Assembly (NCBI GenBank): GCA_003003925.1
Contig: PVWP01000004.1
Span: 210,153 to 274,152 of the forward strand
Length of the DNA stretch: 64,000 nucleotides
Reading direction: 5' to 3'
From: Aphanothece cf. minutissima CCALA 015
GTDB taxonomy: Bacteria; Cyanobacteriota; Cyanobacteriia; PCC-6307; Cyanobiaceae
The position numbers were made by a program, and so were the translations under genes. Positions 1-64,000 of the stretch are shown here, piece after piece. The notes below the pieces were generated by a model. It was given only the letters and a program-made list of their open reading frames with translations, ran no database searches and was not told where the DNA came from. Each line of letters begins with the position of its first letter. The stretch's first letter is position 1.

Positions 1-58
1 CAGATCCCTGACCTGCAGCAGATTCCTGGCGAGCCGATTGGCCTGCAGATCCCTGGCG
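1..58. repeat. Degenerate short direct repeats at the window edge
   Basis: The element CCTGCAG(CAG)ATYCCTGGCG occurs at 12-31 and 42-58, and a partial copy of its CAGATCCCTG core occurs at 1-10. The spacing is 27 to 30 bases. The stretch is open in several frames on both strands and runs off the left edge, so it may be the end of a longer repeat or the repetitive end of a neighbouring gene. I cannot tell which. Confidence 0.4.
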
Positions 59-186
59 TACAGATGTTCTGGGAGGAAAAGCCACCGAAGGACATAAATC
101 GGATTACCACCATAGACGCCCGAGTCAAGGGGCATTCTTTGCGGGTTGCCATTATCATCGGTTCAACTTTCCCTGCGGTACATAAC

Positions 187-2769
187 GTGACAACGACGGG
201 TGCTCCTCCTGAGGCCTTTCCGGGTGGAACCGCGCGCCCGTTGTCCCTTCCCGGCACGGGTGCTTCCGGTCCCGGCCTGTTTGATCCGTCGTCGCAGCAG
301 AGCCCCCTCAGCCCCATGGGCGAAAGCCAGTCCGGTGGCGGCGGCCTCGGGGGGATTGTGCGCACGGTCAAGCGCCGTCAATCCATCTTTCTGATCACCT
401 TTGCCTTGGTGACCGGGGTCCTGGCGATCAACACCCTGCGGCAGCGCATCTTTTCCCCCGTCTACCAGGGCGGGTTCCAGATGCAGATCAGCAACCCCTT
501 CGACAACCCCGGCACCGGCGGCGGCGGCGGCGGTTCCGTCGAATCCATCGCCCGCAGCGAGATCAAGACCGATGTGCCCAGTCTCATCGTTCTGATGCGC
601 AGCCCCCTGCTGCTCGGGCCGGTCGCGCAGCGCCAGGGCGTGCCGCTGCGGGCCCTGGAGAGCAATCTCTCCATCAACCAGGAGTCGGCCCGGGTCGACA
701 ATGTTCTCAATGTGTCCCTGCGCTGGCCGGATCCGGCCAAGGGCAAGGCCATCCTGCGGCAGCTTGCCAAGGACTACACCTCCTTCTCGCTCACCCAGCG
801 CCAGGCGGCCGTCAACTCCGGGGTCCGCTTCCTGGATGAGCAGGCCCCCGCCATCGAGGAACGGGTCCAGAAGCTCTCCCAGGAGATGCTCAAGTTCCGC
901 GAGCGCAACAACTTCGTGGATCCGGCCGCCGCGGCCGGCCAGATCCTCGGAGCCCGCGAAGGTCTCGTCAACCAGCTGCGCACCCTGCAGAACGAACAGG
1001 TGCAGCTGGACAGCCAGCTGAAGTCGATCCAGACCGGCAAGCTCCAGTTCACCCCCAGCGGCGCCCCCACCGCCCTCGAGCAGCTGGGCCGCAACAGCGT
1101 TCTCGTGCCGGGCAGGGGCGATTCCGCCGCCGAGGCCGCCAGCGGCACCAAGACCCCCCTCGACCTTCTCAACCAGTTCGAGCAGGAGCTGGCCACCGCC
1201 AAGGGCACCTTCAAGGAGAACTCGCCGATCGTTCAGTCCCTGCTGGCCCGTCGCAACCAGCTGCTGCCCGTGGTGCAGCGGCAGGCGGCCGATGCCGTCA
1301 AGGCCAGGCTGCTCGCCAACGTGGCCCAGCAGGATGAGATCAACCGCCAGATCCTCCTGCTGAGCGAGAACTTCCGGAACAATCCCCAGAAACTGGCGGA
1401 GTTCGAGAACATCAACCAGCGACTTTCGATCGCCAGAGAGCAGTATTCCTCCTACATCCAGGCCAGGGAGCGGTACCGGCTGGAGATGGCCCGGTCCATC
1501 TCCCCCTGGGAAGTGATCGGACCCCCGGATTTCGGCAGCAGCCCGGTGGAGCCCAACATCCAGCGCAACCTGCTGCGGGCGATCATGATCGGTCTGCTGG
1601 CCGGCCTGGGCGCCGCCATCCTGCGGGAGCGGACGGACAACGTCTTCCACACCCCCATGGAGGTGGAGAAGGACCTGCAGCTGCCCGTGCTGGGTCTGAT
1701 CCCCTACCTGCCCCTGGAGCCCGGTGTCGACATCGCCACCAGCATCTCCAAGATGTCCTCCAGCGAGCGCTTCGCCATCAAGGAGTCGCTGCGCAGCCTG
1801 TTCACCACCTTCCGTCTGCTCCGCGCCGACAACAACATCCGCATGGTGGGGATCACCTCCTCCACCCAGGGGGAGGGCAAGTCCACCGCCGTGGCGGTGT
1901 TCTCCCGCACCCTCGCCGACCTCGGCCTCCGGGTGCTCGTCATCGACTCCGACATGCGTCTGCCGATGCAGGCCCGTTACCTGGGTGTAGAGCAGGGCGA
2001 CGGCCTCTCCACCCTGCTGTCGGATTCGTCGCGCAAACCGACGGATTTCATCCACTCCATCGCCGAGAACATGGATGTGCTGCCCGCCGGCCCCAAGCCG
2101 CCCGATCCGGCGAAGCTGCTCAACTCCAGCCGCTGCAAGGAGATCATGGAGGAGATCCGTGCTCTCCCGGGCTACGACATCATCATTGTCGATGCGCCTC
2201 CCTGCCTGATGCTGGCCGATCCGATCCTGCTCGGGGAGAAGCTCGACGGCATTCTCTTCCTCGTGGGTCTCGGCAAGGTCAGTCGTGAGCTGGCTCCCCA
2301 GGCCAGCCGTCGCATCAGGGCCTCCGGGGTTGATGTGCTTGGCATCATCTGCAACCAGGTCAACTTCCCCAGCCGCCTCAACGATTACGGCTACGAATAC
2401 GGTTACTACTATCACTACGCCTACGCCTCGGCGTCGGGCTACGCCAAGAGTGCCAGCGAGCCATCCACGGGTGGATTCGGCAGCTATGTGCAGCGTTATC
2501 GCGACAGCTACATGAAGGGCGCCGCCACCAACTCCTACATCTCCGCCCGCTACAACGAGGGCGAATCCGACGTCAAGACCTACTTCCGGGAGGACGAGGA
2601 TCAGGCCACCGCACCGGTCGCCACCAATGGCGGCATCGGCCCCAGCGCCAGCTCCACCAGCCCCCTGCCCCCCGCCGACAGCGTCCCCTCCCGCCGCCAT
2701 CGCCCGTCCCGGGAGGGCGGTGGCGGTCCGATGGGCTGGCTGCGCCGGCGTTTCGGCAACCGGGGCTGA
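187..2769 (+). CDS. Wzc-type polysaccharide chain-length regulator / tyrosine autokinase (BY-kinase)
   Basis: Inner-membrane polysaccharide co-polymerase fused to a cytoplasmic bacterial tyrosine kinase; in this family it controls chain length and export of capsule or exopolysaccharide. From the GTG at 187 the protein is 860 residues: a Gly/Pro-rich N-terminus, a first membrane segment near 67-83, a long periplasmic Wzz-type coiled region, a second membrane segment before residue 480, then the kinase with Walker A (TQGEGKS, about 561-567), Walker A' (VIDSDMR, about 585) and Walker B (IIIVDAPP, about 665-672). A C-terminal tyrosine cluster (about 734-755, several YxY pairs) is the expected autophosphorylation tail. 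The frame is open to the window edge; ATGs at 64 and 316 are alternative starts. I prefer GTG 187 because bases 64-186 are less GC-rich and look intergenic. It converges on the phosphatase at 2848-3384. Confidence 0.9.
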   Translation: MTTTGAPPEAFPGGTARPLSLPGTGASGPGLFDPSSQQSPLSPMGESQSGGGGLGGIVRTVKRRQSIFLITFALVTGVLAINTLRQRIFSPVYQGGFQMQISNPFDNPGTGGGGGGSVESIARSEIKTDVPSLIVLMRSPLLLGPVAQRQGVPLRALESNLSINQESARVDNVLNVSLRWPDPAKGKAILRQLAKDYTSFSLTQRQAAVNSGVRFLDEQAPAIEERVQKLSQEMLKFRERNNFVDPAAAAGQILGAREGLVNQLRTLQNEQVQLDSQLKSIQTGKLQFTPSGAPTALEQLGRNSVLVPGRGDSAAEAASGTKTPLDLLNQFEQELATAKGTFKENSPIVQSLLARRNQLLPVVQRQAADAVKARLLANVAQQDEINRQILLLSENFRNNPQKLAEFENINQRLSIAREQYSSYIQARERYRLEMARSISPWEVIGPPDFGSSPVEPNIQRNLLRAIMIGLLAGLGAAILRERTDNVFHTPMEVEKDLQLPVLGLIPYLPLEPGVDIATSISKMSSSERFAIKESLRSLFTTFRLLRADNNIRMVGITSSTQGEGKSTAVAVFSRTLADLGLRVLVIDSDMRLPMQARYLGVEQGDGLSTLLSDSSRKPTDFIHSIAENMDVLPAGPKPPDPAKLLNSSRCKEIMEEIRALPGYDIIIVDAPPCLMLADPILLGEKLDGILFLVGLGKVSRELAPQASRRIRASGVDVLGIICNQVNFPSRLNDYGYEYGYYYHYAYASASGYAKSASEPSTGGFGSYVQRYRDSYMKGAATNSYISARYNEGESDVKTYFREDEDQATAPVATNGGIGPSASSTSPLPPADSVPSRRHRPSREGGGGPMGWLRRRFGNRG

Positions 2770-2847
2770 GCCCCCGGTTCCGGGACCCTTCCCCTCGCCA
2801 GGGAGGGGGCCCGGCCGAGCGCTGCCCCGTCGCTCACCCGGGGCCTG

Positions 2848-3384
2848 CTACGTCGAGAGCAGGGTCTCGAGCATCACCAGGTGGTCATAGATCGGCATGG
2901 CCATCGGGTGGCAGCGCCGCACCCAGGCCAGGGCGGCCAGGGGGTCGATCCCGCGCAGTCGGGCCGTGAGGCCAACGGCCAGCAGGGGAGAGCGCTCATA
3001 CCCGGCCATGCAGTGCAGATAGACGGGGGCGGCGTCGGTCACGAGCGCTTCCGCCCTCGCCAGGGCAAGGGCCAGCCTCTCCTGCAGCAGCGGCTCCTGG
3101 GCTCTGTGGTCGGGCAGGGCGATCCGGTCGCTTCTCCAGCCGGGGGGAACGACCAGGGCGGTTTCCTCCTCCGGATAGCAGCAGCTGAAGCGGCTGCGGA
3201 TCCCGGCCTCCTCCAGCTGACGCCAGTGCCTGTCGCTGCGGGGCATGGGACCGATCGCCAGCTGACCGGTGAGCACCCAGCTGCAGGGAAGCGCCCGTTC
3301 CGCCATCGGCGCCAGGGGCCGGTCGGCCGGCCTCAGGCCCTGGAACAACCGCCGCAGGGGGCCCACCATCAGCGCGCCCTCCAC
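2848..3384 (-). CDS. Dual-specificity / tyrosine phosphatase-like protein
   Basis: Cysteine-dependent protein phosphatase. The CX5R active-site loop is present as HCMAGYERS (about residues 124-132; Cys125 nucleophile, Arg131), preceded by an Asp (LPDHR, about 92) suitable as general acid. At 178 residues from a GTG start it has the size of small dual-specificity phosphatases and no membrane segment. A Met at residue 6 is an alternative start. It is the last gene of the minus-strand run capD - cyanoexosortase A - exosortase-associated protein (22-base gap) and converges on the Wzc-type kinase. I infer that it may dephosphorylate the kinase's tyrosine tail, the job usually done by a low-molecular-weight phosphatase (Wzb); no lmw-PTP is seen in the window. 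The substrate is not proven by sequence. Confidence 0.75.
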   Translation of the reverse strand: MEGALMVGPLRRLFQGLRPADRPLAPMAERALPCSWVLTGQLAIGPMPRSDRHWRQLEEAGIRSRFSCCYPEEETALVVPPGWRSDRIALPDHRAQEPLLQERLALALARAEALVTDAAPVYLHCMAGYERSPLLAVGLTARLRGIDPLAALAWVRRCHPMAMPIYDHLVMLETLLST

Positions 3385-3406
3385 GGATGAGGCCCGTTGG
3401 CGCTGC

Positions 3407-4075
3407 TCACGTCTGGATTCGCAGCACCGGCTCCACCAGATCCAGCACCTGCTGCCAGAGCCGGTCGGAGGGGGGCTTCCCCTTGGCCCCGCGCAGGCTG
3501 ATCAGGGTGCAGGCGTAGCTGCGATTGGGCTGGAGCCCGATCACCCGCTCGAGGGCCGCCTGCCGGCCGACCGCCAGACGGTCGGCGAGGGTGGTGAGCT
3601 GCTCGCGGGTGACTCCGAAAGGCTCCGCCAGGCCGGGGCCGGCCACCAGGCAGGTCTGGAGGGTGGGGCGATCCTGGGCCAGGCCGCGCGCCGTCGGTAC
3701 CGGTGCGTCGAGCAGGCGACGCTGGCGGAGTTTCAGGCTGGCATGGTCCCGGCCGATGGCGCCGGCCTGGAAGTTGAACCGCTGCCGCACCGCACCCCCC
3801 ACCAGGGTCAGTTCGAATCCGTCCCGCAGGGGCAGGACCACCGGGGCCGACGTCGCCAGCTCGTAGCTGCGCTTCGCTGGCCAGGGGGGGGTGAGGCTGG
3901 GACGGGCTGTCTGCGGCAGCAGCTGGGCTCCGCGCAGGGCCGCCTCCAGCTGCTCAGCCGGCAGGGGACGGGGAGCCGCTGGCCAGCGGGGCAGCAGGAT
4001 CGCCTGGGTCGCCAGAAGGGCGGCGATGGTGGCGAGCGTGCCGTACCACCGCACCAGAAGGGGAGGGGTGATCAC
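3407..4075 (-). CDS. Cyanoexosortase A system-associated protein (EpsI-like)
   Basis: 222-residue protein with one N-terminal membrane segment (about 8-24) and a soluble, presumably periplasmic domain. The start is GTG at 4075 inside a GTGA overlap with the stop of cyanoexosortase A, so the two are translationally coupled. Its place directly after the exosortase, its size and its single anchor fit the exosortase-associated / EpsI-type proteins that accompany exosortases in cyanobacteria. I see no catalytic motif. Motifs such as PLRDGFELTLVGGAVRQRF may mark the conserved domain. A longer open frame continues upstream through the exosortase gene but is only a shadow. Role inferred from context: helper in processing or export linked to PEP-CTERM-like substrates. 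Confidence 0.7.
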   Translation of the reverse strand: MITPPLLVRWYGTLATIAALLATQAILLPRWPAAPRPLPAEQLEAALRGAQLLPQTARPSLTPPWPAKRSYELATSAPVVLPLRDGFELTLVGGAVRQRFNFQAGAIGRDHASLKLRQRRLLDAPVPTARGLAQDRPTLQTCLVAGPGLAEPFGVTREQLTTLADRLAVGRQAALERVIGLQPNRSYACTLISLRGAKGKPPSDRLWQQVLDLVEPVLRIQT

Positions 4076-5010
4076 GCTCCTTCCCCCGGCTGCGGCGGTG
4101 CGGGCAGGGGGGGAAGTTCCCGCTCCAGCAGCCGCATGTAGACCATGCCGAACACCAGCACCGCCACCCCGGAAAAGACCAGGGATCCGGTGCTCTCGTG
4201 GAAGAAATCGAACAGCCAGCTCCCCTTGCCGTGGCCGTTGCCCGCGAACACCGCCAGCAGCGCGATGCGGAAGGTGTTGCAGACCAGCCCGATCACCGGC
4301 GCCACCAGCACCACCGCGGTGCGGCTGGCCCAGGAGCGGATCGGAAAGGCCAGCAGGAAGATGACACCCACGCAGAGAATCTGGGCCATCAGGTCGACCC
4401 CGTTGCAGGGGCCCAGCACCCTCACCCCGCCGCCGGGCAGCAGCACGCTGCGGGCATTCACGGTCACATCGAGTCCGAGCACGCTCAACCAGAGGCCGGA
4501 CAGACGCGCGGTGAGCAGGCTGATGGGGGCTTCCGGCAGGGTGCGCATCAGCAGGGCGAAGGCCGGCAGCAGCATCAGGCAGAGCAGCGGATCGCGGAAA
4601 CGGCCCAGGCGGGCTGGTTGCTCCGCCATCAGACCCAGGCTGAGGCCGCCGATCGGCGCCAGGGCGAACAGCAGGCCGTCCCAGTGCAGGATCAGGGCCG
4701 AGCGGGCCAGAACCCAGATCAGCAGCAGGCTGCCGATGACCAGTCCCCAGCCGGCGGGGCTGGGGCGGAGCTCCTCGAACTGGTCCTCCATGCAGATCAC
4801 CGCCCCTCCCCACACCAGCACGGCGAACACGGTGATGTGCTCGCTCTGGCTGCTCTGGAACACGGCGATGTTCTGGACCGCCACGGCCGCGGCCAGGGCC
4901 AGCCAGAGGTTGCGGGGCGTGGGCGGGGGAACGGCCGGGACGGCGGCCCGCCAGGCCGGGGGGATCCGCTGCAGGAGGCTGCTGGAGAGTCGCTCGATGC
5001 TGTTGCTCAT
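4072..5010 (-). CDS. crtA: Cyanoexosortase A
   Basis: Polytopic membrane transpeptidase-like enzyme that recognises C-terminal sorting signals (PEP-CTERM type) in cyanobacteria. The 312-residue protein has about eight hydrophobic segments and the exosortase catalytic signature: Cys202 in PCNGVDL, Arg248 in NTFRIALL and His271 in FFHESTG. It overlaps capD at its start (ATGA, 5007-5010) and its associated gene at its end (GTGA). No protein with an obvious PEP-CTERM tail is encoded in the window, so its substrates lie elsewhere. Exosortases are typically found in exopolysaccharide loci, as here. Confidence 0.88.
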   Translation of the reverse strand: MSNSIERLSSSLLQRIPPAWRAAVPAVPPPTPRNLWLALAAAVAVQNIAVFQSSQSEHITVFAVLVWGGAVICMEDQFEELRPSPAGWGLVIGSLLLIWVLARSALILHWDGLLFALAPIGGLSLGLMAEQPARLGRFRDPLLCLMLLPAFALLMRTLPEAPISLLTARLSGLWLSVLGLDVTVNARSVLLPGGGVRVLGPCNGVDLMAQILCVGVIFLLAFPIRSWASRTAVVLVAPVIGLVCNTFRIALLAVFAGNGHGKGSWLFDFFHESTGSLVFSGVAVLVFGMVYMRLLERELPPLPAPPQPGEGA

Positions 5011-6944
5011 CGGGCCACAGCGTCGACCAGAGGAGTGGCCGGGACGCCTTCATCAGGATCGTATTCCGGGACCAGACGGCGCAGCAACTGGCCGGTGGTG
5101 GCTTCGTCCCAGTGGGCGAGCGCCTCATGCAGCTGCTGAATCAAGGGACTGAGCTGTTCGCTGTCCCGATGGGGTTCGGTGGCCCGGCGGATCAGCGGGT
5201 GCTGGGTGGGCTGGTCGGCGGCACTGATCAGGAGCTCCTCGTAGAGCTTCTCCCCGGGCCGCAGGCCGGTGTACTGGATGGCGATGTCTCCGTCGCTGTT
5301 GTGCTCGTCCCGCACCCGCAGCCCGGAGAGCTCGATCATCTGGCGGGCCAGGTCGGCGATCCGCACCGGCTCGCCCATGTCAAGCAGGAACAGGTCGCCG
5401 CCGACGGCCATGCCGGTGGCCTGCAGGACCAGCTGGACGGCCTCCGGGATGGTCATGAAGTAGCGGGTGATGGCCGGATGGGTGACGGTGACCGGTCCGC
5501 CTTTGGAGATCTGCTGGTGGAACAGGGGGATCACGGAGCCGGAGGAGCCCAGCACGTTGCCGAACCGGACCATCGAGAGGATCGGACCACCCGCGCCGAT
5601 CTCGGCGGCGGCGGCCTGGATCAGCAGTTCGCAGATGCGCTTGCTGGCCCCCATGACATTGGTGGGGCGAACGGCCTTGTCGGTGGAGATCAGGGTGAGC
5701 CGGCTGACGCCCGAGGCGCGGGTGGCGGCGATCACGGCCTCGGTGGCGCCGATGTTGTTGGCGATGCCCGCGCAGAGGTTGGCCTCCACGAGGGGAACGT
5801 GATTGTAGGCGGCGGCATGGAAGATCGTGTCGACCCCGTGCTGGCGGCAGATCAGGGTGAGGCGGGCCGCGTCACAGGCATCGCCGAGGACGGCATGGAG
5901 TTCGACCCCGCAGGGTTGGGAGCCCAGCTCCCGCTCGATGGCATAAAGGGCGAATTCGTTGCGCTCGACCAGCAGCAGCCGGGAGGCACCCAGGGCTACG
6001 ACCTGGCGGCACAGTTCGCTGCCGATCGATCCCCCGGCGCCGGTGACCATGACCACCTTGCCTTCGACGCCGGCCTTGAGCAGCACCGGGTCGGGGTTGG
6101 AGGGTTCACGCCCGAGCAGATCCTCGATCGCCACCGGCTGCAGGTCGGAGACGATCCTCTGGCCCGTGGCCATCTGGGCCAGGGAGGGGATCGAGAGCAC
6201 CTCCAGGCCCCGGTGGGTGAGCTGATCCACCAGCAGCCGTTTGCGTCGCCGCGACATGGTCGGCATGGCGAGCAGGACCTTGCGCACCCCGTGGCGTTCG
6301 ATCAGTCGGGGCAGGCGCAGGGGCGAATGGATGGGCATGTTCTGCAGGGTGCGGCCCTGCAGGCCTTCGGCGTCATCCAGGAAGCCGACGATGCGGAAGC
6401 GGGGGTCATTGCGCAGGGCCAGCATCAGACCCATGCCGGAGGCCCCGGCGCCGTAGATCAGGGTGCCATCACCCTGGGAGCCCCCGGGGGAGTGGTTCTC
6501 CCGCTGGTCGAGGTGATGGACGAGGACGTCGCGCAGCACGATGCGGCTGGCGATGGCCCCGCCGGTGAACAGCAGCCAGTAGAGAATCCAGAAGGAGCGC
6601 GGTGGCTGGGCCCCACCGATCAATGTGCTGCTCAGCAGCAGGATCAGCACCATCGCGCCGGAGCGCGGCACCAGGCCGTAAAGGGAGTGGCTGCCGGCAT
6701 AGCGGGTGAGCCCCCGGTACCAGCCGGAGACCACGAGGACGGGCAGGCCGGTGATGACGGCCAGGGGCAGCAAGAGGATCGTGGAGGGCAGGAAGCCCTT
6801 GAGGGTGGTGGCGTCGGGCAGGCGCAGGATGAAGGCGCCGAGATAGGCCGCGACGATCATCAGACCATCGAAGAACACCAGCAGCAGCCGGCGGGCCAGC
6901 AGCTGCTTCTGCACGTAACGGAGGAATGAGAGCTGGGGGATCAA
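5007..6944 (-). CDS. CapD/WbpM/FlaA1-family nucleotide-sugar 4,6-dehydratase
   Basis: Membrane-anchored UDP-HexNAc 4,6-dehydratase of the large (WbpM-like) class, giving UDP-4-keto-6-deoxy sugars for glycan initiation. At 645 residues it has four N-terminal membrane segments (roughly 20-150), a first Rossmann-like fold (IYGAGASGMGL, about 162) and the catalytic Rossmann fold (VTGAGGSIGSEL, about 298-309). The usual Tyr of the SDR triad is Met (NVMGASKR), as known for WbpM-type enzymes. The start is TTG at 6944; GTG at 6914 (VQKQLL) is an alternative. It heads the run with cyanoexosortase A, its associated protein and the phosphatase; the 308 bases upstream must hold the promoter. Confidence 0.9.
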   Translation of the reverse strand: MIPQLSFLRYVQKQLLARRLLLVFFDGLMIVAAYLGAFILRLPDATTLKGFLPSTILLLPLAVITGLPVLVVSGWYRGLTRYAGSHSLYGLVPRSGAMVLILLLSSTLIGGAQPPRSFWILYWLLFTGGAIASRIVLRDVLVHHLDQRENHSPGGSQGDGTLIYGAGASGMGLMLALRNDPRFRIVGFLDDAEGLQGRTLQNMPIHSPLRLPRLIERHGVRKVLLAMPTMSRRRKRLLVDQLTHRGLEVLSIPSLAQMATGQRIVSDLQPVAIEDLLGREPSNPDPVLLKAGVEGKVVMVTGAGGSIGSELCRQVVALGASRLLLVERNEFALYAIERELGSQPCGVELHAVLGDACDAARLTLICRQHGVDTIFHAAAYNHVPLVEANLCAGIANNIGATEAVIAATRASGVSRLTLISTDKAVRPTNVMGASKRICELLIQAAAAEIGAGGPILSMVRFGNVLGSSGSVIPLFHQQISKGGPVTVTHPAITRYFMTIPEAVQLVLQATGMAVGGDLFLLDMGEPVRIADLARQMIELSGLRVRDEHNSDGDIAIQYTGLRPGEKLYEELLISAADQPTQHPLIRRATEPHRDSEQLSPLIQQLHEALAHWDEATTGQLLRRLVPEYDPDEGVPATPLVDAVAR

Positions 6945-7252
6945 TCGTTCAGTTCGGCGGTGATCGACGAATCAGGAGATGAACGGGTGAGAAGTCAGGT
7001 GGAGAAGGGTGAAAGAACCGACGTCTGGATGATGGCGAGCCGGAGTCCTCACGCATCGATGATGGGGCTGGATGTGGTTTCCGGTCCGTGGAAGGACAGC
7101 CCGGGGAAGGAACGGCGGGAGGGATTGCGGCCGGCTGGGCCGACCGCGACTAGGCAATCCGCTGGAGATTGTCGTTCTCACACAGCAATAGTGTGATGGC
7201 GGAATGGATCATGGCCCTGGCAATCCCTGCACCCTTTGAGGTTACTGCCCGT
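6945..7252. other. Intergenic region upstream of capD; inverted repeat
   Basis: No credible gene. It separates the stop of the WecA-like gene from the start of capD, both on the minus strand, so it should hold the capD promoter. A perfect inverted repeat TCACAC-N7-GTGTGA lies at 7178-7196; the arms are oriented opposite to a CRP site. A CTAG-containing sequence lies at about 7150-7153. I see no convincing -35/-10 pair. Confidence 0.4.
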
Positions 7253-8191
7253 TCAAGGTGAGAAGGGGACCGCCTGGTGCCGATCCAGCCACAGGCCAAG
7301 GACCAGCTCCAGCAGCAGCAGGCCCAGCTCCAGGGGCAGGCCCCGCAGGAGCAGGCCCGCCCCCAGCAGGGCGGTGGCCCCGATGTAGAGCAGGGCCACC
7401 CGGGCATGGGGCCAGCCGGCCTGATGCAGGCGCTGATAAAGGTGCAGGCGGTGGGCCTGGAAGATGGGTTGCCCCGCGGCCAGCCGGCGCAGGACGCAGA
7501 GGCAGGCGTCCCCCAGCAGCGGGAAGCCCGCCAGCAGCAGCCCCAGGGCCAGGGCCGGTGTGGTCTGCTGCAGCACCATCCCGGCGAACACCGCCCCCAG
7601 GAAGGTGCTGCCCACATCTCCCATGAACACCCGTGCCGGGCTCCAGTTCCAGGCCAGGAAGCTCAGCAGGGCCCCGATCAGCGGCAGCAGGCCATGGCCG
7701 CCGTCGGGGGCCATGGCCAGGGCGGCCACCACCAGCAGCACGGCGGCACAGCCGGCGACGAGCCCGTCGAGCCCGTCGCTGAAGTTGACGAAGTTGATCA
7801 CCGCCGTGGCCGCGAACCCCGCCATCGGCACCAGCCACCACGGCAGGGACAGGGGTGTGATCGCCACCAGGGCCACGGCCGTGGCGATCTGCACCCCGTA
7901 ACGCCAGGCGGCCGGCAGGTCGAGGCGGTCGTCCAGCAGGCCCACCAGGGCCAGCGGCAGGCAGATCAGCGGAATCCAGGCCGGCCAGCCGCCCCCCGCC
8001 AGGGGAGCCAGGGCGCAGCCGACGAGCACGAAGGCCAGGCCCCCGCCCCTGGGGGTGGGACGCCGGTGGGAGCTGCGGGCGTTGGGCTGATCCACCAGCC
8101 GGCGCCGCAGCAGGGGCAGGAGGCGGTGCAGCAGCAGCGCCCCGAGGCCGGCGCCCAGCAGCAGGAAGGCCGGGCCGTGCAGGACGGTCAT
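7253..8191 (-). CDS. WecA/WbpL-like undecaprenyl-phosphate sugar-1-phosphate transferase
   Basis: Polyprenyl-phosphate HexNAc-1-phosphate transferase (GT4 of the MraY/WecA class) that starts lipid-linked glycan synthesis. The 312-residue protein has about ten membrane segments and the family motifs: LLDDRLDL, the Mg-binding VNFSDGLDGL, FMGDVGSTF, and the cytosolic His loop QAHRLHLYQRL. The start at 8191 is an ATG within an ATGA overlap with the reductase gene; a longer upstream frame is a shadow. Smaller than WecA of enterobacteria and closer in size to WbpL/TagO. With the reductase and capD it forms a likely pathway from UDP-HexNAc to a lipid-linked 6-deoxy-HexNAc. Confidence 0.88.
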   Translation of the reverse strand: MTVLHGPAFLLLGAGLGALLLHRLLPLLRRRLVDQPNARSSHRRPTPRGGGLAFVLVGCALAPLAGGGWPAWIPLICLPLALVGLLDDRLDLPAAWRYGVQIATAVALVAITPLSLPWWLVPMAGFAATAVINFVNFSDGLDGLVAGCAAVLLVVAALAMAPDGGHGLLPLIGALLSFLAWNWSPARVFMGDVGSTFLGAVFAGMVLQQTTPALALGLLLAGFPLLGDACLCVLRRLAAGQPIFQAHRLHLYQRLHQAGWPHARVALLYIGATALLGAGLLLRGLPLELGLLLLELVLGLWLDRHQAVPFSP

Positions 8192-9153
8192 GGCACCAGC
8201 GGCAGCACGGGAAAGGGTTCGGGGGATCCCCCCAGGAGCCTGTGGGCCGGCGTGAAGCCGGCCAGGTCGGCGCCCATCCGCAGCACCGCCTCGAAGCGCT
8301 TCGGGGAGAGCAGCAGCAGCGGCGAGGCCAGGGCCAGGAACAGGCGCGGCGGCAGGGCCAGCAGGCGGCAGTGGCGGGCCCGATCCCCCGGTGCGGTCGC
8401 CTCCTGCAGGCGCCGCAGCATGGCCGCGTAGGTCAGGGTGTCGTCGCCGCCGAGGGGGAGGTGCACCGGCTGGGACGGGTCGAAGCCGTCCTCGGCCAGA
8501 CGGTCGGCCAGGTGCAGGGCCACGGCGGCCAGCTGGCGGCAGTGGATGGGCTGCCGCAGTCCTCCTTCGCCGGGCAGGGGCAGCAGGGGCAGGCGGCGCA
8601 GCAGCTGGCGCAGCCGGCTGAGGTTGCGATCGCCCAGGGGGCCGGCCTGGCCGTAGATGAGGGTGGGGGCCAGGATCCGCAGGGGACGGGTGTGGGCGGC
8701 ACACGTCTGGGCCAGGGACGCCTCCGCCTGCCGCAGCCGCTGCACCAGATCCCGGTCGAAGCGGTTGGCGGCGAAGCGCTTGGTGATCACCGAGGAGGAG
8801 GAGCAGGCGACCACCCCCTGCAGCCGCCCGAAGCCGGCCGGGTCACGGCGGGCCCAGCGGTCCAGCCAGGGGGCGAACGACCAGATCGGGGCGAAGCTGA
8901 CCAGCAGCCCCGCCGGCAGCTCGGCCCCGGCGCCGGTGTCCTCCAGGTCGCAGCGCAGGAACGGCGGCGCTTCGCCGCCGCCGGCCGGGGGCAACGGTTC
9001 CCGTCGGCCCGCCACCACCAGCTCCCGCCCCGCCGCTCGAGCGATCAGGGCCTGACCGCTCGGGCTGGTGGCCCCGAAGAGCGTGATCGGCGCAGGTATG
9101 GGGGGGGCCAAGGGGATCAGACGCAGTCGTTGCCGTCGAGGCGCCCGTCCCAT
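8188..9153 (-). CDS. NAD-dependent epimerase/reductase-like protein (WbpV/WbpK-like)
   Basis: Extended SDR-type protein. The nucleotide-binding loop is modified (ITLFGATSPSGQ) and the usual YxxxK is replaced by a SSSSVITK segment, as in the group of reductases that work with WbpL/WecA-type transferases; I infer reduction of a UDP-4-keto sugar. The drawn start is the only ATG (9153), giving 321 residues and a 37-base overlap with the upstream gene. The first eleven residues are Arg-rich and look unlike a protein N-terminus; a CTG at 9120 would form a CTGA overlap and begin just before the Rossmann strand (310 residues). Its stop overlaps the WecA-like gene by ATGA. Confidence 0.75.
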   Translation of the reverse strand: MGRAPRRQRLRLIPLAPPIPAPITLFGATSPSGQALIARAAGRELVVAGRREPLPPAGGGEAPPFLRCDLEDTGAGAELPAGLLVSFAPIWSFAPWLDRWARRDPAGFGRLQGVVACSSSSVITKRFAANRFDRDLVQRLRQAEASLAQTCAAHTRPLRILAPTLIYGQAGPLGDRNLSRLRQLLRRLPLLPLPGEGGLRQPIHCRQLAAVALHLADRLAEDGFDPSQPVHLPLGGDDTLTYAAMLRRLQEATAPGDRARHCRLLALPPRLFLALASPLLLLSPKRFEAVLRMGADLAGFTPAHRLLGGSPEPFPVLPLVP

Positions 9154-9851
9154 CCGGTCAGGCGCCAGAGGGAGGCCCGCAGCTGGTCGCGCCAGAGGCG
9201 CAGCTGGGATTCGGGCCGCAGATCACCGGTTTCAGCTTCGGAGCCGACCACCCGCCAACCGGTGCCGGCGTAGACGATCCGGGCGATCGCCATGGTGCGA
9301 TCCATGTGGGTCGGGGCGGTCACGATCGTGACCTGGCCGGGTTTCGGCCACGTCTCCAGCAGCTTGGCCAGATGGGTGACCAGGCCCACCGTGTCGCAGG
9401 CCGGCAGCAGCCGCACGATCCTGGAGGTGTCCCGGGGCCAGAGCTGGCGGTTCCTGAGGTGGTTGGTGGTGATGGCCTGGTACTCGGCATTGCCCTGGAG
9501 CACCAGATAGGACCCCGGCCGATCGCGCCAGAGGAGCATGGCGGACTGGCTGCGCCAGGGATCCTCGATGAAGGCGGAGATGACGTCCGGGCCCGAGGTG
9601 GCGCCCTTCGGGACGTTGGTGACGGCCTGGCGCGAGGGCCGGGGGGCGGTGCCCCGCGTCCCCTGCCAGGCGGGCGCGAAGAACCAGGCAAGGCCGGCGG
9701 CCACGCCCAGGGCCAGGATCCCCAGCCGGGTCTTGCGATTCCACCAGAGCCGTTGCAGCAGCGAGCCCTCCCTCTGCCGCGGCTTCTTCTTGCGGACCCG
9801 TTTCCGCCGCGGTTCCGGGTCGGCCCCTGGTGGCCTCTCCTCCTCGGGCAA
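9117..9851 (-). CDS. YdcF/ElyC/SanA-family (DUF218) membrane protein
   Basis: 244 residues: a basic, Arg/Lys-rich cytoplasmic N-terminus, one membrane anchor (about 42-60) and a DUF218-like domain. The C-terminal part contains the sequence TAPTHMDRTMAIARIVY, matching the conserved His/Arg region of the family. In other bacteria such proteins affect envelope permeability and lipid-carrier or glycan metabolism, but the biochemical activity is not known. It sits between a GT2 (28-base gap upstream) and the reductase (overlapping start) in a glycan run, so a role in envelope glycan assembly is a reasonable inference only. Confidence 0.65.
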   Translation of the reverse strand: MPEEERPPGADPEPRRKRVRKKKPRQREGSLLQRLWWNRKTRLGILALGVAAGLAWFFAPAWQGTRGTAPRPSRQAVTNVPKGATSGPDVISAFIEDPWRSQSAMLLWRDRPGSYLVLQGNAEYQAITTNHLRNRQLWPRDTSRIVRLLPACDTVGLVTHLAKLLETWPKPGQVTIVTAPTHMDRTMAIARIVYAGTGWRVVGSEAETGDLRPESQLRLWRDQLRASLWRLTGWDGRLDGNDCV

Positions 9852-9879
9852 GGGAATCGCTGCGCAGGCCTGGCCAAGC

Positions 9880-10746
9880 TTATCGGTCCCGTCCGGGGGG
9901 CTTCCGCCGCCGCCCCGCCCCGGGCCGGCGGCTCCAGAGTCGGCGGACGTAGCGAAGGCCGAAGGGGAGCCACCAGAGCCAGCCGAAGGCCCGGCGGTAG
10001 GCCAGGGCGACCTCCTGCAGCCGCCGGCCGGTCTGCTGGCCGCTGGCCCCCGCTTCCCCCATGTGGACCAGTTCCAGATCCAGGCCCTTGGCGGTCAGGT
10101 CGCGGCTGGTGCTGAGGCGCAGGAAGTAGTCGAGGTCGGCGGAGAGCCGGAAGGGTTCGGCGTAGTGATCGAGCCGCCGGCGGGCCCCGGGGCCGATCAG
10201 GGTGGCCTGGTGGGGGGGGGTGGAGCCCAGGAACAGGCTGAGGCGGAAGGCCCGGCAGCTGGAGAAGGCGGTGCGCCGCCCCAGGCGCGTGGCCCCGTCC
10301 GGCCCCTTGCCCGCATAGCGGCCGCAGCAGACCACCAGATCCGGTGGCTGGCCGCCGCGGGGCCCCCGCTGGGTCGCCTCCATGGCCTCCTCGAGCACGG
10401 TGCGGGAGGGCGCCCAGTCGTCACTGCCCCAGAACAGCAGCCAGTGCTCCGCCGGCGCGGCCCGGAAGCCCTGGTTCATGGCGCCGAAGATGCCGGGGAG
10501 GGCCGGATCCTGGGGCTGCCAGCTGAAGCGGTGGTCCCGGTGGCAGAGGGCCTCCAGCCAGGCCCGGTGCTCCGGTCCGCTGGGCCCGTCGATGAACAGC
10601 ACCCGCCAGTGGGGCCAGCTCTGGCGCTGCAGGGAGTTCACCAGCCGCGGCAGCAGGTGGTGGGAATCGAGGGTCGGAACGATCAGGCTGAGCCCGGTGT
10701 CGGCGCCTGAGGGTGTGGCGGGGCCCGGTGGCGGCGTGGCGTTCAC
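9880..10746 (-). CDS. Glycosyltransferase family 2
   Basis: GT-A fold transferase of 288 residues. It has the GT2 opening SLIVPTLDSHHLL, an FIDGPSG strand in place of the more common VDxGSTD, and a FWGSDDW segment as DxD-type metal site; this pattern is close to colanic-acid WcaA/WcaE-like transferases. The basic C-terminus is probably membrane-associated. The start is GTG at 10746 inside a GTGA overlap with the carbamoyltransferase stop; the longer upstream frame is a shadow. Donor and acceptor cannot be read from the sequence. Confidence 0.8.
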   Translation of the reverse strand: MNATPPPGPATPSGADTGLSLIVPTLDSHHLLPRLVNSLQRQSWPHWRVLFIDGPSGPEHRAWLEALCHRDHRFSWQPQDPALPGIFGAMNQGFRAAPAEHWLLFWGSDDWAPSRTVLEEAMEATQRGPRGGQPPDLVVCCGRYAGKGPDGATRLGRRTAFSSCRAFRLSLFLGSTPPHQATLIGPGARRRLDHYAEPFRLSADLDYFLRLSTSRDLTAKGLDLELVHMGEAGASGQQTGRRLQEVALAYRRAFGWLWWLPFGLRYVRRLWSRRPGAGRRRKPPGRDR

Positions 10747-12494
10747 CCCTGCCGGCGGATCAGCACGTCGCCGAGCACGAGCAGGTCCATGCGGGTGCGC
10801 AGGAAGCAGTCGAGGGCCTGGGCGGGGGTGCAGACGATCGGTTCGTTCTCGTTGAACGAGGTGTTGAGCACCATCGGCACGCCGGTGAGGTCGGCGAAGG
10901 CGCGGATCAGGCGGTAGTAGCGGCCGTTGTCGGCGGCATTGACGGTCTGGAGCCGGCCGCTGCCGTCCACGTGGGTGACGGCCGGGATGCGGGCCCGCTG
11001 CTCCTCCCGGATCGGATACACCTGCATCATGAAGGGGACCTCCCCGTCGAGGCTGAACCACTCGCCCACCGCCTCGGCGAGCACCGAAGGGGCGAAGGGG
11101 CGGAACGACTCCCGACGCTTGATCTTGAGGTTGAGGATGTCCTTCATGTCGGCGCGCCGGGGGTCGCCGAGGATCGAGCGGTGGCCCAGGGCCCTGGGTC
11201 CCCATTCCATCCGGCCGTCGAACCAGCCGATCACCAGACCTTCGGCGATCGCCGCGGCCACCTGCTCGCACAGGACCCCCTCCTCCGGCCGCCGCAGGCT
11301 GCAACCGGCCTGCTCCAGGGCCGTGCGGGTGTCCGCTCTGGCCAGCAGCTCCTCCACTTCACCGGCGGCCGGCTGGCTGCCCAGGTAGGCATGGCGCATC
11401 GGCGTGGAACGGGGTCCACCCAGGCCGTGCCAGACCTCGAGGGCGGCGCCGAGGGCACCCCCCGCATCGCCGGCGGCGGCCTGGACGTAGACGCGCCGGA
11501 AGGGGGTGGCCAGGGTCACCTTGCCGTTGGCTACCGAGTTGGCGCCGCAGCCCCCGGCGATGCAGAGTTGGTCGCTGGGGTGGCTGCGGTGCAGGGCCCG
11601 CAGCAGGTGGAAGAAGGCCTCCTCGTACATCGCCTGGGCCGAGCGGGCGATGTCCATGTGGTGCTGCTCCAGCGGCTGATCCGCGCGGCGGGCGGGGCCG
11701 AGCAGGGCTTCCAGCTCCGGGCTCCAGTGGCTGCCCACCACAGGGGCGCCGTTGCTCCACTGGTGGGGCAGCTTCTGGGTGGCGTGCAGGAAGTAGCGCA
11801 GATCCAGGCGGTAGGTGCCGTCGTCCTGCAGCCGCACGATGCGGCGCATCGCCTCCATCCGGGTGGGCTGGCCGTAGGGCGCCAGCCCCATCACCTTGTA
11901 TTCGTCGCCGTAGTTGGGGAAGCCCAGGTACTGGGTGATCGCCGTGTAGAAGGCGCCGAGGGAATGGGGGAACCAGATCTGGCCATCGAGGCTGAGCTGG
12001 TTGCCCCGGCCATACCCCCAGGCACCGCTGGCGAAGTCACCGAAGCCGTCCACCGAGATCACCGCCGCCTCCTCGAAGGGGGAGGCGAAGAAGGCCGAGG
12101 CCAGGTGGGCCCGGTGGTGCTCGACGAAGTGCAGCTGCGCACGGATCGCCGTCCCGGGGAAGGCCTGGGCCAGCTGCTGGCCCAGATCGGCCCGTTCCCG
12201 CTTGTTGCGCCAGCGGGCGACCAGGAAGCGGGGATCGGGACGGTGGCCCAGGGTGTAGGCCACCTTGCGCCAGCGGTGGGCCCCCGGCTGGGAATTGATG
12301 GCGACGTGGTCGAGGTCGGCCGGCTCGACGCCGGCATCGGCGAGGCACCAGGCGATGGCCTCCGATGGGAAGCCGGCCCAGTGCTTGATGCGGCGGAAGC
12401 GCTCCTCCTCGGCGGCGGCGACGATCACCCCGTCCCGCACCAGGGCGGCGGCCGCATCGGCGTGGAAGGCATTGATGCCCAGGATGAGCGTCAT
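10743..12494 (-). CDS. Carbamoyltransferase (NodU/TobZ family)
   Basis: O-carbamoyltransferase of 583 residues that would use carbamoyl phosphate and ATP to carbamoylate a sugar or other hydroxyl. It has the N-terminal ASKHA-like nucleotide domain (ILGINAFHADAAAALV), the central HHRAHLASAFF motif, and the C-terminal YrdC-like part with GRMEWGPRALGHRSIL followed by SFRPFAPSVL, hallmarks of NodU. It is the first gene of the run ending at the WecA-like gene, overlapping the GT2 by four bases. A 277-base gap (12495-12771) separates it from asnB; a TAGAAT -10-like element lies at 12711-12716 on this strand. Probable role: carbamoyl decoration of the glycan. Confidence 0.9.
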   Translation of the reverse strand: MTLILGINAFHADAAAALVRDGVIVAAAEEERFRRIKHWAGFPSEAIAWCLADAGVEPADLDHVAINSQPGAHRWRKVAYTLGHRPDPRFLVARWRNKRERADLGQQLAQAFPGTAIRAQLHFVEHHRAHLASAFFASPFEEAAVISVDGFGDFASGAWGYGRGNQLSLDGQIWFPHSLGAFYTAITQYLGFPNYGDEYKVMGLAPYGQPTRMEAMRRIVRLQDDGTYRLDLRYFLHATQKLPHQWSNGAPVVGSHWSPELEALLGPARRADQPLEQHHMDIARSAQAMYEEAFFHLLRALHRSHPSDQLCIAGGCGANSVANGKVTLATPFRRVYVQAAAGDAGGALGAALEVWHGLGGPRSTPMRHAYLGSQPAAGEVEELLARADTRTALEQAGCSLRRPEEGVLCEQVAAAIAEGLVIGWFDGRMEWGPRALGHRSILGDPRRADMKDILNLKIKRRESFRPFAPSVLAEAVGEWFSLDGEVPFMMQVYPIREEQRARIPAVTHVDGSGRLQTVNAADNGRYYRLIRAFADLTGVPMVLNTSFNENEPIVCTPAQALDCFLRTRMDLLVLGDVLIRRQG

Positions 12495-12771
12495 GGAGCT
12501 GGGGAACCGGACGGCGGGTGGTGGACGGGCTGGGCGGATGGGGCCCCGCGAAGGGAGATCGGCGGAACCCTGCTCCGGTCCCGGGCACTGGAGCCGTCCC
12601 GATGGTTCACACCACCCGGTCGGCCTCGGCTTCCACGGACGGCTGGCCGGATCAAGAGAGGAAAATGTTCAGCGGATGACACGGCGGAGGCGGCGTTCGC
12701 CCGCGGAATGATTCTAGGCGACCTTTCCGGAGCCATCCCCGCCATCGCGGGCGGCCACGCCGGGAACCGGC

Positions 12772-14616
12772 TCATGGGCGGGGCGCCGGCGAAAGGCTGA
12801 GGCCGAGGTGCACCTCCAGCCAGTGCTGCAGCACCATCAGGCTCCAGCGCCGGTACCAGGGCGCCAGATCGATCCCCCGGGGGGTGGAGGGCAGCCGCAG
12901 GGCCAGGGGCGAGGCCGGGTCGTCCAGCCACAGCTGGAACGGAAAGCGGAACCCCTGCTTGGGGCGGTTCAGGAACCAGTCGGGCAGCTCCGGCACGCTG
13001 CGGGCCAGCAGCTGCTTGCCCTCCGCCAGGCGCAGGGCGGTGGGAATCGGGGCCAGCCGGCGCTGCAGCCGGGCATCCACCAGGGGCAGGCGCAGCTCCA
13101 GCCCGGCGGCCATCGCCATCACGTCGCTGTCCGGCAGCAGCTGGTTGCGCAGGTAGCGGCTGCCCTCCAGCCAGGCCACCCCTTCGCGGCCCCCCGGCGC
13201 TGCACCGCCGCCCGTGCCGCCCCCGACCCCGCCGCCATCGGCGGCCGACGGCACGCCCCCGGGCTCGGGAGGGAGCCCCCAGTGCGCCAGCAGACGATCG
13301 CTCTCGGAGCGGGAGAACAGGCCTCGGAAGCAGCCGTAGGCCTCCGCCAGGGAGGCGGGTGCCTCCAGGAGTCCGGTGATCCGCTGCAGCCGGGCGCGGC
13401 GCCCCTGGGGCAGCCGCTGCAGCAGCCACGCCGCCGCCGGACCGGCGGGACCGATCAGGCGCCGCCAGCGCCGCAGCTTCGGCACCATCCGGAAGCTGGG
13501 GTAGCCGCCGAACAGCTCATCCCCGCCCAGACCGGAGAGGGCCACCTTCAGCCCGTGCTCCGTGGCCAGCCGGGAGACACACCAGGTGTTGTAGCCATCG
13601 ATGGAGGGCTGGTCCTGGCTGGCCAGGAAGGCCGGCAGCCACTGGCGGGCCTGGTCGGCGCTGAGGTTCAGGGGGGTGTGATGGGCTCCGAAGTGGGCGG
13701 CGATGCGGGCCGCCGGCCCCGATTCATCGAACGTGCCGGCACCCGGCGTCTCGAAGCCGATCGTGAACGTATGCAGGCCCCGGGGGGCGAGCGCCAGCAG
13801 GGAGGCGGAATCGAGCCCGGCACTGAGGAACAGCCCCACCGGCACATCGCTGACCATGTGGGCCGCCACCGAATCCTCGAGGGCCGAGCGTGTGAGGGCC
13901 ACCGCCTCGGCGGTCCCCATGGCGGCGGTGCCGGTGGCGCCGACGAGGCTCTCCGGCAGGGCCCCCCAGGGCCGCAGCGTCAGCCGACCCTGGCGCCAGG
14001 TGGCGGCGTGGCCACAGGGGAGGCGCTCCACCCCTTCCACCAGGGTGTCGGGCTCGCTCACCGAGCCGGTGGCCAGGTAATGCCCCAGGGCCCGGCGGTT
14101 CAGGCACGGCGCCTCGCCGTCGGCGGCCAGTAGGGCCCGCAGCTCCGAGGCGAAGGCCAGGGACCCCCCGGGCCCGCGGCGCAGGTAGAGGGGCTTGATG
14201 CCGTGGGGATCGCGGGCGAGCAGAGCCCTGTGCTCCCGGGCGTCATAGAGGCAGAAGGCGAACATGCCCCGCAGCGCCTCCAGCCCGTCCAGGCCCCGGC
14301 TCACCAGCCAGGCCAGCAGCACCTCCGTGTCGCCGCTGCCCCGGAAGCGCTGCCCCTCCGCCTCGAGCCGGCGGCGCAGTTCGCCATGGTTGTAGATCTC
14401 GCCGTTGAACACCAGCTGCCAGCGGCCGCAGGCGGAGGCCATCGGCTGGTGGCCCAGGGGGGAGAGATCCAGGATCGCCAGCCGCCGGTGGACCAGGCAG
14501 GCGTTGGCGTCCTGCCAGACGCCGGCATCATCCGGCCCCCGGTGGGCGAGTCGCGGGCCGACCCTGGCGGCGAAGTCGCCCGGGTCCTTCCCCAGCTGGC
14601 CCGCGATGCCGCACAT
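12772..14616 (-). CDS. asnB: Asparagine synthase (glutamine-hydrolysing)-like
   Basis: 614-residue AsnB-type enzyme. The processed N-terminus MCGIAG supplies the class II glutaminase nucleophile (Cys2), with the glutamine site residues in RLAILDL and NGEIYNHGEL; the synthetase half has the PP-loop LSAGLDSAS and the SGLGGDELFGGY segment. A Gly/Ala-rich low-complexity insert (about residues 450-475) is unusual. In polysaccharide loci such enzymes often amidate uronic acids rather than make free asparagine. The start at 14616 leaves a 4-base gap to the upstream GT4. A longer upstream frame is a shadow. Confidence 0.9.
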   Translation of the reverse strand: MCGIAGQLGKDPGDFAARVGPRLAHRGPDDAGVWQDANACLVHRRLAILDLSPLGHQPMASACGRWQLVFNGEIYNHGELRRRLEAEGQRFRGSGDTEVLLAWLVSRGLDGLEALRGMFAFCLYDAREHRALLARDPHGIKPLYLRRGPGGSLAFASELRALLAADGEAPCLNRRALGHYLATGSVSEPDTLVEGVERLPCGHAATWRQGRLTLRPWGALPESLVGATGTAAMGTAEAVALTRSALEDSVAAHMVSDVPVGLFLSAGLDSASLLALAPRGLHTFTIGFETPGAGTFDESGPAARIAAHFGAHHTPLNLSADQARQWLPAFLASQDQPSIDGYNTWCVSRLATEHGLKVALSGLGGDELFGGYPSFRMVPKLRRWRRLIGPAGPAAAWLLQRLPQGRRARLQRITGLLEAPASLAEAYGCFRGLFSRSESDRLLAHWGLPPEPGGVPSAADGGGVGGGTGGGAAPGGREGVAWLEGSRYLRNQLLPDSDVMAMAAGLELRLPLVDARLQRRLAPIPTALRLAEGKQLLARSVPELPDWFLNRPKQGFRFPFQLWLDDPASPLALRLPSTPRGIDLAPWYRRWSLMVLQHWLEVHLGLSLSPAPRP

Positions 14617-14620
14617 GGCC

Positions 14621-15838
14621 CTAGGCCTCCCGCAGGGAGGGAATCCTCCCGGGGGCGACCGCCTCCAGGTGGGCCCGGAAGGTGCGCCGGGCCGCCTGGG
14701 GGCTCGCCTGCTCCCGCACCCAGGTGAGCGCGCCGGCGGAGAGGCGCCCGCGCCGGTCCCGATCGACGCTGATCGCCGCGATCGCCGCCGCCATGGCGGC
14801 GGGATCACGGGCCACCAGCTGGCCGGTGCGGTCGTCGATCACGTAGTCCTCCGGTCCGCCGCAGCGGGTGCTCACGACCGGGACGCCACAGGCCATGGCC
14901 TCGAGGGCGGCGATGCACAGCCCCTCCTGGTGGGACGGGATCACGAACACATCCAGCGTCTGCAGCACCTCCGCCAGGGCGGCGGGGGCCAGGCAGGGGA
15001 GGCAGCGCACCCGATCGGCCAGTCCCATCGCCACCAGGGGGCCGCGCAGGCGGTCGACGTCCTGCTCGCCCGCCAGCACGAGTTCGACGGGGTGGCCGGC
15101 GGCGACGAGGCGGGCCACGGCCTCCAGCAGCAGGGTGATGTGCTTGCGGGGGTCTCCGTAGCGCCCGGCGAAGCCGACGCGCCAGGGCACCAGCCGCTCC
15201 GGGGCGGGGAGGAAGACGGCGGGATTCACCGGCATCCGCATCACCCCGTCCATCGGCCGGTGGGCCAGCGCCTCGAGGGCCCGGGCCGTGTAGCCGCTCA
15301 ACGCCAGGATCCGGCCCCGGGGGGCCCGCAGCACCTGGCGCTCCAGCCGCTGCAGCACCGGTCCGTTGAGCATCCGGTCGAGCAGCCGCCGGGGCCGGGA
15401 GAAGCCCCGGACGCGATCGACCCGATCCTCCTTCCAGGGGGTGGCCACCCAGGCCAGGAACGGGATCCCCAGGCGGGCGAAGGGGACGGCGCAGAGGGGA
15501 TTGCCCGTCACCGAGAGGTGCAGGTCGCAGCCGGCCACCAGCTCCCTCCAGGCCCGCCGCGGCAGGTAGTGGGTGAACTCCAGCTCCGGCAGCCAGGCCC
15601 CCAGGCCATGGCCGTCATGATCGCCGTAGACGCACCGTTCCATCCGGCCGGGGCGCCGGCCGCTGGCGAGCGCGTGCAGCGGCACCGACAGACGGGGATG
15701 GGTGCTCCAGGGGGCGTACCAGGCGAACACGGGCTCGATGTCGAGCTCCTCGAGCATCCGGGTGACGGCGGTGGTCATGGCGGGCACGCCGCCGTCCACT
15801 GGTTCGATGGTGCTGACCAGGGCCCGGGGCCGCCTCAT
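14621..15838 (-). CDS. Glycosyltransferase family 4
   Basis: GT-B retaining transferase of 405 residues. The C-terminal donor domain has VGFAGRYGDPRKH, ELVLAGEQD, and the EX7E motif in SHQEGLCIAALEAMACGVPVV. The N-terminal acceptor domain is more divergent and contains VSTIEPVDGGVP. Coupled by an ATGA overlap to the epimerase upstream. A GxxDY-type ending (GGPEDYVIDDRTGQLV) is typical of GT4. Donor unknown. Confidence 0.87.
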   Translation of the reverse strand: MRRPRALVSTIEPVDGGVPAMTTAVTRMLEELDIEPVFAWYAPWSTHPRLSVPLHALASGRRPGRMERCVYGDHDGHGLGAWLPELEFTHYLPRRAWRELVAGCDLHLSVTGNPLCAVPFARLGIPFLAWVATPWKEDRVDRVRGFSRPRRLLDRMLNGPVLQRLERQVLRAPRGRILALSGYTARALEALAHRPMDGVMRMPVNPAVFLPAPERLVPWRVGFAGRYGDPRKHITLLLEAVARLVAAGHPVELVLAGEQDVDRLRGPLVAMGLADRVRCLPCLAPAALAEVLQTLDVFVIPSHQEGLCIAALEAMACGVPVVSTRCGGPEDYVIDDRTGQLVARDPAAMAAAIAAISVDRDRRGRLSAGALTWVREQASPQAARRTFRAHLEAVAPGRIPSLREA

Positions 15839-16869
15839 TGCCTGAGCCAGCCGAACAGATCGCGGTTGTCGCGGACCCAGCGGATCAGGTGGCGCACGCC
15901 GGCATCAACGCTGATCTCCGGCGTCCAGCCCAGCTGCTCGGCGGCCTTGCTGACATCGCAGATGAACACGGGCTGGTCGCCCGGGCGGGACTGGCCGCTG
16001 AGGGGCGTGAGCGTGATCGCCAGCTCCTCCTCCAGAAAGCGCAGCAGATCCCGCAGGCAGAGGGTGTTGACCGGCCCGCCGCCGATGTTGAAGGCCTGGC
16101 CGCTGATGCGGTCGCGGCTGTGCCAGGCGGCCTCGTAGGCCCGGGCCAGGTCGCGCACGTCGAGCACGTCGCGGGTCTGCCAGCCGTCGCCGTAGAGGGT
16201 GATCGGCCGCTCCAGCAGGGCGGCGATGCTGAACCAGGCCACCCAGCCCTGGTCCTCGATGCCGAACTGGCGGGTGCCGTAGATGCACGACTGGCGGAAG
16301 GCGCAGGTGTGCAGGTCGTAGATGCGGGCGTAGTCGATCGTGTACTGGTCGGCCACCCCCTTGGAGCAGCCGTAGGGGGAGTGGAAATCGAGGGGCTGGC
16401 TTTCCGGCACCCCGGACGGCAGGTCGCGGAAGCGATAGCCGTGGGGGGTCATCTCCACCGGGACCGTTTCCATGCCGCCGTAGACCTTGTTGGTGGAGGC
16501 GTAGAGCACGAAGCTCTCGGGGGAATGGAGCCGTACGGCCTCCATCACGTTGAACGTGCCCAGGGCGTTGATCTCGAAATCCTCCCGGGGGTTGGTGTAG
16601 GAGGTGGTCACCGCCACCTGGGCGGCCAGATGCAGCAGCATCGAGGGGCGCACGGCGGCCACCACCTCCGCGAGGGCGTCGGCCTGGCGGATGTCGATCC
16701 GGTGGAAGGCGATGGCGGGATGCTGGTCGAGGAGCCAGCGGAGGTTGTCCTCGGTGCCCCGGCGGGAGAGGTTGTCGAGGATCGCCACCTCCCACCCCAG
16801 GGAGGCGAAATGCTGGGCGGCGTTGACGCCGATGAATCCGGCGCCGCCGGTGATCAGGATCGAAGGCAT
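15835..16869 (-). CDS. CDP-paratose 2-epimerase-like NAD-dependent epimerase
   Basis: Extended SDR of 344 residues with GGAGFIG at residues 8-14, the early DNLSRRGTEDNLRWL segment and AAQVAVTTSY, which mark the CDP-paratose (CDP-tyvelose) 2-epimerase branch, and a catalytic SPYGCSK (Tyr, Lys). In known pathways it interconverts CDP-paratose and CDP-tyvelose; broader C2 epimerases of this type also exist. None of the earlier enzymes (CDP-glucose synthesis, 4,6-dehydration, 3-deoxygenation) is in the window, so the substrate is uncertain. It overlaps the GT4 gene by ATGA; upstream is a 106-base gap. Confidence 0.82.
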   Translation of the reverse strand: MPSILITGGAGFIGVNAAQHFASLGWEVAILDNLSRRGTEDNLRWLLDQHPAIAFHRIDIRQADALAEVVAAVRPSMLLHLAAQVAVTTSYTNPREDFEINALGTFNVMEAVRLHSPESFVLYASTNKVYGGMETVPVEMTPHGYRFRDLPSGVPESQPLDFHSPYGCSKGVADQYTIDYARIYDLHTCAFRQSCIYGTRQFGIEDQGWVAWFSIAALLERPITLYGDGWQTRDVLDVRDLARAYEAAWHSRDRISGQAFNIGGGPVNTLCLRDLLRFLEEELAITLTPLSGQSRPGDQPVFICDVSKAAEQLGWTPEISVDAGVRHLIRWVRDNRDLFGWLRQ

Positions 16870-16975
16870 CGAGAAGAGCGGGGCGGGGGAATCAACGAAG
16901 GACTCGAAGGGGGCAGTCCGGCGGTCCGGCCGGACCTTAATCCAACTGCCAGATCCTGCAGGGCCCTGTGGGCAT

Positions 16976-17779
16976 TCACGGGGGAGTCGAGAGGCTGCAG
17001 CGGCCCTCCAGGAGCATCAGATGGAGCAGCAGTTCGGCATACATGCGTTGCTGGGCGTAGGCCCAGCCGCGCCAGCCCTCCAGGAGCCCCCCCTTCCAGA
17101 TCAGGCAGAACAGCAGGGCCGCCAAGGGGGCCAGGGGAGTGTGCTTGCGCAGCCGATCCGCCGGGGACAGCTGGCTGGAGGGGGTGGCCCGCAGCTTGGC
17201 CGCCTCGATCGCCAGGTAGGAGCCCTGGGAGGCCAGCCAGCGCTGCAGGGGTTTGCGGTCGTCGTGGAAGATCGGCTGCCGCAGCCGCCCGACGGGTCCC
17301 GACAGGACAATGCGGTGGCCGTGGCCGTCGTTGCGATAGCGGCCCAGTTCCGGGCGATAGAGGCTGGTGCGGGGGGGCAGCATGCCGCTGCGCAGGGGCC
17401 GGCCGCCGATGCAGTAGCGGAACGGGATGGCATAGCCCGCCATCGCGGAGGCCGCCGGATCCCTGATCACCGCCTGGATTTCAGCGGCCAGCGGCGGCGG
17501 GATCAGATAGTCCGCATCCAGGCTCAGCACCCAGGGGGAGGTGATCTGGTCGAGGCCGAAGTTGCACTGGTCGGCGAAGCTGTCGAAGGGCCGATGCAGC
17601 ACCCGGACCGCCCCGTGGCCGGCGAGGATCGCGAGGGTGGCATCGCTGCTGCCGCTGTCGATCACCAGAATGGAATCCAGCCAGTCCAGGTGGGTGAGAG
17701 TGCGGCCGATGTTGGCCTCTTCGTTGTGGGTCAGGATCAGGGCGGTGAGGAGCGGCGCGGCGGGCTCGTTCCGACTCAT
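16976..17779 (-). CDS. Glycosyltransferase family 2 (WaaE/KdtX-like)
   Basis: GT2 enzyme of 267 residues: LILTHNEEANIGRTL, VIDSGSSDAT and a SLDADYL metal-binding site, followed by an FADQCNFGL helix, a pattern shared with WaaE-type beta-glucosyltransferases. A hydrophobic segment near 215-232 may attach it to the membrane. ATG start at 17779 inside an ATGA overlap with the Wzy-like gene; the 23 upstream in-frame residues belong to the shadow of that gene. Confidence 0.85.
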   Translation of the reverse strand: MSRNEPAAPLLTALILTHNEEANIGRTLTHLDWLDSILVIDSGSSDATLAILAGHGAVRVLHRPFDSFADQCNFGLDQITSPWVLSLDADYLIPPPLAAEIQAVIRDPAASAMAGYAIPFRYCIGGRPLRSGMLPPRTSLYRPELGRYRNDGHGHRIVLSGPVGRLRQPIFHDDRKPLQRWLASQGSYLAIEAAKLRATPSSQLSPADRLRKHTPLAPLAALLFCLIWKGGLLEGWRGWAYAQQRMYAELLLHLMLLEGRCSLSTPP

Positions 17780-19233
17780 GTCTGGGGCTGGGAGTGCTGC
17801 TCCAGGAGGATCTGCTGCCGGCGTCGCTGCTCCTGCCACAGCGCCCACTGCTCCTGCTGCTGGGACACCAGGGTGGGAATGGCCAGGAAGGAGCCGAGGG
17901 ACAGGCTCATCAGGATGAGCACGAAGGGGTCGCCGTAGAGCTGGGCCGCCGAGAAGAACGCCGGCACATTGGCCAGGGCGAAGGACATCAGCCCCATCAG
18001 CAGGGCCGAGGTGGACTGGGGCAGTTGCTTCAGCAGCCGGAAGTTGCGCAGCAGCACGAGGCCCAGCAGCACCAGGATCACCCCGAGCACCACCATGCCG
18101 GGGACCCCCAGTTCGAGGATGAGGCGGCCGCCGCCCCCCTCGGACACGAAGCCCACGCTCTGGATGGCATCGCGGGCCGCATTCCTCACCAGGCCCCCCG
18201 TGCTGGCCCCGGCACCCACCCCCATGCCGATGCCGTCGGAGATCTCGATGGCCCGCAGGGTGGCGCCGATGCCCTGGGAATCGAAGCGCTCGACCAGATC
18301 CTGCTGGATGGTCAGGGAGCGGTTGGTGTACTCGCCGAAGTTCTCCCCCAGATTCTCGGAGAGGATGAAGGCATAGAGGGGGTAGGCGATCCCGGCCACG
18401 CCGAGCACGCTCGAGATCACCCGCTCCTTGGAGGCGGGGCTGGCCCGGCGGCTGAAGAGCAGCAGATAGACGGCGACGAAGGCCAGGATCAGCACCTGGG
18501 CCTTGCGCCGGCCGGTGAGGATCGTCAGGAAGGCGAAGCCCGCCGCCAGCAGCAGCAGCCCGAACTGGTTGGTGGGTTTCTGGCTGGCGATGCCCATCGA
18601 GGCGGCGATGCAGGCCGCCGCCGAGAGCTGCCAGGAGGCGATCTCACTGGTGCGCCAGAAGCCGGAGGCCCCCTGGGCGGAGAAGCCGTGGCGGAAGGTG
18701 ATCAGCAGACCCTCGCCCACTTCCTGGAGGGTGGGATGGTCGACCCCCTGGAAGCTGAGATAGACGGTGAAGGCCATCACCGTCGAACCGATCAGGTAGA
18801 GCGTCAGCAGCCGCCTGAGGAACGGCAGGGAGCAGCCCACCTGGAAGCCCACCCAGAGGCCGAAGGCCGGGGCCAGATAGAAGGCGGCGCCGATGGCGGT
18901 GAGGCGGATGTCGGAGAAACGGGCGAAGCTGTTGAGGCTCTGCAGGGCGATCAGGGCGAAGTAGATCGTCACCCAGCCATCGAACTGCGGCACCGTCCAG
19001 AACATGGCCCGCAGGTTGAAGCGGCCCGCCCGCTCCAGCATCACCGCGCCGCACAGGGCAAAGCCGACCAGCACCAGGCCGACCATGTAGCCCGGCTGGT
19101 CCGGGGTGATCTTGCGCAGGGGATCCTGCACGAAGCCGATCAGCAGGGTCACCATCAGGCCCGCCCGCCAGTCGCCGTCGAGCAGCACGGCGGCCAGGGC
19201 GCCGAAGAGCACGATCAGCAGCAGGATGGTCAT
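17776..19233 (-). CDS. O-antigen polymerase/ligase-like membrane protein (Wzy/WaaL-like)
   Basis: 485-residue polytopic protein with about ten to twelve hydrophobic segments and a large extracytoplasmic loop in the second half (around residues 290-370, including ENFGEYTNRSLTIQQDLVERF), the topology of O-antigen polymerases and ligases. The sequence family is poorly conserved, so polymerase versus ligase cannot be decided. The short Gln-rich C-terminus is cytoplasmic. It is flanked by ATGA overlaps on both sides, in the middle of the glycosyltransferase series. No Wzx-like flippase is present in the window; export may rely on the ABC protein at 35637-37556. Confidence 0.75.
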   Translation of the reverse strand: MTILLLIVLFGALAAVLLDGDWRAGLMVTLLIGFVQDPLRKITPDQPGYMVGLVLVGFALCGAVMLERAGRFNLRAMFWTVPQFDGWVTIYFALIALQSLNSFARFSDIRLTAIGAAFYLAPAFGLWVGFQVGCSLPFLRRLLTLYLIGSTVMAFTVYLSFQGVDHPTLQEVGEGLLITFRHGFSAQGASGFWRTSEIASWQLSAAACIAASMGIASQKPTNQFGLLLLAAGFAFLTILTGRRKAQVLILAFVAVYLLLFSRRASPASKERVISSVLGVAGIAYPLYAFILSENLGENFGEYTNRSLTIQQDLVERFDSQGIGATLRAIEISDGIGMGVGAGASTGGLVRNAARDAIQSVGFVSEGGGGRLILELGVPGMVVLGVILVLLGLVLLRNFRLLKQLPQSTSALLMGLMSFALANVPAFFSAAQLYGDPFVLILMSLSLGSFLAIPTLVSQQQEQWALWQEQRRRQQILLEQHSQPQT

Positions 19234-20402
19234 CGGCCGGCGGAGGAGTTCAGCACCTGGCGGTAAGCGTCACGTAGCTGAAGGGCGATCGTGCTCCAGG
19301 AAAAATCCATCTGAGCCAGATTAAGGGCGGACGCCCGCATTGACAGGGTGGGCCGCTCCAGCGCGGTGGCCAGGGTGCGGGCGAGGGCTTCGGGGTCGCT
19401 GCCGCAGACCAGGCCGGCGCCGCAGCGCTCCACATCGGCGGCCACGGCCACCTCGGGGGACAGGATCACCGGGGTGCCGGCGGCGAGGGCCTCCACGGCG
19501 GCGATGCCGAAGTTCTCCGCCGCCGACGGCAGCACGTACCAGTCGGCCGTCTGCAGCGCCCGCCACTTGGCCTCCCCCTCCACGAACCCCAGCCAGCGGC
19601 AACGGGCCTCCAGGCCCAGCAGCCGGCTGCGCTCCTGCAGGCCGGCGACGTAGCGCGGCTCCCCGTCGCCGGCGATGGCCAGCTCCCAGGGCGCCTCCGG
19701 CCGGTGCCGCTGCAGCAGGGCCAGGGCGTCCAGCAGGTTTTCCAGCCGCTTCTTGGGGTGCAGCCGGGACAGGAACAGAAAGCGGACCGGCGTGGTGCCG
19801 TCCCGGTCGCCCGCCGCCGCCGCCGCAGGGCCGCGCACCCCCAGGGGCAGCACCAGGGCGGGGGGAGCCAGGCCAAGGGCGGCGGCCTCGTCCCGCTCGG
19901 CGCCGGTGGTGAAGTGCAGGGCGGCCGCCCGCTGCAGGTTGCGCCGTTCGATCAGGCCCAGCATCAGCCGCTTGCGGCCGCGGCTCTGGGCCAGGCTCCA
20001 CGGGCTCAGCTGGCCGATGCTGCGCAGGATGTAGGGAACGCCGGCCCAGCGGGCCTGGGCCATGGCGCTGGTGGAGGGGTAGGAGAACAGGGCATGGATG
20101 TGCAGCAGGTCGTAGTCCTTCAGGTGGCGGGCCAGCCAGAGACTGAGCCCGGGACTGATGGCGAACTCCCGCAGGGCGGCGACGGGCGGACTCCAGCGGG
20201 GAAAGGCCAGCACCGGCACCCCCCGGTGCTGCTGCCAGCGGCCGGTGACCAGGTCGGGGTGCAGCCCCGGGCCGTGGTCGTTGGTGGTGAGGATGGCCGC
20301 GTCCACCTCCCGGAACCGCAGGGCCGCCACCATCTCGACCACGGCCCGGCTGGGGCCGCCCCGCAGCGGGCTGATCGAGGGGATGACATGAAGCACCCTC
20401 AT
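19230..20402 (-). CDS. Glycosyltransferase family 4
   Basis: GT-B transferase of 390 residues with the classic N-terminus (HVIPSISPLRGGPSRAV), a GT4 donor domain (RFLFLSRLHPKKRLENLL, LAIAGDGEP) and EX7E in SAAENFGIAAVEALAAGTPV. The acceptor domain segment LLHIHALFSYPST is typical of transferases acting on lipid-linked oligosaccharides. ATGA overlaps with both neighbours. Specificity unknown. Confidence 0.9.
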   Translation of the reverse strand: MRVLHVIPSISPLRGGPSRAVVEMVAALRFREVDAAILTTNDHGPGLHPDLVTGRWQQHRGVPVLAFPRWSPPVAALREFAISPGLSLWLARHLKDYDLLHIHALFSYPSTSAMAQARWAGVPYILRSIGQLSPWSLAQSRGRKRLMLGLIERRNLQRAAALHFTTGAERDEAAALGLAPPALVLPLGVRGPAAAAAGDRDGTTPVRFLFLSRLHPKKRLENLLDALALLQRHRPEAPWELAIAGDGEPRYVAGLQERSRLLGLEARCRWLGFVEGEAKWRALQTADWYVLPSAAENFGIAAVEALAAGTPVILSPEVAVAADVERCGAGLVCGSDPEALARTLATALERPTLSMRASALNLAQMDFSWSTIALQLRDAYRQVLNSSAGR

Positions 20403-21706
20403 GGCGCCGGGCGAATCGCCAGGAAATCGTCGAAGGCCGCCCCCCAGGCTCCTGCCACCGCCGGGGCGGCATAGGCGGCGATGGCGTCACGGTGGTGGCG
20501 ATGGCGCTCCCGGAACCAGCCGCCCCGCTCCCGCAGGGCCACCAGGGCGTCGAAGATGGCCGCGCTGCTCTCGATGTCGCAGTAGATCCCCTTCTCCAGG
20601 CCTTCGACGATCGCCTGCAGCGGGTTGCCGGCCGGCCCGGCCACCAGCACCGGCGTGCCATGGGGCAGGTATTCAAAGAACTTCGAGGGCAGGTTGTCGG
20701 TGTGGCGCGGGCCGATCAGCACCAGAAGGCCATCGGCGGCCTCCGCCAGCTGGTGGGAGCGTTCGTTGCTGACGGGGGCGTGGAGCGTGACGTCCTGGCG
20801 CAGGAGGGGGTCGCTGCGGATGGCCGCCCGGGCCGCTTCGTAGAGGTAGCCGTAGAGCAGGATCCGCAACCCGCCGTGGGCCTCGGCCCGCCAGCGCCGC
20901 ACGGCCTCCAGCAGCGGCTCGATCGGCCGCCAGGGGCCCAGGTTGCCAGGGTGGAACAGCGTCAGCGGCGCCAGGGGTCGCGCCGGCGTCTCCCTGTCGG
21001 CCGGTCCGCCGCCCACGCCGGCAGGCGGGACCGCGGAAGCCTCACCGGGATCGAAGCAGTCCGGCAGGAACCGGGCGGGCGTGTCGCCCAGCAGCCCCTG
21101 CTCCCGGTAGCGCTCCAGGGTGAGGGGCGAGGCGAACACGGCTCCGGCGGCGGCGGCCAGCACGGCCCGCTGGCGCTCGGGGTGGGCCGGGTGGAAACGG
21201 CCCTTCTCCCGGTGGCCGAAGGGATCGTCGTAGATGGCGATGAAGGGCTTGCCGAGCTCGCCGGCCACCTCGAGGGCCACCTCGAGCACGCGGAAATCCG
21301 GGCAGATGCCGGCCACCGCATCAAAGGGAAGGCGCGCCGCCGTCTCCAGGGCGGTGGCCCGGAGGCCTTTGAGGGCATAGGTCTGGGGGTCGTGGCGCCC
21401 CAGCTGCTCCAGGCGCCGGTGGACCAGCTGGCGCAGGCCGAACCAGAGGTGGAGCGGCGAGCCGCGACGGCGCCGGTTCCTGCGGATGGCGCAGCGCTGG
21501 GAGCGGGACACCTGCCGGCTGTAGTGGCAGAAGCGTTCCTGCTCGGGGAAGGGTTCCGGGGTGACGGCATCGAGCCGGGGGTCAGGGCCGATGACGTGGA
21601 ACTCCCAGCCGGCCGCCGGCAGATGGGGCAGGAGCTTGGCGTAGCGGCGGGCCTGGACGCCGCCGCCCCCCGGCGGCTGGAGGGAAAGGATCAGGGCCCT
21701 GGCCAT
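20399..21706 (-). CDS. Glycosyltransferase (GT4-like, GT-B fold)
   Basis: 435-residue protein, first strand ALILSLQPPGGGGVQARR, acceptor domain with GICPDFRVLEVAL and FIAIYDDPFGH, donor domain with TLFHPGNLGPWRPIEPLL and a C-terminal FEYLPHGTPVLVAGP that replaces the canonical EX7E. The domain order fits GT-B glycosyltransferases of surface polysaccharide loci. Overlaps the downstream GT4 by ATGA and ends one base after the upstream gene's region begins (1-base gap at 21707). Confidence 0.8.
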   Translation of the reverse strand: MARALILSLQPPGGGGVQARRYAKLLPHLPAAGWEFHVIGPDPRLDAVTPEPFPEQERFCHYSRQVSRSQRCAIRRNRRRRGSPLHLWFGLRQLVHRRLEQLGRHDPQTYALKGLRATALETAARLPFDAVAGICPDFRVLEVALEVAGELGKPFIAIYDDPFGHREKGRFHPAHPERQRAVLAAAAGAVFASPLTLERYREQGLLGDTPARFLPDCFDPGEASAVPPAGVGGGPADRETPARPLAPLTLFHPGNLGPWRPIEPLLEAVRRWRAEAHGGLRILLYGYLYEAARAAIRSDPLLRQDVTLHAPVSNERSHQLAEAADGLLVLIGPRHTDNLPSKFFEYLPHGTPVLVAGPAGNPLQAIVEGLEKGIYCDIESSAAIFDALVALRERGGWFRERHRHHRDAIAAYAAPAVAGAWGAAFDDFLAIRPAP

Positions 21707-21707
21707 C

Positions 21708-23771
21708 TCAGCGCCGCTCCAGCCGGGCCAGCCCCGCCAGGATCCCCTCGGCGGCGTTCCGCACGCTGAAGTGGCTGTTGACGCGCTCCCGGGCCGTCTG
21801 TCCCATGGCGGCGGCGGCGGCCGGATCGGCGGCCATCCGGCCCATGGCCGCGGCCAGGGCCACCGGCTGGCCGACGGGGCTCACCAGGCCCGTGCGGCCC
21901 TCCAGCACCAGATCCTCGGCGCAGCCCACCTGGTCGCTCACGATCGCCGGCAGCCCGCAGGCCATGGCCTCATTCACTACCAGCCCCCAGGTCTCGCCGT
22001 GGTCGGAGGGCAGCACCAGGGCGTCGGCCACCGCATAGGCCGAGGGCATGGCCGACTGGTTCAGGAAGCCGGCGAAACTCACCGGCAGGGCGTGCTGGCG
22101 AGCCAGTTCCCGGCAGGCCTCCTCCAGGGGGCCGCTGCCCACGATCAGCAGATGCACCGGGTGGCCCAGGGGCTCCATCACCAGCAGCCGCAGCGCTTCA
22201 AGCAGGTCGAGGGGCCGTTTTTTGGACTGGAGCTTGCCGGCGAACAGGAAGCAGAAGGCCTCCCGGGGGACGGACCAGTCCTGGCGCAGCGCGTCCCGGT
22301 GGGGGCGCAGGGCCGCGGCCCGCTCCGCGAAGTAGGCGTTGTCGACGAAGTGGGGCGAGGGCACTAGCCGGCTCTGGGGCACACCGAACTGGCGGTACCA
22401 GCGGGCATTGGCCGTGCCCACCGGAAGGCCCACCGACACCCCCCGGAACAGCAGCCAATAGGTGAGGTTCAGGGGCCAGGGCCTGGGACGGAAGGCGTTG
22501 GAATCCATCCGCAGCAGCACCGGCAGGCCCTGCAGCCGGGCGGCGATGAACAGCTGCACCATGCCCAGGAAGTGCCAGCCGGTGAGCAGCAGGGCATCGG
22601 GGCGCTGCCGGGCCGGGCCGAAGCCCAGCTCCTTCAGGGGCCGGGCCAGCCAGACGCCCCGGTAGCCGGAGGTGATGCCGCGGCCCCGGCCACTGGCGGC
22701 CCGGTGCCAGGGGTAGCCCTCCAGCAGCGGCACGTCCCACTCGAAGGCGACGCCGAAACCCAGCCCCTGGGTGCGGGCGTCCGGAAGGGTGAGATAGAGC
22801 ACATCCGTGGCCACACCGGGGGCGGCGGCCAGGGCCTGAAACAGGGGCGTCTGGTACTGGACCGGGTGGCTGCCGGCGATCAGCAGCCGCCGGCGGCGGG
22901 TGGGCAGCAGGGCCGGCCCCCTGCGCTGCAGCCGCAGGGCCCAGAGCAGGCCGCGCCCTTCGGCGATCAGGGTGGGGGGGATCCACCAGGGATGGCGCAG
23001 GTGGTGGCGACTGCGCACCGACCCCAGCCAGCCGCCCAGGCAGCCCGCCAGGGCCGCCGGCAGGGGCTGGGTGCGCAGCTGGAAGTAGTACCGGCCCACG
23101 GCGTGGTCGGGCTTCACCGTGGTGAGGTGCTTGCCGTAGCTGCGGGTGCCGCCCCGCTCGGCCCGGAGGTGGTGGATCAGGGCACCCGGCACGTACTGGA
23201 TCGGATGGCCGGCCTGGCGCCAGCGGAAGGCGAATTCCGCCTCGAAGCGGTAGGCCACCCGCACGAAATTCTGGTCGAAGCCCCCCAGATCCAGGGCCAG
23301 CTGCCGGGGGATGGCCACGTTGCCCCCCATGAATTCCGCCACGGAGCGGGGCCGCAGGCTGTTGAACAGGAAGGGCCCGTCCTCCGGATCGCTCTCGCCC
23401 CCGTGCCAGGGCTGCAGCACCCGCCCGGCCAGCATGGCGTCGGGGTCAGCGGCACCGGCCCGTTCGTGGGCGTTGAGCAGCTCCGGGTCCGGCAGGATGT
23501 CATCGTCGAGGAACAGCACCCGATCGCCGCGGGCCTCCTGCAGGGCCACGTTCATGGCGCCGGTGATCGAGGGGGTCGGCAGCCGCAGCCACCGGATCCG
23601 TCCCTCCGCCTGCCAGGCCGCCAGCCGGGCCTCGCTGTCGGGGTCGTGGCGGGGCGTCTGGTCGACCACCAGCAGCTCGAAGGGGGGCGGATCCAGCGCC
23701 AGCAGGGCGGCGACGCTGTCGATCAGCACCTGATCGCGGCCGAAGGTGGGAATGGCGACGCTGAGGGTCAT
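21708..23771 (-). CDS. Bifunctional glycosyltransferase, GT2-GT4 fusion
   Basis: 687 residues made of two complete transferase domains. Residues about 1-290 are GT2: LSVAIPTFGRDQVL, LLVVDQTPRHD and a FLDDDILPD metal site. Residues about 300-687 are GT4: LIAGSHPVQYQTPLF at the start of the acceptor domain, CFLFAGKLQSKKRPLDLL in the donor domain and EX7E in SDHGETWGLVVNEAMACGLP. There is no frameshift or stop between the halves. A single protein may add two successive sugars. ATGA overlap with the GT2 gene upstream. Confidence 0.9.
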   Translation of the reverse strand: MTLSVAIPTFGRDQVLIDSVAALLALDPPPFELLVVDQTPRHDPDSEARLAAWQAEGRIRWLRLPTPSITGAMNVALQEARGDRVLFLDDDILPDPELLNAHERAGAADPDAMLAGRVLQPWHGGESDPEDGPFLFNSLRPRSVAEFMGGNVAIPRQLALDLGGFDQNFVRVAYRFEAEFAFRWRQAGHPIQYVPGALIHHLRAERGGTRSYGKHLTTVKPDHAVGRYYFQLRTQPLPAALAGCLGGWLGSVRSRHHLRHPWWIPPTLIAEGRGLLWALRLQRRGPALLPTRRRRLLIAGSHPVQYQTPLFQALAAAPGVATDVLYLTLPDARTQGLGFGVAFEWDVPLLEGYPWHRAASGRGRGITSGYRGVWLARPLKELGFGPARQRPDALLLTGWHFLGMVQLFIAARLQGLPVLLRMDSNAFRPRPWPLNLTYWLLFRGVSVGLPVGTANARWYRQFGVPQSRLVPSPHFVDNAYFAERAAALRPHRDALRQDWSVPREAFCFLFAGKLQSKKRPLDLLEALRLLVMEPLGHPVHLLIVGSGPLEEACRELARQHALPVSFAGFLNQSAMPSAYAVADALVLPSDHGETWGLVVNEAMACGLPAIVSDQVGCAEDLVLEGRTGLVSPVGQPVALAAAMGRMAADPAAAAAMGQTARERVNSHFSVRNAAEGILAGLARLERR

Positions 23772-24703
23772 GGCAGGGTGGCCAGCTTGAGCCGGGCCTT
23801 GAGGTGCCAGGGGTTGAGGGCCAGGGCCTGGCGCAGGTAGCGGCGGGCCAGGTCCGGGTGCTCACGGATGAGGCAGGCGCCGATGAAGTAGGCCCCATCG
23901 GCCTGGCGGCGGGGGTCGGGCAGCGAGCCGCGGCAGTGCTGGCTCAGCGCCTCGGCCTCGGCCAGCACGGGACCCTCCTCCCGGCCTGATCGTCGCGCCT
24001 CGGTGGCCGCCACGATCAGACCATGGAACGCGTCCTGTTCCCGGCGCCGGGAGCCGCTGATCGATCCAGGGGAGAGGGTGGCCTCGTAGAGCACCTCCGG
24101 CACCACCAGGTGCTTGCCGAGTTCCACCATGCGGCTCCAGAGATCGATGTCCTGGGCGAAATAGAACATCGGCCGATAGCCCCCGGCGCGCTCGTAGGCG
24201 CTGCGGCGCATCATCACCGAGCCGTGGATGGCGGGCCCGGTGAGACCATCGGCCAGCTCCGCGGGCTCCGGCGCGTTGACCCGCACCGTGGCCCCCTCCG
24301 GCACCACCAGGCGCACGTGGGTGGAGCAGAGGCTGGCGTCGGGATGCTCCTCCAGGCAGCGCAGCTGCCGCTGCAGCCGGCCCGGCAGGGAGAGGTCACC
24401 GGCGTCCTGGCGGGCGATGAACTGGCCGCGTGCCAGCTGGCAGCCCTCGATCAGGGAGCGGGTGAGGCCCCGTCCCGGCCGATCCAGCACCCGCAGCCGC
24501 GGCTCGGCGGCGGCCCGGGCGGCGAGCAGGGCGCCGGTGTTGTCACTGGAGCCGTCGTTGATCACCACGATCTCCAGCTCCACCCCCTCCTGGCCGGTCA
24601 GGGAATCGAGGGTCGCGGCGAGGGTGGCGGCGCCATTGCGAACCCCCATCACCACCGACACCTGCGGGGCCGTGCCGGATTCGTGCTCCACAGGCTCGTG
24701 CAT
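23768..24703 (-). CDS. Glycosyltransferase family 2
   Basis: GT2 of 311 residues from ATG 24703 (GTG at 24706 is the preceding codon and could also start it). Motifs: VSVVMGVRNGAATLAATL, IVVINDGSSDNT, FIARQDAGDLSLPGRL as the metal/acceptor region, and HGSVMMRRSAYERAGGY, the conserved GT2 pattern after the donor site. The C-terminus contains a short TPR-like repeat segment (HPDLARRYLRQALALNPWHLK). Four bases separate it from the next gene downstream of the double GT2. Confidence 0.88.
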   Translation of the reverse strand: MHEPVEHESGTAPQVSVVMGVRNGAATLAATLDSLTGQEGVELEIVVINDGSSDNTGALLAARAAAEPRLRVLDRPGRGLTRSLIEGCQLARGQFIARQDAGDLSLPGRLQRQLRCLEEHPDASLCSTHVRLVVPEGATVRVNAPEPAELADGLTGPAIHGSVMMRRSAYERAGGYRPMFYFAQDIDLWSRMVELGKHLVVPEVLYEATLSPGSISGSRRREQDAFHGLIVAATEARRSGREEGPVLAEAEALSQHCRGSLPDPRRQADGAYFIGACLIREHPDLARRYLRQALALNPWHLKARLKLATLP

Positions 24704-24707
24704 CACC

Positions 24708-26729
24708 TCAGGTCATGTTCCCCCCTGGGCGGGGTCCTGGCCGCAGCCGTGTCCGGACTCCCATGCTCAGCCGGGCCGCCCGGCCCCAGCCCAGGGCCGC
24801 GGCGAGCAGGCCGTAGAGGAGGAACTCCAGCTGCCGTCGCGGCTGCCGGGCCCCGTGGCGCCGGGCCAGCCGGAACAGCCGGCGGGCGGCCTGCTCGGCG
24901 CCGGCGGCACCGCACTGGCGGCTGAGCAGGAAGGCGGAGCGGGAGAAGCGCGCCATTTCGGGGCCGCCGGGGTCGACGCCGGCGGCCAGGGCACTGCGCA
25001 GCAGCGACTCCTGGGCGCGGGAGCGGTCCACCAGCTTGCGGGGGTCCAGGTGGCCCCGGTCGCTGAGGTGGTCGTCGCCCATATGGATCCGCCGCACCGA
25101 CACCGGCGTCGGCACCCAGACCAGGGGAGTGCCGGTCGCCCCGGCCCGGCCGTCGTACTCCCAGTCCTCCTCGTTGATCCAGGGCTGCCAGGGGCCGATG
25201 CGGTCGAGCAGGTCGCGTCGGTAAAGGGGACAGCTGGTGGTCCACCAGCGCTCCAGCAGCAGCCGGGGGAACAGCCGCTCCAGGGGGATCCCGGTGGCCC
25301 GCATCGGGCCGCACCGTTCGACGGGCCGCCGGGAGTGGTCCTCCTCCAGGCTGGGGCCGTAGGCGATCCCGGCTCCGGGGGAGCGCCGCAGGGCGTCCAC
25401 CTGGGCGCTGAACTTGCCGGGCAGCAACAGGTCGTCGCTGTCGAGGTACTGGACGAACTCTCCGCGGCTCTGGTCCAGGCCCCGCTGGCGGGCGGCGCCG
25501 GGACCGCGGTTGGGCTGGTGGATCACCCGGATGGTCTGCGGATGGTCGGCGGCCAGCCCGTCGGCCACGGCGCCGGTGTCGTCGCTGGACCCGTCGTCGA
25601 CGATGACGATCTCGATCGGCCGGTGGTCCTGCTCGAGCACGCTGGCCACCGCTGCGCGCAGCAGGCCGGCACGGTTGTGGACCGGGATGATCGTGCTGAC
25701 CAGGCCGGGGACCGGGGCGGGCCGCAGGGCGGCGATGCGCTCGAGGGCGGGGCGCCGCATCACGGCCCGGGCCCGTTCCAGGTTGGGGTTGTCGGTCCGG
25801 TGCTTGAGGGGCTGGCCCCGGTGCCAGAGGTGCACGATCGGCTCGTAGCCCCAGATCCAGGTGGGCCGGGTGAGGCAGCGGTCCCAGAATTCGTTGTCCT
25901 CCCCGCCCCAGCCGACGAAGCCCTCATCCATCCCACCGATGGCGGCGTAGGCCTCGGCGGTGATCGCCATCGAGCCGCCGGCCTCCAGGTTCTGCACGAT
26001 CGCTTCCGCCGGCCTGGCGTCATAGGCGCCCGAGCCGGCCAGCACCGCCGCGCTGTGGGTCTCATCGAGGTAGAAGACGAACCGCTTCGGGTTCACCACC
26101 GCGTAGCCCCGGCTGATCCGCTCCAGCAGGCGGCGGGCATAGCCGGTGGGCACGAGCATGTCGTTGTCGTGCAGCAGCAGTACCGGGGCCTGGGCCTCGC
26201 GGGCGCCGAGGTTGAAGGTGTGGGAGCGGTTGTAGGGGGCGGTCGGATCCGGCAGGGGGCCGTGGATGTGGCGCACCCAGCCCGGCAGTCGGTCGGCGAT
26301 GCGGGGCTCGCTGTCCTGTTCGATCACCAGGCATTCGAGCCGGACGCCCTCCTGGGCGGCGAGGGATTCGAGGGTCGCCAGCAGCAGGGGCAGCCGCTCG
26401 GTGCCCCGGTGGCCGATCAGCACGCTCACCTCCGGTGGCCCAGCGGCCCAGCCGGGGGTGGGCCGGCGCCGGATCGGTGCCGCCGCCAGGCAGCGGCGCA
26501 GCAGGCGCCGGCCGAGCTCCGGCTGGATGGCCGGCGCGTGCAGGCGGGAGGTGTAGCGCCACAGACAGGCCTGACCGAAGCCATCGGGGGCGGCCTCCAG
26601 CCGCTCGCGGCGGTTGGCGATCCCGAGCTGGGCCGGTGCCGGACGGCGCAGCAGCCACTCGTAGCGGAGCCGGTCCTTCAGCCACACCCCCAGCCGCTCC
26701 CGCCGGGTGGGCCCCGCCGCCTCAGCCAT
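24708..26729 (-). CDS. Glycosyltransferase with two GT2 domains
   Basis: 673-residue protein with two GT-A domains. The first (about 95-325) has VSVLIGHRGTERLPLLLATL, LLLHDNDM as DxD-type site and GGMDEGFVGWGGEDNEFW, the galactosyltransferase-type (GT2/GT7) acceptor motif. The second (about 335-560) has VSTIIPVHNRAGLL, IVIVDDGSSDDT and YLDSDDLLLPGKF, then EDWEYDGRAGATG. Layout resembles bifunctional chondroitin/heparosan-type or rhamnan synthases. ATG start at 26729 with an 8-base overlap with the GT4 upstream; longer upstream frame is a shadow. May add two sugars in alternation; inference only. Confidence 0.87.
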   Translation of the reverse strand: MAEAAGPTRRERLGVWLKDRLRYEWLLRRPAPAQLGIANRRERLEAAPDGFGQACLWRYTSRLHAPAIQPELGRRLLRRCLAAAPIRRRPTPGWAAGPPEVSVLIGHRGTERLPLLLATLESLAAQEGVRLECLVIEQDSEPRIADRLPGWVRHIHGPLPDPTAPYNRSHTFNLGAREAQAPVLLLHDNDMLVPTGYARRLLERISRGYAVVNPKRFVFYLDETHSAAVLAGSGAYDARPAEAIVQNLEAGGSMAITAEAYAAIGGMDEGFVGWGGEDNEFWDRCLTRPTWIWGYEPIVHLWHRGQPLKHRTDNPNLERARAVMRRPALERIAALRPAPVPGLVSTIIPVHNRAGLLRAAVASVLEQDHRPIEIVIVDDGSSDDTGAVADGLAADHPQTIRVIHQPNRGPGAARQRGLDQSRGEFVQYLDSDDLLLPGKFSAQVDALRRSPGAGIAYGPSLEEDHSRRPVERCGPMRATGIPLERLFPRLLLERWWTTSCPLYRRDLLDRIGPWQPWINEEDWEYDGRAGATGTPLVWVPTPVSVRRIHMGDDHLSDRGHLDPRKLVDRSRAQESLLRSALAAGVDPGGPEMARFSRSAFLLSRQCGAAGAEQAARRLFRLARRHGARQPRRQLEFLLYGLLAAALGWGRAARLSMGVRTRLRPGPRPGGNMT

Positions 26730-28074
26730 GGGACGCACCGGGAGCGTCGAGGCGGGCTGCCGCCGCCAGCAGGTGCTCGGCCTGGGCCCCGGTGCCCGCG
26801 GCATCGCCGGCCCCGCCGGCCCCGTCGCCGCCGGCATGGGGCCACTCGCTGCCGGGGCTGCCGTGGCGGAAGCGCAACCCCAGCAGCCGGCGCAGGTCCT
26901 CACCCCGCTGGCGGCCCAGCCAGCGGTCCAGCCGTCCGGCGGGCGCCGGCGCCGGCTCCTCCGGGGCCTGGGGCAGGGGGGGCAGGGCCGTCGCCTGATC
27001 AAGGGCCCGCCGCCAGGCGGCCAGGGAGGCCGCCCCGCTGTAGCGACGGGCCACCAGGGCGTGCCCGGCCCTGGAGAGCCGCTCCAGCAGGGCCGGATCC
27101 CGCAACCGCGCCAGTGCGCCGGCGGCGGCGTCCGCATCCCCGCAGGGGAACAGCAGGGCCGTGGCGTCCTGCTCCAGGGCCCCTTCCAGGCCCGCTCCCA
27201 CGTACCGGCTGCTCACCACCGCCATGCCGCTGGCCATGGCCTGCCAGGCCACGATCGGGCCCGTCTCCCAGGAGGAGGTGATCACCAGGGCATGGTGATG
27301 GCCGTAGACCTCCGCCGCCAGCCGGCCCTGGTCGACATGGCCGAGCATCCGCACGCAGCCCCGTTCGATCCAGGGGGCCAGGGACCGCTCCAGGGCCGGA
27401 CGCTCCTCGCCATCCCCGGCGATGCTGAGCCGGACGTCGATGCCCCGGGCCTGCAGTGCCTCCAGCAGCGGCGGCAGATCGTGCACCCGTTTCTGCTCCT
27501 GCTCCAGCCGGCCCACCCAGGCCAGCTTCAGGGTGGCGGCCGGATCGCCGTCGGGGCGTTGCCAGGGCGGCACCGGCACGCCGTAGGGGGCGTAGAGCAC
27601 CCGGGCCGGATCCATCCCGCCCCGCCTGCTCGCCAGCCGGCAGGCCAGGCGATTGGTGGCGATCACCGCGTCGATGCCGACGCCATGCCGGCGCAGGTCG
27701 TCGAAGTACTCCGCCTCGAGCGCATGCAGCGTCATCACCACCCGTCCATGGAACCGCCCCCGGCGCCGGGCCCGCCGGGCCGCCGGGTACAGATCGACGA
27801 GATTGACGCCGAGCACGAGATCCGGGTCCAGCCGCTCCAGCAGGGCGGCGATCGCACGGAGCCGGCCTTCGGCGCTGCCGCTGGGGTTGGCGATCGCCCC
27901 GGCCGCCAGGGCCGGGTAGGCCCGGGCGTAGGGGCCATGGCGGTGGTGATCCCCATCGGGCACCGCCACGGTCACCTCCAGCCCCCCCTCCCGCAGGGCC
28001 GGCACCAGGTTCGCCAGCCAGTCCTGGACGCCGCCGAGCAGGTAGGCGGAGGGGGCGAGCACCAGCACCCTCAT
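26722..28074 (-). CDS. Glycosyltransferase family 4
   Basis: 450-residue GT-B transferase: RVLVLAPSAYLLGGVQDWL at the N-terminus, donor domain with KLAWVGRLEQEQKRVHDL and LSIAGDGEERPAL, and TSSWETGPIVAWQAMASGMAVV in the EX7E position. The C-terminal tail (about 80 residues, Pro/Ala/Arg-rich) extends past the normal domain. The start at 28074 is the ATG inside an ATGA overlap with the next gene; residues before it in the open frame are a shadow. Confidence 0.88.
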   Translation of the reverse strand: MRVLVLAPSAYLLGGVQDWLANLVPALREGGLEVTVAVPDGDHHRHGPYARAYPALAAGAIANPSGSAEGRLRAIAALLERLDPDLVLGVNLVDLYPAARRARRRGRFHGRVVMTLHALEAEYFDDLRRHGVGIDAVIATNRLACRLASRRGGMDPARVLYAPYGVPVPPWQRPDGDPAATLKLAWVGRLEQEQKRVHDLPPLLEALQARGIDVRLSIAGDGEERPALERSLAPWIERGCVRMLGHVDQGRLAAEVYGHHHALVITSSWETGPIVAWQAMASGMAVVSSRYVGAGLEGALEQDATALLFPCGDADAAAGALARLRDPALLERLSRAGHALVARRYSGAASLAAWRRALDQATALPPLPQAPEEPAPAPAGRLDRWLGRQRGEDLRRLLGLRFRHGSPGSEWPHAGGDGAGGAGDAAGTGAQAEHLLAAAARLDAPGASHG

Positions 28075-28955
28075 GGCGTCCGATCCAGGTGGACGATCCC
28101 CGGTCCGTCGGCCGTCAACGGTGGCACGGCCAGGTGCGGCAGGGGGGCGACGGCCCGCACGTGGTGGCCGAGCTGGCGGATGTAGATCCCCTCCGATGCT
28201 GGGCAGCGCTCCCACTTGCGGAAGAAGCTCTCCTGGTTGGCGGAGGTGTACTTGCCCCAGACGCGCTCCGACTGGCCGTCGAAGGAGGTGGTGGCGGGCT
28301 GGTCGTTCGCATGGTGCAGGTAGGGACAGGCCACCCCTGCGATCTCGACCCCGGCCAGGCTCGCCCGGGCGGTGTAGTCCATGTCCTCGAAGCCGATGCC
28401 GCTGAAGCTCTGGTCGAAGGCGCCGATGCGCTCCCAGCAGCGCCGGCCGATGGCGAAATGGGACCAGGTGTTGTTGAGCAGGCTGAGATCCACCGATTCC
28501 CAGCCCATGGCCTCGGCCCAGCGCCGCAGGTAGGGATCGATGCGCAGATCGTCATTGAGCACCAGGGTGGTGGCTGTGGGGCTGGCCTGGAGCAGTTCGT
28601 TCCACATCTGGCAGAGCCCAACCACCCGCTCATGCAGCAGGAAGCGGCGATGGGGCGGTTCACCGCTGGCCAGCTCCCCGCAGAGCCGCTCCAGGTAGCG
28701 GCTCTGGCTGGCGGGGTCGCCGTGGCCGTTGACGGCCACAAGGATCGGCACTTCGGGGAACGTGCGCCGCAGGGAGCGGTACAGCGGACGGAAATAGGTC
28801 TCGTAGCGGGCCTCGAAGGTGGTGATCGCGATCGTGAAGCGATCGCCGAGGGGCCGCCGCGGCGGCAGCAGCACCCGCGGGATGCGGCGCCGGCCGCCGT
28901 GCACCACGGCCCGGGCGGCGAGGTAGAGGCGCAGGTTCAGGGAGGAGCGGTTCAT
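28071..28955 (-). CDS. Glycosyltransferase, GT2-like with GT7-type acceptor motif
   Basis: 294-residue GT-A-like protein: TIAITTFEARYETYFRPL, ILVAVNGHGD, TLVLNDDLRIDP as DxD-type site, then SFSGIGFEDMDYTARASL, which resembles the (W)GxExxD segment of galactosyltransferases. The N-terminus is Arg-rich. ATG start at 28955; 22 bases separate it from the next gene upstream. Donor unknown. Confidence 0.75.
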   Translation of the reverse strand: MNRSSLNLRLYLAARAVVHGGRRRIPRVLLPPRRPLGDRFTIAITTFEARYETYFRPLYRSLRRTFPEVPILVAVNGHGDPASQSRYLERLCGELASGEPPHRRFLLHERVVGLCQMWNELLQASPTATTLVLNDDLRIDPYLRRWAEAMGWESVDLSLLNNTWSHFAIGRRCWERIGAFDQSFSGIGFEDMDYTARASLAGVEIAGVACPYLHHANDQPATTSFDGQSERVWGKYTSANQESFFRKWERCPASEGIYIRQLGHHVRAVAPLPHLAVPPLTADGPGIVHLDRTP

Positions 28956-28977
28956 AGTGGCGGTGTTGGGTGCTCCC

Positions 28978-30099
28978 TCAGGCGTGCCCCAGGGCGCCGA
29001 TCGCCTCCACCAGGCCGCGGTAGCGCTCCCGGGGGCGGATGTGGTCGTGGAAGCAGCGGGCACAGTCCTCCCGGCGGGCCTCCAGGTCGGCGCCGAGGTG
29101 ATGGGCCGCCGCCAGGAAGCCGGCGCCATCGTCGACCATCACGCCGCAGCCGAAGTCCTCGACGAACTGGAAGCTGGCCTGGCGGCTGCAAATCACCGGC
29201 ACCCCCATGGCCAGGTACATGCACAGCCGGTTGGAACTGACGCCCATGGCCTGGAACTGGGGCGCCGGATTGGTGTAGACGGCCAGGCCGATGTCGTAGC
29301 CCACGGCCGATCGCCAGGCCTCCTGCCAGGACAGCCGGTCGGTTTCGATGTGGAGCCGGCCCCCCAGGCTCAGGCGCCGCAGCAGGTAGAGGGCCAGGGG
29401 ATCCACCCCCAGGGGCTGGATCACGGCGCAGAGGGCCGGATCCTCGTGCAGGGCGTCGAGCAGCCAGTCGGCGCCGGCGGTGAGGTTGAAGCCCCCGGAG
29501 ATGGCCAGGGTGAGAGCGTCCGGCGCCAGGCCCCAGCGCTGGCGGAGCTCCCGGCGCAGCCGTGGATCCCGCTCCGGCGGGTTGCGGAAACAGCCCGGGT
29601 AGACCAGCACCGGCTGGGCCGCCGGCAGGCCGGCGTACTCGCGCACCAGACCCACCCGGTGGGTGTCGTTGACGATGGTGAAGCGGGCCCGCCGGTAGGC
29701 CTGCAGACACAGCCGTTTCCAGCGTTCCGAGCGGGGCCCCCGGTAGCTGCCGGCGCGGATCTCGTCCCCAAGGATGAAGGAGGGACGGCGGTGCAGGCGG
29801 GCCAGCACTCCCACCACGGCGATCGGATCCTCGGTGGTGCCCGAGAAGCAGGCGTAGCGCCGCCAGCGGGGGCGCCAGGCCTGGGCCAGCAACCAGCGCA
29901 TCGAATAGGCCACAGGGTGGGTGCTGACCCGTTCGCCGTAGGGGGCGGTGCTGCCGCAGGGCCCGGGGGCGAAGACGTGGACGTCGTAGCCGCTCTCCAG
30001 CAGGGCGGAGATGATCGCCTCGTTGGGGGGCGAGTGCAGCAGCTCCGGCACCAGCAGGAAGTGGGCGGCGATCGGCCGTGGCGACGAGGGACCGGTCAT
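28978..30099 (-). CDS. Glycosyltransferase (GT4-like)
   Basis: 373 residues, GT-B layout. The N-terminal half has LVPELLHSPPNEAIISALL and SGYDVHVFAPGPCGS; the C-terminal half has TLAISGGFNLTAGADWLL, GYDIGLAVYTNPAPQFQAMG and SNRLCMYLAMGVPVICS, the donor-site region. The order matches transferases where EX7E is replaced by a less charged loop. Sits between two GT2-like genes with gaps of 22 and 15 bases. Confidence 0.75.
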   Translation of the reverse strand: MTGPSSPRPIAAHFLLVPELLHSPPNEAIISALLESGYDVHVFAPGPCGSTAPYGERVSTHPVAYSMRWLLAQAWRPRWRRYACFSGTTEDPIAVVGVLARLHRRPSFILGDEIRAGSYRGPRSERWKRLCLQAYRRARFTIVNDTHRVGLVREYAGLPAAQPVLVYPGCFRNPPERDPRLRRELRQRWGLAPDALTLAISGGFNLTAGADWLLDALHEDPALCAVIQPLGVDPLALYLLRRLSLGGRLHIETDRLSWQEAWRSAVGYDIGLAVYTNPAPQFQAMGVSSNRLCMYLAMGVPVICSRQASFQFVEDFGCGVMVDDGAGFLAAAHHLGADLEARREDCARCFHDHIRPRERYRGLVEAIGALGHA

Positions 30100-30114
30100 G
30101 GAGGAAGCGGTGGG

Positions 30115-30999
30115 CTAGAGGGCCCTGGGGGTGCGGGTGGTGCTCAGGTCGGTGGGCAGCTCCAGCCGGCCGGCGCCGTAGTCCTCCAGCAGCCGGTTTG
30201 TGTAGGAGCGGATGAAGTCCACCGGGAAATCCTTGCGCGCGGGGTTCGGTGCCGATTCACTCTTCTCCCGGGCGGCGATCCGGTCGTACCAGTTGTGGTA
30301 ATGGGTGATCGTGCCGTCGAGGCCGTAGAAGTTGCCGAGGCCGTAGCGCAGGTAGGCCAGCTCGTCGCTCCAGACCGCCGGTGGCGAGGCCGGCGTGAAC
30401 AGCGGTTCGCTGGCCCGGTTGGACACGTAGACGTCCATGGGCACCCAGCCGAGCTTCTGGCGCTGGAGCTCCCGCGGCAGGTGGTGGGTGATGTGGGGGC
30501 CGTGGAAGTCGACCTCGTAGCGGGGCCGCGGCAGGCGCCCCTTGCGCCGCCAGTGGAGGCGCCGGCAACGGCGGAACCGCCGGGTGTGCATCAGCAGGAA
30601 GGAGCTCTCCGGCATGCCGGCCCCGAAGGGGCGGGTGAGCGGTCCGCAGCCGATGTCCTGCGGCGACACCAGCGCCACCCCCTCCACCAGCCGGGAGCGG
30701 CACAGCGCGAACCAGTCCGGTGCCAGCAGGATCACGTCCGCATGCAGCAGCAGGGTGTAGGGGGAGCGCGATCGATTCAGCAGGGCATTGAGCGCCTCCG
30801 GCTGGCTGCAGCGGCGCTGCACCACCTCGGCCCCCCGCTGGCGGGCGATGGCCACGGATCGGTCGGTGGAGCCGTTGTCCAGCACGCAGACGTGCGTCTC
30901 CAGGCCCCGGGTGGTGGCCTGGAGGGCCTCCAGACAGTGGGGCAGGAACAGCTCGCTGTTCCAGCTGGTGATGCCGACGAAGAGTTCGGGTGTCGTCAT
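30115..30999 (-). CDS. Glycosyltransferase family 2
   Basis: 294 residues: FVGITSWNSELFLPHCL, CVLDNGSTDRSV and LLHADVILLAPDWF, the standard GT2 order, with a C-terminal substrate region (VDFHGPHITHHLPREL, WSDELAYLRYGLGNFYGLDG) not shared with its neighbours. ATG at 30999 lies in an ATGA overlap with the next GT2; residues before it in the open frame are a shadow. Confidence 0.87.
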   Translation of the reverse strand: MTTPELFVGITSWNSELFLPHCLEALQATTRGLETHVCVLDNGSTDRSVAIARQRGAEVVQRRCSQPEALNALLNRSRSPYTLLLHADVILLAPDWFALCRSRLVEGVALVSPQDIGCGPLTRPFGAGMPESSFLLMHTRRFRRCRRLHWRRKGRLPRPRYEVDFHGPHITHHLPRELQRQKLGWVPMDVYVSNRASEPLFTPASPPAVWSDELAYLRYGLGNFYGLDGTITHYHNWYDRIAAREKSESAPNPARKDFPVDFIRSYTNRLLEDYGAGRLELPTDLSTTRTPRAL

Positions 31000-31907
31000 G
31001 GTCGGGGAAGCAGCCGCAGACGACGCAGCAGCCGCACCGGCAGCTGGCGCTCCAGGGCCGAGAGCCGCTCGCCGAGGGCGGACTTCTCCGCCAGCAGCCG
31101 CTGCACCAGCCGATCCAGCGAGGCGCTCGCCCCGTAGCGGGCGTAGATGGTGGCCAGTTCGGCCGGAAACCGTTCCCCCTGGCGGCGGGTCTTCACGGTG
31201 GCGTAGTAGCGCATGGCCCCCAGTTTCTCCTGGGTGACGATGCCGGTGCAGCGCCGGGAGAAGCGCCACCAGAGGTCGTAGTCCATCAGCAGGCTGAGGG
31301 ACTCGTCCACCTGCCCGCCGGCCTCCCGCCAGAGGGAGGCACTCCAGAAGCAGCTCTGCTGCAGCAGGAAGCAGTCGTTCTCGATCGCCAGCAGGGTCTG
31401 CTCCGATCCCTCCCGGGCGGGCACGTGACGCAGGAACCGCTGGTCGGCGCTGATGATGTCGCCGCTGCCGATCACCCAGCGGCCGTCGGGATGGGCGGCG
31501 AAGGCCTCCAGCACGGTGCGGAAGGCACCGGGGAGATAGAGGTCGTCGGAGTTCAGCCAGGCCAGGATCGATCCGCTGGCCCGGCGGAAGCCCTTGTTGA
31601 GGGCGTCCGACTGGCCCCGGTCGGGCTCGCTGATCAGCACCGAGATCCAGGGGCGGTAGCGCTCCAGCACCGCCGGGGTGTCGTCGGTGCTGCCGCCGTC
31701 CACCACGATGATCTCGACGTTGTCGTAACCCTGCCAGAGGATCGACAGCAGGGTGTCCTCGATGAAGGCCCCCTGGTTGAGGGTGGGGATGACGATCGAG
31801 AACAGGGGTCGGCCAGGGTCCGTGCTGAGCCGTTCGGGCACGCTGGGCGGGTCGGCCGCGCTCCAGCCGTAGAGGGGGCGGCTGGCGGGCAGGGGCGGCT
31901 CAGCCAT
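30996..31907 (-). CDS. Glycosyltransferase family 2
   Basis: 303 residues with FSIVIPTLNQGAFIEDTL, IIVVDGGSTDDT and AWLNSDDLYLPGAF (NSDD metal site), followed by LLMDYDLWWRF, the catalytic-base region of this GT2 subgroup. A C-terminal helix with heptad-like Leu spacing (RLLAEKSALGERLSALERQL) may mediate assembly. ATGA and 8-base overlaps with its neighbours. Probably adds one hexose; donor unknown. Confidence 0.9.
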   Translation of the reverse strand: MAEPPLPASRPLYGWSAADPPSVPERLSTDPGRPLFSIVIPTLNQGAFIEDTLLSILWQGYDNVEIIVVDGGSTDDTPAVLERYRPWISVLISEPDRGQSDALNKGFRRASGSILAWLNSDDLYLPGAFRTVLEAFAAHPDGRWVIGSGDIISADQRFLRHVPAREGSEQTLLAIENDCFLLQQSCFWSASLWREAGGQVDESLSLLMDYDLWWRFSRRCTGIVTQEKLGAMRYYATVKTRRQGERFPAELATIYARYGASASLDRLVQRLLAEKSALGERLSALERQLPVRLLRRLRLLPRP

Positions 31908-33114
31908 GGTGGGGTCCGGCCGCGACGGCCCGTTCCATGCAGGCCAGCAGACGGGGGGCCACGTCGTCGATGCCGGACTCCCGCCACACCCGGGCCCGGC
32001 TGCGTTCCCCCAGCCGGCGCCGGCTCTCCGGGTCGTTGCTGAGCCGGTGCAGGGCGGTGGCGAAGGCTGCCAGGTCGAGGTACGGGACGGCCAGACCGCA
32101 GCCGTCGGCCACGAAGTCGACGATGCCGCCCCCGCCGTCGAAGCAGATGGTGGGCACGGCCGCGGCGGCGGCCTCGAGGGCCACCAGGGGATAGGGGTCC
32201 TCCCGCGACAGCAGGCCGTGGACGGCGAAGCGACCGATGACGCCGATGGCGGAGGGCCTTGGCGGCAGCAGCAGGACCCGGTGCTCGAGACCCAGCAGCT
32301 GCAGATCGCGGCGGGCCACGATCACCTCCTCCTGCCCCGGGGAGGCCCCGAGCCAGACGGCCAGGAAGGGCTGGCCGGCGAAGACCCGCTCACACTCCCG
32401 CACCAGCAGCGGGAAGAGGTCGAAACCCTTGCGGGCGATCGCCTGGCCCGCGAAGCCGAACACGAACGTGCCCGCCGCCAGGGCCGACTCCAGGGGCTCC
32501 AGGGCCGGTTCCAGTCCGGGCTCCTCCGCCAGGGGGGCCGGAGCGGGCGGCCCCTGCCCGGGGGCGGCGAAGGGAAGGAAGCCCGGAATCACCGTGCAGC
32601 GGTTGAGGGGCAGGCCGTGGTGGTTGTGCAGGGATTGCCTCACCCCCTCGGCACAGGCCACCACGACGCTGGAGAGGGCCAGCTGGCGGGCCACCGCCTC
32701 CGGGCTGCTCATGGTGGCCAGGGTGGTTTCCAGTTCGTGGACATGGCTGAGGCAGGCCGGGCGGGCCGGATCGGCACCCAGGCCCTTCAGGTGCTGGCCC
32801 AGCACCAGGGTGTTGAGGTAGATCAGCTCCGGTCGGTGCCGATGCACCGCCGCCTCCAGCAGCTCGGCCGGACTGCCGGCCCTCCCCCGCCCCAGCCGGG
32901 CGGCGACCCGCTCGCGCAGGGGCTGGAACAGGGGCCGGCTCCAGGCCTCGGTGGGCGCCAGGGCCTCGAAATCGGGCCGCAGGGGCCCATCGCTGAGCAG
33001 CACCACCGCCGGTTCGATGCCGCGCCCATGGGCCATCAGCCAGCGCAGCAGCCAGAGCAGCAGCAGCGGGGCCCCGCTGCGGGTGGCCATGTGGGAGACG
33101 AACAGCACCCTCAT
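31900..33114 (-). CDS. Glycosyltransferase family 4
   Basis: 404-residue GT-B transferase. N-terminus RVLFVSHMATRSGAPLLLL; acceptor domain ELIYLNTLVLG and LSHVHELETTL; donor domain VFGFAGQAIARKGFDLF and a C-terminal SREDPYPLVALEAAAAAVPT with the EX7E glutamates. ATGA overlap with the asparagine-synthetase-like gene upstream; the longer frame is a shadow. Confidence 0.87.
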   Translation of the reverse strand: MRVLFVSHMATRSGAPLLLLWLLRWLMAHGRGIEPAVVLLSDGPLRPDFEALAPTEAWSRPLFQPLRERVAARLGRGRAGSPAELLEAAVHRHRPELIYLNTLVLGQHLKGLGADPARPACLSHVHELETTLATMSSPEAVARQLALSSVVVACAEGVRQSLHNHHGLPLNRCTVIPGFLPFAAPGQGPPAPAPLAEEPGLEPALEPLESALAAGTFVFGFAGQAIARKGFDLFPLLVRECERVFAGQPFLAVWLGASPGQEEVIVARRDLQLLGLEHRVLLLPPRPSAIGVIGRFAVHGLLSREDPYPLVALEAAAAAVPTICFDGGGGIVDFVADGCGLAVPYLDLAAFATALHRLSNDPESRRRLGERSRARVWRESGIDDVAPRLLACMERAVAAGPHHG

Positions 33115-34661
33115 GGGGCGATCACCTGCTTCCAGACGATCAGGGTGAGCAGGAAGGCCAGGGTCCGGGTCCGGTCGGTGCCGCTGCGGTGGGCCTCCAG
33201 GATCCGCCCGACGAGCTCCGGATCCACCAGGTCGTCGATCCGTCCGGCGTTCTCGCGCAGGAAGGCATGCATCCGCGGATCGCGGTACCAGTCGGCGCTG
33301 AGGTCGTAGCTCACGTAGCGGGCCCGCCGCATCGGCGGCGTCCAGTAGAGGGGCGGCGCCTTGGGAAGCATGCGGCGGCGGTCGAAACCGTTCTCCTCCG
33401 GGAATGTCAGCAGTTCCGGGCAGTTGCGGGCGATGGCGTGGCGGTGCCAGTTGGAGCCCAGCTTCCAGCCATCGGGAAGGTTCCAGATCGCTTCGATCCA
33501 ACGGCGGTCATGGAACGGGGAGCGCCAGGCGCTGGAGGCCCGGTACATGCGGATGCCGTTGGCGTAGAAGTTCGGCACCCGCTGCTCGAAGTAGTAACGG
33601 GTGAGTCCTTCAAGGAAGCCGCCGCGGCAGAAGCCCGCCAGGCGTGCGGCCCGCCGGTGGCGGCCGTCCGGCATCAGCTCGGTGGCGAGTTCAGGGGCCA
33701 GATGCCGAAGTTCATCGGCGGAGAAACTGGGGTGCCGGTTCAGCTTCATGCCCCAGAACCGGCCCAGGGCCACCTCGGGGGCCAGGGAGGCGAAGCGGCC
33801 CAGCCAGCCGCGGTCGAAGTAGTAGGAGCGGGCGAATTCCCCCAGGGTGCCGACGAAGAAGGTGGCGTCGGCCGGGATCGCCGCCTTCAGGGGATAAAGG
33901 AAGGTGTGCCAGTGCCAGGCGGTCTTGGTGCCGTTGGTGAGGCTGGAGATGGTGGACGCGTGGGCGAAGACGTCGTCGAGCTCCAGGCTGATCAGCTGGT
34001 GGGGCAGGTCGAAGCGCTCGGCCATGCGGCGGGCCACCTGCACATCGGTCGCCTCCTCCCGTCCCATCGTGATCAGATGGGGGCGCAGGCCCTGGCGCAG
34101 CATCGACGCCAGGATCACCCGCGAATCGAACCCGCCCGACAGGGACAGATAGGGGTTCTCGCCCGCCAGCCGCAGCACCGCGGCGTTGAGGGCCTCGACG
34201 GCGTCGTCGGGGTCGGCGGGTGCCGCCGGGATCCGGTCGAGGACCGCAACGGAGGAGAGGGAGACCCTGCCGTCGGTGAAGTGGAGGATGCTGCCGGGGG
34301 GCACCCGGCGGATCGCCGGGTGGAGGGTCTGGTTGTCGGTCAGGTTCTCCAGCTGGCAGAGATCGCCGAGGGCCTGCCAGTTCCAGCGCCAGGCCAGGCC
34401 GCTGCGGTGCAGGATCTCGGCCACCCGGTCGCCATGGAAGAGGCGGCCGTCGTGCTCCAGGACGTAGTAGTGGGTCGCCCCCACCGGTGAGGTGACCACC
34501 GTCACGTCGCCGGCGTCGGTCTCGATCACCAGGGCGTACTCCCCCTGGGACTCGGCCAGGGCGCGGCTTCCCTGGCGCAGGAAGCGTCCCAGCAGCTCGG
34601 CCTCCGTGCTGTCGGCGTAGCCGATGCAGGTGAGCCGGTGGTCTCCGATCTGAATGGTCAT
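33111..34661 (-). CDS. Asparagine synthetase-like protein without N-terminal Cys nucleophile
   Basis: 516 residues. The synthetase half is clear: PP-loop SLSGGFDSRVIL (about 175-186) and the helical C-terminal domain. The N-terminal half keeps the shape of a class II glutaminase but starts MTIQIGDHRL, with no Met-Cys and none of the RLAI/NGE glutamine-site motifs, so hydrolysis of glutamine is unlikely. It may use ammonia, or act as a beta-lactam-synthetase-like or other ATP-dependent ligase on a sugar acid. Coupled by ATGA to both the GT4 and the GT8. A second, complete asnB is at 12772-14616. Confidence 0.75.
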   Translation of the reverse strand: MTIQIGDHRLTCIGYADSTEAELLGRFLRQGSRALAESQGEYALVIETDAGDVTVVTSPVGATHYYVLEHDGRLFHGDRVAEILHRSGLAWRWNWQALGDLCQLENLTDNQTLHPAIRRVPPGSILHFTDGRVSLSSVAVLDRIPAAPADPDDAVEALNAAVLRLAGENPYLSLSGGFDSRVILASMLRQGLRPHLITMGREEATDVQVARRMAERFDLPHQLISLELDDVFAHASTISSLTNGTKTAWHWHTFLYPLKAAIPADATFFVGTLGEFARSYYFDRGWLGRFASLAPEVALGRFWGMKLNRHPSFSADELRHLAPELATELMPDGRHRRAARLAGFCRGGFLEGLTRYYFEQRVPNFYANGIRMYRASSAWRSPFHDRRWIEAIWNLPDGWKLGSNWHRHAIARNCPELLTFPEENGFDRRRMLPKAPPLYWTPPMRRARYVSYDLSADWYRDPRMHAFLRENAGRIDDLVDPELVGRILEAHRSGTDRTRTLAFLLTLIVWKQVIAP

Positions 34662-35587
34662 CGGCTGCGGGGAGTCAGCCTGGCCAGCATCTCCTTGCCG
34701 GCTCGCTTGACCCGGAACCGCAGGCGGCCCAGGCGATCGCCCGGGGAAACGCTGGGGGTGCCCTCCAGGGGCAGGTGCGCCCAGGGCGTCTGCCGGCGGA
34801 TCTCCAGGTAGCGCTGGCGCCAGGGGTGGGTGCAGCGATGGTGCCAGGGCTTGGCCACGCCCGAGCCGGCGAAGTGGATCACGGCGGGGCTCGCCCGGGC
34901 CAGCTCCGCCTGCCGGCCCAGGGGGGTGTCGGCGGCGGTGTACTCGGGGTGCATCCAGAGGTGGGGCAGGGCGTTCCAGCGCCAGTCGAGGGGACGCCAG
35001 CGGGCCTCGAGCAGGGAGTTGAGCACGTCCTGGTCCCAGTGCTTGATCCGCTCGGGATGGGTGCGGGCGAACTCCAGGCCGTTGGTCAGGATGTTCTCCC
35101 GGCGCCAGCGGCCCAGATCGATGAGCATGGCGCCGGCATTGAAGACCAGGGAGCTCTCCGCCAGGCAGAGGCGGTTGCGGTCGAAGTCCTGATTGTGTTC
35201 CTCCACCGCGCCGATGCTGTTCCCTTCCAGTGACGACTCCCAGAGGTCCCGCAGCGAGTCGACCACGATCAGGTCGGAATCCAGGTAGAGGACCTTCTCG
35301 ACGGCATGGGGAAGGGCCGCCGGCAGCAGCAGCCGGAAATAGGTGGCCAGGCTGATATGACCGAAGACGGGAAAACCCGCGAGCATCTCCTCATCCAGCT
35401 GCAGGAAGGAGACCGAGGGGAGAAATTCACCGAGGTAGGCCGCCAATCGAGCTCGCTCCGCGGCATCGATGACGCCGTGGAGGATATAGACACTGAGGCT
35501 TTCTGTTGGGTTGGAGAGCTGTAGGGATTTCAGCATCACGGCGCAGTGCCGGATGTAGTTGTTGTCGATCGTGCAGGCAATGATCAT
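34658..35587 (-). CDS. Glycosyltransferase family 8
   Basis: 309 residues. IIACTIDNNYIRHCAVMLKS, LATYFRLLLP and the metal site VLYLDSDLIV, then FNAGAMLIDL and HWDQDVLN, the ordered GT8 motifs (LgtC / WaaJ-like retaining galactosyl- or glucosyltransferases). The C-terminus is basic (RVKRAGKEMLARL), suited to membrane binding. ATG at 35587; 49 bases separate it from the ABC exporter upstream, so the two may share a transcript. Confidence 0.9.
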   Translation of the reverse strand: MIIACTIDNNYIRHCAVMLKSLQLSNPTESLSVYILHGVIDAAERARLAAYLGEFLPSVSFLQLDEEMLAGFPVFGHISLATYFRLLLPAALPHAVEKVLYLDSDLIVVDSLRDLWESSLEGNSIGAVEEHNQDFDRNRLCLAESSLVFNAGAMLIDLGRWRRENILTNGLEFARTHPERIKHWDQDVLNSLLEARWRPLDWRWNALPHLWMHPEYTAADTPLGRQAELARASPAVIHFAGSGVAKPWHHRCTHPWRQRYLEIRRQTPWAHLPLEGTPSVSPGDRLGRLRFRVKRAGKEMLARLTPRSR

Positions 35588-35636
35588 GGGAAAGATGCGT
35601 GCTCCTGCAGGGTCGCCCCGGGGAATGGGAAAACCA

Positions 35637-37556
35637 TCAGACGGGGGCTGCCGTCATCGGCTTCTGATGGGGATGTTTGGATTGGTCGCTCCAGAGTTTT
35701 GCGTACTGACCGTCCTGGGCGAGCAGCTCATGGTGGCGGCCCCGCTCAACGATCCTTCCCTCGGAAAGGACACAGATCACATCGGCATTGACAATCGTAC
35801 TGAGGCGGTGGGCAATCACCAGAACGGTGTGCTGGCGCTCGAACTGTTCGATCGCCTGTTGCACCAGCCGTTCGCTCTGGCTGTCGAGGGCGCTGGTGGC
35901 CTCATCGAGAATCAGCAGTTCAGGTCGGCGCAGAATCGCCCTGGCCAGGGAGATTCGCTGGCGTTGGCCGCCGCTGAGCCGATAGCCCCGTTCGCCGATC
36001 TTGGTGTCGTAGCCCTCGGGGAGATCCGCGATGAAGCGGGAGGCCTGGGCCTTGGTGGCTGCGTCCTTGATATCGTCCATGGAGGCGTTCTCGACACCGA
36101 AGCCGATGTTGCTGGCGATGCTGGCGTTGAACAGGAAGGTGTCCTGGCTGACGACTCCCAGGCGCTGCTGCCAGCTCGCCAGATTGATCGTCCGGATGTC
36201 GACGCCGTCGACCAGGATCCGGCCGCCGGTGGGCTCGTAGAGGCCCACCAGCAGATCGGCGATGGAGCTTTTGCCGGCGCCACTGGAGCCGACGAGGGCG
36301 ACCGTCTGGCCGCGGCCGATCGTGAGCTGGATGGAGGAGAGGGCCTCCGGCAGATTGGGGCTGTAGCGCAACGAGACATCATCCAGCTGGATCGCCTCGC
36401 GCAGGGCCGTGAACGGCACACCGCCGGTGCGGATGAAGTCCTTGTCGTCGTCGCGCAGGATCTGGTTGAGCCGCTCCACATTGGCGCTGTTGGCGGCGTA
36501 GCTGGTGGCCAGACCCGTGAGACTGCCGACCCGCTGGTTGAGTCTCTGGAGGGCGATGATGAACGTCACCAGGCTCGGCAGGACACCGCTGCTGCGGTCC
36601 TTGAACACCAGCAGGCTGAGCGCCGCGATGATGGCGATCGAAATGATCGGCAGCATGTTGGAGATCGGCTGCACGACGTTCGAAAGCTTGCTCTGCCGGA
36701 TCGAGAGCCGCCTGCTTTCATTGAGCAGCGCTTTGAGCTTCTTCCTCGAACTTTCCAGCTGGCCGGTGCTGTGCAGCAGACGCAGACCCTGGATCTGTTC
36801 GTTCTGATGGCTGGAGAGCTCGACACCCACCTTCTGCTGCTCCTGTGAATTCCTGCGGATCCGCGGCAGCAGCACCTTCTGGACCGTCTGCATCACGGCG
36901 GCCATGGCGAAGGCCAACAGCAGAAGCCAGGGGGAGATCGCCACCAGGATGGCCAGGTAGATGATCAGCTGCAGACTGTTCATCAACAGCCCGTTGGCCA
37001 GGCTGATCTCCTTCTGTACGGTGCTGCCCCCGGAGCCCACGTAATTGAGCAGGTCACCGACCCGGTAACGGCTGGCGCAGCCGAAGGTGAGGGAGAGGAC
37101 CCGATCGTTCAGCTTGCCGGTGATTTCGGTGCCCATCCGGGCCCCCATCACGGCGGTGCTGACGCTGTTCACGTAGCTGGTCGCCGCCATCAGGCCCTGC
37201 AGGGCCACGGCCGTCGCCAGGAGCAGCACGAAGAGGCCGTCGCGGCCGGTGCGGGTGCTGAGGGCACTGTTCAGCCAGTCCTGCAGCCAGGGCAGCTGGC
37301 TGAGGGAGCCGAGAGAGGACATCTTGGTCCAGTCACTGTTCTCGGGAGCGCTGATCAGGCTGACCGACAGAAAGATGATCCCGAGGGTGGCGCCCTCGCT
37401 GAGGCTGGCGGCCAGGCTGGTGGAGAAGTTGAGGGCCAGAAGCTTCCAGTACTTCTTCGCCGAATGCCGGATCAGACGCGCAGCGGGTCTCTGGTCAGTG
37501 AGGGGGGCAAGCAGGGGGCTGGGGAGTCGTCTGGCGATGCGATGGAGAAGCGGCAT
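35637..37556 (-). CDS. ABC transporter, fused permease/ATPase (MsbA/PglK-like exporter)
   Basis: 639-residue half-transporter that would act as a dimer in the inner membrane. Six predicted membrane segments (about 40-330), then the ATPase with Walker A GSSGAGKSS (about 423-431), signature LSGGQRQR (about 528-535), Walker B LLILDEATSALD and the switch His in IAHRLST. It fits lipid-linked oligosaccharide flippases (PglK) or lipid A exporters (MsbA). As the first gene upstream of the glycosyltransferase series, and with no Wzx in the window, a role in flipping the lipid-linked glycan is likely. ATG at 37556, preceded by a TTG. Confidence 0.88.
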   Translation of the reverse strand: MPLLHRIARRLPSPLLAPLTDQRPAARLIRHSAKKYWKLLALNFSTSLAASLSEGATLGIIFLSVSLISAPENSDWTKMSSLGSLSQLPWLQDWLNSALSTRTGRDGLFVLLLATAVALQGLMAATSYVNSVSTAVMGARMGTEITGKLNDRVLSLTFGCASRYRVGDLLNYVGSGGSTVQKEISLANGLLMNSLQLIIYLAILVAISPWLLLLAFAMAAVMQTVQKVLLPRIRRNSQEQQKVGVELSSHQNEQIQGLRLLHSTGQLESSRKKLKALLNESRRLSIRQSKLSNVVQPISNMLPIISIAIIAALSLLVFKDRSSGVLPSLVTFIIALQRLNQRVGSLTGLATSYAANSANVERLNQILRDDDKDFIRTGGVPFTALREAIQLDDVSLRYSPNLPEALSSIQLTIGRGQTVALVGSSGAGKSSIADLLVGLYEPTGGRILVDGVDIRTINLASWQQRLGVVSQDTFLFNASIASNIGFGVENASMDDIKDAATKAQASRFIADLPEGYDTKIGERGYRLSGGQRQRISLARAILRRPELLILDEATSALDSQSERLVQQAIEQFERQHTVLVIAHRLSTIVNADVICVLSEGRIVERGRHHELLAQDGQYAKLWSDQSKHPHQKPMTAAPV

Positions 37557-37923
37557 CAACGGCGAGGCGAAAAGGATGCTGGAACAGGCGGATGGGGAAT
37601 CGGGGCTGGGGCGGCCTGCCGTCTCCGGTCGGAAAGCCGCCTCCGGGTCACACGGCAGGAGGTTGGAGCAGGGGCTTGGCCCAGCCCGGCGGACCAGGGG
37701 ATCGGGATGGCAACAGGAACGCCGGTGGTCTCAAATCTAGGCCGCCACCAAGGACCTGCACGACGTTGGGCTGGTCCTACGATCGACCCTCGACGGATGG
37801 CACGACGGGGGACGGCCCCGCGACCGGCGCCGTCCCTGCCTTCGCTTTCCGCCTCGCTTCCAGGTCCACTCCGGGTTCGGAGCCGCCCCAGTCGGCCAAG
37901 CCCCCGGCCTCGCCGCCTCCGCC
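37557..37923. other. Divergent intergenic region
   Basis: Holds the promoters of the ABC exporter (-) and the TIGR03790-family gene (+). A TAGATT element on the minus strand (37734-37739, within CCTAGATTTGA) could be a -10 for the exporter, leaving a leader of about 180 bases. No RNA gene or credible small ORF seen; the frames that cross it are GC-driven shadows. Confidence 0.35.
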
Positions 37924-39067
37924 ATGGCCCCTCCCCCGCCACGGCCTCCGCTTCCCGGACCCCCGGGCGGGGCAGCTTCCACCGGCGCCGGGCCACGGCG
38001 TGCGTGGCGCCGCCGCCTGGCCATCGGGGTTGCGCTGCTGCTGCCACTGGCCCTGGCGGCCAGCGGCAGCCCCTGGGCTGACGGCCGCTCCACCGGCATC
38101 GCACCGCCCTCCCTGGGCCCCCTCGACCATCGCCATCTGGCGATCATCGTCAACGCCGCCGATCCCCTCAGCGAGACCATCGGCCGGCAGTACCAGGCGG
38201 CCCGGCTGATCCCACAGGACCAGGTGATCCGGGTGCGCTTCGCACCCGGGGAAGCCGCGCTGAACCCTGACCTGTTCCGCCGCATCAAGGCCAGCGTCGA
38301 TCGCCGCACCCCGTCCCATGTCCAGGTCTATGCGCTGGCCTGGGCGGCCCCGTACCGGGTCGGTTGCCAGTCGATCACCAGCGCCTTCAGCCTCGGCCTC
38401 GATCCGCGCTTCTGCGCCAGCGGTTGCCGCACCACGGCCCTGAGCCCCCTGTTCGCCCGCGGTGACGTGCGCCGGCCCTGGGATCAGCTGCGCATCCGGC
38501 CCAGCATGATGCTGGCCGCCACCAGCGCGGCGGCGGCCCGGCGCCTGATCCAGCAGGGGGTGGCCTCCGACGGGACCGCCCCGCCGGGGACCGCCTACCT
38601 GCTGAGCACCGGCGACGGGCGGCGCAACCGTCGGGCCGCCGGTTACGACAGGGTCAGGGCCGCCATCGGCTCCCGCCTGCGGGTGCGGATCATCCTCGGC
38701 GACACCCTGGTGGGAGCCCAGGACGTGATGGCCTACGTCACGGGGCTGGCCTTCCCCGCGGGCCTGCGCACCAACCGCTTCCGGCCCGGTGCCGTCGCCG
38801 ATCACCTCACCTCCTTCGGCGGGCAGCTGACCGACAGCCCCCAGATGAGTGCGCTGCGCTGGCTCGAGGCCGGCGCCACCGGCAGTTACGGCACCGTGGT
38901 GGAACCCTGCAACTTCACGGCCAAGTTCCCCGATCCCGGCCTGCTGCTCAGCTACTACCTCCGGGGTGACACCCTGATCGAGAGCTACTGGCGCAGTGTG
39001 GCCATGCCCGGGCAGGGGGTCTTCATCGGCGAGCCCCTGGCCAGGCCCTGGCCCGGGGCCGGCGCCC

Positions 39068-40110
<1,043 letters not shown>

Positions 40111-40114
<4 letters not shown>

Positions 40115-41079
40115 AGCCGCACCTCGGCGCCGCTGGCCCGCTCGCTGACGAATTCCGCCACCGTGCGACGCAGCCCGTCCGGCAGGGGAATCGACGCCCG
40201 CCAGCCCAGGGCGGCCAGGCGGCCCACATCCAGGAGCTTGCGGGGGGTGCCGTCGGGCTTCGAGGTGTCCCAGGCGATGCGTCCGCGGAACCCGACCGCC
40301 TCGGCCACCATCGTGGCCAGCTCCTTGATGCTCACGTCCGTTCCCGTTCCCACATTGAGGTGCTGGAGCTCCTCGGCGCCCGGCTGCCAGTGGCGCAGGC
40401 AGAACAGGGCCGCATCCGCCAGATCATCGACGTGGAGGAACTCCCGCCGCGGGCTGCCGCTGCCCCAGCAGACCACCTCCTCGGCGCCGGATTCCCGGGC
40501 CTCCTGGAAGCGGCGGATCAGGCCGGGCAGCACATGGCTGTTGGTGGGGTGGTAGTTGTCGCCCGGGCCGTAGAGATTGGTGGGCATCAGGCTGATGGCA
40601 TCGAAGCCGTGCTGCAGCCGCAGGGCGCGACACAGCTGGATGCCGGTGATCTTGGCGATGGCGTACCACTCGTTGGTGGGCTCCAGGGGCCCGCCGAGCA
40701 GGGCCTCCTCCCGGATCGGCTGCTCGGCCAGCTTGGGGTAGATGCAGCTGCTGCCCAGGAACAGCAGGCGCCGGGTGCCGTGCCGCCAGGCGCTCTCGAT
40801 CACGTTCTGCTGGATCCTGAGATTGTCGAGCAGGAAGTCGGCCGGATAGGTGGCGTTGGCGAGAATGCCCCCCACCCGCGCCGCCGCCAGCACCACCACC
40901 TCGGGCCGCTGGTCGGCGAACCAGGCGGCCACGGCGGGGCCGTCCATGAGGTCGAGCTCGGAGCGGCTGACGCGGAGCAGGTGCTTGTGCCCTTCGGACT
41001 CCAGGCGCCGGGCGATGGCCGAGCCGGCCATGCCGCGATGGCCGGCGATGAAGATCCGATCGTTCGTGGAGATCAGCAT
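40111..41079 (-). CDS. fcl: GDP-L-fucose synthase
   Basis: 322-residue epimerase/reductase (WcaG-type) that converts GDP-4-keto-6-deoxymannose to GDP-L-fucose. IAGHRGMAGSAIARRL at the N-terminus, LGSSCIYP and EWYAIAKITGI with catalytic Tyr and Lys. The C-terminal GSPRREFLHVDDLADA segment is typical. It lies 130 bases downstream of gmd and overlaps galE, so gmd-fcl-galE form a nucleotide-sugar supply run. Confidence 0.95.
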
Positions 41080-41209
41080 GGGGAAATCGTCAGGCCCCCG
41101 CGCTGCCGGGCGGGGTGGCGGACCACGGGAGAAGGCGTCGTTCCAGCGAAGGTCCGCTTCGACGGGAACGGATCACGGCCCTGACCATAGCCGCGTTTTG
41201 CGGGCCGGC

Positions 41210-42334
41210 TCACGGGGCGGCGCTCACCCCGGCCTGGGGGGGATTCTCCATCGAGCCGACAACGGTGAACCCCTCCCGCCGCAGGGTGGCCTCCTTGGCG
41301 GCCTCCTCCTTGTCGGTGGCGACCATCTCCGCCACCAGTTCCTCCAGGGTGGTGGTGGGCGTCCAGCCCAGCCGCTCCCGGGCCCGGGTGGGATCCCCCA
41401 GCAGGGTCTCCACCTCCGCCGGCCGGAAGTAGCGCCGGTCGATGCGCACCACGATGGCGCCGGTGTCACGCCGGGCGCCCGTCTCCTCGACGCCGCTGCC
41501 GCTCCAGTCGATCCCTCCCCAGCCGAGCTCCTCGGCGGTGAGCTCGATGAAACGGCGCACCGATTCCTGCCGGCCCGTGGCGATCACGAAGTCCTCGGGT
41601 TGCTCCTGCTGCAGCATCCGCCACTGCATCTCCACGTAGTCCCGGGCGTGCCCCCAGTCCCGGAGAGAGTCGAGGTTGCCCATGAACAGGCCCTGGTCGA
41701 GTCCGGCATCGATGCGGGCCAGGCCCCGGGTGATCTTGCGGGTGACGAAGGTCTCCCCCCGCCGGGGGCTTTCGTGGTTGAAGAGGATGCCGTTGCAGGC
41801 GTACATGCCGTAGGCCTCCCGGTAGTTGACCGTGATCCAGTAGGCATAGAGCTTGGCCACGCCGTAGGGACTGCGTGGATAGAACGGGGTCGTTTCCTTC
41901 TGGGGAATCTCCTGCACCAGTCCATAGAGTTCGCTGGTGCTGGCCTGATAGATGCGGGTCTTTTCGGTCAGCCCCAGGATGCGGACGGCTTCGAGGATCC
42001 GCAGGGTGCCCAGGGCATCGGAGTTGGCGGTGTATTCGGGACTTTCGAAACTCACGGCCACGTGGCTCTGGGCCCCGAGGTTGTAGATCTCGTCCGGCTG
42101 GATCTGTTGAACGATCCTGATCAGATTGGTGGAGTCGGTCAGATCGCCGTAGTGCAGAACCAGGCGGGGATTCTTCTCATGGGGATCCTGGTAGAGGTGG
42201 TCGATCCGGTCGGTGTTGAAGCTGCTGGCCCGCCGCTTGATCCCATGCACCACATAGCCTTTCTCCAGGAGCAACTCCGCCAGGTAGGAACCGTCCTGGC
42301 CGGTGATCCCGGTGATCAGAGCCGTCTTGGTCAT
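41210..42334 (-). CDS. gmd: GDP-mannose 4,6-dehydratase
   Basis: 374-residue NADP-dependent dehydratase making GDP-4-keto-6-deoxy-D-mannose, the first step to GDP-L-fucose. [18 protein letters not shown] at the N-terminus, [15 protein letters not shown], and the [13 protein letters not shown] catalytic motif. Followed by fcl after 130 bases. An ATG at 42334 is clear. GDP-mannose synthesis genes are not in the window. Confidence 0.96.
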
Positions 42335-42514
42335 GGGGTTTCCGTTGTGTTCAAAGGGTGAAGGGGCCGCACCCGCCGTGCTGGTGTGCGGGTTGCCCCT
42401 GGGGCTGGGCCATGCCTGCGGCGTTCGGCTGGAGTCGGTCGGAGCTTAGCCGGACGCTTGGGCTCCGTCCGTGGGGGAGCCGGGGGATCGATCGGAGCGG
42501 TGCCGTTGCCCTGC

Positions 42515-42549
42515 CAAAAAAGAAGGACCCATCCGCAACGGACAGGCCC
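42515..42549 (-). terminator. Rho-independent terminator after the Bax-inhibitor-1 gene
   Basis: On the minus strand an 11-base-pair stem (42539-42549 with 42525-42535, including three G-T pairs) with a 3-base loop is followed by TTCTTTTTT (42524-42516). It lies 33 bases after the stop of the gene at 42583-43311 and isolates gmd. Confidence 0.85.
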
Positions 42550-42582
42550 TTGGCAAGGTTGGCTGAGAAGAAGGATCGCAGC

Positions 42583-43311
42583 TCAGTCGCGGCGACCGCC
42601 ACCTTGAAGGGCGATGATCAGCCGGAGGATGAAGATGAAGAGGTTGATGTAGGTGAGGTACATGCCCAGGGCGCCGGCCAGATACTGGTCGTCGCTGTAG
42701 GTGCGGGGCATGGTGTAGAAGTCGACAAAGGCCGCACCCACGAACAGCACGGTGCCGAAGCCGGCGATCATCAGCTCGAAACCGTTGCCGCCGAAACCGG
42801 GAATGAAGATCCCTCCCACCAGCTGCACCACCATGGCGATCAGCAGGCCGACGATGCCGAGGCCTACCACCCCGCTGAGGGCCTGACCGAGGTTGTCGCT
42901 CATGTTGCGACCCACCACCGAGGCGATCACGAACGTGATGCCGGTGGCCAGGGCCGCCGTGCCGATCGCTCCGATGCCGGCGGTGCCGATGGCCATCGCC
43001 ACGATGCCGCTCAGGGTGAAGCCAGTGATCAGGCTGTAGGTGGCCAGGATCGGAAGGGCGGTGCCGTTGTTGCCCTTCATGGCCGCGTTCTGCGCAACGA
43101 AGAAGAGGATGAAGTTGCCGATCAGCGACACCCAGAACAGGGGCATGAAGATCGGGTTGCCGATCATCGAGAGGCCACCGACCACGCCGACGGCGGTGAG
43201 CACCATGCCGCCGCCCACATAGGGCAGGGCCTTGTTGACAACGTTGGGTCCGACCAGGGCGCTGGACTGGGCTTCGCGGATCGCTTCCTGGAAATTGCTG
43301 CGGGCCGGCAT
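42583..43311 (-). CDS. Bax inhibitor-1 / YccA-family membrane protein
   Basis: 242 residues, about seven membrane segments, with the family features: a short N-terminal soluble part, then alternating helices, and the late acidic/aromatic region GAAFVDFYTMPRTYSDDQY. Bacterial members (BsYetJ) are pH-sensitive calcium leak channels; YccA also binds FtsH. It has its own terminator and a 104-base gap upstream, so it is probably a single-gene unit. It shows no link to the glycan genes. Confidence 0.88.
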   Translation of the reverse strand: MPARSNFQEAIREAQSSALVGPNVVNKALPYVGGGMVLTAVGVVGGLSMIGNPIFMPLFWVSLIGNFILFFVAQNAAMKGNNGTALPILATYSLITGFTLSGIVAMAIGTAGIGAIGTAALATGITFVIASVVGRNMSDNLGQALSGVVGLGIVGLLIAMVVQLVGGIFIPGFGGNGFELMIAGFGTVLFVGAAFVDFYTMPRTYSDDQYLAGALGMYLTYINLFIFILRLIIALQGGGRRD

Positions 43312-43415
43312 GGCGCTGGCATTTCAAACTCAGTCCATCTTGCCAGCGGCCCCAGGGTTGCGGCAGCGGCGCCGGTTCGGATCTCCCCATGCGGACCGCA
43401 GCCCTGGAGGCACGC

Positions 43416-43922
43416 TCAGGCGTCGCCTGCGGGCTGGCGGCCCGACCCGGGCCAGAGCCACACCGCCAGCAGCGCGACCCCCGTGCCGATGCAGGACTCC
43501 AGGAAGCGCAGCAGAGCATTCACCCCCGGACTCAGGGCCGGATCCAGGCTGCCGGTGACCATCACGACGATCACCGTGATCGCCGCCAGACGGCCGTGGC
43601 TGGGCACGTTGATGGCCGCACAGATCACCACCGTGGCGAAGATCGCCGCGGCCATGCCGAGGGGGTGAAAGGGCAGCTGCGTCAGGTAAACGGCGCTGGT
43701 GATGGCGCCGATCGCCGACCCCAGAATCCGCAGCGAGGCGGAGGAGGCCGCATCCTTGCGGGTGACCTGGGTCACGACGACGGCGGAGATCGCCGACCAG
43801 AGGCCGCCGATCTTGGGTAGGTAGCCCGGAAACAGGCTGGTGAACCAGAAGCCCAGGGAGTAGGCCACCAGGGCCGCCAGCGCGATCTGGGCCGGGATGC
43901 GCAGCCGTTCGGCGCTGTTCAT
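43416..43922 (-). CDS. FUSC-family membrane protein
   Basis: 168 residues with about five hydrophobic segments: a small member of the FUSC / aromatic-acid-exporter group. The [12 protein letters not shown] segment and the repeated inner-membrane helices match. It lacks the long cytoplasmic domain of full-size members. Its ATG overlaps the phoH stop (ATGA, 43919-43922), so it is the last gene of the rpsP-phoH-FUSC run. Substrate unknown. Confidence 0.75.
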
Positions 43923-44935
43923 GGGTCCGATCGGCTGGGGGTGCCATCGACCCGTTTCCTGGCTGGGGGGACCGGCGGGCGGGCATCGCGGCGGGCGTAG
44001 GCCTGCACCAGGCGCTGCACCAGCGGGTGGCGCACCACGTCGGCGTCGGAAAAGCGGCAGATCGCCACCCCTTCGACCCCGGCCAGGACCTGCTCCGCCT
44101 CCACCAGGCCGCTCAGCTGGCCCGGGGGCAGGTCGATCTGGGTGGTGTCACCGGTCACGACCATGCGCGAGTTCTCCCCCAGCCGGGTGAGCACCATGCG
44201 CATCTGGGCGCAGGTGGTGTTCTGGGCCTCATCGAGGATCACGAAGGCATCGGCCAGGGTGCGGCCGCGCATGAAGGCCAGGGGCGCCACCTCGATCACC
44301 CCTTTCTCCAGCAGCTGGCTGGTGCGCTCCTGACCCAGCAGGCCGTGGAGAGCGTCGTAGAGGGGACGCAGGTAGGGATCCACCTTCTGCTGCAGGTCAC
44401 CGGGCAGGAACCCCAGCCGCTCGCCGGCCTCCACCGCCGGCCGGGTCAGCACCAGCCGCTCCACCTTGCGCTCCTGCAGCATGCGTACGGCCAGGATCGT
44501 GGCCAGAAAGGTCTTGCCGGTGCCGGCGGGTCCGATGGCCAGCGTCAGGTCGTGGCGTTCGATCGCCTCGACGTAACTGTTCTGACGCAGGGTGCGGGGA
44601 CGCAGGGGCCGGCCGGTGACGCTCGTGGCCAGCACCTGGAGCCCCATGCTGCGGTGCTGGTCGGAGCGCCCCGTGTCCAGGGCCGTCAGGGCCGCCTGGA
44701 TGTCCACCGGTCCGATGGGCTCGCCCCGTTGCCACAGCGGCTCCAGGAGCTGGATGAGGGACTGCAGCCGCTCCACCTGGGATGTGCGGCCCCGGATCTG
44801 GAGATCGAGGCCCCGCAGGACGATCTGGGCACCCGTCAGCGCTTCGAGACGACGCAGTGAAGCTCCGTCCGTGCCGGCCAGGGCGATGGCGGCGGCGCTG
44901 TCGGGCAGGGCGAACGTGGAGGAGAGCTCGCTCAG
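43919..44935 (-). CDS. phoH: PhoH-family ATPase, apparent CTG start
   Basis: PhoH-like P-loop ATPase linked to RNA metabolism. GPAGTGKT (Walker A) lies about residue 134, FVILDEAQN is Walker B, and [14 protein letters not shown] follows. The first standard start codon in frame is GTG at 44776, but the 53 codons before it encode the expected N-terminal domain (LALAGTDG-like, then [13 protein letters not shown]). No ATG, GTG or TTG occurs in that stretch; upstream of 44936 the frame is low-complexity and soon stops. The CTG at 44935 forms a CTGA overlap with the rpsP stop, giving 338 residues, the normal family length. If GTG 44776 is used instead the protein is 285 residues. Confidence 0.85.
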
Positions 44936-45357
44936 GCCTCGGCGGCGGCAGGTTCGGCGGCAGCGGCGGCGGCTGCTTCAGCGGCCTCAGCGGCCTGCTT
45001 GGCGGCGGCTTCCTTGGCGGCTTCGGCGGCGGCGGCCGCTTCCTTCACCGCGGCAGCAGCGGCGGCGTCACGGGCGGCGGCCTGCTGCAGCTTGCCGACG
45101 GTTTCGGCGGGCCGGGTGGTCTTCTCGATCAGGCCGCCTTTCTCGAGCAGGCTGCGCACGGTGTCGGTGGGCTGGGCACCCTGACCTAGGCGGACACGGA
45201 TGGCCTCGGCGTCGAGACGGGTTTCCTTGGTGCGGGGGTTGTAGAAGCCCAGTTCCTCGAGCGGACGGCCGTCGCGGCGGGAGGTGCTGTTGGTGGCCAC
45301 CAGACGGAAACTCGCTTCCCGTTTCTTGCCGAACCGCTTCAGCCGGAGCTTGATCAT
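44932..45357 (-). CDS. rpsP: 30S ribosomal protein S16 with Ala-rich tail
   Basis: 141 residues from ATG 45357. The first 80 or so are S16 ([34 protein letters not shown]). The remaining 60 are almost only Ala, Glu, Lys ([18 protein letters not shown]), a helical tail also found in related picocyanobacteria. Upstream is ffh, 46 bases away; downstream phoH overlaps by four bases. The open frame upstream of 45357 is a shadow. Confidence 0.95.
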
Positions 45358-45388
45358 CTGGAAAAGGGTGCTCGAAATGCAGCCCCCA

Positions 45389-45394
45389 ATCCTA
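45389..45394 (-). promoter_or_regulatory. Putative -10 element of rpsP
   Basis: On the minus strand TGTAGGAT (extended -10, TAGGAT hexamer) lies 31 bases before the rpsP ATG in the ffh-rpsP gap. No good -35 is visible at 17 bases, so the call rests on the -10 alone. Confidence 0.3.
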
Positions 45395-45403
45395 CAGGCC
45401 GGC

Positions 45404-46897
45404 TCAGAGCTGGCCGAATCCCTTGCGTTTCTTGGCCGGCTTGGGGGGCTTGCGGGGCTGGCCGCCGCCGCGGGCACCGGGCCCGCCCATGCCCGGCATG
45501 CCCCCCATTCCAGGCATCCCCGGCATGCCGCCCATCCCCGGCATGCCGGGAAAGCCACCCATGCCCGGCATCCCGGGCATGCCGGGCATGCCGGGCATCC
45601 CGCCGCGGGTCATCTGCTGCATGAAGCCGCGCATCTTCTGGAAGTCCTGGAGCACCTTGTCCACGTCCGCCGGGGTGTGGCCGCTGCCGGCGGCGATGCG
45701 GCGGCGGCGGGAGGGCTGGGCGGCCAGCAGTTCGGGCTGGCGGCGTTCGGCCTCGGTCATCGAGCCGATCATGGCCTCGATGCGCTTGAGCTGGCTCTCC
45801 CCCTGGCGGAGCATGCCGTCGTCGATCTTGTTCATGCCGGGGATCAGCTTCATCAGCCCGCCCAGGGAGCCCATGCGCTTGATCAGGCGCATCTGCTGCA
45901 CGAAATCGGAGAAATCGAAGCTGGCTTCCTGCAGCTTGCGCTGCATCTTCTCCACATCGGCCAGCTCCACCTCCTTGGTGGCCTTCTCCACCAGGGTGAG
46001 CACATCGCCCATGCCCAGGATCCGGCTGGCCATCCGTTCGGGGTGGAACGGCTGCAGAGCCTCCACCTTCTCGCCGGTGCCGATGAACTTGATCGGGGCG
46101 CCGCTGACCTTGCGGATCGAGAGGGCGGCTCCGCCGCGGGAATCGCCGTCCAGCTTGGTGAGCACGGCGCCGGTGATGCCCACCTGCTCGTGGAAGGCTC
46201 TGGTGAGGTCGGCCGCCTCCTGGCCGATCATCGAATCCACCACCAGCAGCACCTCATCCGGCGCCGAGGCCTCCCGGATGCGGACCATCTCCTCCATCAT
46301 CGAGGTGTCGATCTGGAGGCGGCCGGCGGTGTCCACCAGGACGGTGTCGAAGCCCTCGTCCCGCCCCTTGGCCACGCCGGCGGCGGCGATCGCCTCGGGG
46401 CTGGCGTCACTGCCGAGGCTGAACACCTCCACGCCGATCTGGCGGCCCAGGGTCTGGAGCTGGTCGATGGCGGCCGGCCGGTAGACGTCGGCGGCCACCA
46501 GCAGGGGACGGCGCCCCTGCTCCTTGAGGTGGAGGCCCAGCTTGGCGGTGGCGGTGGTCTTGCCGGCCCCCTGCAGACCGGCCATCAGGATCACGGTGGG
46601 CCCTTCCGCGGCCCGCGCCAGGGGGGCGTTGGCGCCGCCCATGGTCTCGACGAGCTGGGCGTGCACCAGCTGGATGAACTGCTGGTCCGGGCTCACTCCG
46701 CGCACCACCTCGGCGCCGACGGCCTTGCGCCGCACCTCGTCGATGAACTCCTTCACCACCGGCAGGCTCACATCGGCCTCCAGCAGCGCCCGCCTCACAT
46801 CGCGGAGAGCGCCATCGACGTTCGTCTCCGAGATGGCCGCCTGGCCCCGCAGTCCCTTGACCGCGTCTTCAAAGCGCTGGGAGAGTTCGTCGAACAT
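45404..46897 (-). CDS. ffh: Signal recognition particle protein Ffh
   Basis: 497-residue GTPase that binds signal sequences and 4.5S RNA. N domain first, G domain with [14 protein letters not shown] (about 109-122), DTAGRLQ and [10 protein letters not shown], then the M domain ([24 protein letters not shown], the RNA-binding stretch). The C-terminus is a long Gly-Met-Pro repeat ([11 protein letters not shown] and variants, nt about 45480-45610). It overlaps ftn2 by one base (TGATG). Confidence 0.96.
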
Positions 46898-48864
46898 CAG
46901 TTGAGGGATTGGGTGGCCACCAGGCGCCAGCTGTCGCCGTCGCGCCCGAATACATAACCATTGCGCAGCTCCAGCGGCGCGGTGGTCTCCACCACCTTGC
47001 CGTTCGCATCGAGACGCCGGTCGCTGTAGCGCAGCCGAGCGACGGCGACGATGCGGCGGGGCCCGCTTTCCGCGAGGGTCAGATCGGTGATCCGCACGTC
47101 CAGCCGCTGGGTCTGGCCCCGGGCGGCATCGCTGCGGCGCTCCTTGATGAGCAGGCCCACCGGTGCTTCCCGGGCAATGCGATCCAGGCCCCGGGGCACG
47201 GGCTCACCGGCCAGCACCTCAGCCTTGATCGTCAGCCAGTCCTCCAGAAGCCTCCGGACCTGGGCCGCATCGGGTCGGGGGCTGGTGAGGGGCGTCAGGC
47301 TCTGGCCGATCGCCGGCCCTGGGGAGGGCGCCGGGGCGGCTGGGGGCTTGGCGGGCGGAGCCGGCAGCGGAGCCGGTGGTGGCGGCGGGGGCGCGCTCTG
47401 GCGCTGCCGCAGCACCCAGGCGCCGGCCAGGAGCAGCAGCAGGGCGGCGCCGCCCGCCAGCAGCCAGGGCCGGGGGGGCACGGGCCAGCGCAGGGGCACG
47501 TCGTCATCCAGATCCCCGTCGTCGTCGGGATCCGTTCCGGGGCCGGGCGGCGGCAGGGGGGCGACGCCCTCCAGGACCGAGGCGCCGGACGCGAAGGGCT
47601 CGGCGGCAGGAAAACCGGGCGTCTCGAAGCTTGGGAACGGGGGAGGGGCCGCCGCGGCCGGTGCGGCCGGTGCCGAGAGGTAGGCGCGGCCCCGGCGCTG
47701 GTCCTCCCGCTCCACGTAGGCCACCACGTCGCGATCGCTGAAGTAGGCCACCAGATCCGGTTCGGCCTCCAGGTCCCGGTAGCCGGGCAGCACGTCCCGC
47801 ACCAGCCAGTCACTGCAGTAGGCGCAGAGCTGGCCGAGGGGATCGTCACTCTTGCCGGCCGCCCAGGCCTTGAGCTCCTGGCTGGCGCCGCTGTCGAAGC
47901 AGACCCGCGCCGTGTCGGCCTCCCCCAGCAGCAGGTGCAGGTTGGCGAGCAGGGGCTCGACGCCCTCCCGTCCGCTGCGTTGCAGGCGGCTCCGGGCGTC
48001 GGCGATGCGTTCGGGCTTGCGCTGGGCGAAGCCGGAGGCGGTCAGGGCGATCGTGGCCAGGAAGTCGGCGGCCTCGGAGCCGCTGGCGGCCCAGCGGCTG
48101 AACAGATCCACCTGCTCCTGGACGGTGAGGAAGGAGCGGATCTGGTGGAAGAAGGTCTGGAAGTCCTCGCGGGGGAAATGGGGATCCCCGTCTCCTTCGA
48201 GGCCCCCGCGCCGCTGCACCAGCTGCTCCAGCAGCGCCAGCCCCTCACGCCGTTCGGCGCCGGCGACCAGATCCCGGCTGAGCAGATCGAGCACCCGGTA
48301 GGGGGTGAGCCGCTCCAGCCGGGCGTTCATGGTTTCCCTGAGCTCGGGCTGCCGGCCGAGACGCTGCAGGAGCTGCAGCCCCTGCCGCAGGGTGCGGGCG
48401 GCGGCTTCAAAACGACGCTGCTCCTCCAGCTCCCGGGCGGCCTCCAGGCAGGACAGTCCCGCCAGGAGCGTCAGATCGGTTTCGCGGCCACTGCCGAGGG
48501 TGGGCGCCTGGGGCAGCTGCAGGCAGCGGCTGGCCAGCTCAAACGTCTCCAGGGGCTGGCCCCCCTCCATCAGCAGCAGCAGACCTCCCACCTGGCGGGT
48601 GGTGGCGATCTCCAGGGCCGGCTGCAGGGAACCGCCGGTGTCGGCCAGGCCTGTCAGTTCCGCTTCGTAGGCGGCGCGTCGATCGTGGTCGCAGAGCAGA
48701 TCGGCACTGGCGCGGAGCAGGTCAGCCCGCGCCTGCAGCGTTTCCTGGGTGAACCCCCCGTGGGGCACCCGGTCCAGCCGCGACTGAAGCGTGCGCAGGA
48801 CCCCCTGGGCATCGGCGGAGGGAGAGACACCCAGCAACCGGAAGTGATCGATCGGCAGGTCCAA
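46897..48864 (-). CDS. ftn2: Ftn2/ARC6-type cell division protein (IMS domain)
   Basis: 655 residues from a TTG start. N-terminal J-like domain (HFRLLGVSPSADAQGV), helical middle, a single membrane segment (about 466-486, WLLAGGAALLLLLAGAWVL), and a C-terminal IMS domain (ending LRNGYVFGRDGDSWRLVATQ). In cyanobacteria this ZipN/Ftn2 protein anchors FtsZ at the division site. The Pro-rich stretch after the membrane segment is a linker. It diverges from pdhA; the 108-base gap must hold both promoters. Confidence 0.9.
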   Translation of the reverse strand: MDLPIDHFRLLGVSPSADAQGVLRTLQSRLDRVPHGGFTQETLQARADLLRASADLLCDHDRRAAYEAELTGLADTGGSLQPALEIATTRQVGGLLLLMEGGQPLETFELASRCLQLPQAPTLGSGRETDLTLLAGLSCLEAARELEEQRRFEAAARTLRQGLQLLQRLGRQPELRETMNARLERLTPYRVLDLLSRDLVAGAERREGLALLEQLVQRRGGLEGDGDPHFPREDFQTFFHQIRSFLTVQEQVDLFSRWAASGSEAADFLATIALTASGFAQRKPERIADARSRLQRSGREGVEPLLANLHLLLGEADTARVCFDSGASQELKAWAAGKSDDPLGQLCAYCSDWLVRDVLPGYRDLEAEPDLVAYFSDRDVVAYVEREDQRRGRAYLSAPAAPAAAAPPPFPSFETPGFPAAEPFASGASVLEGVAPLPPPGPGTDPDDDGDLDDDVPLRWPVPPRPWLLAGGAALLLLLAGAWVLRQRQSAPPPPPPAPLPAPPAKPPAAPAPSPGPAIGQSLTPLTSPRPDAAQVRRLLEDWLTIKAEVLAGEPVPRGLDRIAREAPVGLLIKERRSDAARGQTQRLDVRITDLTLAESGPRRIVAVARLRYSDRRLDANGKVVETTAPLELRNGYVFGRDGDSWRLVATQSLN

Positions 48865-48909
48865 TCCGATGAGGCCGCTGGGGCGCGACTGTAGTCAGAG
48901 GCAGTGGTT

Positions 48910-48942
48910 TTGACTGTCATCAGGGAACGGACCCCGTACAGT
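48910..48942 (+). promoter_or_regulatory. Putative pdhA promoter elements
   Basis: TTGACT at 48910-48915 and TACAGT at 48937-48942 lie upstream of the pdhA ATG (30 bases after the second). The 21-base spacing is longer than ideal, so at least one element may be accidental. Confidence 0.3.
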
Positions 48943-48972
48943 CATGGCCACGAATCGCAACGCCGTCCTGCC

Positions 48973-50082
48973 ATGACTCAGGAACTGACCGCGGCGCGGG
49001 CAGCGCAGCCCGGCACCGTGGGCGCCAGCTCGTCGTCCGAGGAGGCCGGCAGCCATGCGGTGCGGCTCGAGGGCCTGTACCCGGCCGAGCGGGCCAGTGT
49101 CAGCCGGGACGAGGGCCTGATGCTCTACCGCGACATGACGCTGGGGCGCCGCTTCGAGGACAAGTGCGCCGAGATGTACTACCGCGGCAAGATGTTCGGC
49201 TTCGTGCATCTGTACAACGGTCAGGAAGCCGTCTCCACCGGTGTGATCCGGGCGATGCGCCTCCAGCACGACTGGTTCTGCAGCACCTACCGCGACCACG
49301 TCCATGCCTTGAGCTGTGGTGTGCCGGCCCGGGAGGTGATGAGCGAACTGTTCGGCAAGGCCACCGGCTGCAGCAAGGGACGGGGCGGCTCGATGCACCT
49401 CTTCTCCCGGGAGCACCATCTCCTCGGCGGCTATGCGTTCATCGGCGAGGGCATCCCGGTGGCCCTGGGGGCGGCCTTCACCAGCCGCTACAAGCGTGAC
49501 GCCCTCGGCCAGGCTGACAGCGATGCCGTCACGGCCGCCTTCTTCGGGGACGGCACCTGCAACATCGGCCAGTTCTACGAATGCCTCAACATGGCGGCGT
49601 TGTGGAAACTACCGATCCTGTTCGTGGTCGAGAACAACCGCTGGGCCATCGGCATGGACCACAACCGGGCCACCAGCGAGCCGGAGATCTGGCGCAAGGC
49701 GGCCGGCTTCGGCATGGTCGGCGAGGAGGTCGACGGCATGGACGTGCTGGCCGTGCGGGCGGCGGCCCAGCGGGCGATCGCCCGGGCTCGAGCCGGAGAG
49801 GGTCCCACCCTGCTGGAATGTCTCACCTACCGCTTCCGCGGCCATTCCCTGGCGGATCCCGACGAACTCCGCGAAGCGGCGGAGAAGGAGTTCTGGGCCA
49901 AGCGTGATCCCATCAAGCAGCTGGCGGCCCGACTGATCGATCAGGGCCTGGCCACGGCCGAGGAACTCAAGGAGATCGACAGGGAGATCGACGCCGTGGT
50001 GGCCGATTGCGTCGAGTTCGCCCTCGCCGCACCAGAGCCCGATGGCAGCGAACTCACCCGCTACATCTGGGCCGACGACTGA
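48973..50082 (+). CDS. pdhA: Pyruvate dehydrogenase E1 component, alpha subunit
   Basis: 369-residue thiamine-diphosphate enzyme subunit that decarboxylates pyruvate with PdhB and passes the acetyl group to E2. The TPP motif is [15 protein letters not shown] ... VVENN; the phosphorylation-loop region [13 protein letters not shown] is present. ATG at 48973; there is no better start in the upstream frame. The N-terminal 40 residues are a low-complexity extension. Followed after 31 bases by a glycosyltransferase-like gene. Confidence 0.95.
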
Positions 50083-50113
50083 ACGCAACGATGGCAGCAA
50101 TGGCAGCGGTCTG

Positions 50114-50992
50114 ATGACCAAACGCGTCCTTGTCACTTTCACGGATCACCGCATGAAAGTGGCCCGCCGGCGATTATGTCGTCAGGCGAAGGATATGGGC
50201 GTGTATACAGACATCGTCGGCGCCTCGGAGTTGGATCTCGATCCTGCCTTTCGCCAGCAGTTCAAGGATTATCTGACGCCGGAGCACCGGGGATTCGGCT
50301 ACTACGCCTGGAAACCCCAGATCGTTCTTCAGACCCTTGAGCGTCTGCAGGACGGTGATCTTGTGCACTGGATCGATTCCGGCTGTCATCTCAACCCGGC
50401 GGGACGGCAGCGCCTGCTGGAGTTCTTTGCGATGGCGGCGGAAGCCCCTTCGGGGCTGCAGGGTTTCGAATGTCTGCCCCCCAATGGTTCCCTCATCTAC
50501 GAGGGCCGTCAGTTTCCCGATCAGGGGGAGGCCAAGTGGACCAAAGGTGATCTGCTCGACCGCCTGGCGGTGCGGGACCGGCCCGAGATCACCGGCAGCC
50601 AGCAGCTGGGGGCCACCACCTTCTTCGTGCGCAAGTGCCCCGCCGCCATGGACTTCATGCGGCACTGGATCAGGGTGTTCAGCGAGGACTTCTCGATGAT
50701 CGATGATCGCCCGTCCCGTTCCCCCAACCTGGAGGGGTTCCAGGAGCACCGCCATGATCAGTCGATCTACTCGATCCTGGGTAAGTTGCTGCCCATCTCG
50801 ACAACATCCGTGTTCGAGTTCTGGTTTCCCCGCACCGACAATTGCTGGCTGCCGGACTGGGAGAGGGTCGGCGATGCTCCGATCCAGATCCGCCGTGATC
50901 GCGGCCTCAAGGGGGAGAGCCGAGTGAAGATCGCCGGGCTCCAGGCCAAGGGCTGGTTGAAACGGCTTCTGGCCGGAGGGGGCCGGGGCTGA
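50114..50992 (+). CDS. Unassigned glycosyltransferase-like protein
   Basis: 292 residues. I recognise no named family, but VLVTFTDHRMKVARRRL, the segment RGFGYYAWKPQIVLQTL and DLVHWIDSGCHLN (DxD-like) look like a GT-A fold of the kind seen in capsule loci. TTFFVRKCPAAMDFMRHW resembles the later GT8/GT32 region. No membrane segment; a basic C-terminus. It stands alone between pdhA and the convergent sigma factor gene, with less GC-rich codons in its first 60 residues than its neighbours, suggesting an insertion. Confidence 0.6.
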   Translation: MTKRVLVTFTDHRMKVARRRLCRQAKDMGVYTDIVGASELDLDPAFRQQFKDYLTPEHRGFGYYAWKPQIVLQTLERLQDGDLVHWIDSGCHLNPAGRQRLLEFFAMAAEAPSGLQGFECLPPNGSLIYEGRQFPDQGEAKWTKGDLLDRLAVRDRPEITGSQQLGATTFFVRKCPAAMDFMRHWIRVFSEDFSMIDDRPSRSPNLEGFQEHRHDQSIYSILGKLLPISTTSVFEFWFPRTDNCWLPDWERVGDAPIQIRRDRGLKGESRVKIAGLQAKGWLKRLLAGGGRG

Positions 50993-51000
50993 GGAGCCCC
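50985..51000. other. Short hairpin between convergent genes
   Basis: GGGGCT-GAGG-AGCCCC forms a 6-base-pair stem overlapping the stop of the gene at 50114-50992, just before the end of the sigma factor gene (51011). There is no T-run on either strand, so termination is possible but weak. Confidence 0.3.
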
Positions 51001-51010
51001 CCCCTGCCGA

Positions 51011-51943
51011 TCAGGCCAGGGGAACGGCCGACCGGGTCGAGAGGCTGCGCAGCTTGCGCAGGGCCTTGAGTTCAATCTGCCGCACCCGCTCCCGCGAGAC
51101 GTCCAGCTGCCGGCCGATCTCGGCCAGGGTGTGGCGCTCCATGCCGTCGAGGCCGAAGCGGAGGGCCAGCACCTCCTTCTCCTGGGCGGAGAGGTGGCCC
51201 ATGAGCTCCGCCAGCTGCTCCTGGTGCATGCCCCGCTCGATGCGATCCAGCGGCTCCTCGGCGGAACCATCGGCGATGAGGTCCCCCAGGAAGCTGCGGC
51301 CGTCCTCCGCATGGATGGGAGCATCCAGGCTGGAGATGGTGAGGGCCTGGCGCAGCAGGGAATCAAGCTCCTCGACGGGGATGGCCATGGCCTCGGAGAT
51401 CTCACGGCGGCTGGGCATGGCGCCGAGCTTGTGGGCCAGCTCCAGGCTCACCTTGCGCACGGTCGTCAGCCGTTCACTGAGGTGAACCGGCAGGCGGATG
51501 GCCCGGGACTGGCAGGCGATGGCCCGGGTCATGCTCTGGCGGATCCACCAGAAGGCATAGGTGGAGAACTTGTAGCCCCGGGTGGGGTCGAACTTTTCGA
51601 CGGCACGCTCGAGGCCGAGGGAACCTTCCTGGATCAGATCGAGCAGTTCGAGCCCCTTGCCCTGATACTTCTTAGCCACGCTCACCACGAGCCGAAGATT
51701 GGCGCGCATCATGCGCTCCTTGGAGCGACGGCCGATCTTGATCGTCTTGTTCTCCTGGATGGAGTATCCGGCTTTTGATTCTTCCACCAGGTGCATCATC
51801 GCCTGCACCTGGTTGCCGAGCTCGATCTCCTCAGCCGGGGTCAACAGAGGCTCTCTGCCGATGGAGGTGAGGTACCAGGTGATGGAATCACTCCCTCTGC
51901 GGGTGGAGCCCTCCCTTCTCGTCGCAATGGCGGAGACGGTCAT
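51011..51943 (-). CDS. Group 2 sigma-70 factor
   Basis: 310-residue RpoD-like sigma factor of the non-essential cyanobacterial class (SigB/C/D/E-like). Region 1.2 (ITWYLTSIGREPLLTPAEE), region 2 (NLRLVVSVAKKYQGKG, LDLIQEGSLGLERAVEKFD, then STYAFWWIRQSMTRAI for -10 contact), region 3, and a region 4.2 helix-turn-helix (TLAEIGRQLDVSRERVRQIE). It lacks the long region 1.1 of the primary sigma. The 222-base upstream gap is AT-rich relative to the rest and should contain its promoter. Confidence 0.93.
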   Translation of the reverse strand: MTVSAIATRREGSTRRGSDSITWYLTSIGREPLLTPAEEIELGNQVQAMMHLVEESKAGYSIQENKTIKIGRRSKERMMRANLRLVVSVAKKYQGKGLELLDLIQEGSLGLERAVEKFDPTRGYKFSTYAFWWIRQSMTRAIACQSRAIRLPVHLSERLTTVRKVSLELAHKLGAMPSRREISEAMAIPVEELDSLLRQALTISSLDAPIHAEDGRSFLGDLIADGSAEEPLDRIERGMHQEQLAELMGHLSAQEKEVLALRFGLDGMERHTLAEIGRQLDVSRERVRQIELKALRKLRSLSTRSAVPLA

Positions 51944-52165
51944 AGGAGGGGGCGTAATGGCGCCTTCGAAAGTGTGAACGGATTATCCACCCACCGGCAG
52001 GGGCAGAAAGTGTCTGGAACAACTTTTAAGGAATGAGATGTGAACCCGCACACAATCGGACTTCTTTAGCAATGGGCTTTGATTGGATGAGCAAAGGGCT
52101 AATTCTTCTGTTGCCGGTCTGAGGAATCCATCAGAGTCGCCCGATGGGGAAGTGGCGGCTCCGCC

Positions 52166-53788
52166 CTATTCCAATGGCTCCGGATTCTCCAGGGCCTTGG
52201 CCACCGCCAGGGGCGTGACGCCCCCGGCCCCGTGCCGGCGATGGCTCCGGACACCGGCCAGGGCATGGTCGAGGGCGGCGGCCGCCAGCCAGACGGCATC
52301 GGCCCCTGGCGTTCCCCCCTGCCCGATGACGGCCAGGGCCAGGGCCCCCCGCCCCGCCGCGTAGCCGGCGAGCACATCCCCCAGTCCGGCCCTGGCCGCC
52401 TCCGGGCAGGCCGCCAGCAGCTGCCAGCGGCGCCCGTCGGGGGCCGCCACGACGCTGCGGGCCCCCTTGAGCAGCACGCTGGCGCCGCTGCGGCGGGCCG
52501 CCGCCGCCGCCGCATCCGGACGGGGCAGCGGCGCCAGGTCGGGGAAGAGCCTCCGGAACTCCTCCGCGTGGGGGGTGATCCAGGTGGGGCCCCGGCGCGT
52601 CCGGAGCCAGTCGCTGCCCAGGGCCGCCAGGCGATTGAGACCATCGGCATCGAGCACCAGCAGGCCCTCGAAGTCGGCCAGGTCCTGCCAGCGCTGCCGT
52701 TCCTGGGCGTCGATCGCCGCCGCTGGCGGTCCGCCGGCGGGGTCGATCCCGCCCAGACCGGGCCCCAGCAGCACGGCATCCAGACGATCCAGCCAGCCCT
52801 CGCCCAGATCCGCCAGGGCCAGCCCACCGGCCGGGGTGGCCCCCAGGCCGGGCTCGAGCACCACATGGGGATGGATCTGCCAGAGGTGGGGGGTGATCTC
52901 CTGGGGGAGGGCGGCCCGGAGGCTGCCGCACCCGGAGGCCGTGGCGCCGGCCAGGGCCAGGTGGGCGGCCCCCCGGAAGCGGCGGCTGCCGGCGACGACC
53001 AGCAGGCGGCCGCGGGCGTATTTACCGGCGGCCGGATCCGGCACGGGCCAGGGGGCTGAGGACGGGTCGGCGGGCCCCAGGCCCAGCAGCGGCTCGCCAC
53101 CGGGCTGGACCAGGAGAGCGGCCGGCAGCCCCAGGTCGATGCGCTCCAGCCGTCCCACCCAGCGCAGGGCGGCGTCCTGGACCAGGCCCCGCTTGATCAG
53201 GCCGATGGTGTAAGTGGTGGCGGCCGTGGCGGCCACGCCACCGAGCAGGACACCGTCATCGGCGTCCAGGCCGGTGGGCACATCGATCGCCACCAGGGCG
53301 CCGGGCCGCCTTCGCTGCCGCTCCTCCAGCAGGGCTTCGATCAGCGGGCCGGCCGGGCGGTGCTGGCCGATGCCGAACAGGGCATCCACCCAGAGGGCCG
53401 GATCCTCCGGGTCGGGCGGGGCCTCCAGCAGGGGGATGCCGAGCCAGCGGGCATGGCGCAGGTGGGCCTCGGTGAGGGGCCGGCGGCGCTCGAAGGGGCA
53501 CCAGATCCGCACCCGGCCTCCGGCCAGGTGCCATTCCCGGGCCACCACCAGCCCATCGCCGCCGTTGTGGCCCGGTCCCACCAGCACCAGCAGGCCGTCC
53601 TGCCGGTCCCGGCCCGGCCGTTCCGCCAGGCGGCGGCTCACCGCCAGGGCGGCCTTCTCCATCAGGGCCTCCACCGGCAGTCCGCTGGCGAACAGCTCCT
53701 CCTCGATGGTGGCCATGGCCGCGCCGCTCACCAGGACGTGATCGGCATCCGCCGGCGGCCAGGCGGTGGGCAGCGGCCCGAGGTTCAC
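52166..53788 (-). CDS. nnr: Bifunctional NAD(P)HX epimerase / dehydratase
   Basis: 540 residues repairing hydrated NADH and NADPH. The N-terminal YjeF_N epimerase has [16 protein letters not shown] and [14 protein letters not shown]; the C-terminal ADP-dependent dehydratase has [26 protein letters not shown] and [16 protein letters not shown] at 53788 ([12 protein letters not shown]) is my choice; an ATG (MATIEEEL) further in would cut conserved residues. Divergent from mnmA with about 60 bases between. Confidence 0.93.
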
Positions 53789-53849
53789 GGCGGCCCGAGC
53801 GGTGCTCTCCCATGATGGAGGCGTCCGCCCGTTCCATCCATCGGGATCC

Positions 53850-55049
53850 TTGAGCCCCACCGCCGCCACGGTCTCCGTTCCGCCTGAGTCCACCGCCCAC
53901 CCCCCCGCCGGCAGCCCCGAGGTGGCGGAGGTGCTGGGACGGCTTGGCGACTGGCCCGGTGAACGGCGCGTGGCGGTGGGCCTCTCCGGCGGCGTCGACA
54001 GTTCCCTGACCGCGGCCCTGCTGGTGGCGGCCGGCTGGGAGGTCGAGGGCCTCACCCTCTGGCTGATGAGCGGCAAGGGCTCCTGCTGCGCCGAGGGTCT
54101 GGTGGATGCGGCCGGCATCTGCGACCAGCTGGGGGTTCCCCACCACGTGGTCGATTCCCGGGCCCGCTTCCAGGAGCAGATCGTCGATTTTCTGGTGGAG
54201 GGGTACGGCGAGGGCCTCACCCCCCTGCCCTGCTCCCGCTGCAACCGGGCGGTGAAGTTCGGTCCGATGCTGGAGTGGGCCGAGGCGGAGCGCGGCATCG
54301 GCCGCCTCGCCACGGGCCACTACGCCCGGCTGCGCCAGGGTGACCCCCAGGACGGGCGCCATCAGCTGCTGCGGGGCCTCGATGCCCACAAGGACCAGAG
54401 CTACTTCCTCTACGACCTGCCCCAGTCGGTGCTGGGCCGGCTGGTCTTCCCCCTCGGTGAACTCACCAAGGAGGCCACCCGGGCCGAGGCGGCACGCCTC
54501 GGCCTGCGCACCGCCGCCAAGCCCGAAAGCCAGGATCTCTGTTTGGCGGATCACCATGGGTCGATGCGGGCGTTCCTGGATGCCTACCTGGCGCCCCGCC
54601 AGGGTGAGATCGTTCTGGCGGACGGCACGGTGCTCGGCCAGCACGACGGCATCGAACACTTCACCATCGGCCAGCGCAAGGGGCTGGGGGTGGCCTGGAG
54701 CGAACCTCTCCATGTGGTGCGGCTGGATGGGGCCATGAACCGGGTGGTGGTGGCGCCCCGGCGGGAGGCGACCCGCCTGGCCTGTGTGGTGGGCGCCATC
54801 AACTGGGTGTCGATCACGCCGCCCAGCGCACCGATCGAGGTGGAGGTGCAGGTGCGCTACCGGAGCCTGCCGGAGCGGGCCCTGCTGACGCCCCTGCCCG
54901 AGACGGCCGCCGACCATGCCGCCGGACGGCCCCACCGGGCCCGGCTCGACTTCGCCGAGCCCCAGTTCTCGGTGGCTCCGGGGCAGGCGGCGGTGGTCTA
55001 CAGCGGCGAGGTGCTCCTCGGAGGCGGGCTGATTCAGGCCGACGCCTGA
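53850..55049 (+). CDS. mnmA: tRNA-specific 2-thiouridylase
   Basis: MnmA thiolates U34 of certain tRNAs using ATP and a relayed sulfur. The PP-loop is [13 protein letters not shown], the first catalytic Cys is in [13 protein letters not shown], and the second in [10 protein letters not shown]. 399 residues from a TTG at 53850 (TTG AGC CCC); the start is uncertain, since the ATG nearest the conserved part is absent. The last 16 bases overlap the convergent glf gene. Confidence 0.93.
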
Positions 55050-56161
55050 CGGCTCTCGCTGCGGAACCGGTTCATCGCCGATTCGATCACCACGTGCATG
55101 TCCATGTACTTGTATTCGGAGAGACGGCCGCCGAAAATCACGTTCTCCGTTCCCTGGGAGAGGTCGTGATAGCGGCGATAGAGCTCCTGGTTGCGGGGAT
55201 CGTTGACCGGGTAGTAGGGAATGGCGTCGCCGCTGCAGGGGCGGGGGTACTCCCGGGTGATCACGGTGACGGGGGAGCTGGAGCCCTCGAAGTGCTTGTG
55301 CTCGATGATGCGGGTGAAGGGCTCGCGCATGTCGCAGTAGTTGATCACCGCATTGCCCTGGACGTTGTCGGTCTCCACCACGGCGTTGTCGAACTCCAGG
55401 GAGCGGTACTCCAGCCGCCCAAGCGCGTAGTCGAAGTACTGGTCGATGCAGCCGGTGTAGACCACCTTGCGGGCCAGCCGCTCCAGCGGGGTGCGCTGCG
55501 TGAAGTAATCAACGTTGAGGCGGACCTCAATGCCCTCCAGCATGGCCTCAAACAGGGCCGTGTAACCCCCGATCGGGATCCCCTGGTAGCGGTCGGAAAA
55601 ATAGTTGTTGTCGTAGGTGAAGCGCAACGGCAGCCGCTTGATGATGAAGGCAGGCAGCTCACGGGGATGCTTGCCCCACTGTTTGCGGGTGTAGTCGCGG
55701 ATCAGGGTTTCGTAGATATCCTTCCCCACCAGGGACAGGGCCTGCTCTTCCAGGTTGGTGGGTTCGCCGCTGAAGCGCTGGGAGGCGATCTTCTGCCGGG
55801 CTTCTGCGGGCGTCCGGGTCTGCCAGAGCTCGTAGAAGGTATTCATGTTGAAGGGGAGGGAGTATAGCTTGTCTCCGGAGATCGCCTTGGGGGAGTTGAT
55901 GTAGTTATTGAATTCCGCAAACCTGTTGACGAAAGCCCAGACGGCCTTGTTGCTGGTGTGAAAGATGTGGGCGCCGTAGCGGTGAACGTTGATGCCTTCC
56001 AGCTTCTCCGTATAGCAATTGCCACCGATGTGGGAGCGGCGGTCGACCATCAGGCAGCGCTTGCCAGCATCGGTGGCCAGTCGGGCAAAGGTGGCGCCGA
56101 ACAGGCCGCAGCCGACGATCAGATAATCGTAGGTGGGCGAGTCTGATTCCTGGGAGGTCAC
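55034..56161 (-). CDS. glf: UDP-galactopyranose mutase
   Basis: 375-residue flavoenzyme that makes UDP-galactofuranose from UDP-galactose. FAD-binding [29 protein letters not shown], and the conserved [15 protein letters not shown]; later [24 protein letters not shown] at 56161; three bases before it ends the radical SAM gene. Its substrate comes from GalE (39068-40114). The glycan thus probably contains Galf. Codons are less GC-rich than in adjacent core genes, consistent with transfer. Confidence 0.95.
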
Positions 56162-56164
56162 AGA

Positions 56165-57217
56165 TCAGCGAAAATCCTTCAGGTCGACGGGCAGAAGGTT
56201 TTCGATCGACTGCTGGATCTCCGGGGGCTCCTGCATGCCATAGGTGGCGAAGATGTTGATGCCGCTGCTGGTGCACTTCTTGCAGAGTTCGCTGCCGTAG
56301 CGCTTCGCCTGCATCACCTGGTAGGGGGTGTCCAGGTAGTTGGCGATTGAAGGGGCGGAGGGGGACTGCACGCAGCAGACCGAGAAGTTCCCCTCGTGGT
56401 CGAGGCACACCTGGGATTCGCGCATGAAGCAGTTCTGGGACCGGTGATTGCCGATGGCCTGCTGCACCAGCTGGGGGCTGTAATAGATGTATTCGAGTTC
56501 CGGGGGGATCGTTTCCAGCCCGTCGAACATCTTGTCGATGGGCATGTAATAGGCGTGGTAGGGGGTGAACTTCATCCCCAGCTTGTCGCAGAAGTGCTTG
56601 AACAGATGCACCTCATGCAGGTTCTGCTTGTGCACCAGATAGCGCACATCGATGTTCTGGAAGCATTCCCAGTCGCCGAGGGTTTCGGAGATGCGGATCA
56701 GGTTCGCGAGCACCGGTTCGATCCGGCCCCCCTTGTGGTTGATCTGGTAGGTGCGCTGGGTGAAGCCCGACACCGTGATCGTGAAATTCCAGAGGCGCAG
56801 GGGCTTGAGCAGGGACCAGTCGTAGTCGTAATTGAGGTTGGAGGAGATGCCGCAGGGGACGCCATGGCTCTCGGCGCAGGCAATCAGTTCGTGGAGCTTG
56901 GAATGGAGCGTGGGCTCCGTCCAGTTGTACAGGCCGAAACGGCAGTTGCCGTTCGTGTCGGCCTTGGCCTTCAGGCAGATCTTCTCGAACAGCTCGATCG
57001 GCATTTCCGTCAGTTTCTGGCCGATGCTGTTGGTGAATTCGGGCATGCCGACCGGACAGGCCGTGCAGCGGAGATTGCAGCCACTCACCACATCCACCCA
57101 GAATTCAATGACCTTCTGACCTGGAGGTACAGGGGAGTATTCAGGCCACAGAAAACGCTTGACAGCCGATTGCACGTTCTTGGGAACGGCACGCTTCAGG
57201 ACTGTTGGCAGCGCCAT
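56165..57217 (-). CDS. Radical SAM protein with SPASM-like C-terminus
   Basis: 350 residues. The [4Fe-4S]-SAM motif is CNLRCTAC (Cys47, Cys51, Cys54). The C-terminal part has paired cysteines (CFMRESQVCLDH, FSVCC, CKKC), enough for one or two extra clusters in a SPASM-like domain. Such enzymes modify peptides, sugars or lipids by radical chemistry. Lies 3 bases before glf and after a glycosyltransferase-like gene, so I infer a glycan-related substrate. ATG at 57217. No precursor peptide gene is seen next to it. Confidence 0.82.
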   Translation of the reverse strand: MALPTVLKRAVPKNVQSAVKRFLWPEYSPVPPGQKVIEFWVDVVSGCNLRCTACPVGMPEFTNSIGQKLTEMPIELFEKICLKAKADTNGNCRFGLYNWTEPTLHSKLHELIACAESHGVPCGISSNLNYDYDWSLLKPLRLWNFTITVSGFTQRTYQINHKGGRIEPVLANLIRISETLGDWECFQNIDVRYLVHKQNLHEVHLFKHFCDKLGMKFTPYHAYYMPIDKMFDGLETIPPELEYIYYSPQLVQQAIGNHRSQNCFMRESQVCLDHEGNFSVCCVQSPSAPSIANYLDTPYQVMQAKRYGSELCKKCTSSGINIFATYGMQEPPEIQQSIENLLPVDLKDFR

Positions 57218-57263
57218 CTAGATTCCTACAAAAACGTCATGCGTCGTTGCATCGTAGCCCCTG

Positions 57264-57301
57264 CCCGCTGACATTGAAGAGCCTCCCCGCTGACATCGAA
57301 G
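57264..57301. repeat. Two-copy direct repeat, period 22
   Basis: CCCGCTGACATTGAAG (57264-57279) and CCCGCTGACATCGAAG (57286-57301) differ at one base. They lie in the 139-base gap upstream of the radical SAM gene, about two helical turns apart, a spacing that suits a regulator binding site. A TACGAT -10-like element follows on the minus strand (57251-57256). Confidence 0.55.
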
Positions 57302-57356
57302 GCCCGTGGTTTTGATTCGACGATGAGGCCACAGCGGGCTGGCTGAATGGGGCCTC

Positions 57357-58397
57357 TCAGCGGTTCGTGGTCCCTCGGGCCCGGCCGGAGCCCCCCTGCA
57401 GCCATCGCCCCAGTCCCTGCAGCGTCCGCTGCTGCCGCCGCCACCAGCAGCTGACCGGCGGCGGCGCCAGCCACCGTCCCGCCCGCCCCAGGCGCCGGCC
57501 CAAGACCAGACGCAGGTGCTGGGCCAGCCGCTCCCGCCTGCAGTCGGCCAGCTGGGCGGCCGTGGGACCCCGGTAGACCGGCAGGTCCAGCTGCTGGGCC
57601 AGCCGCTCGGTGGCCTCGCGCCAGTGGCGGGTGGCCTGCTGCCTGATCTGCCAGCACTCCCGGATCGAGCCCACGCTCAGCAGCGTTTCCGGGGTGAACC
57701 GTTCCACTTCGAGAACCCCGGGCACTCCCAGGGGGTTGGTGCCCTGTTCGCTGATCACCAGACAGCCATGCAGGGGGGCCTGCCACATGCGGCCGGAGAG
57801 GGTGGTGCCCCGCTGGTAGGGATACATCAGGCCGTAGCAGCACCAGGCGCCCGCCAGCCGCCGATTCGCCTCCAGATAGCTGAGGCCGTGGGTGGCGAGC
57901 CCGAGCCTGTCCCAGCGGCCTCCGAAGACCTGCACCAGGCCTCGGCGCGCCAGCCGGGCCAGATCCTGCTGGTAGGGGTCGTCGCCCATCGGCTTGAAAT
58001 TGGCGATGTGCAGCGGCCGGCCGGCCCGTTTGCGGAACGGGCTCCGCTGCCAGAACTCGGGGACCACCGGCAGGTACCCCGGCACCCAGCGCAGCCCCTC
58101 AGGCACTGGATCCGGTCGGAACAGGGAGATCAGCCGGATCTCGCGGGCCAGGGGAAAGCGCGCCGGCCAGTCCACCTGGAGCTCCTTGACGTAGTCGTAC
58201 ACATGCACGATCCCCCGGTGCTCCCGGTGGGCGAGGCCCGGGTCTCCCCGCAGGATGACCAGCAGGTCCAGATCCGGATCGACCCCGCCGCGGACGAATC
58301 GGAAACCCACGGCCCGATAGAAGAGCCGCACGTTCCAGATCACATCGAGATCCTGGAAATCGATCGAGAGGATGGAGAACCGAGGGGGGAAACTCAC
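57357..58397 (-). CDS. Glycosyltransferase-like protein (GT-B-like, unassigned)
   Basis: 346 residues from GTG 58397, six bases after the stop of the ferredoxin gene. RPLHIANFKPMGDDPYQQDL, LVQVFGGRWDRLGL and LSGRMWQAPLHGCLVISEQG resemble the donor half of GT-B / exostosin-like transferases. The N-terminal third (FSILSIDFQDLDVIWNVRLF) is unlike any family I know. The Arg-rich C-terminus could bind membrane. A larger open frame upstream crosses the ferredoxin and cobQ genes and is a shadow. Confidence 0.65.
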   Translation of the reverse strand: MSFPPRFSILSIDFQDLDVIWNVRLFYRAVGFRFVRGGVDPDLDLLVILRGDPGLAHREHRGIVHVYDYVKELQVDWPARFPLAREIRLISLFRPDPVPEGLRWVPGYLPVVPEFWQRSPFRKRAGRPLHIANFKPMGDDPYQQDLARLARRGLVQVFGGRWDRLGLATHGLSYLEANRRLAGAWCCYGLMYPYQRGTTLSGRMWQAPLHGCLVISEQGTNPLGVPGVLEVERFTPETLLSVGSIRECWQIRQQATRHWREATERLAQQLDLPVYRGPTAAQLADCRRERLAQHLRLVLGRRLGRAGRWLAPPPVSCWWRRQQRTLQGLGRWLQGGSGRARGTTNR

Positions 58398-58402
58398 ACG
58401 AC

Positions 58403-58702
58403 CTACCAGTGGGGGTCGCTGGCCAGGCTGACCGTCAGCCGGCCGCTCGGACTGGAGGGCACGGTGGCCACACAGGCCCGCACCACCCGTCCGTTGACCT
58501 CGATTTCGCAGGCGCCGCAGCTGCCCCCCAGGCAGCCGGTGGGGATCATCACCGCCGCCTGGCGGGCGGCCTCCAGCCAGTCCTGGCCGGGGATGGCCGT
58601 CGTGGTGCGTCCGTCCGGCCAGGCGATGGTGATGGCAGGGCGGGGGATGGCGATGGGGGGAGGGTCGGGCTGGCGGAAATCTAGGGGGTGCCAGCTGCTC
58701 AG
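58403..58702 (-). CDS. Small 2Fe-2S ferredoxin-like protein, apparent CTG start
   Basis: About 99 residues with [21 protein letters not shown]: Cys spacing C-x4-C-x2-C-x11-C. That spacing is typical of the 2Fe-2S domain in CoxS / xanthine-dehydrogenase-like small subunits and related ferredoxins. The only ATG or GTG near the start is GTG-ATG five residues before the first Cys, which would delete the fold. The CTG at 58702 sits in a CTGA overlap with the cobQ stop and gives a full domain. An ATG inside cobQ (58957) would add an 85-residue low-complexity extension and is less likely. Redox partner unknown. Confidence 0.75.
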
Positions 58703-60252
58703 GCCCGCCGCCCGTGGGGGGGAGGATCCGGGGCCAGCAGGGGCGCCAGGTCGATGTGGGCCTCGAAGGCGTCGGCCAGGCGATCGAGCAGGGCGTCCCG
58801 CTGGCGGCCGTGGTGGGGCTGGTTCTCCTCCAGAGGCGGCAGCTGGCGCCGCCACCGCAGTTGGTTGAGCCAGCGGCGCCGCCAGGGGCCGTTCTCGAAG
58901 ATGCCGTGCAGGTAGGTGCCGGCCACCAGGCCCCCCTGGCCGCCGGACTCCGCCCACCAGCCCAGTTCGCCGTCCTGCGCCAGGGGCGCACAGCCCGCCG
59001 GGTCGGTCCGCTCGCTGCGGCCATGGTGGAGTTCGAAGCCCTCCAACAGGGGGAGGTCGCCCGGGCCGGGGGGCCAGAGGGCCCGGCTCTGCCGTTGCCG
59101 CAGCGCCTTGTCGCCCTGGAAGACGGTGCGCAGCGGCAGCATGCCCAGTCCGCTCGCCCGCTCGCCGGGCTGGCCCCCTTCGAGGCCCTCGGGGTCGTCC
59201 AGCTCCTGGCCCAGCATCTGCAGCCCACCGCAGAGGGCGAACACCTGGCCCCCCCGGGCCACATAGGCCCGCAGCTGCTCCGCCATCCCGCTGCTGCGCA
59301 GCGCCGCCAGGTCCCGCAGAGTCTGCTTGCTGCCCGGCAGGATCACGGCATCGGGCTGCTCCAGGGGCTCCCCCGGCCGCTGCCAGCGTAGCCGCACGCT
59401 GGGCTCCGCCTCAAGCGGGTCGAGGTCGGAGAAGTTGCTCAGGGAGGGCAGGCGCACCACCACCAGGTCGAGCTCGGCGCGGGGCTTGCGGCTGCCCCGC
59501 TCGAGCAGGTCGAGCGAGTCCTCGGGGGGGAACAGCTCATCGAGCCAGGGCATCACCCCCAGCACCGGCACCCCGGTCTGCTGCTCCAGCCAGTCGCGGC
59601 CGGCATCGAACAGGGAACGGCGGCCGCGGAAGCGATTGATCAGCAGCCCGCCGATCAGGGGCCGCTCCACGGGCCGCAGCAACGCCAGGGTGCCGACGAT
59701 CTGGGCGAAGACACCGCCCCGCTCGATGTCCGCCACCAGCAGGCAGCGGGCCCGCAGGTATTGGGCCAGCCGCAGGTTGGTGAGATCCCTGGCCTGCAGA
59801 TTCACCTCCACCGGACTGCCGGCCCCCTCCAGCACCAGCCGGCCGCCAGGGTGGGCCGCCTGCAGTTCCGCCAGGCCCCTCCGGATCGCCGCCCAGCCGG
59901 GCCGGAACCAGTCGCGGTAGTAGTGCTCCGCCCGGGCCGTGCCCACCGAGCGACCCAGGTGGATCACCTCACTGGTGCTGTCGCCCCGGGGCTTGAGCAG
60001 CACGGGGTTCATCGCTACCTGCGGCTCCAGGCCCGCGGCCCAGGCCTGCAGCGCCTGGGAGTAGGCCATTTCCCCGCCCTGCGGGTCGACCCAGGCGTTG
60101 AGGCTCATGTTCTGCCCCTTGAAGGGCAGGGGCTGCTCCCCCCGGCGCCGCAGCACCCGGCAGAGGGCGGCGGTCATCAGGGATTTGCCGGCGCCGCTGC
60201 TGGTGCCCAGCACCATCAGCGGCCGCGGAGAGGCGGGGTGGGGGCGGTTCAA
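58699..60252 (-). CDS. cobQ: Cobyric acid synthase
   Basis: 517 residues. ATP-dependent amidation of adenosylcobyrinic acid a,c-diamide using glutamine. Dethiobiotin-synthetase-like N-terminus ([24 protein letters not shown]) and C-terminal GATase1 with [14 protein letters not shown] (nucleophile Cys) and GTYLHGIF (His). The start is TTG at 60252 within a TTGA overlap with the Npun_F0494 gene. Confidence 0.95.
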
Positions 60253-60623
60253 AGGCGGGGGCGGTGGCGGCGCAGCGCCTCCAGGATCCGCTCCCGCCGG
60301 CCCGCCCGGGGGATCTCACCAGGCCAGCGCCGCAGCAGCTGCCGGCCCATCGGCGTCAGCCGCACCCGCTCGGTGAGCCCCTGGCCATCGACTTCCCGCC
60401 GCAGCACCCCCAGCCGGATCAGCCAGAGGAAATGGTCCTCGGTCCGGTCGCTGCTGAGGGGCAGGAAGGTGAAAGGGGCAGGGACTTCGGTGCGGGCGGC
60501 CAGTTCCGTGCTGCTCAGGGGCTGTTCCCCCACCGTCTCGTAGAAGCGGCGGCGGAAGGGCAGGCAGCGGAGGGAGAGGGCGGCCCGCGCCAGCGAACGG
60601 GACTCGGTGTCGGCCTGTGCCAT
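60249..60623 (-). CDS. Npun_F0494-family protein
   Basis: 124 residues. A cyanobacteria-specific protein of unknown function, recognised by its conserved winged-helix-like layout: [17 protein letters not shown], then [20 protein letters not shown] and [18 protein letters not shown]. No enzyme motif. It heads the run Npun_F0494-cobQ-ferredoxin and diverges from maf by about 44 bases. The fold suggests nucleic-acid or protein binding, but that is inference. Confidence 0.75.
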
Positions 60624-60667
60624 CGCCCCATTCTCCCCAATCGACGGGCAGGCTGGAGGCCTCCCCG

Positions 60668-61282
60668 GTGATCCCCTTGCTGCTGCTGGCTTCCGCTTCC
60701 CCGGCCCGCCGCCGCCTGCTCGAGCAGGCCGGCATCCCCCATCGGACCCAGGTGAGCGGCGTGGATGAGGACGGGATCCGCCAGCCGGATCCCCGGCGGC
60801 TGGTGCAGGCGCTGGCGCTGGCCAAGGCCCGGGCCGTGGCCGCCACGCTCGCCTCAGAAACCGACTGGCCGCCCTTTGGGGTGCTGGGCTGTGATTCCCT
60901 GCTGGTGGTGCAGGGGGAGGCCTGGGGCAAGCCCCGCGACGGCGCCGAGGCGGTGGACCGCTGGCGGCGCATGGCCGGTGGCTGGGGGGACCTGCACACC
61001 GGCCATGCCCTGCTGAAGTCCCCCGCCCCCGGGGCGCCGGACGAGCCGCTGCAGGCGGTGGTGACCACGCGGGTGCAGTTCGCCGCCCTCGGCGAGGCGG
61101 ACATCCAGGCCTATGTGGCCAGCGGTGAGCCCCTGGCCTGTGCCGGCGGCTTCGCCCTCGAGGGCCGCGGCGGCCTGGTGGTGGAGCGGCTGGAGGGTTG
61201 CTTCAGCAACGTGATCGGCCTCAGCCTGCCCCTGCTGCGGCGCTGGCTCGGCCCGGGAGCCCTGGTTCAGGCGCCCGGGTGA
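60668..61282 (+). CDS. maf: Maf-like nucleotide pyrophosphatase
   Basis: 204 residues from GTG 60668. [18 protein letters not shown] at the start and [18 protein letters not shown] with the catalytic Asp are Maf signatures; [18 protein letters not shown] and GFALEGRGG complete the family pattern. Maf proteins hydrolyse non-canonical or canonical NTPs. Its last 16 bases overlap the convergent gene at 61267-62376. Confidence 0.9.
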
Positions 61283-62376
61283 TGGGCGCGGATCCGCCGC
61301 AGCCAGTGGGCCATCGACATCTTTTCCAGCACGGCGCGGCGCTGGGCCGGATCCTCGAACCGGGGATGGAGCGCGTCCCGCCAGGCCTCCAGACGGGCGG
61401 GGGAGAGGCTGTGGCTGTCCCAGTGGTCGACATAGGCCACCGGCAGGTCGCCGTAGGCGGCCGTGGTGGGGTTGCGCTCGATGATCGGGATCGCCCCGGC
61501 CAGCAGGGCCGTGAAGGCCTTCGGGCAGGGATCGAGGCCGCCGCCGCCGGCGCAGATCACGAAGGGATAGCGCTGGAGGGTCGGGAAGAAATCGTCGTAG
61601 GGAATCTGCTCGTGCACCTCGACGAAGGCCCGCCAGTCGCCGGTCGCCAGCCGCATCACCCTGCGCCGGTTCTCCCATTGCGGACCCTCACGGACGTAGT
61701 GGGCGCAGAAGGCCTTGAGGGGTCGCTGCCGGAGGGGGATTGCTGCGTTCTGCGCCAGGGTCCGGCGGTAGATGACGTGGCCATCACTGTTGATGCAGCC
61801 CAGCGGAATCGGGGTGACACCGGGTAGCGGGGTGTCCAGATTCTCCGCGTACCAGTGCACCAGTCGGGGGTCGTCCAGGAGGCCGAGCAGCCGTTGCTCC
61901 AGCCCGGAGGCGATGTAATCGGGGAAGCGCTGATCCACCTGCCGGGGCAGGGTGGTGTCGGCATCCCCGGTGACCAGAACAAAGCGTGTTGTGGCCGCGA
62001 TGCGGGGGAGATAGCGGTCCAGAAACAGTTCCAGGCACTCCGGCACCGCCTTGACGAACAGGAGTCGGGGCTGGGCGCGCAGGTTGCCGAAGAAACCATG
62101 GCGGGTCAGGCTCCAGTCGGCCCAGTGGGCGATCGAGGGGATGGTGGGCTCCACCAGCCGCGTGTTGAGCACCAGGCCGGTCCCGTCCGGGTTGCGGCGG
62201 CGCAGGGAGCGACGGGTCGCGGAGAACCGGCGCCGGTTGAGGAGCCCTTCGATGGCCTGGGTGCGACGCCGGATTCGGGGGCCAAGCACGACCCGGAGGG
62301 TGCGTGGCGATCGCCGGATCTTGCCGCCCAGCCTCCGCCATAGGCTCGCCGCGTCCGTGGGGGAAGGATCACCCAT
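61267..62376 (-). CDS. Exostosin-like glycosyltransferase (GT47-like)
   Basis: 369 residues from ATG 62376 (TTG at 62388 is an alternative). The central and C-terminal parts have the exostosin pattern: [27 protein letters not shown], and [21 protein letters not shown] followed by [13 protein letters not shown]. The Arg-rich N-terminus has no signal. Inserted between the core genes maf and psbC; its 3' end overlaps maf by 16 bases. The surface glycan it serves is not identified. Confidence 0.75.
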
Positions 62377-62464
62377 CGGATCTCCCAACGGCCGCGGCGA
62401 AACTCAAGATACGGCAGCAAAACAGCTGCAGCAGAGAACCCCCGCTCCAGAACGCCCCCACAGC

Positions 62465-62491
62465 AAAAAGCCTCCGCCCGGGGACGGAGGC
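62465..62491 (-). terminator. Rho-independent terminator of psbD-psbC
   Basis: On the minus strand a perfect 7-base-pair stem GCCTCCG / CGGAGGC (62491-62485 with 62476-62470) with an 8-base loop is followed by TTTTT (62469-62465), 44 bases after the psbC stop. Confidence 0.88.
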
Positions 62492-62535
62492 AAGGGGTGA
62501 TGGAGGGGATCCGGCGTGCGGATCCCGGAGTGCCA

Positions 62536-63924
62536 TCAGTCGAGGTCCGGCATGGCCAGGGTGGGTTCGGCCTGACGGTCGATGCCCTTCTCGAAACCGG
62601 CGGCGGCGGCGCGGGCCCGGCCCGCATGCCACAGGTGACCGACCAGGAAGAAGAAGGCCAGCACGAACTGCGTGGAGGCCAGCCACTGGCGGATGTTGAC
62701 GAAGTTCACCGAGTTGGGCTCGGTGATGATGCCGCCCACGGAGTTGAGGGAAGCGTTGGGGGCGTGGGTCATGTACTCGGCGGCCCGACGCACCTGCCAG
62801 GGCTGGATGTCGTTCTGGAGCTTGTCGAGGCTCAGACCGTTGGGGCCGCGCAGGGGCTCCAGCCAGGGACCGCGGAAGTCCCAGAAGCGCATGGTTTCAC
62901 CACCGAAGATGATCTCACCGGTGGGGGAGCGCATCAGGTATTTGCCGAGGCCGGTGGGGCCCATGGCGGAACCGATGTTGGCGCCCATGCGCTGGTCACG
63001 CACCAAGAAGGTGAAGCTCTGGGCCTGGGAGGCTTCGGCGTTGGTGGGGCCGTAGAACTCCGAGGGATAGGCGGTGTTGTTGAACCAGATGTAGGCCGAG
63101 GCGATGAAGCTCATGAAGCTCAGGGCGCCCAGGCTGTAGCTCAGGTAGGCCTCACCGTTCCAGATGAAGGCGCGACGCACCCAGCCGAAGGGCTTGGTGA
63201 TGACGTGCCAGATGCCACCGAAGATACAGATCAGACCGATCCAGATGTGGCCACCGATGATGTCCTCCATGGAGTCGACACCGATGATCCAGCCCTCGCC
63301 ACCGAAGGGGGCGCGGGTGAGGTAACCGAAGATGACCCCGGGGCTGAGGGTGGGGTTGCTGATCAGGCGAACATCGCCGCCACCGGGAGCCCAGGTGTCG
63401 TAGACGCCGCCGAAGAACATCGCCTTGAACACCAGCAGCAGGGCACCCACACCGAGAAGGATGAGGTGGTAACCGATGATGTTGGTCATCTGGTTCTTGT
63501 CGCGCCAGTCCTGGGAGAAGAACGCGGAGTAGTTCTCCAGGATCTCCGGACCACGCAGGGCGTGGTACAGGCCGCCGAGGCCGAGCACGGCGGAGCTGAT
63601 CAGGTGCAGCACACCGACCACGAAGAACGGATAGAGGTCGGTGACCTCACCGCCGGGGCCGACTCCGTAGCCGAGGGTGGCGACGTGGGGGAACAGGATC
63701 AGGCCCTGTTCGTACATGGGCTTGTCGAAGGTGAAGTGGCTCACCTCGAACAGCATCATGGCGCCGGCCCAGAAGACCATCAGGCCCGCGTGGGCCACGT
63801 GGGCGCCCAGAAGACGGCCGGAGAGATTGATCAGCCGGGCATTGCCCGCCCACCAGGCATAGCCGGTGGAGTCGAGGTCCTTGCCCCCGACCGAGATGAG
63901 ACCGGAATTAAAGGGCGTTTCCAC
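62536..63924 (-). CDS. psbC: Photosystem II CP43 protein
   Basis: 462 residues from the GTG at 63924 (read METPFNSGL), the accepted start in this group; the longer frame to 63990 is psbD read out of frame. CP43 binds about 13 chlorophylls and coordinates the Mn cluster via the large lumenal loop ([20 protein letters not shown] region, conserved Glu and Arg). Six membrane helices with ligand His residues, e.g. GAHVAHAGL and GHLWHAG. The 17-base overlap with psbD couples their translation. Confidence 0.97.
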
Positions 63925-64000
63925 GGGGCAGAACCTCTTCAGGGAAGATGAAGTTTTCGTGCGGCTGGTCGGCAGGCGCCATCCAGGCACGCAGACCTTC
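63908..64000 (-). CDS. psbD: Photosystem II D2 protein, C-terminal end (partial)
   Basis: The last 30 codons and the TAA stop (63908-63910) of psb[17 protein letters not shown] followed by [14 protein letters not shown], the conserved D2 C-terminus. The rest lies beyond the right edge. It overlaps psbC by 17 bases. Confidence 0.95.

Follow-up and report, generated by a model that had tools for sequence, protein, structure and literature searches.

Where does translation of phoH begin if its reading frame offers no standard start codon ahead of conserved protein sequence? The question arose in a 64,000-nucleotide stretch of Aphanothece cf. minutissima CCALA 015 (hereafter the window), which comes from a genome assembly of 3.22 Mb in 17 contigs. 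There, phoH follows rpsP on the same strand (Table 1). The 3' end of rpsP reads GCC GAG GCC TGA, and the phoH frame lies one base back from this TGA, running CTG AGC GAG CTC TCC TCC ACG TTC GCC CTG CCC GAC from the overlap. A preliminary description of the locus had proposed that phoH starts at this CTG (44935-44933), overlapping the rpsP TGA (44934-44932). We confirmed the overlap at exactly these positions: in the resulting CTGA (44935-44932), the last two bases of the candidate start codon are also the first two of the rpsP stop. We also confirmed that no ATG, GTG, or TTG occurs in the phoH frame between the in-frame TGA at 44980-44978 and the GTG at 44776, which is codon 54. Gene callers restricted to ATG, GTG, and TTG would therefore trim 53 N-terminal residues from phoH. 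Two other details of that description needed correction. The frame upstream of the CTG, taken to be an Arg/Ala low-complexity stretch, is instead Arg/Cys-rich over 14 residues. The ATGA, GTGA, and TTGA junctions said to be used elsewhere in the window were found in part: the subset of junctions that we examined contains five ATGA and one GTGA but no TTGA. No Shine-Dalgarno sequence is found at the usual distance from the CTG; a GAGG sits one base from it.

Table 1. Coordinates of features at the rpsP-phoH junction, as positions in the window
Feature	Coordinates	Strand	Basis
phoH, proposed full length from CTG, 338 aa	43919..44935	(-)	Pfam PhoH PF02562, E 3.3e-93; conservation
CTG, proposed phoH start, overlapping the rpsP stop as CTGA	44933..44935	(-)	17/17 closest genomes
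rpsP stop, TGA	44932..44934	(-)	read from sequence
rpsP, ribosomal protein S16, with Ala/Glu-rich tail	44932..45357	(-)	Pfam S16 and TIGR00002 on 44935-45357
Predicted N-terminal domain, residues 3-69	44729..44929	(-)	AlphaFold2 model
PhoH ATPase domain, residues 111-313	43997..44605	(-)	PF02562; match to 3b85 by sequence and fold
GTG, codon 54, first canonical start in the phoH frame and choice of standard callers	44774..44776	(-)	
In-frame TGA closing the phoH frame upstream	44978..44980	(-)	
Near-invariant block of ~30 nt around the CTG	44913..44942	(-)	per-position counts, 17 closest genomes
Next gene, membrane-protein-like by eye	43416..43922	(-)	ATGA overlap with the phoH stop

The gene product is a PhoH ATPase: its ATPase domain scores 311.3 bits against a gathering cut-off of 27 for Pfam PF02562 and has 3b85 as its closest solved structure. 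Against the NCBIfam equivalog PRK10536 PhoH, the product scores 210 bits, below the 380-bit cut-off. We modeled the 338-residue protein with AlphaFold2 using 24 sequences (mean pLDDT 77; residues 168-185 and 300-338 under 50). Residues 1-70 reach 10-residue mean pLDDT values of 85-95, and the model arranges this region as a strand (3-9), two helices (13-20 and 22-34), two further strands (37-41 and 44-50), and a last helix (51-69). Judging by eye from the order of these elements, we called the predicted domain KH-like. A fold search returned PhoH2 3b85 first, through the ATPase domain, and then more distant helicases, with no match to the N-terminal domain picked out among them. According to the model, a start at codon 54 would drop three strands and two helices and leave most of the last helix. 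The sequence before codon 54, already described as conserved, is indeed conserved and falls within this predicted compact domain.

We mapped coding constraint upstream of codon 54 by uncorrected counting of dN/dS on ungapped rows chosen from the 41 genus rows (sets of 17, 7, and 4). In the 17 closest genomes, dN/dS in the phoH frame is 0.17 for codons 2-10 and 0.21 for codons 2-53. Read in the two alternative frames, the latter stretch gives 1.28 and 4.19; the six codons preceding the CTG give 14.6 in the phoH frame. Coding constraint sets in at about the CTG. Silent variation at codon 3 (GAG in 12 genomes and GAA in 5) indicates that the sequence is already coding before the ACG at codon 7. 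Synonymous change itself is scarce close to the CTG, with a dS of 0.12 for codons 2-6 versus 0.45 for codons 11-53, and an initiation signal may lie within the nearly frozen ~30 nt that surround the CTG. Constraint is weak in the seven rows of the LIxxG subgroup (dN/dS 0.64 for codons 2-18), and the four LNGLTT rows show three silent pairwise differences and no protein change over codons 2-8.

As a control, frames across the window were compared with the syntenic DNA of three relatives (G002, G014, and G010). Frames with a body dN/dS >0.35 or fewer than 50 aligned codons were dropped, and rpsP is absent from the list. Of 32 frames with a constrained body, six could be aligned over 20 or more codons ahead of their first canonical start in each of the three relatives. 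Upstream dN/dS is 0.24 for phoH, even with codons before the CTG included, and ranges from 0.67 to 3.50 for the other five; three further frames give low values (0.24, 0.37, and 0.00) on just 1 to 11 aligned codons per relative, a number too small for a judgment. Among the six comparable frames, a constrained extension is found in phoH alone. This unique extension, together with the CTG in 17/17 of the closest genomes, places the CTGA junction beyond chance.

To compare junctions more widely, we pooled loci from several searches. A genus search covered 42 genomes, 41 of which have a phoH orthologue, the draft G008 having a distant paralogue only. A family search of 300 genomes gave a match in 287, and 60 loci were taken; 11 remaining genus loci and 80 named loci (the best 80 of 545) were added. 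Named relatives at 88-95% identity among these best 80 of 545 include Cyanobium sp. Aljojuca 7A6, Cyanobium sp. N5-Cardenillas, and Synechococcus sp. CCY 9618. The sampled order comprised this family alone. Of the 192 pooled loci, 191 match phoH at threshold and 190 have rpsP upstream. Removing exact duplicates over the 360-nt junction left 158 unique junctions, among which close relatives may count repeatedly. A pattern search for the PhoH core gave no match, and its place was instead set by position, ungapped, at query residue 10. Distances from the rpsP stop to the core may thus err by whole codons, and phase is unaffected. One sampled locus (L146) comes from a record titled as a Gammaproteobacteria MAG (NP980), whose phoH falls among marine Synechococcus in the tree; the record is probably mis-binned.

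This comparison led to several observations. In 119 of the 158 unique junctions, a canonical start is present after the rpsP stop and ahead of the PhoH core. In eight more, all from other genera of the family, a TTG at the overlap codon is the sole canonical start (L066, L068, L088, L090, L109, L139, L142, and L147). These eight are scattered in the tree among downstream-start relatives, a pattern suggesting that the downstream start was repeatedly lost or gained. The other 31 have no canonical start before the core, and 30 of them carry the CTG overlap, L029 being the exception. Of the 41 genus genomes, 29 are without a canonical start ahead of the core, and 28 of these have a CTG over the rpsP-frame stop (L027 uncertain). 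In the remaining 12 genus rows, a canonical start does precede the core; 11 of the 12 carry the in-frame CTG overlap as well, which weighs against the CTG reading, and the twelfth is L031. All 17 genomes of the closest clade possess the CTG overlap. A second CTG-only pair, L099 and L166 from marine Synechococcus, forms a separate supported clade. An ATG or GTG at the CTG codon itself, for which an orthologue alignment had been suggested, is not the usual arrangement: these starts mostly lie a few codons downstream instead, whereas a TTG at the same codon does occur. The orthologue comparison supports the proposal that phoH starts at the CTG.

The phoH frame is one base back from the rpsP stop, hence in phase with the overlap codon, in 140/158 unique junctions. 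Among the 107 non-genus rows with a downstream canonical start, the first such start is located at +11 in 38 and at +14 in 45; 91/107 of these rows are in phase with the overlap codon and 16/107 are off. An rpsP stop of TAA or TAG, which spoils an overlap start, occurs in 6 of the 140 in-phase junctions (not all independent), and all six have a downstream canonical start. Conversely, none of the 38 in-phase rows without a downstream canonical start ends rpsP in TAA or TAG. About ten different distances from the rpsP stop to the core are seen in the genus, ranging from 23 to 188 nt and all equal to 2 mod 3; the 65-nt value is that of the uncertain L027. The phase exceptions in the genus are L029 (84 nt) and L031 (328 nt). 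L027 and L029 are sisters in which rpsP seems to end ~15 nt before a conserved CTG-AGC. In L029, rpsP ends at an earlier GCC TGA and the CTG-AGC follows 15 nt after the stop, non-overlapping. In L027, the rpsP frame passes this earlier GCC TGA and runs to a second TGA, through either a real frameshift or a MAG error. In L031 (from G007), the distant, off-phase core has ATG candidates of its own, and rpsP-phoH coupling seems to have been lost.

We weighed initiation at the overlap against other explanations of the missing start. Initiation might instead occur at another near-cognate codon just downstream, such as the ACG at codon 7, which is present in 15/17 of the closest genomes, or an ATC at codon 2, which directly follows the CTG in the LIxxG rows and in L099 and L166. 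However, L004 has ACA and L018 has ACC at codon 7, and codons 2-6 are already conserved as protein, with the silent GAG/GAA variation at codon 3. In addition, the first strand is predicted to begin at residue 3, and the overlap CTG is the sole near-cognate position common to all 30 CTG-only phase-2 rows. We consider such a downstream start improbable. Somewhat less probable again is a -1 ribosomal frameshift at the end of rpsP, yielding an S16-PhoH fusion with no separate initiation. A frameshift also requires the phoH frame to lie one base back, as it does in most unique junctions. The slippery-site motif of -1 frameshifting is X XXY YYZ, yet by eye GAG GCC TGA contains no such site. Moreover, most relatives have a downstream ATG or GTG and need no shift, and the frame is off phase in L029, L031, and the 16 non-genus rows with an off-phase downstream start.

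The two remaining explanations have less in their favor. If phoH started at GTG 44776, conservation upstream would be a relic. This GTG is the first canonical start in the frame and is a GTG in 14/17 of the closest genomes. Against it stand the purifying selection on codons 2-53 (dN/dS 0.21, as above) and the loss of most of the predicted N-terminal domain that such a start would entail. Nor is the position of the first canonical start fixed among the 17 closest genomes: it is a GTG at codon 9 in L011, a TTG at codon 19 in L015, a GTG at codon 39 in several, and a GTG at codon 60 in L008. Rather than marking where orthologues begin, a prospect raised in the preliminary description, GTG 44776 is an ordinary valine codon, absent in three of the 17 (L008, L011, and L018), and we judge a start there very improbable. 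The chance that a sequencing or assembly error erased a normal start is negligible: many of the genomes are drafts, but the same junction recurs in 17/17 of the closest genomes, including the single-contig G002.

We therefore favor, with a probability of about 0.8, translation of phoH from the CTG at 44935-44933 by termination-reinitiation after rpsP, giving a 338-residue product. A ribosome completing rpsP would halt at the TGA (44934-44932). The ribosome, or its 30S subunit, would stay on the mRNA and re-initiate with fMet-tRNA one base back on the overlapping CUG. The missing canonical start, the constraint from about the CTG, and the conserved frame are read directly from sequence; from these we infer initiation at the CUG, with re-initiation as the probable route. 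Such a weak start might also keep PhoH low relative to S16. Ancestrally, phoH likely started at an ATG or GTG 11-14 nt beyond the rpsP stop that already shared its frame with the overlap codon. This start would have been lost in the genus ancestor or repeatedly within the genus, and separately in one marine Synechococcus lineage, with the overlap codon remaining as the start.

Published work bears on this reading from both sides. Termination-reinitiation is described as needing an overlap or a very short distance (PMC10666635). CUG initiation complexes are reported to be less stable (PMC11497404), which fits a low-yield start and yet is the main ground for doubt. One survey reports that 2 of 61,358 ancestral AUG starts switched to CUG (PMC5622118), and in tobacco chloroplasts GUS expression is reported to be absent, apparently from CUG constructs (PMC9845219). 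The same article cites 20 annotated CUG-start ORFs in 69 bacterial genomes, and in Salmonella 4 CUG starts are given among 26 new N-terminal proteoforms (PMC11005335). The E. coli PhoH-like protein YbeZ is reported to bind YbeY, an RNase of 16S maturation (PMC5101352), and this binding makes a link between PhoH and S16 plausible.

We also looked at the local context of the CTG. In 16/17 of the closest genomes, folding from -20 to +30 is weak (-5.7 to -8.5 kcal/mol), compared with -15.0 to -17.6 kcal/mol at -90 to -40, -14.8 to -16.0 kcal/mol at +50 to +70, and -9.0 to -17.9 kcal/mol further downstream in the same 16. Because ATG-start relatives also dip in folding near the start, the dip at the CTG lends the proposed start little weight. 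An alifold hairpin (GCGARC...GTTCGC, +4 to +25, 17 genomes) was rejected: by eye, L006 and L009 have disrupted pairs, and few compensatory changes are seen. Among the 40 tRNA matches listed for the genome (G000, L193-L232), no unusual initiator tRNA favoring CUG was seen; the anticodons are ordinary, and two are CAT. The matches listed include neither an Ile tRNA nor Ala(TGC), perhaps because of an assembly gap such as an rRNA operon or an incomplete tRNA list.

Why is the overlap codon CTG? Its letters follow from the last rpsP codon: GCC yields CTG, and GCT would yield TTG. In the 38 in-phase genus rows that entered this count (all but L027, L029, and L031), the base before the TGA is always C, never A, G, or T, and the last rpsP codon is GCC in all 38. 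By comparison, GCC makes up 175/285 Ala codons at positions -2 to -15 of the rpsP tail in the genus. On the tree, the last rpsP codon has 0 third-base changes versus 3-11 at the nine other varying positions tested (-4, -5, -8, and -10 to -15; positions -2, -6, -7, and -9 lay outside the test). Position -3 is likewise without a third-base change (24 rows), and hence the invariance of GCC is not specific to the CTG; rather, a block near the stop is conserved. One silent change from GCC to GCT would yield TTG, the better start found in other genera of the family. The CTG might be actively retained, with the weak CUG acting as a set-point by which a low dose of PhoH is linked to S16 synthesis and initiation-factor activity, and the CTG or TTG overlap may be a second start in family members with a downstream ATG. 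We offer this proposal tentatively and regard it as rather unlikely.

The junction shares the NTGA geometry (-4 nt) of termination-reinitiation overlaps, including the six checked in the window, and differs in that the usual start at such overlaps is ATG, GTG, or TTG. Closest to it are the TTGA rpsP-phoH junctions of other genera of the family, which have the same gene pair and overlap codon and no other canonical start before the core; there, however, TTG is a canonical start, whereas CTG is not. Bacterial CUG starts are usually regarded as rare and inefficient; here, a conserved gene has no evident start other than CTG in 28/41 genus genomes, and the codon lies in a re-initiation context. 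The protein resembles other PhoH/YbeZ family ATPases in its PF02562 domain and match to 3b85, and phoH is unusual in its proposed start codon and its apparent coupling to rpsP. Titles and abstract openings yielded no published report of a CTG-start phoH at rpsP, in a search that left most subscription journals outside. When a conserved gene linked to the ribosome appears to have CUG as its sole start in most genomes of a genus, it provides a natural experiment on whether ribosomes that re-initiate can use codons not accepted in fresh initiation. The locus also suggests that callers limited to ATG, GTG, and TTG would miss most of the PhoH N-terminal domain across the genus, and perhaps parts of other genes at NTGA junctions. 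Finally, the genome holds a second PhoH-related ATPase frame (L002, G000:C4:490160-490735) of 597 aa, with 40% identity over 176 residues.
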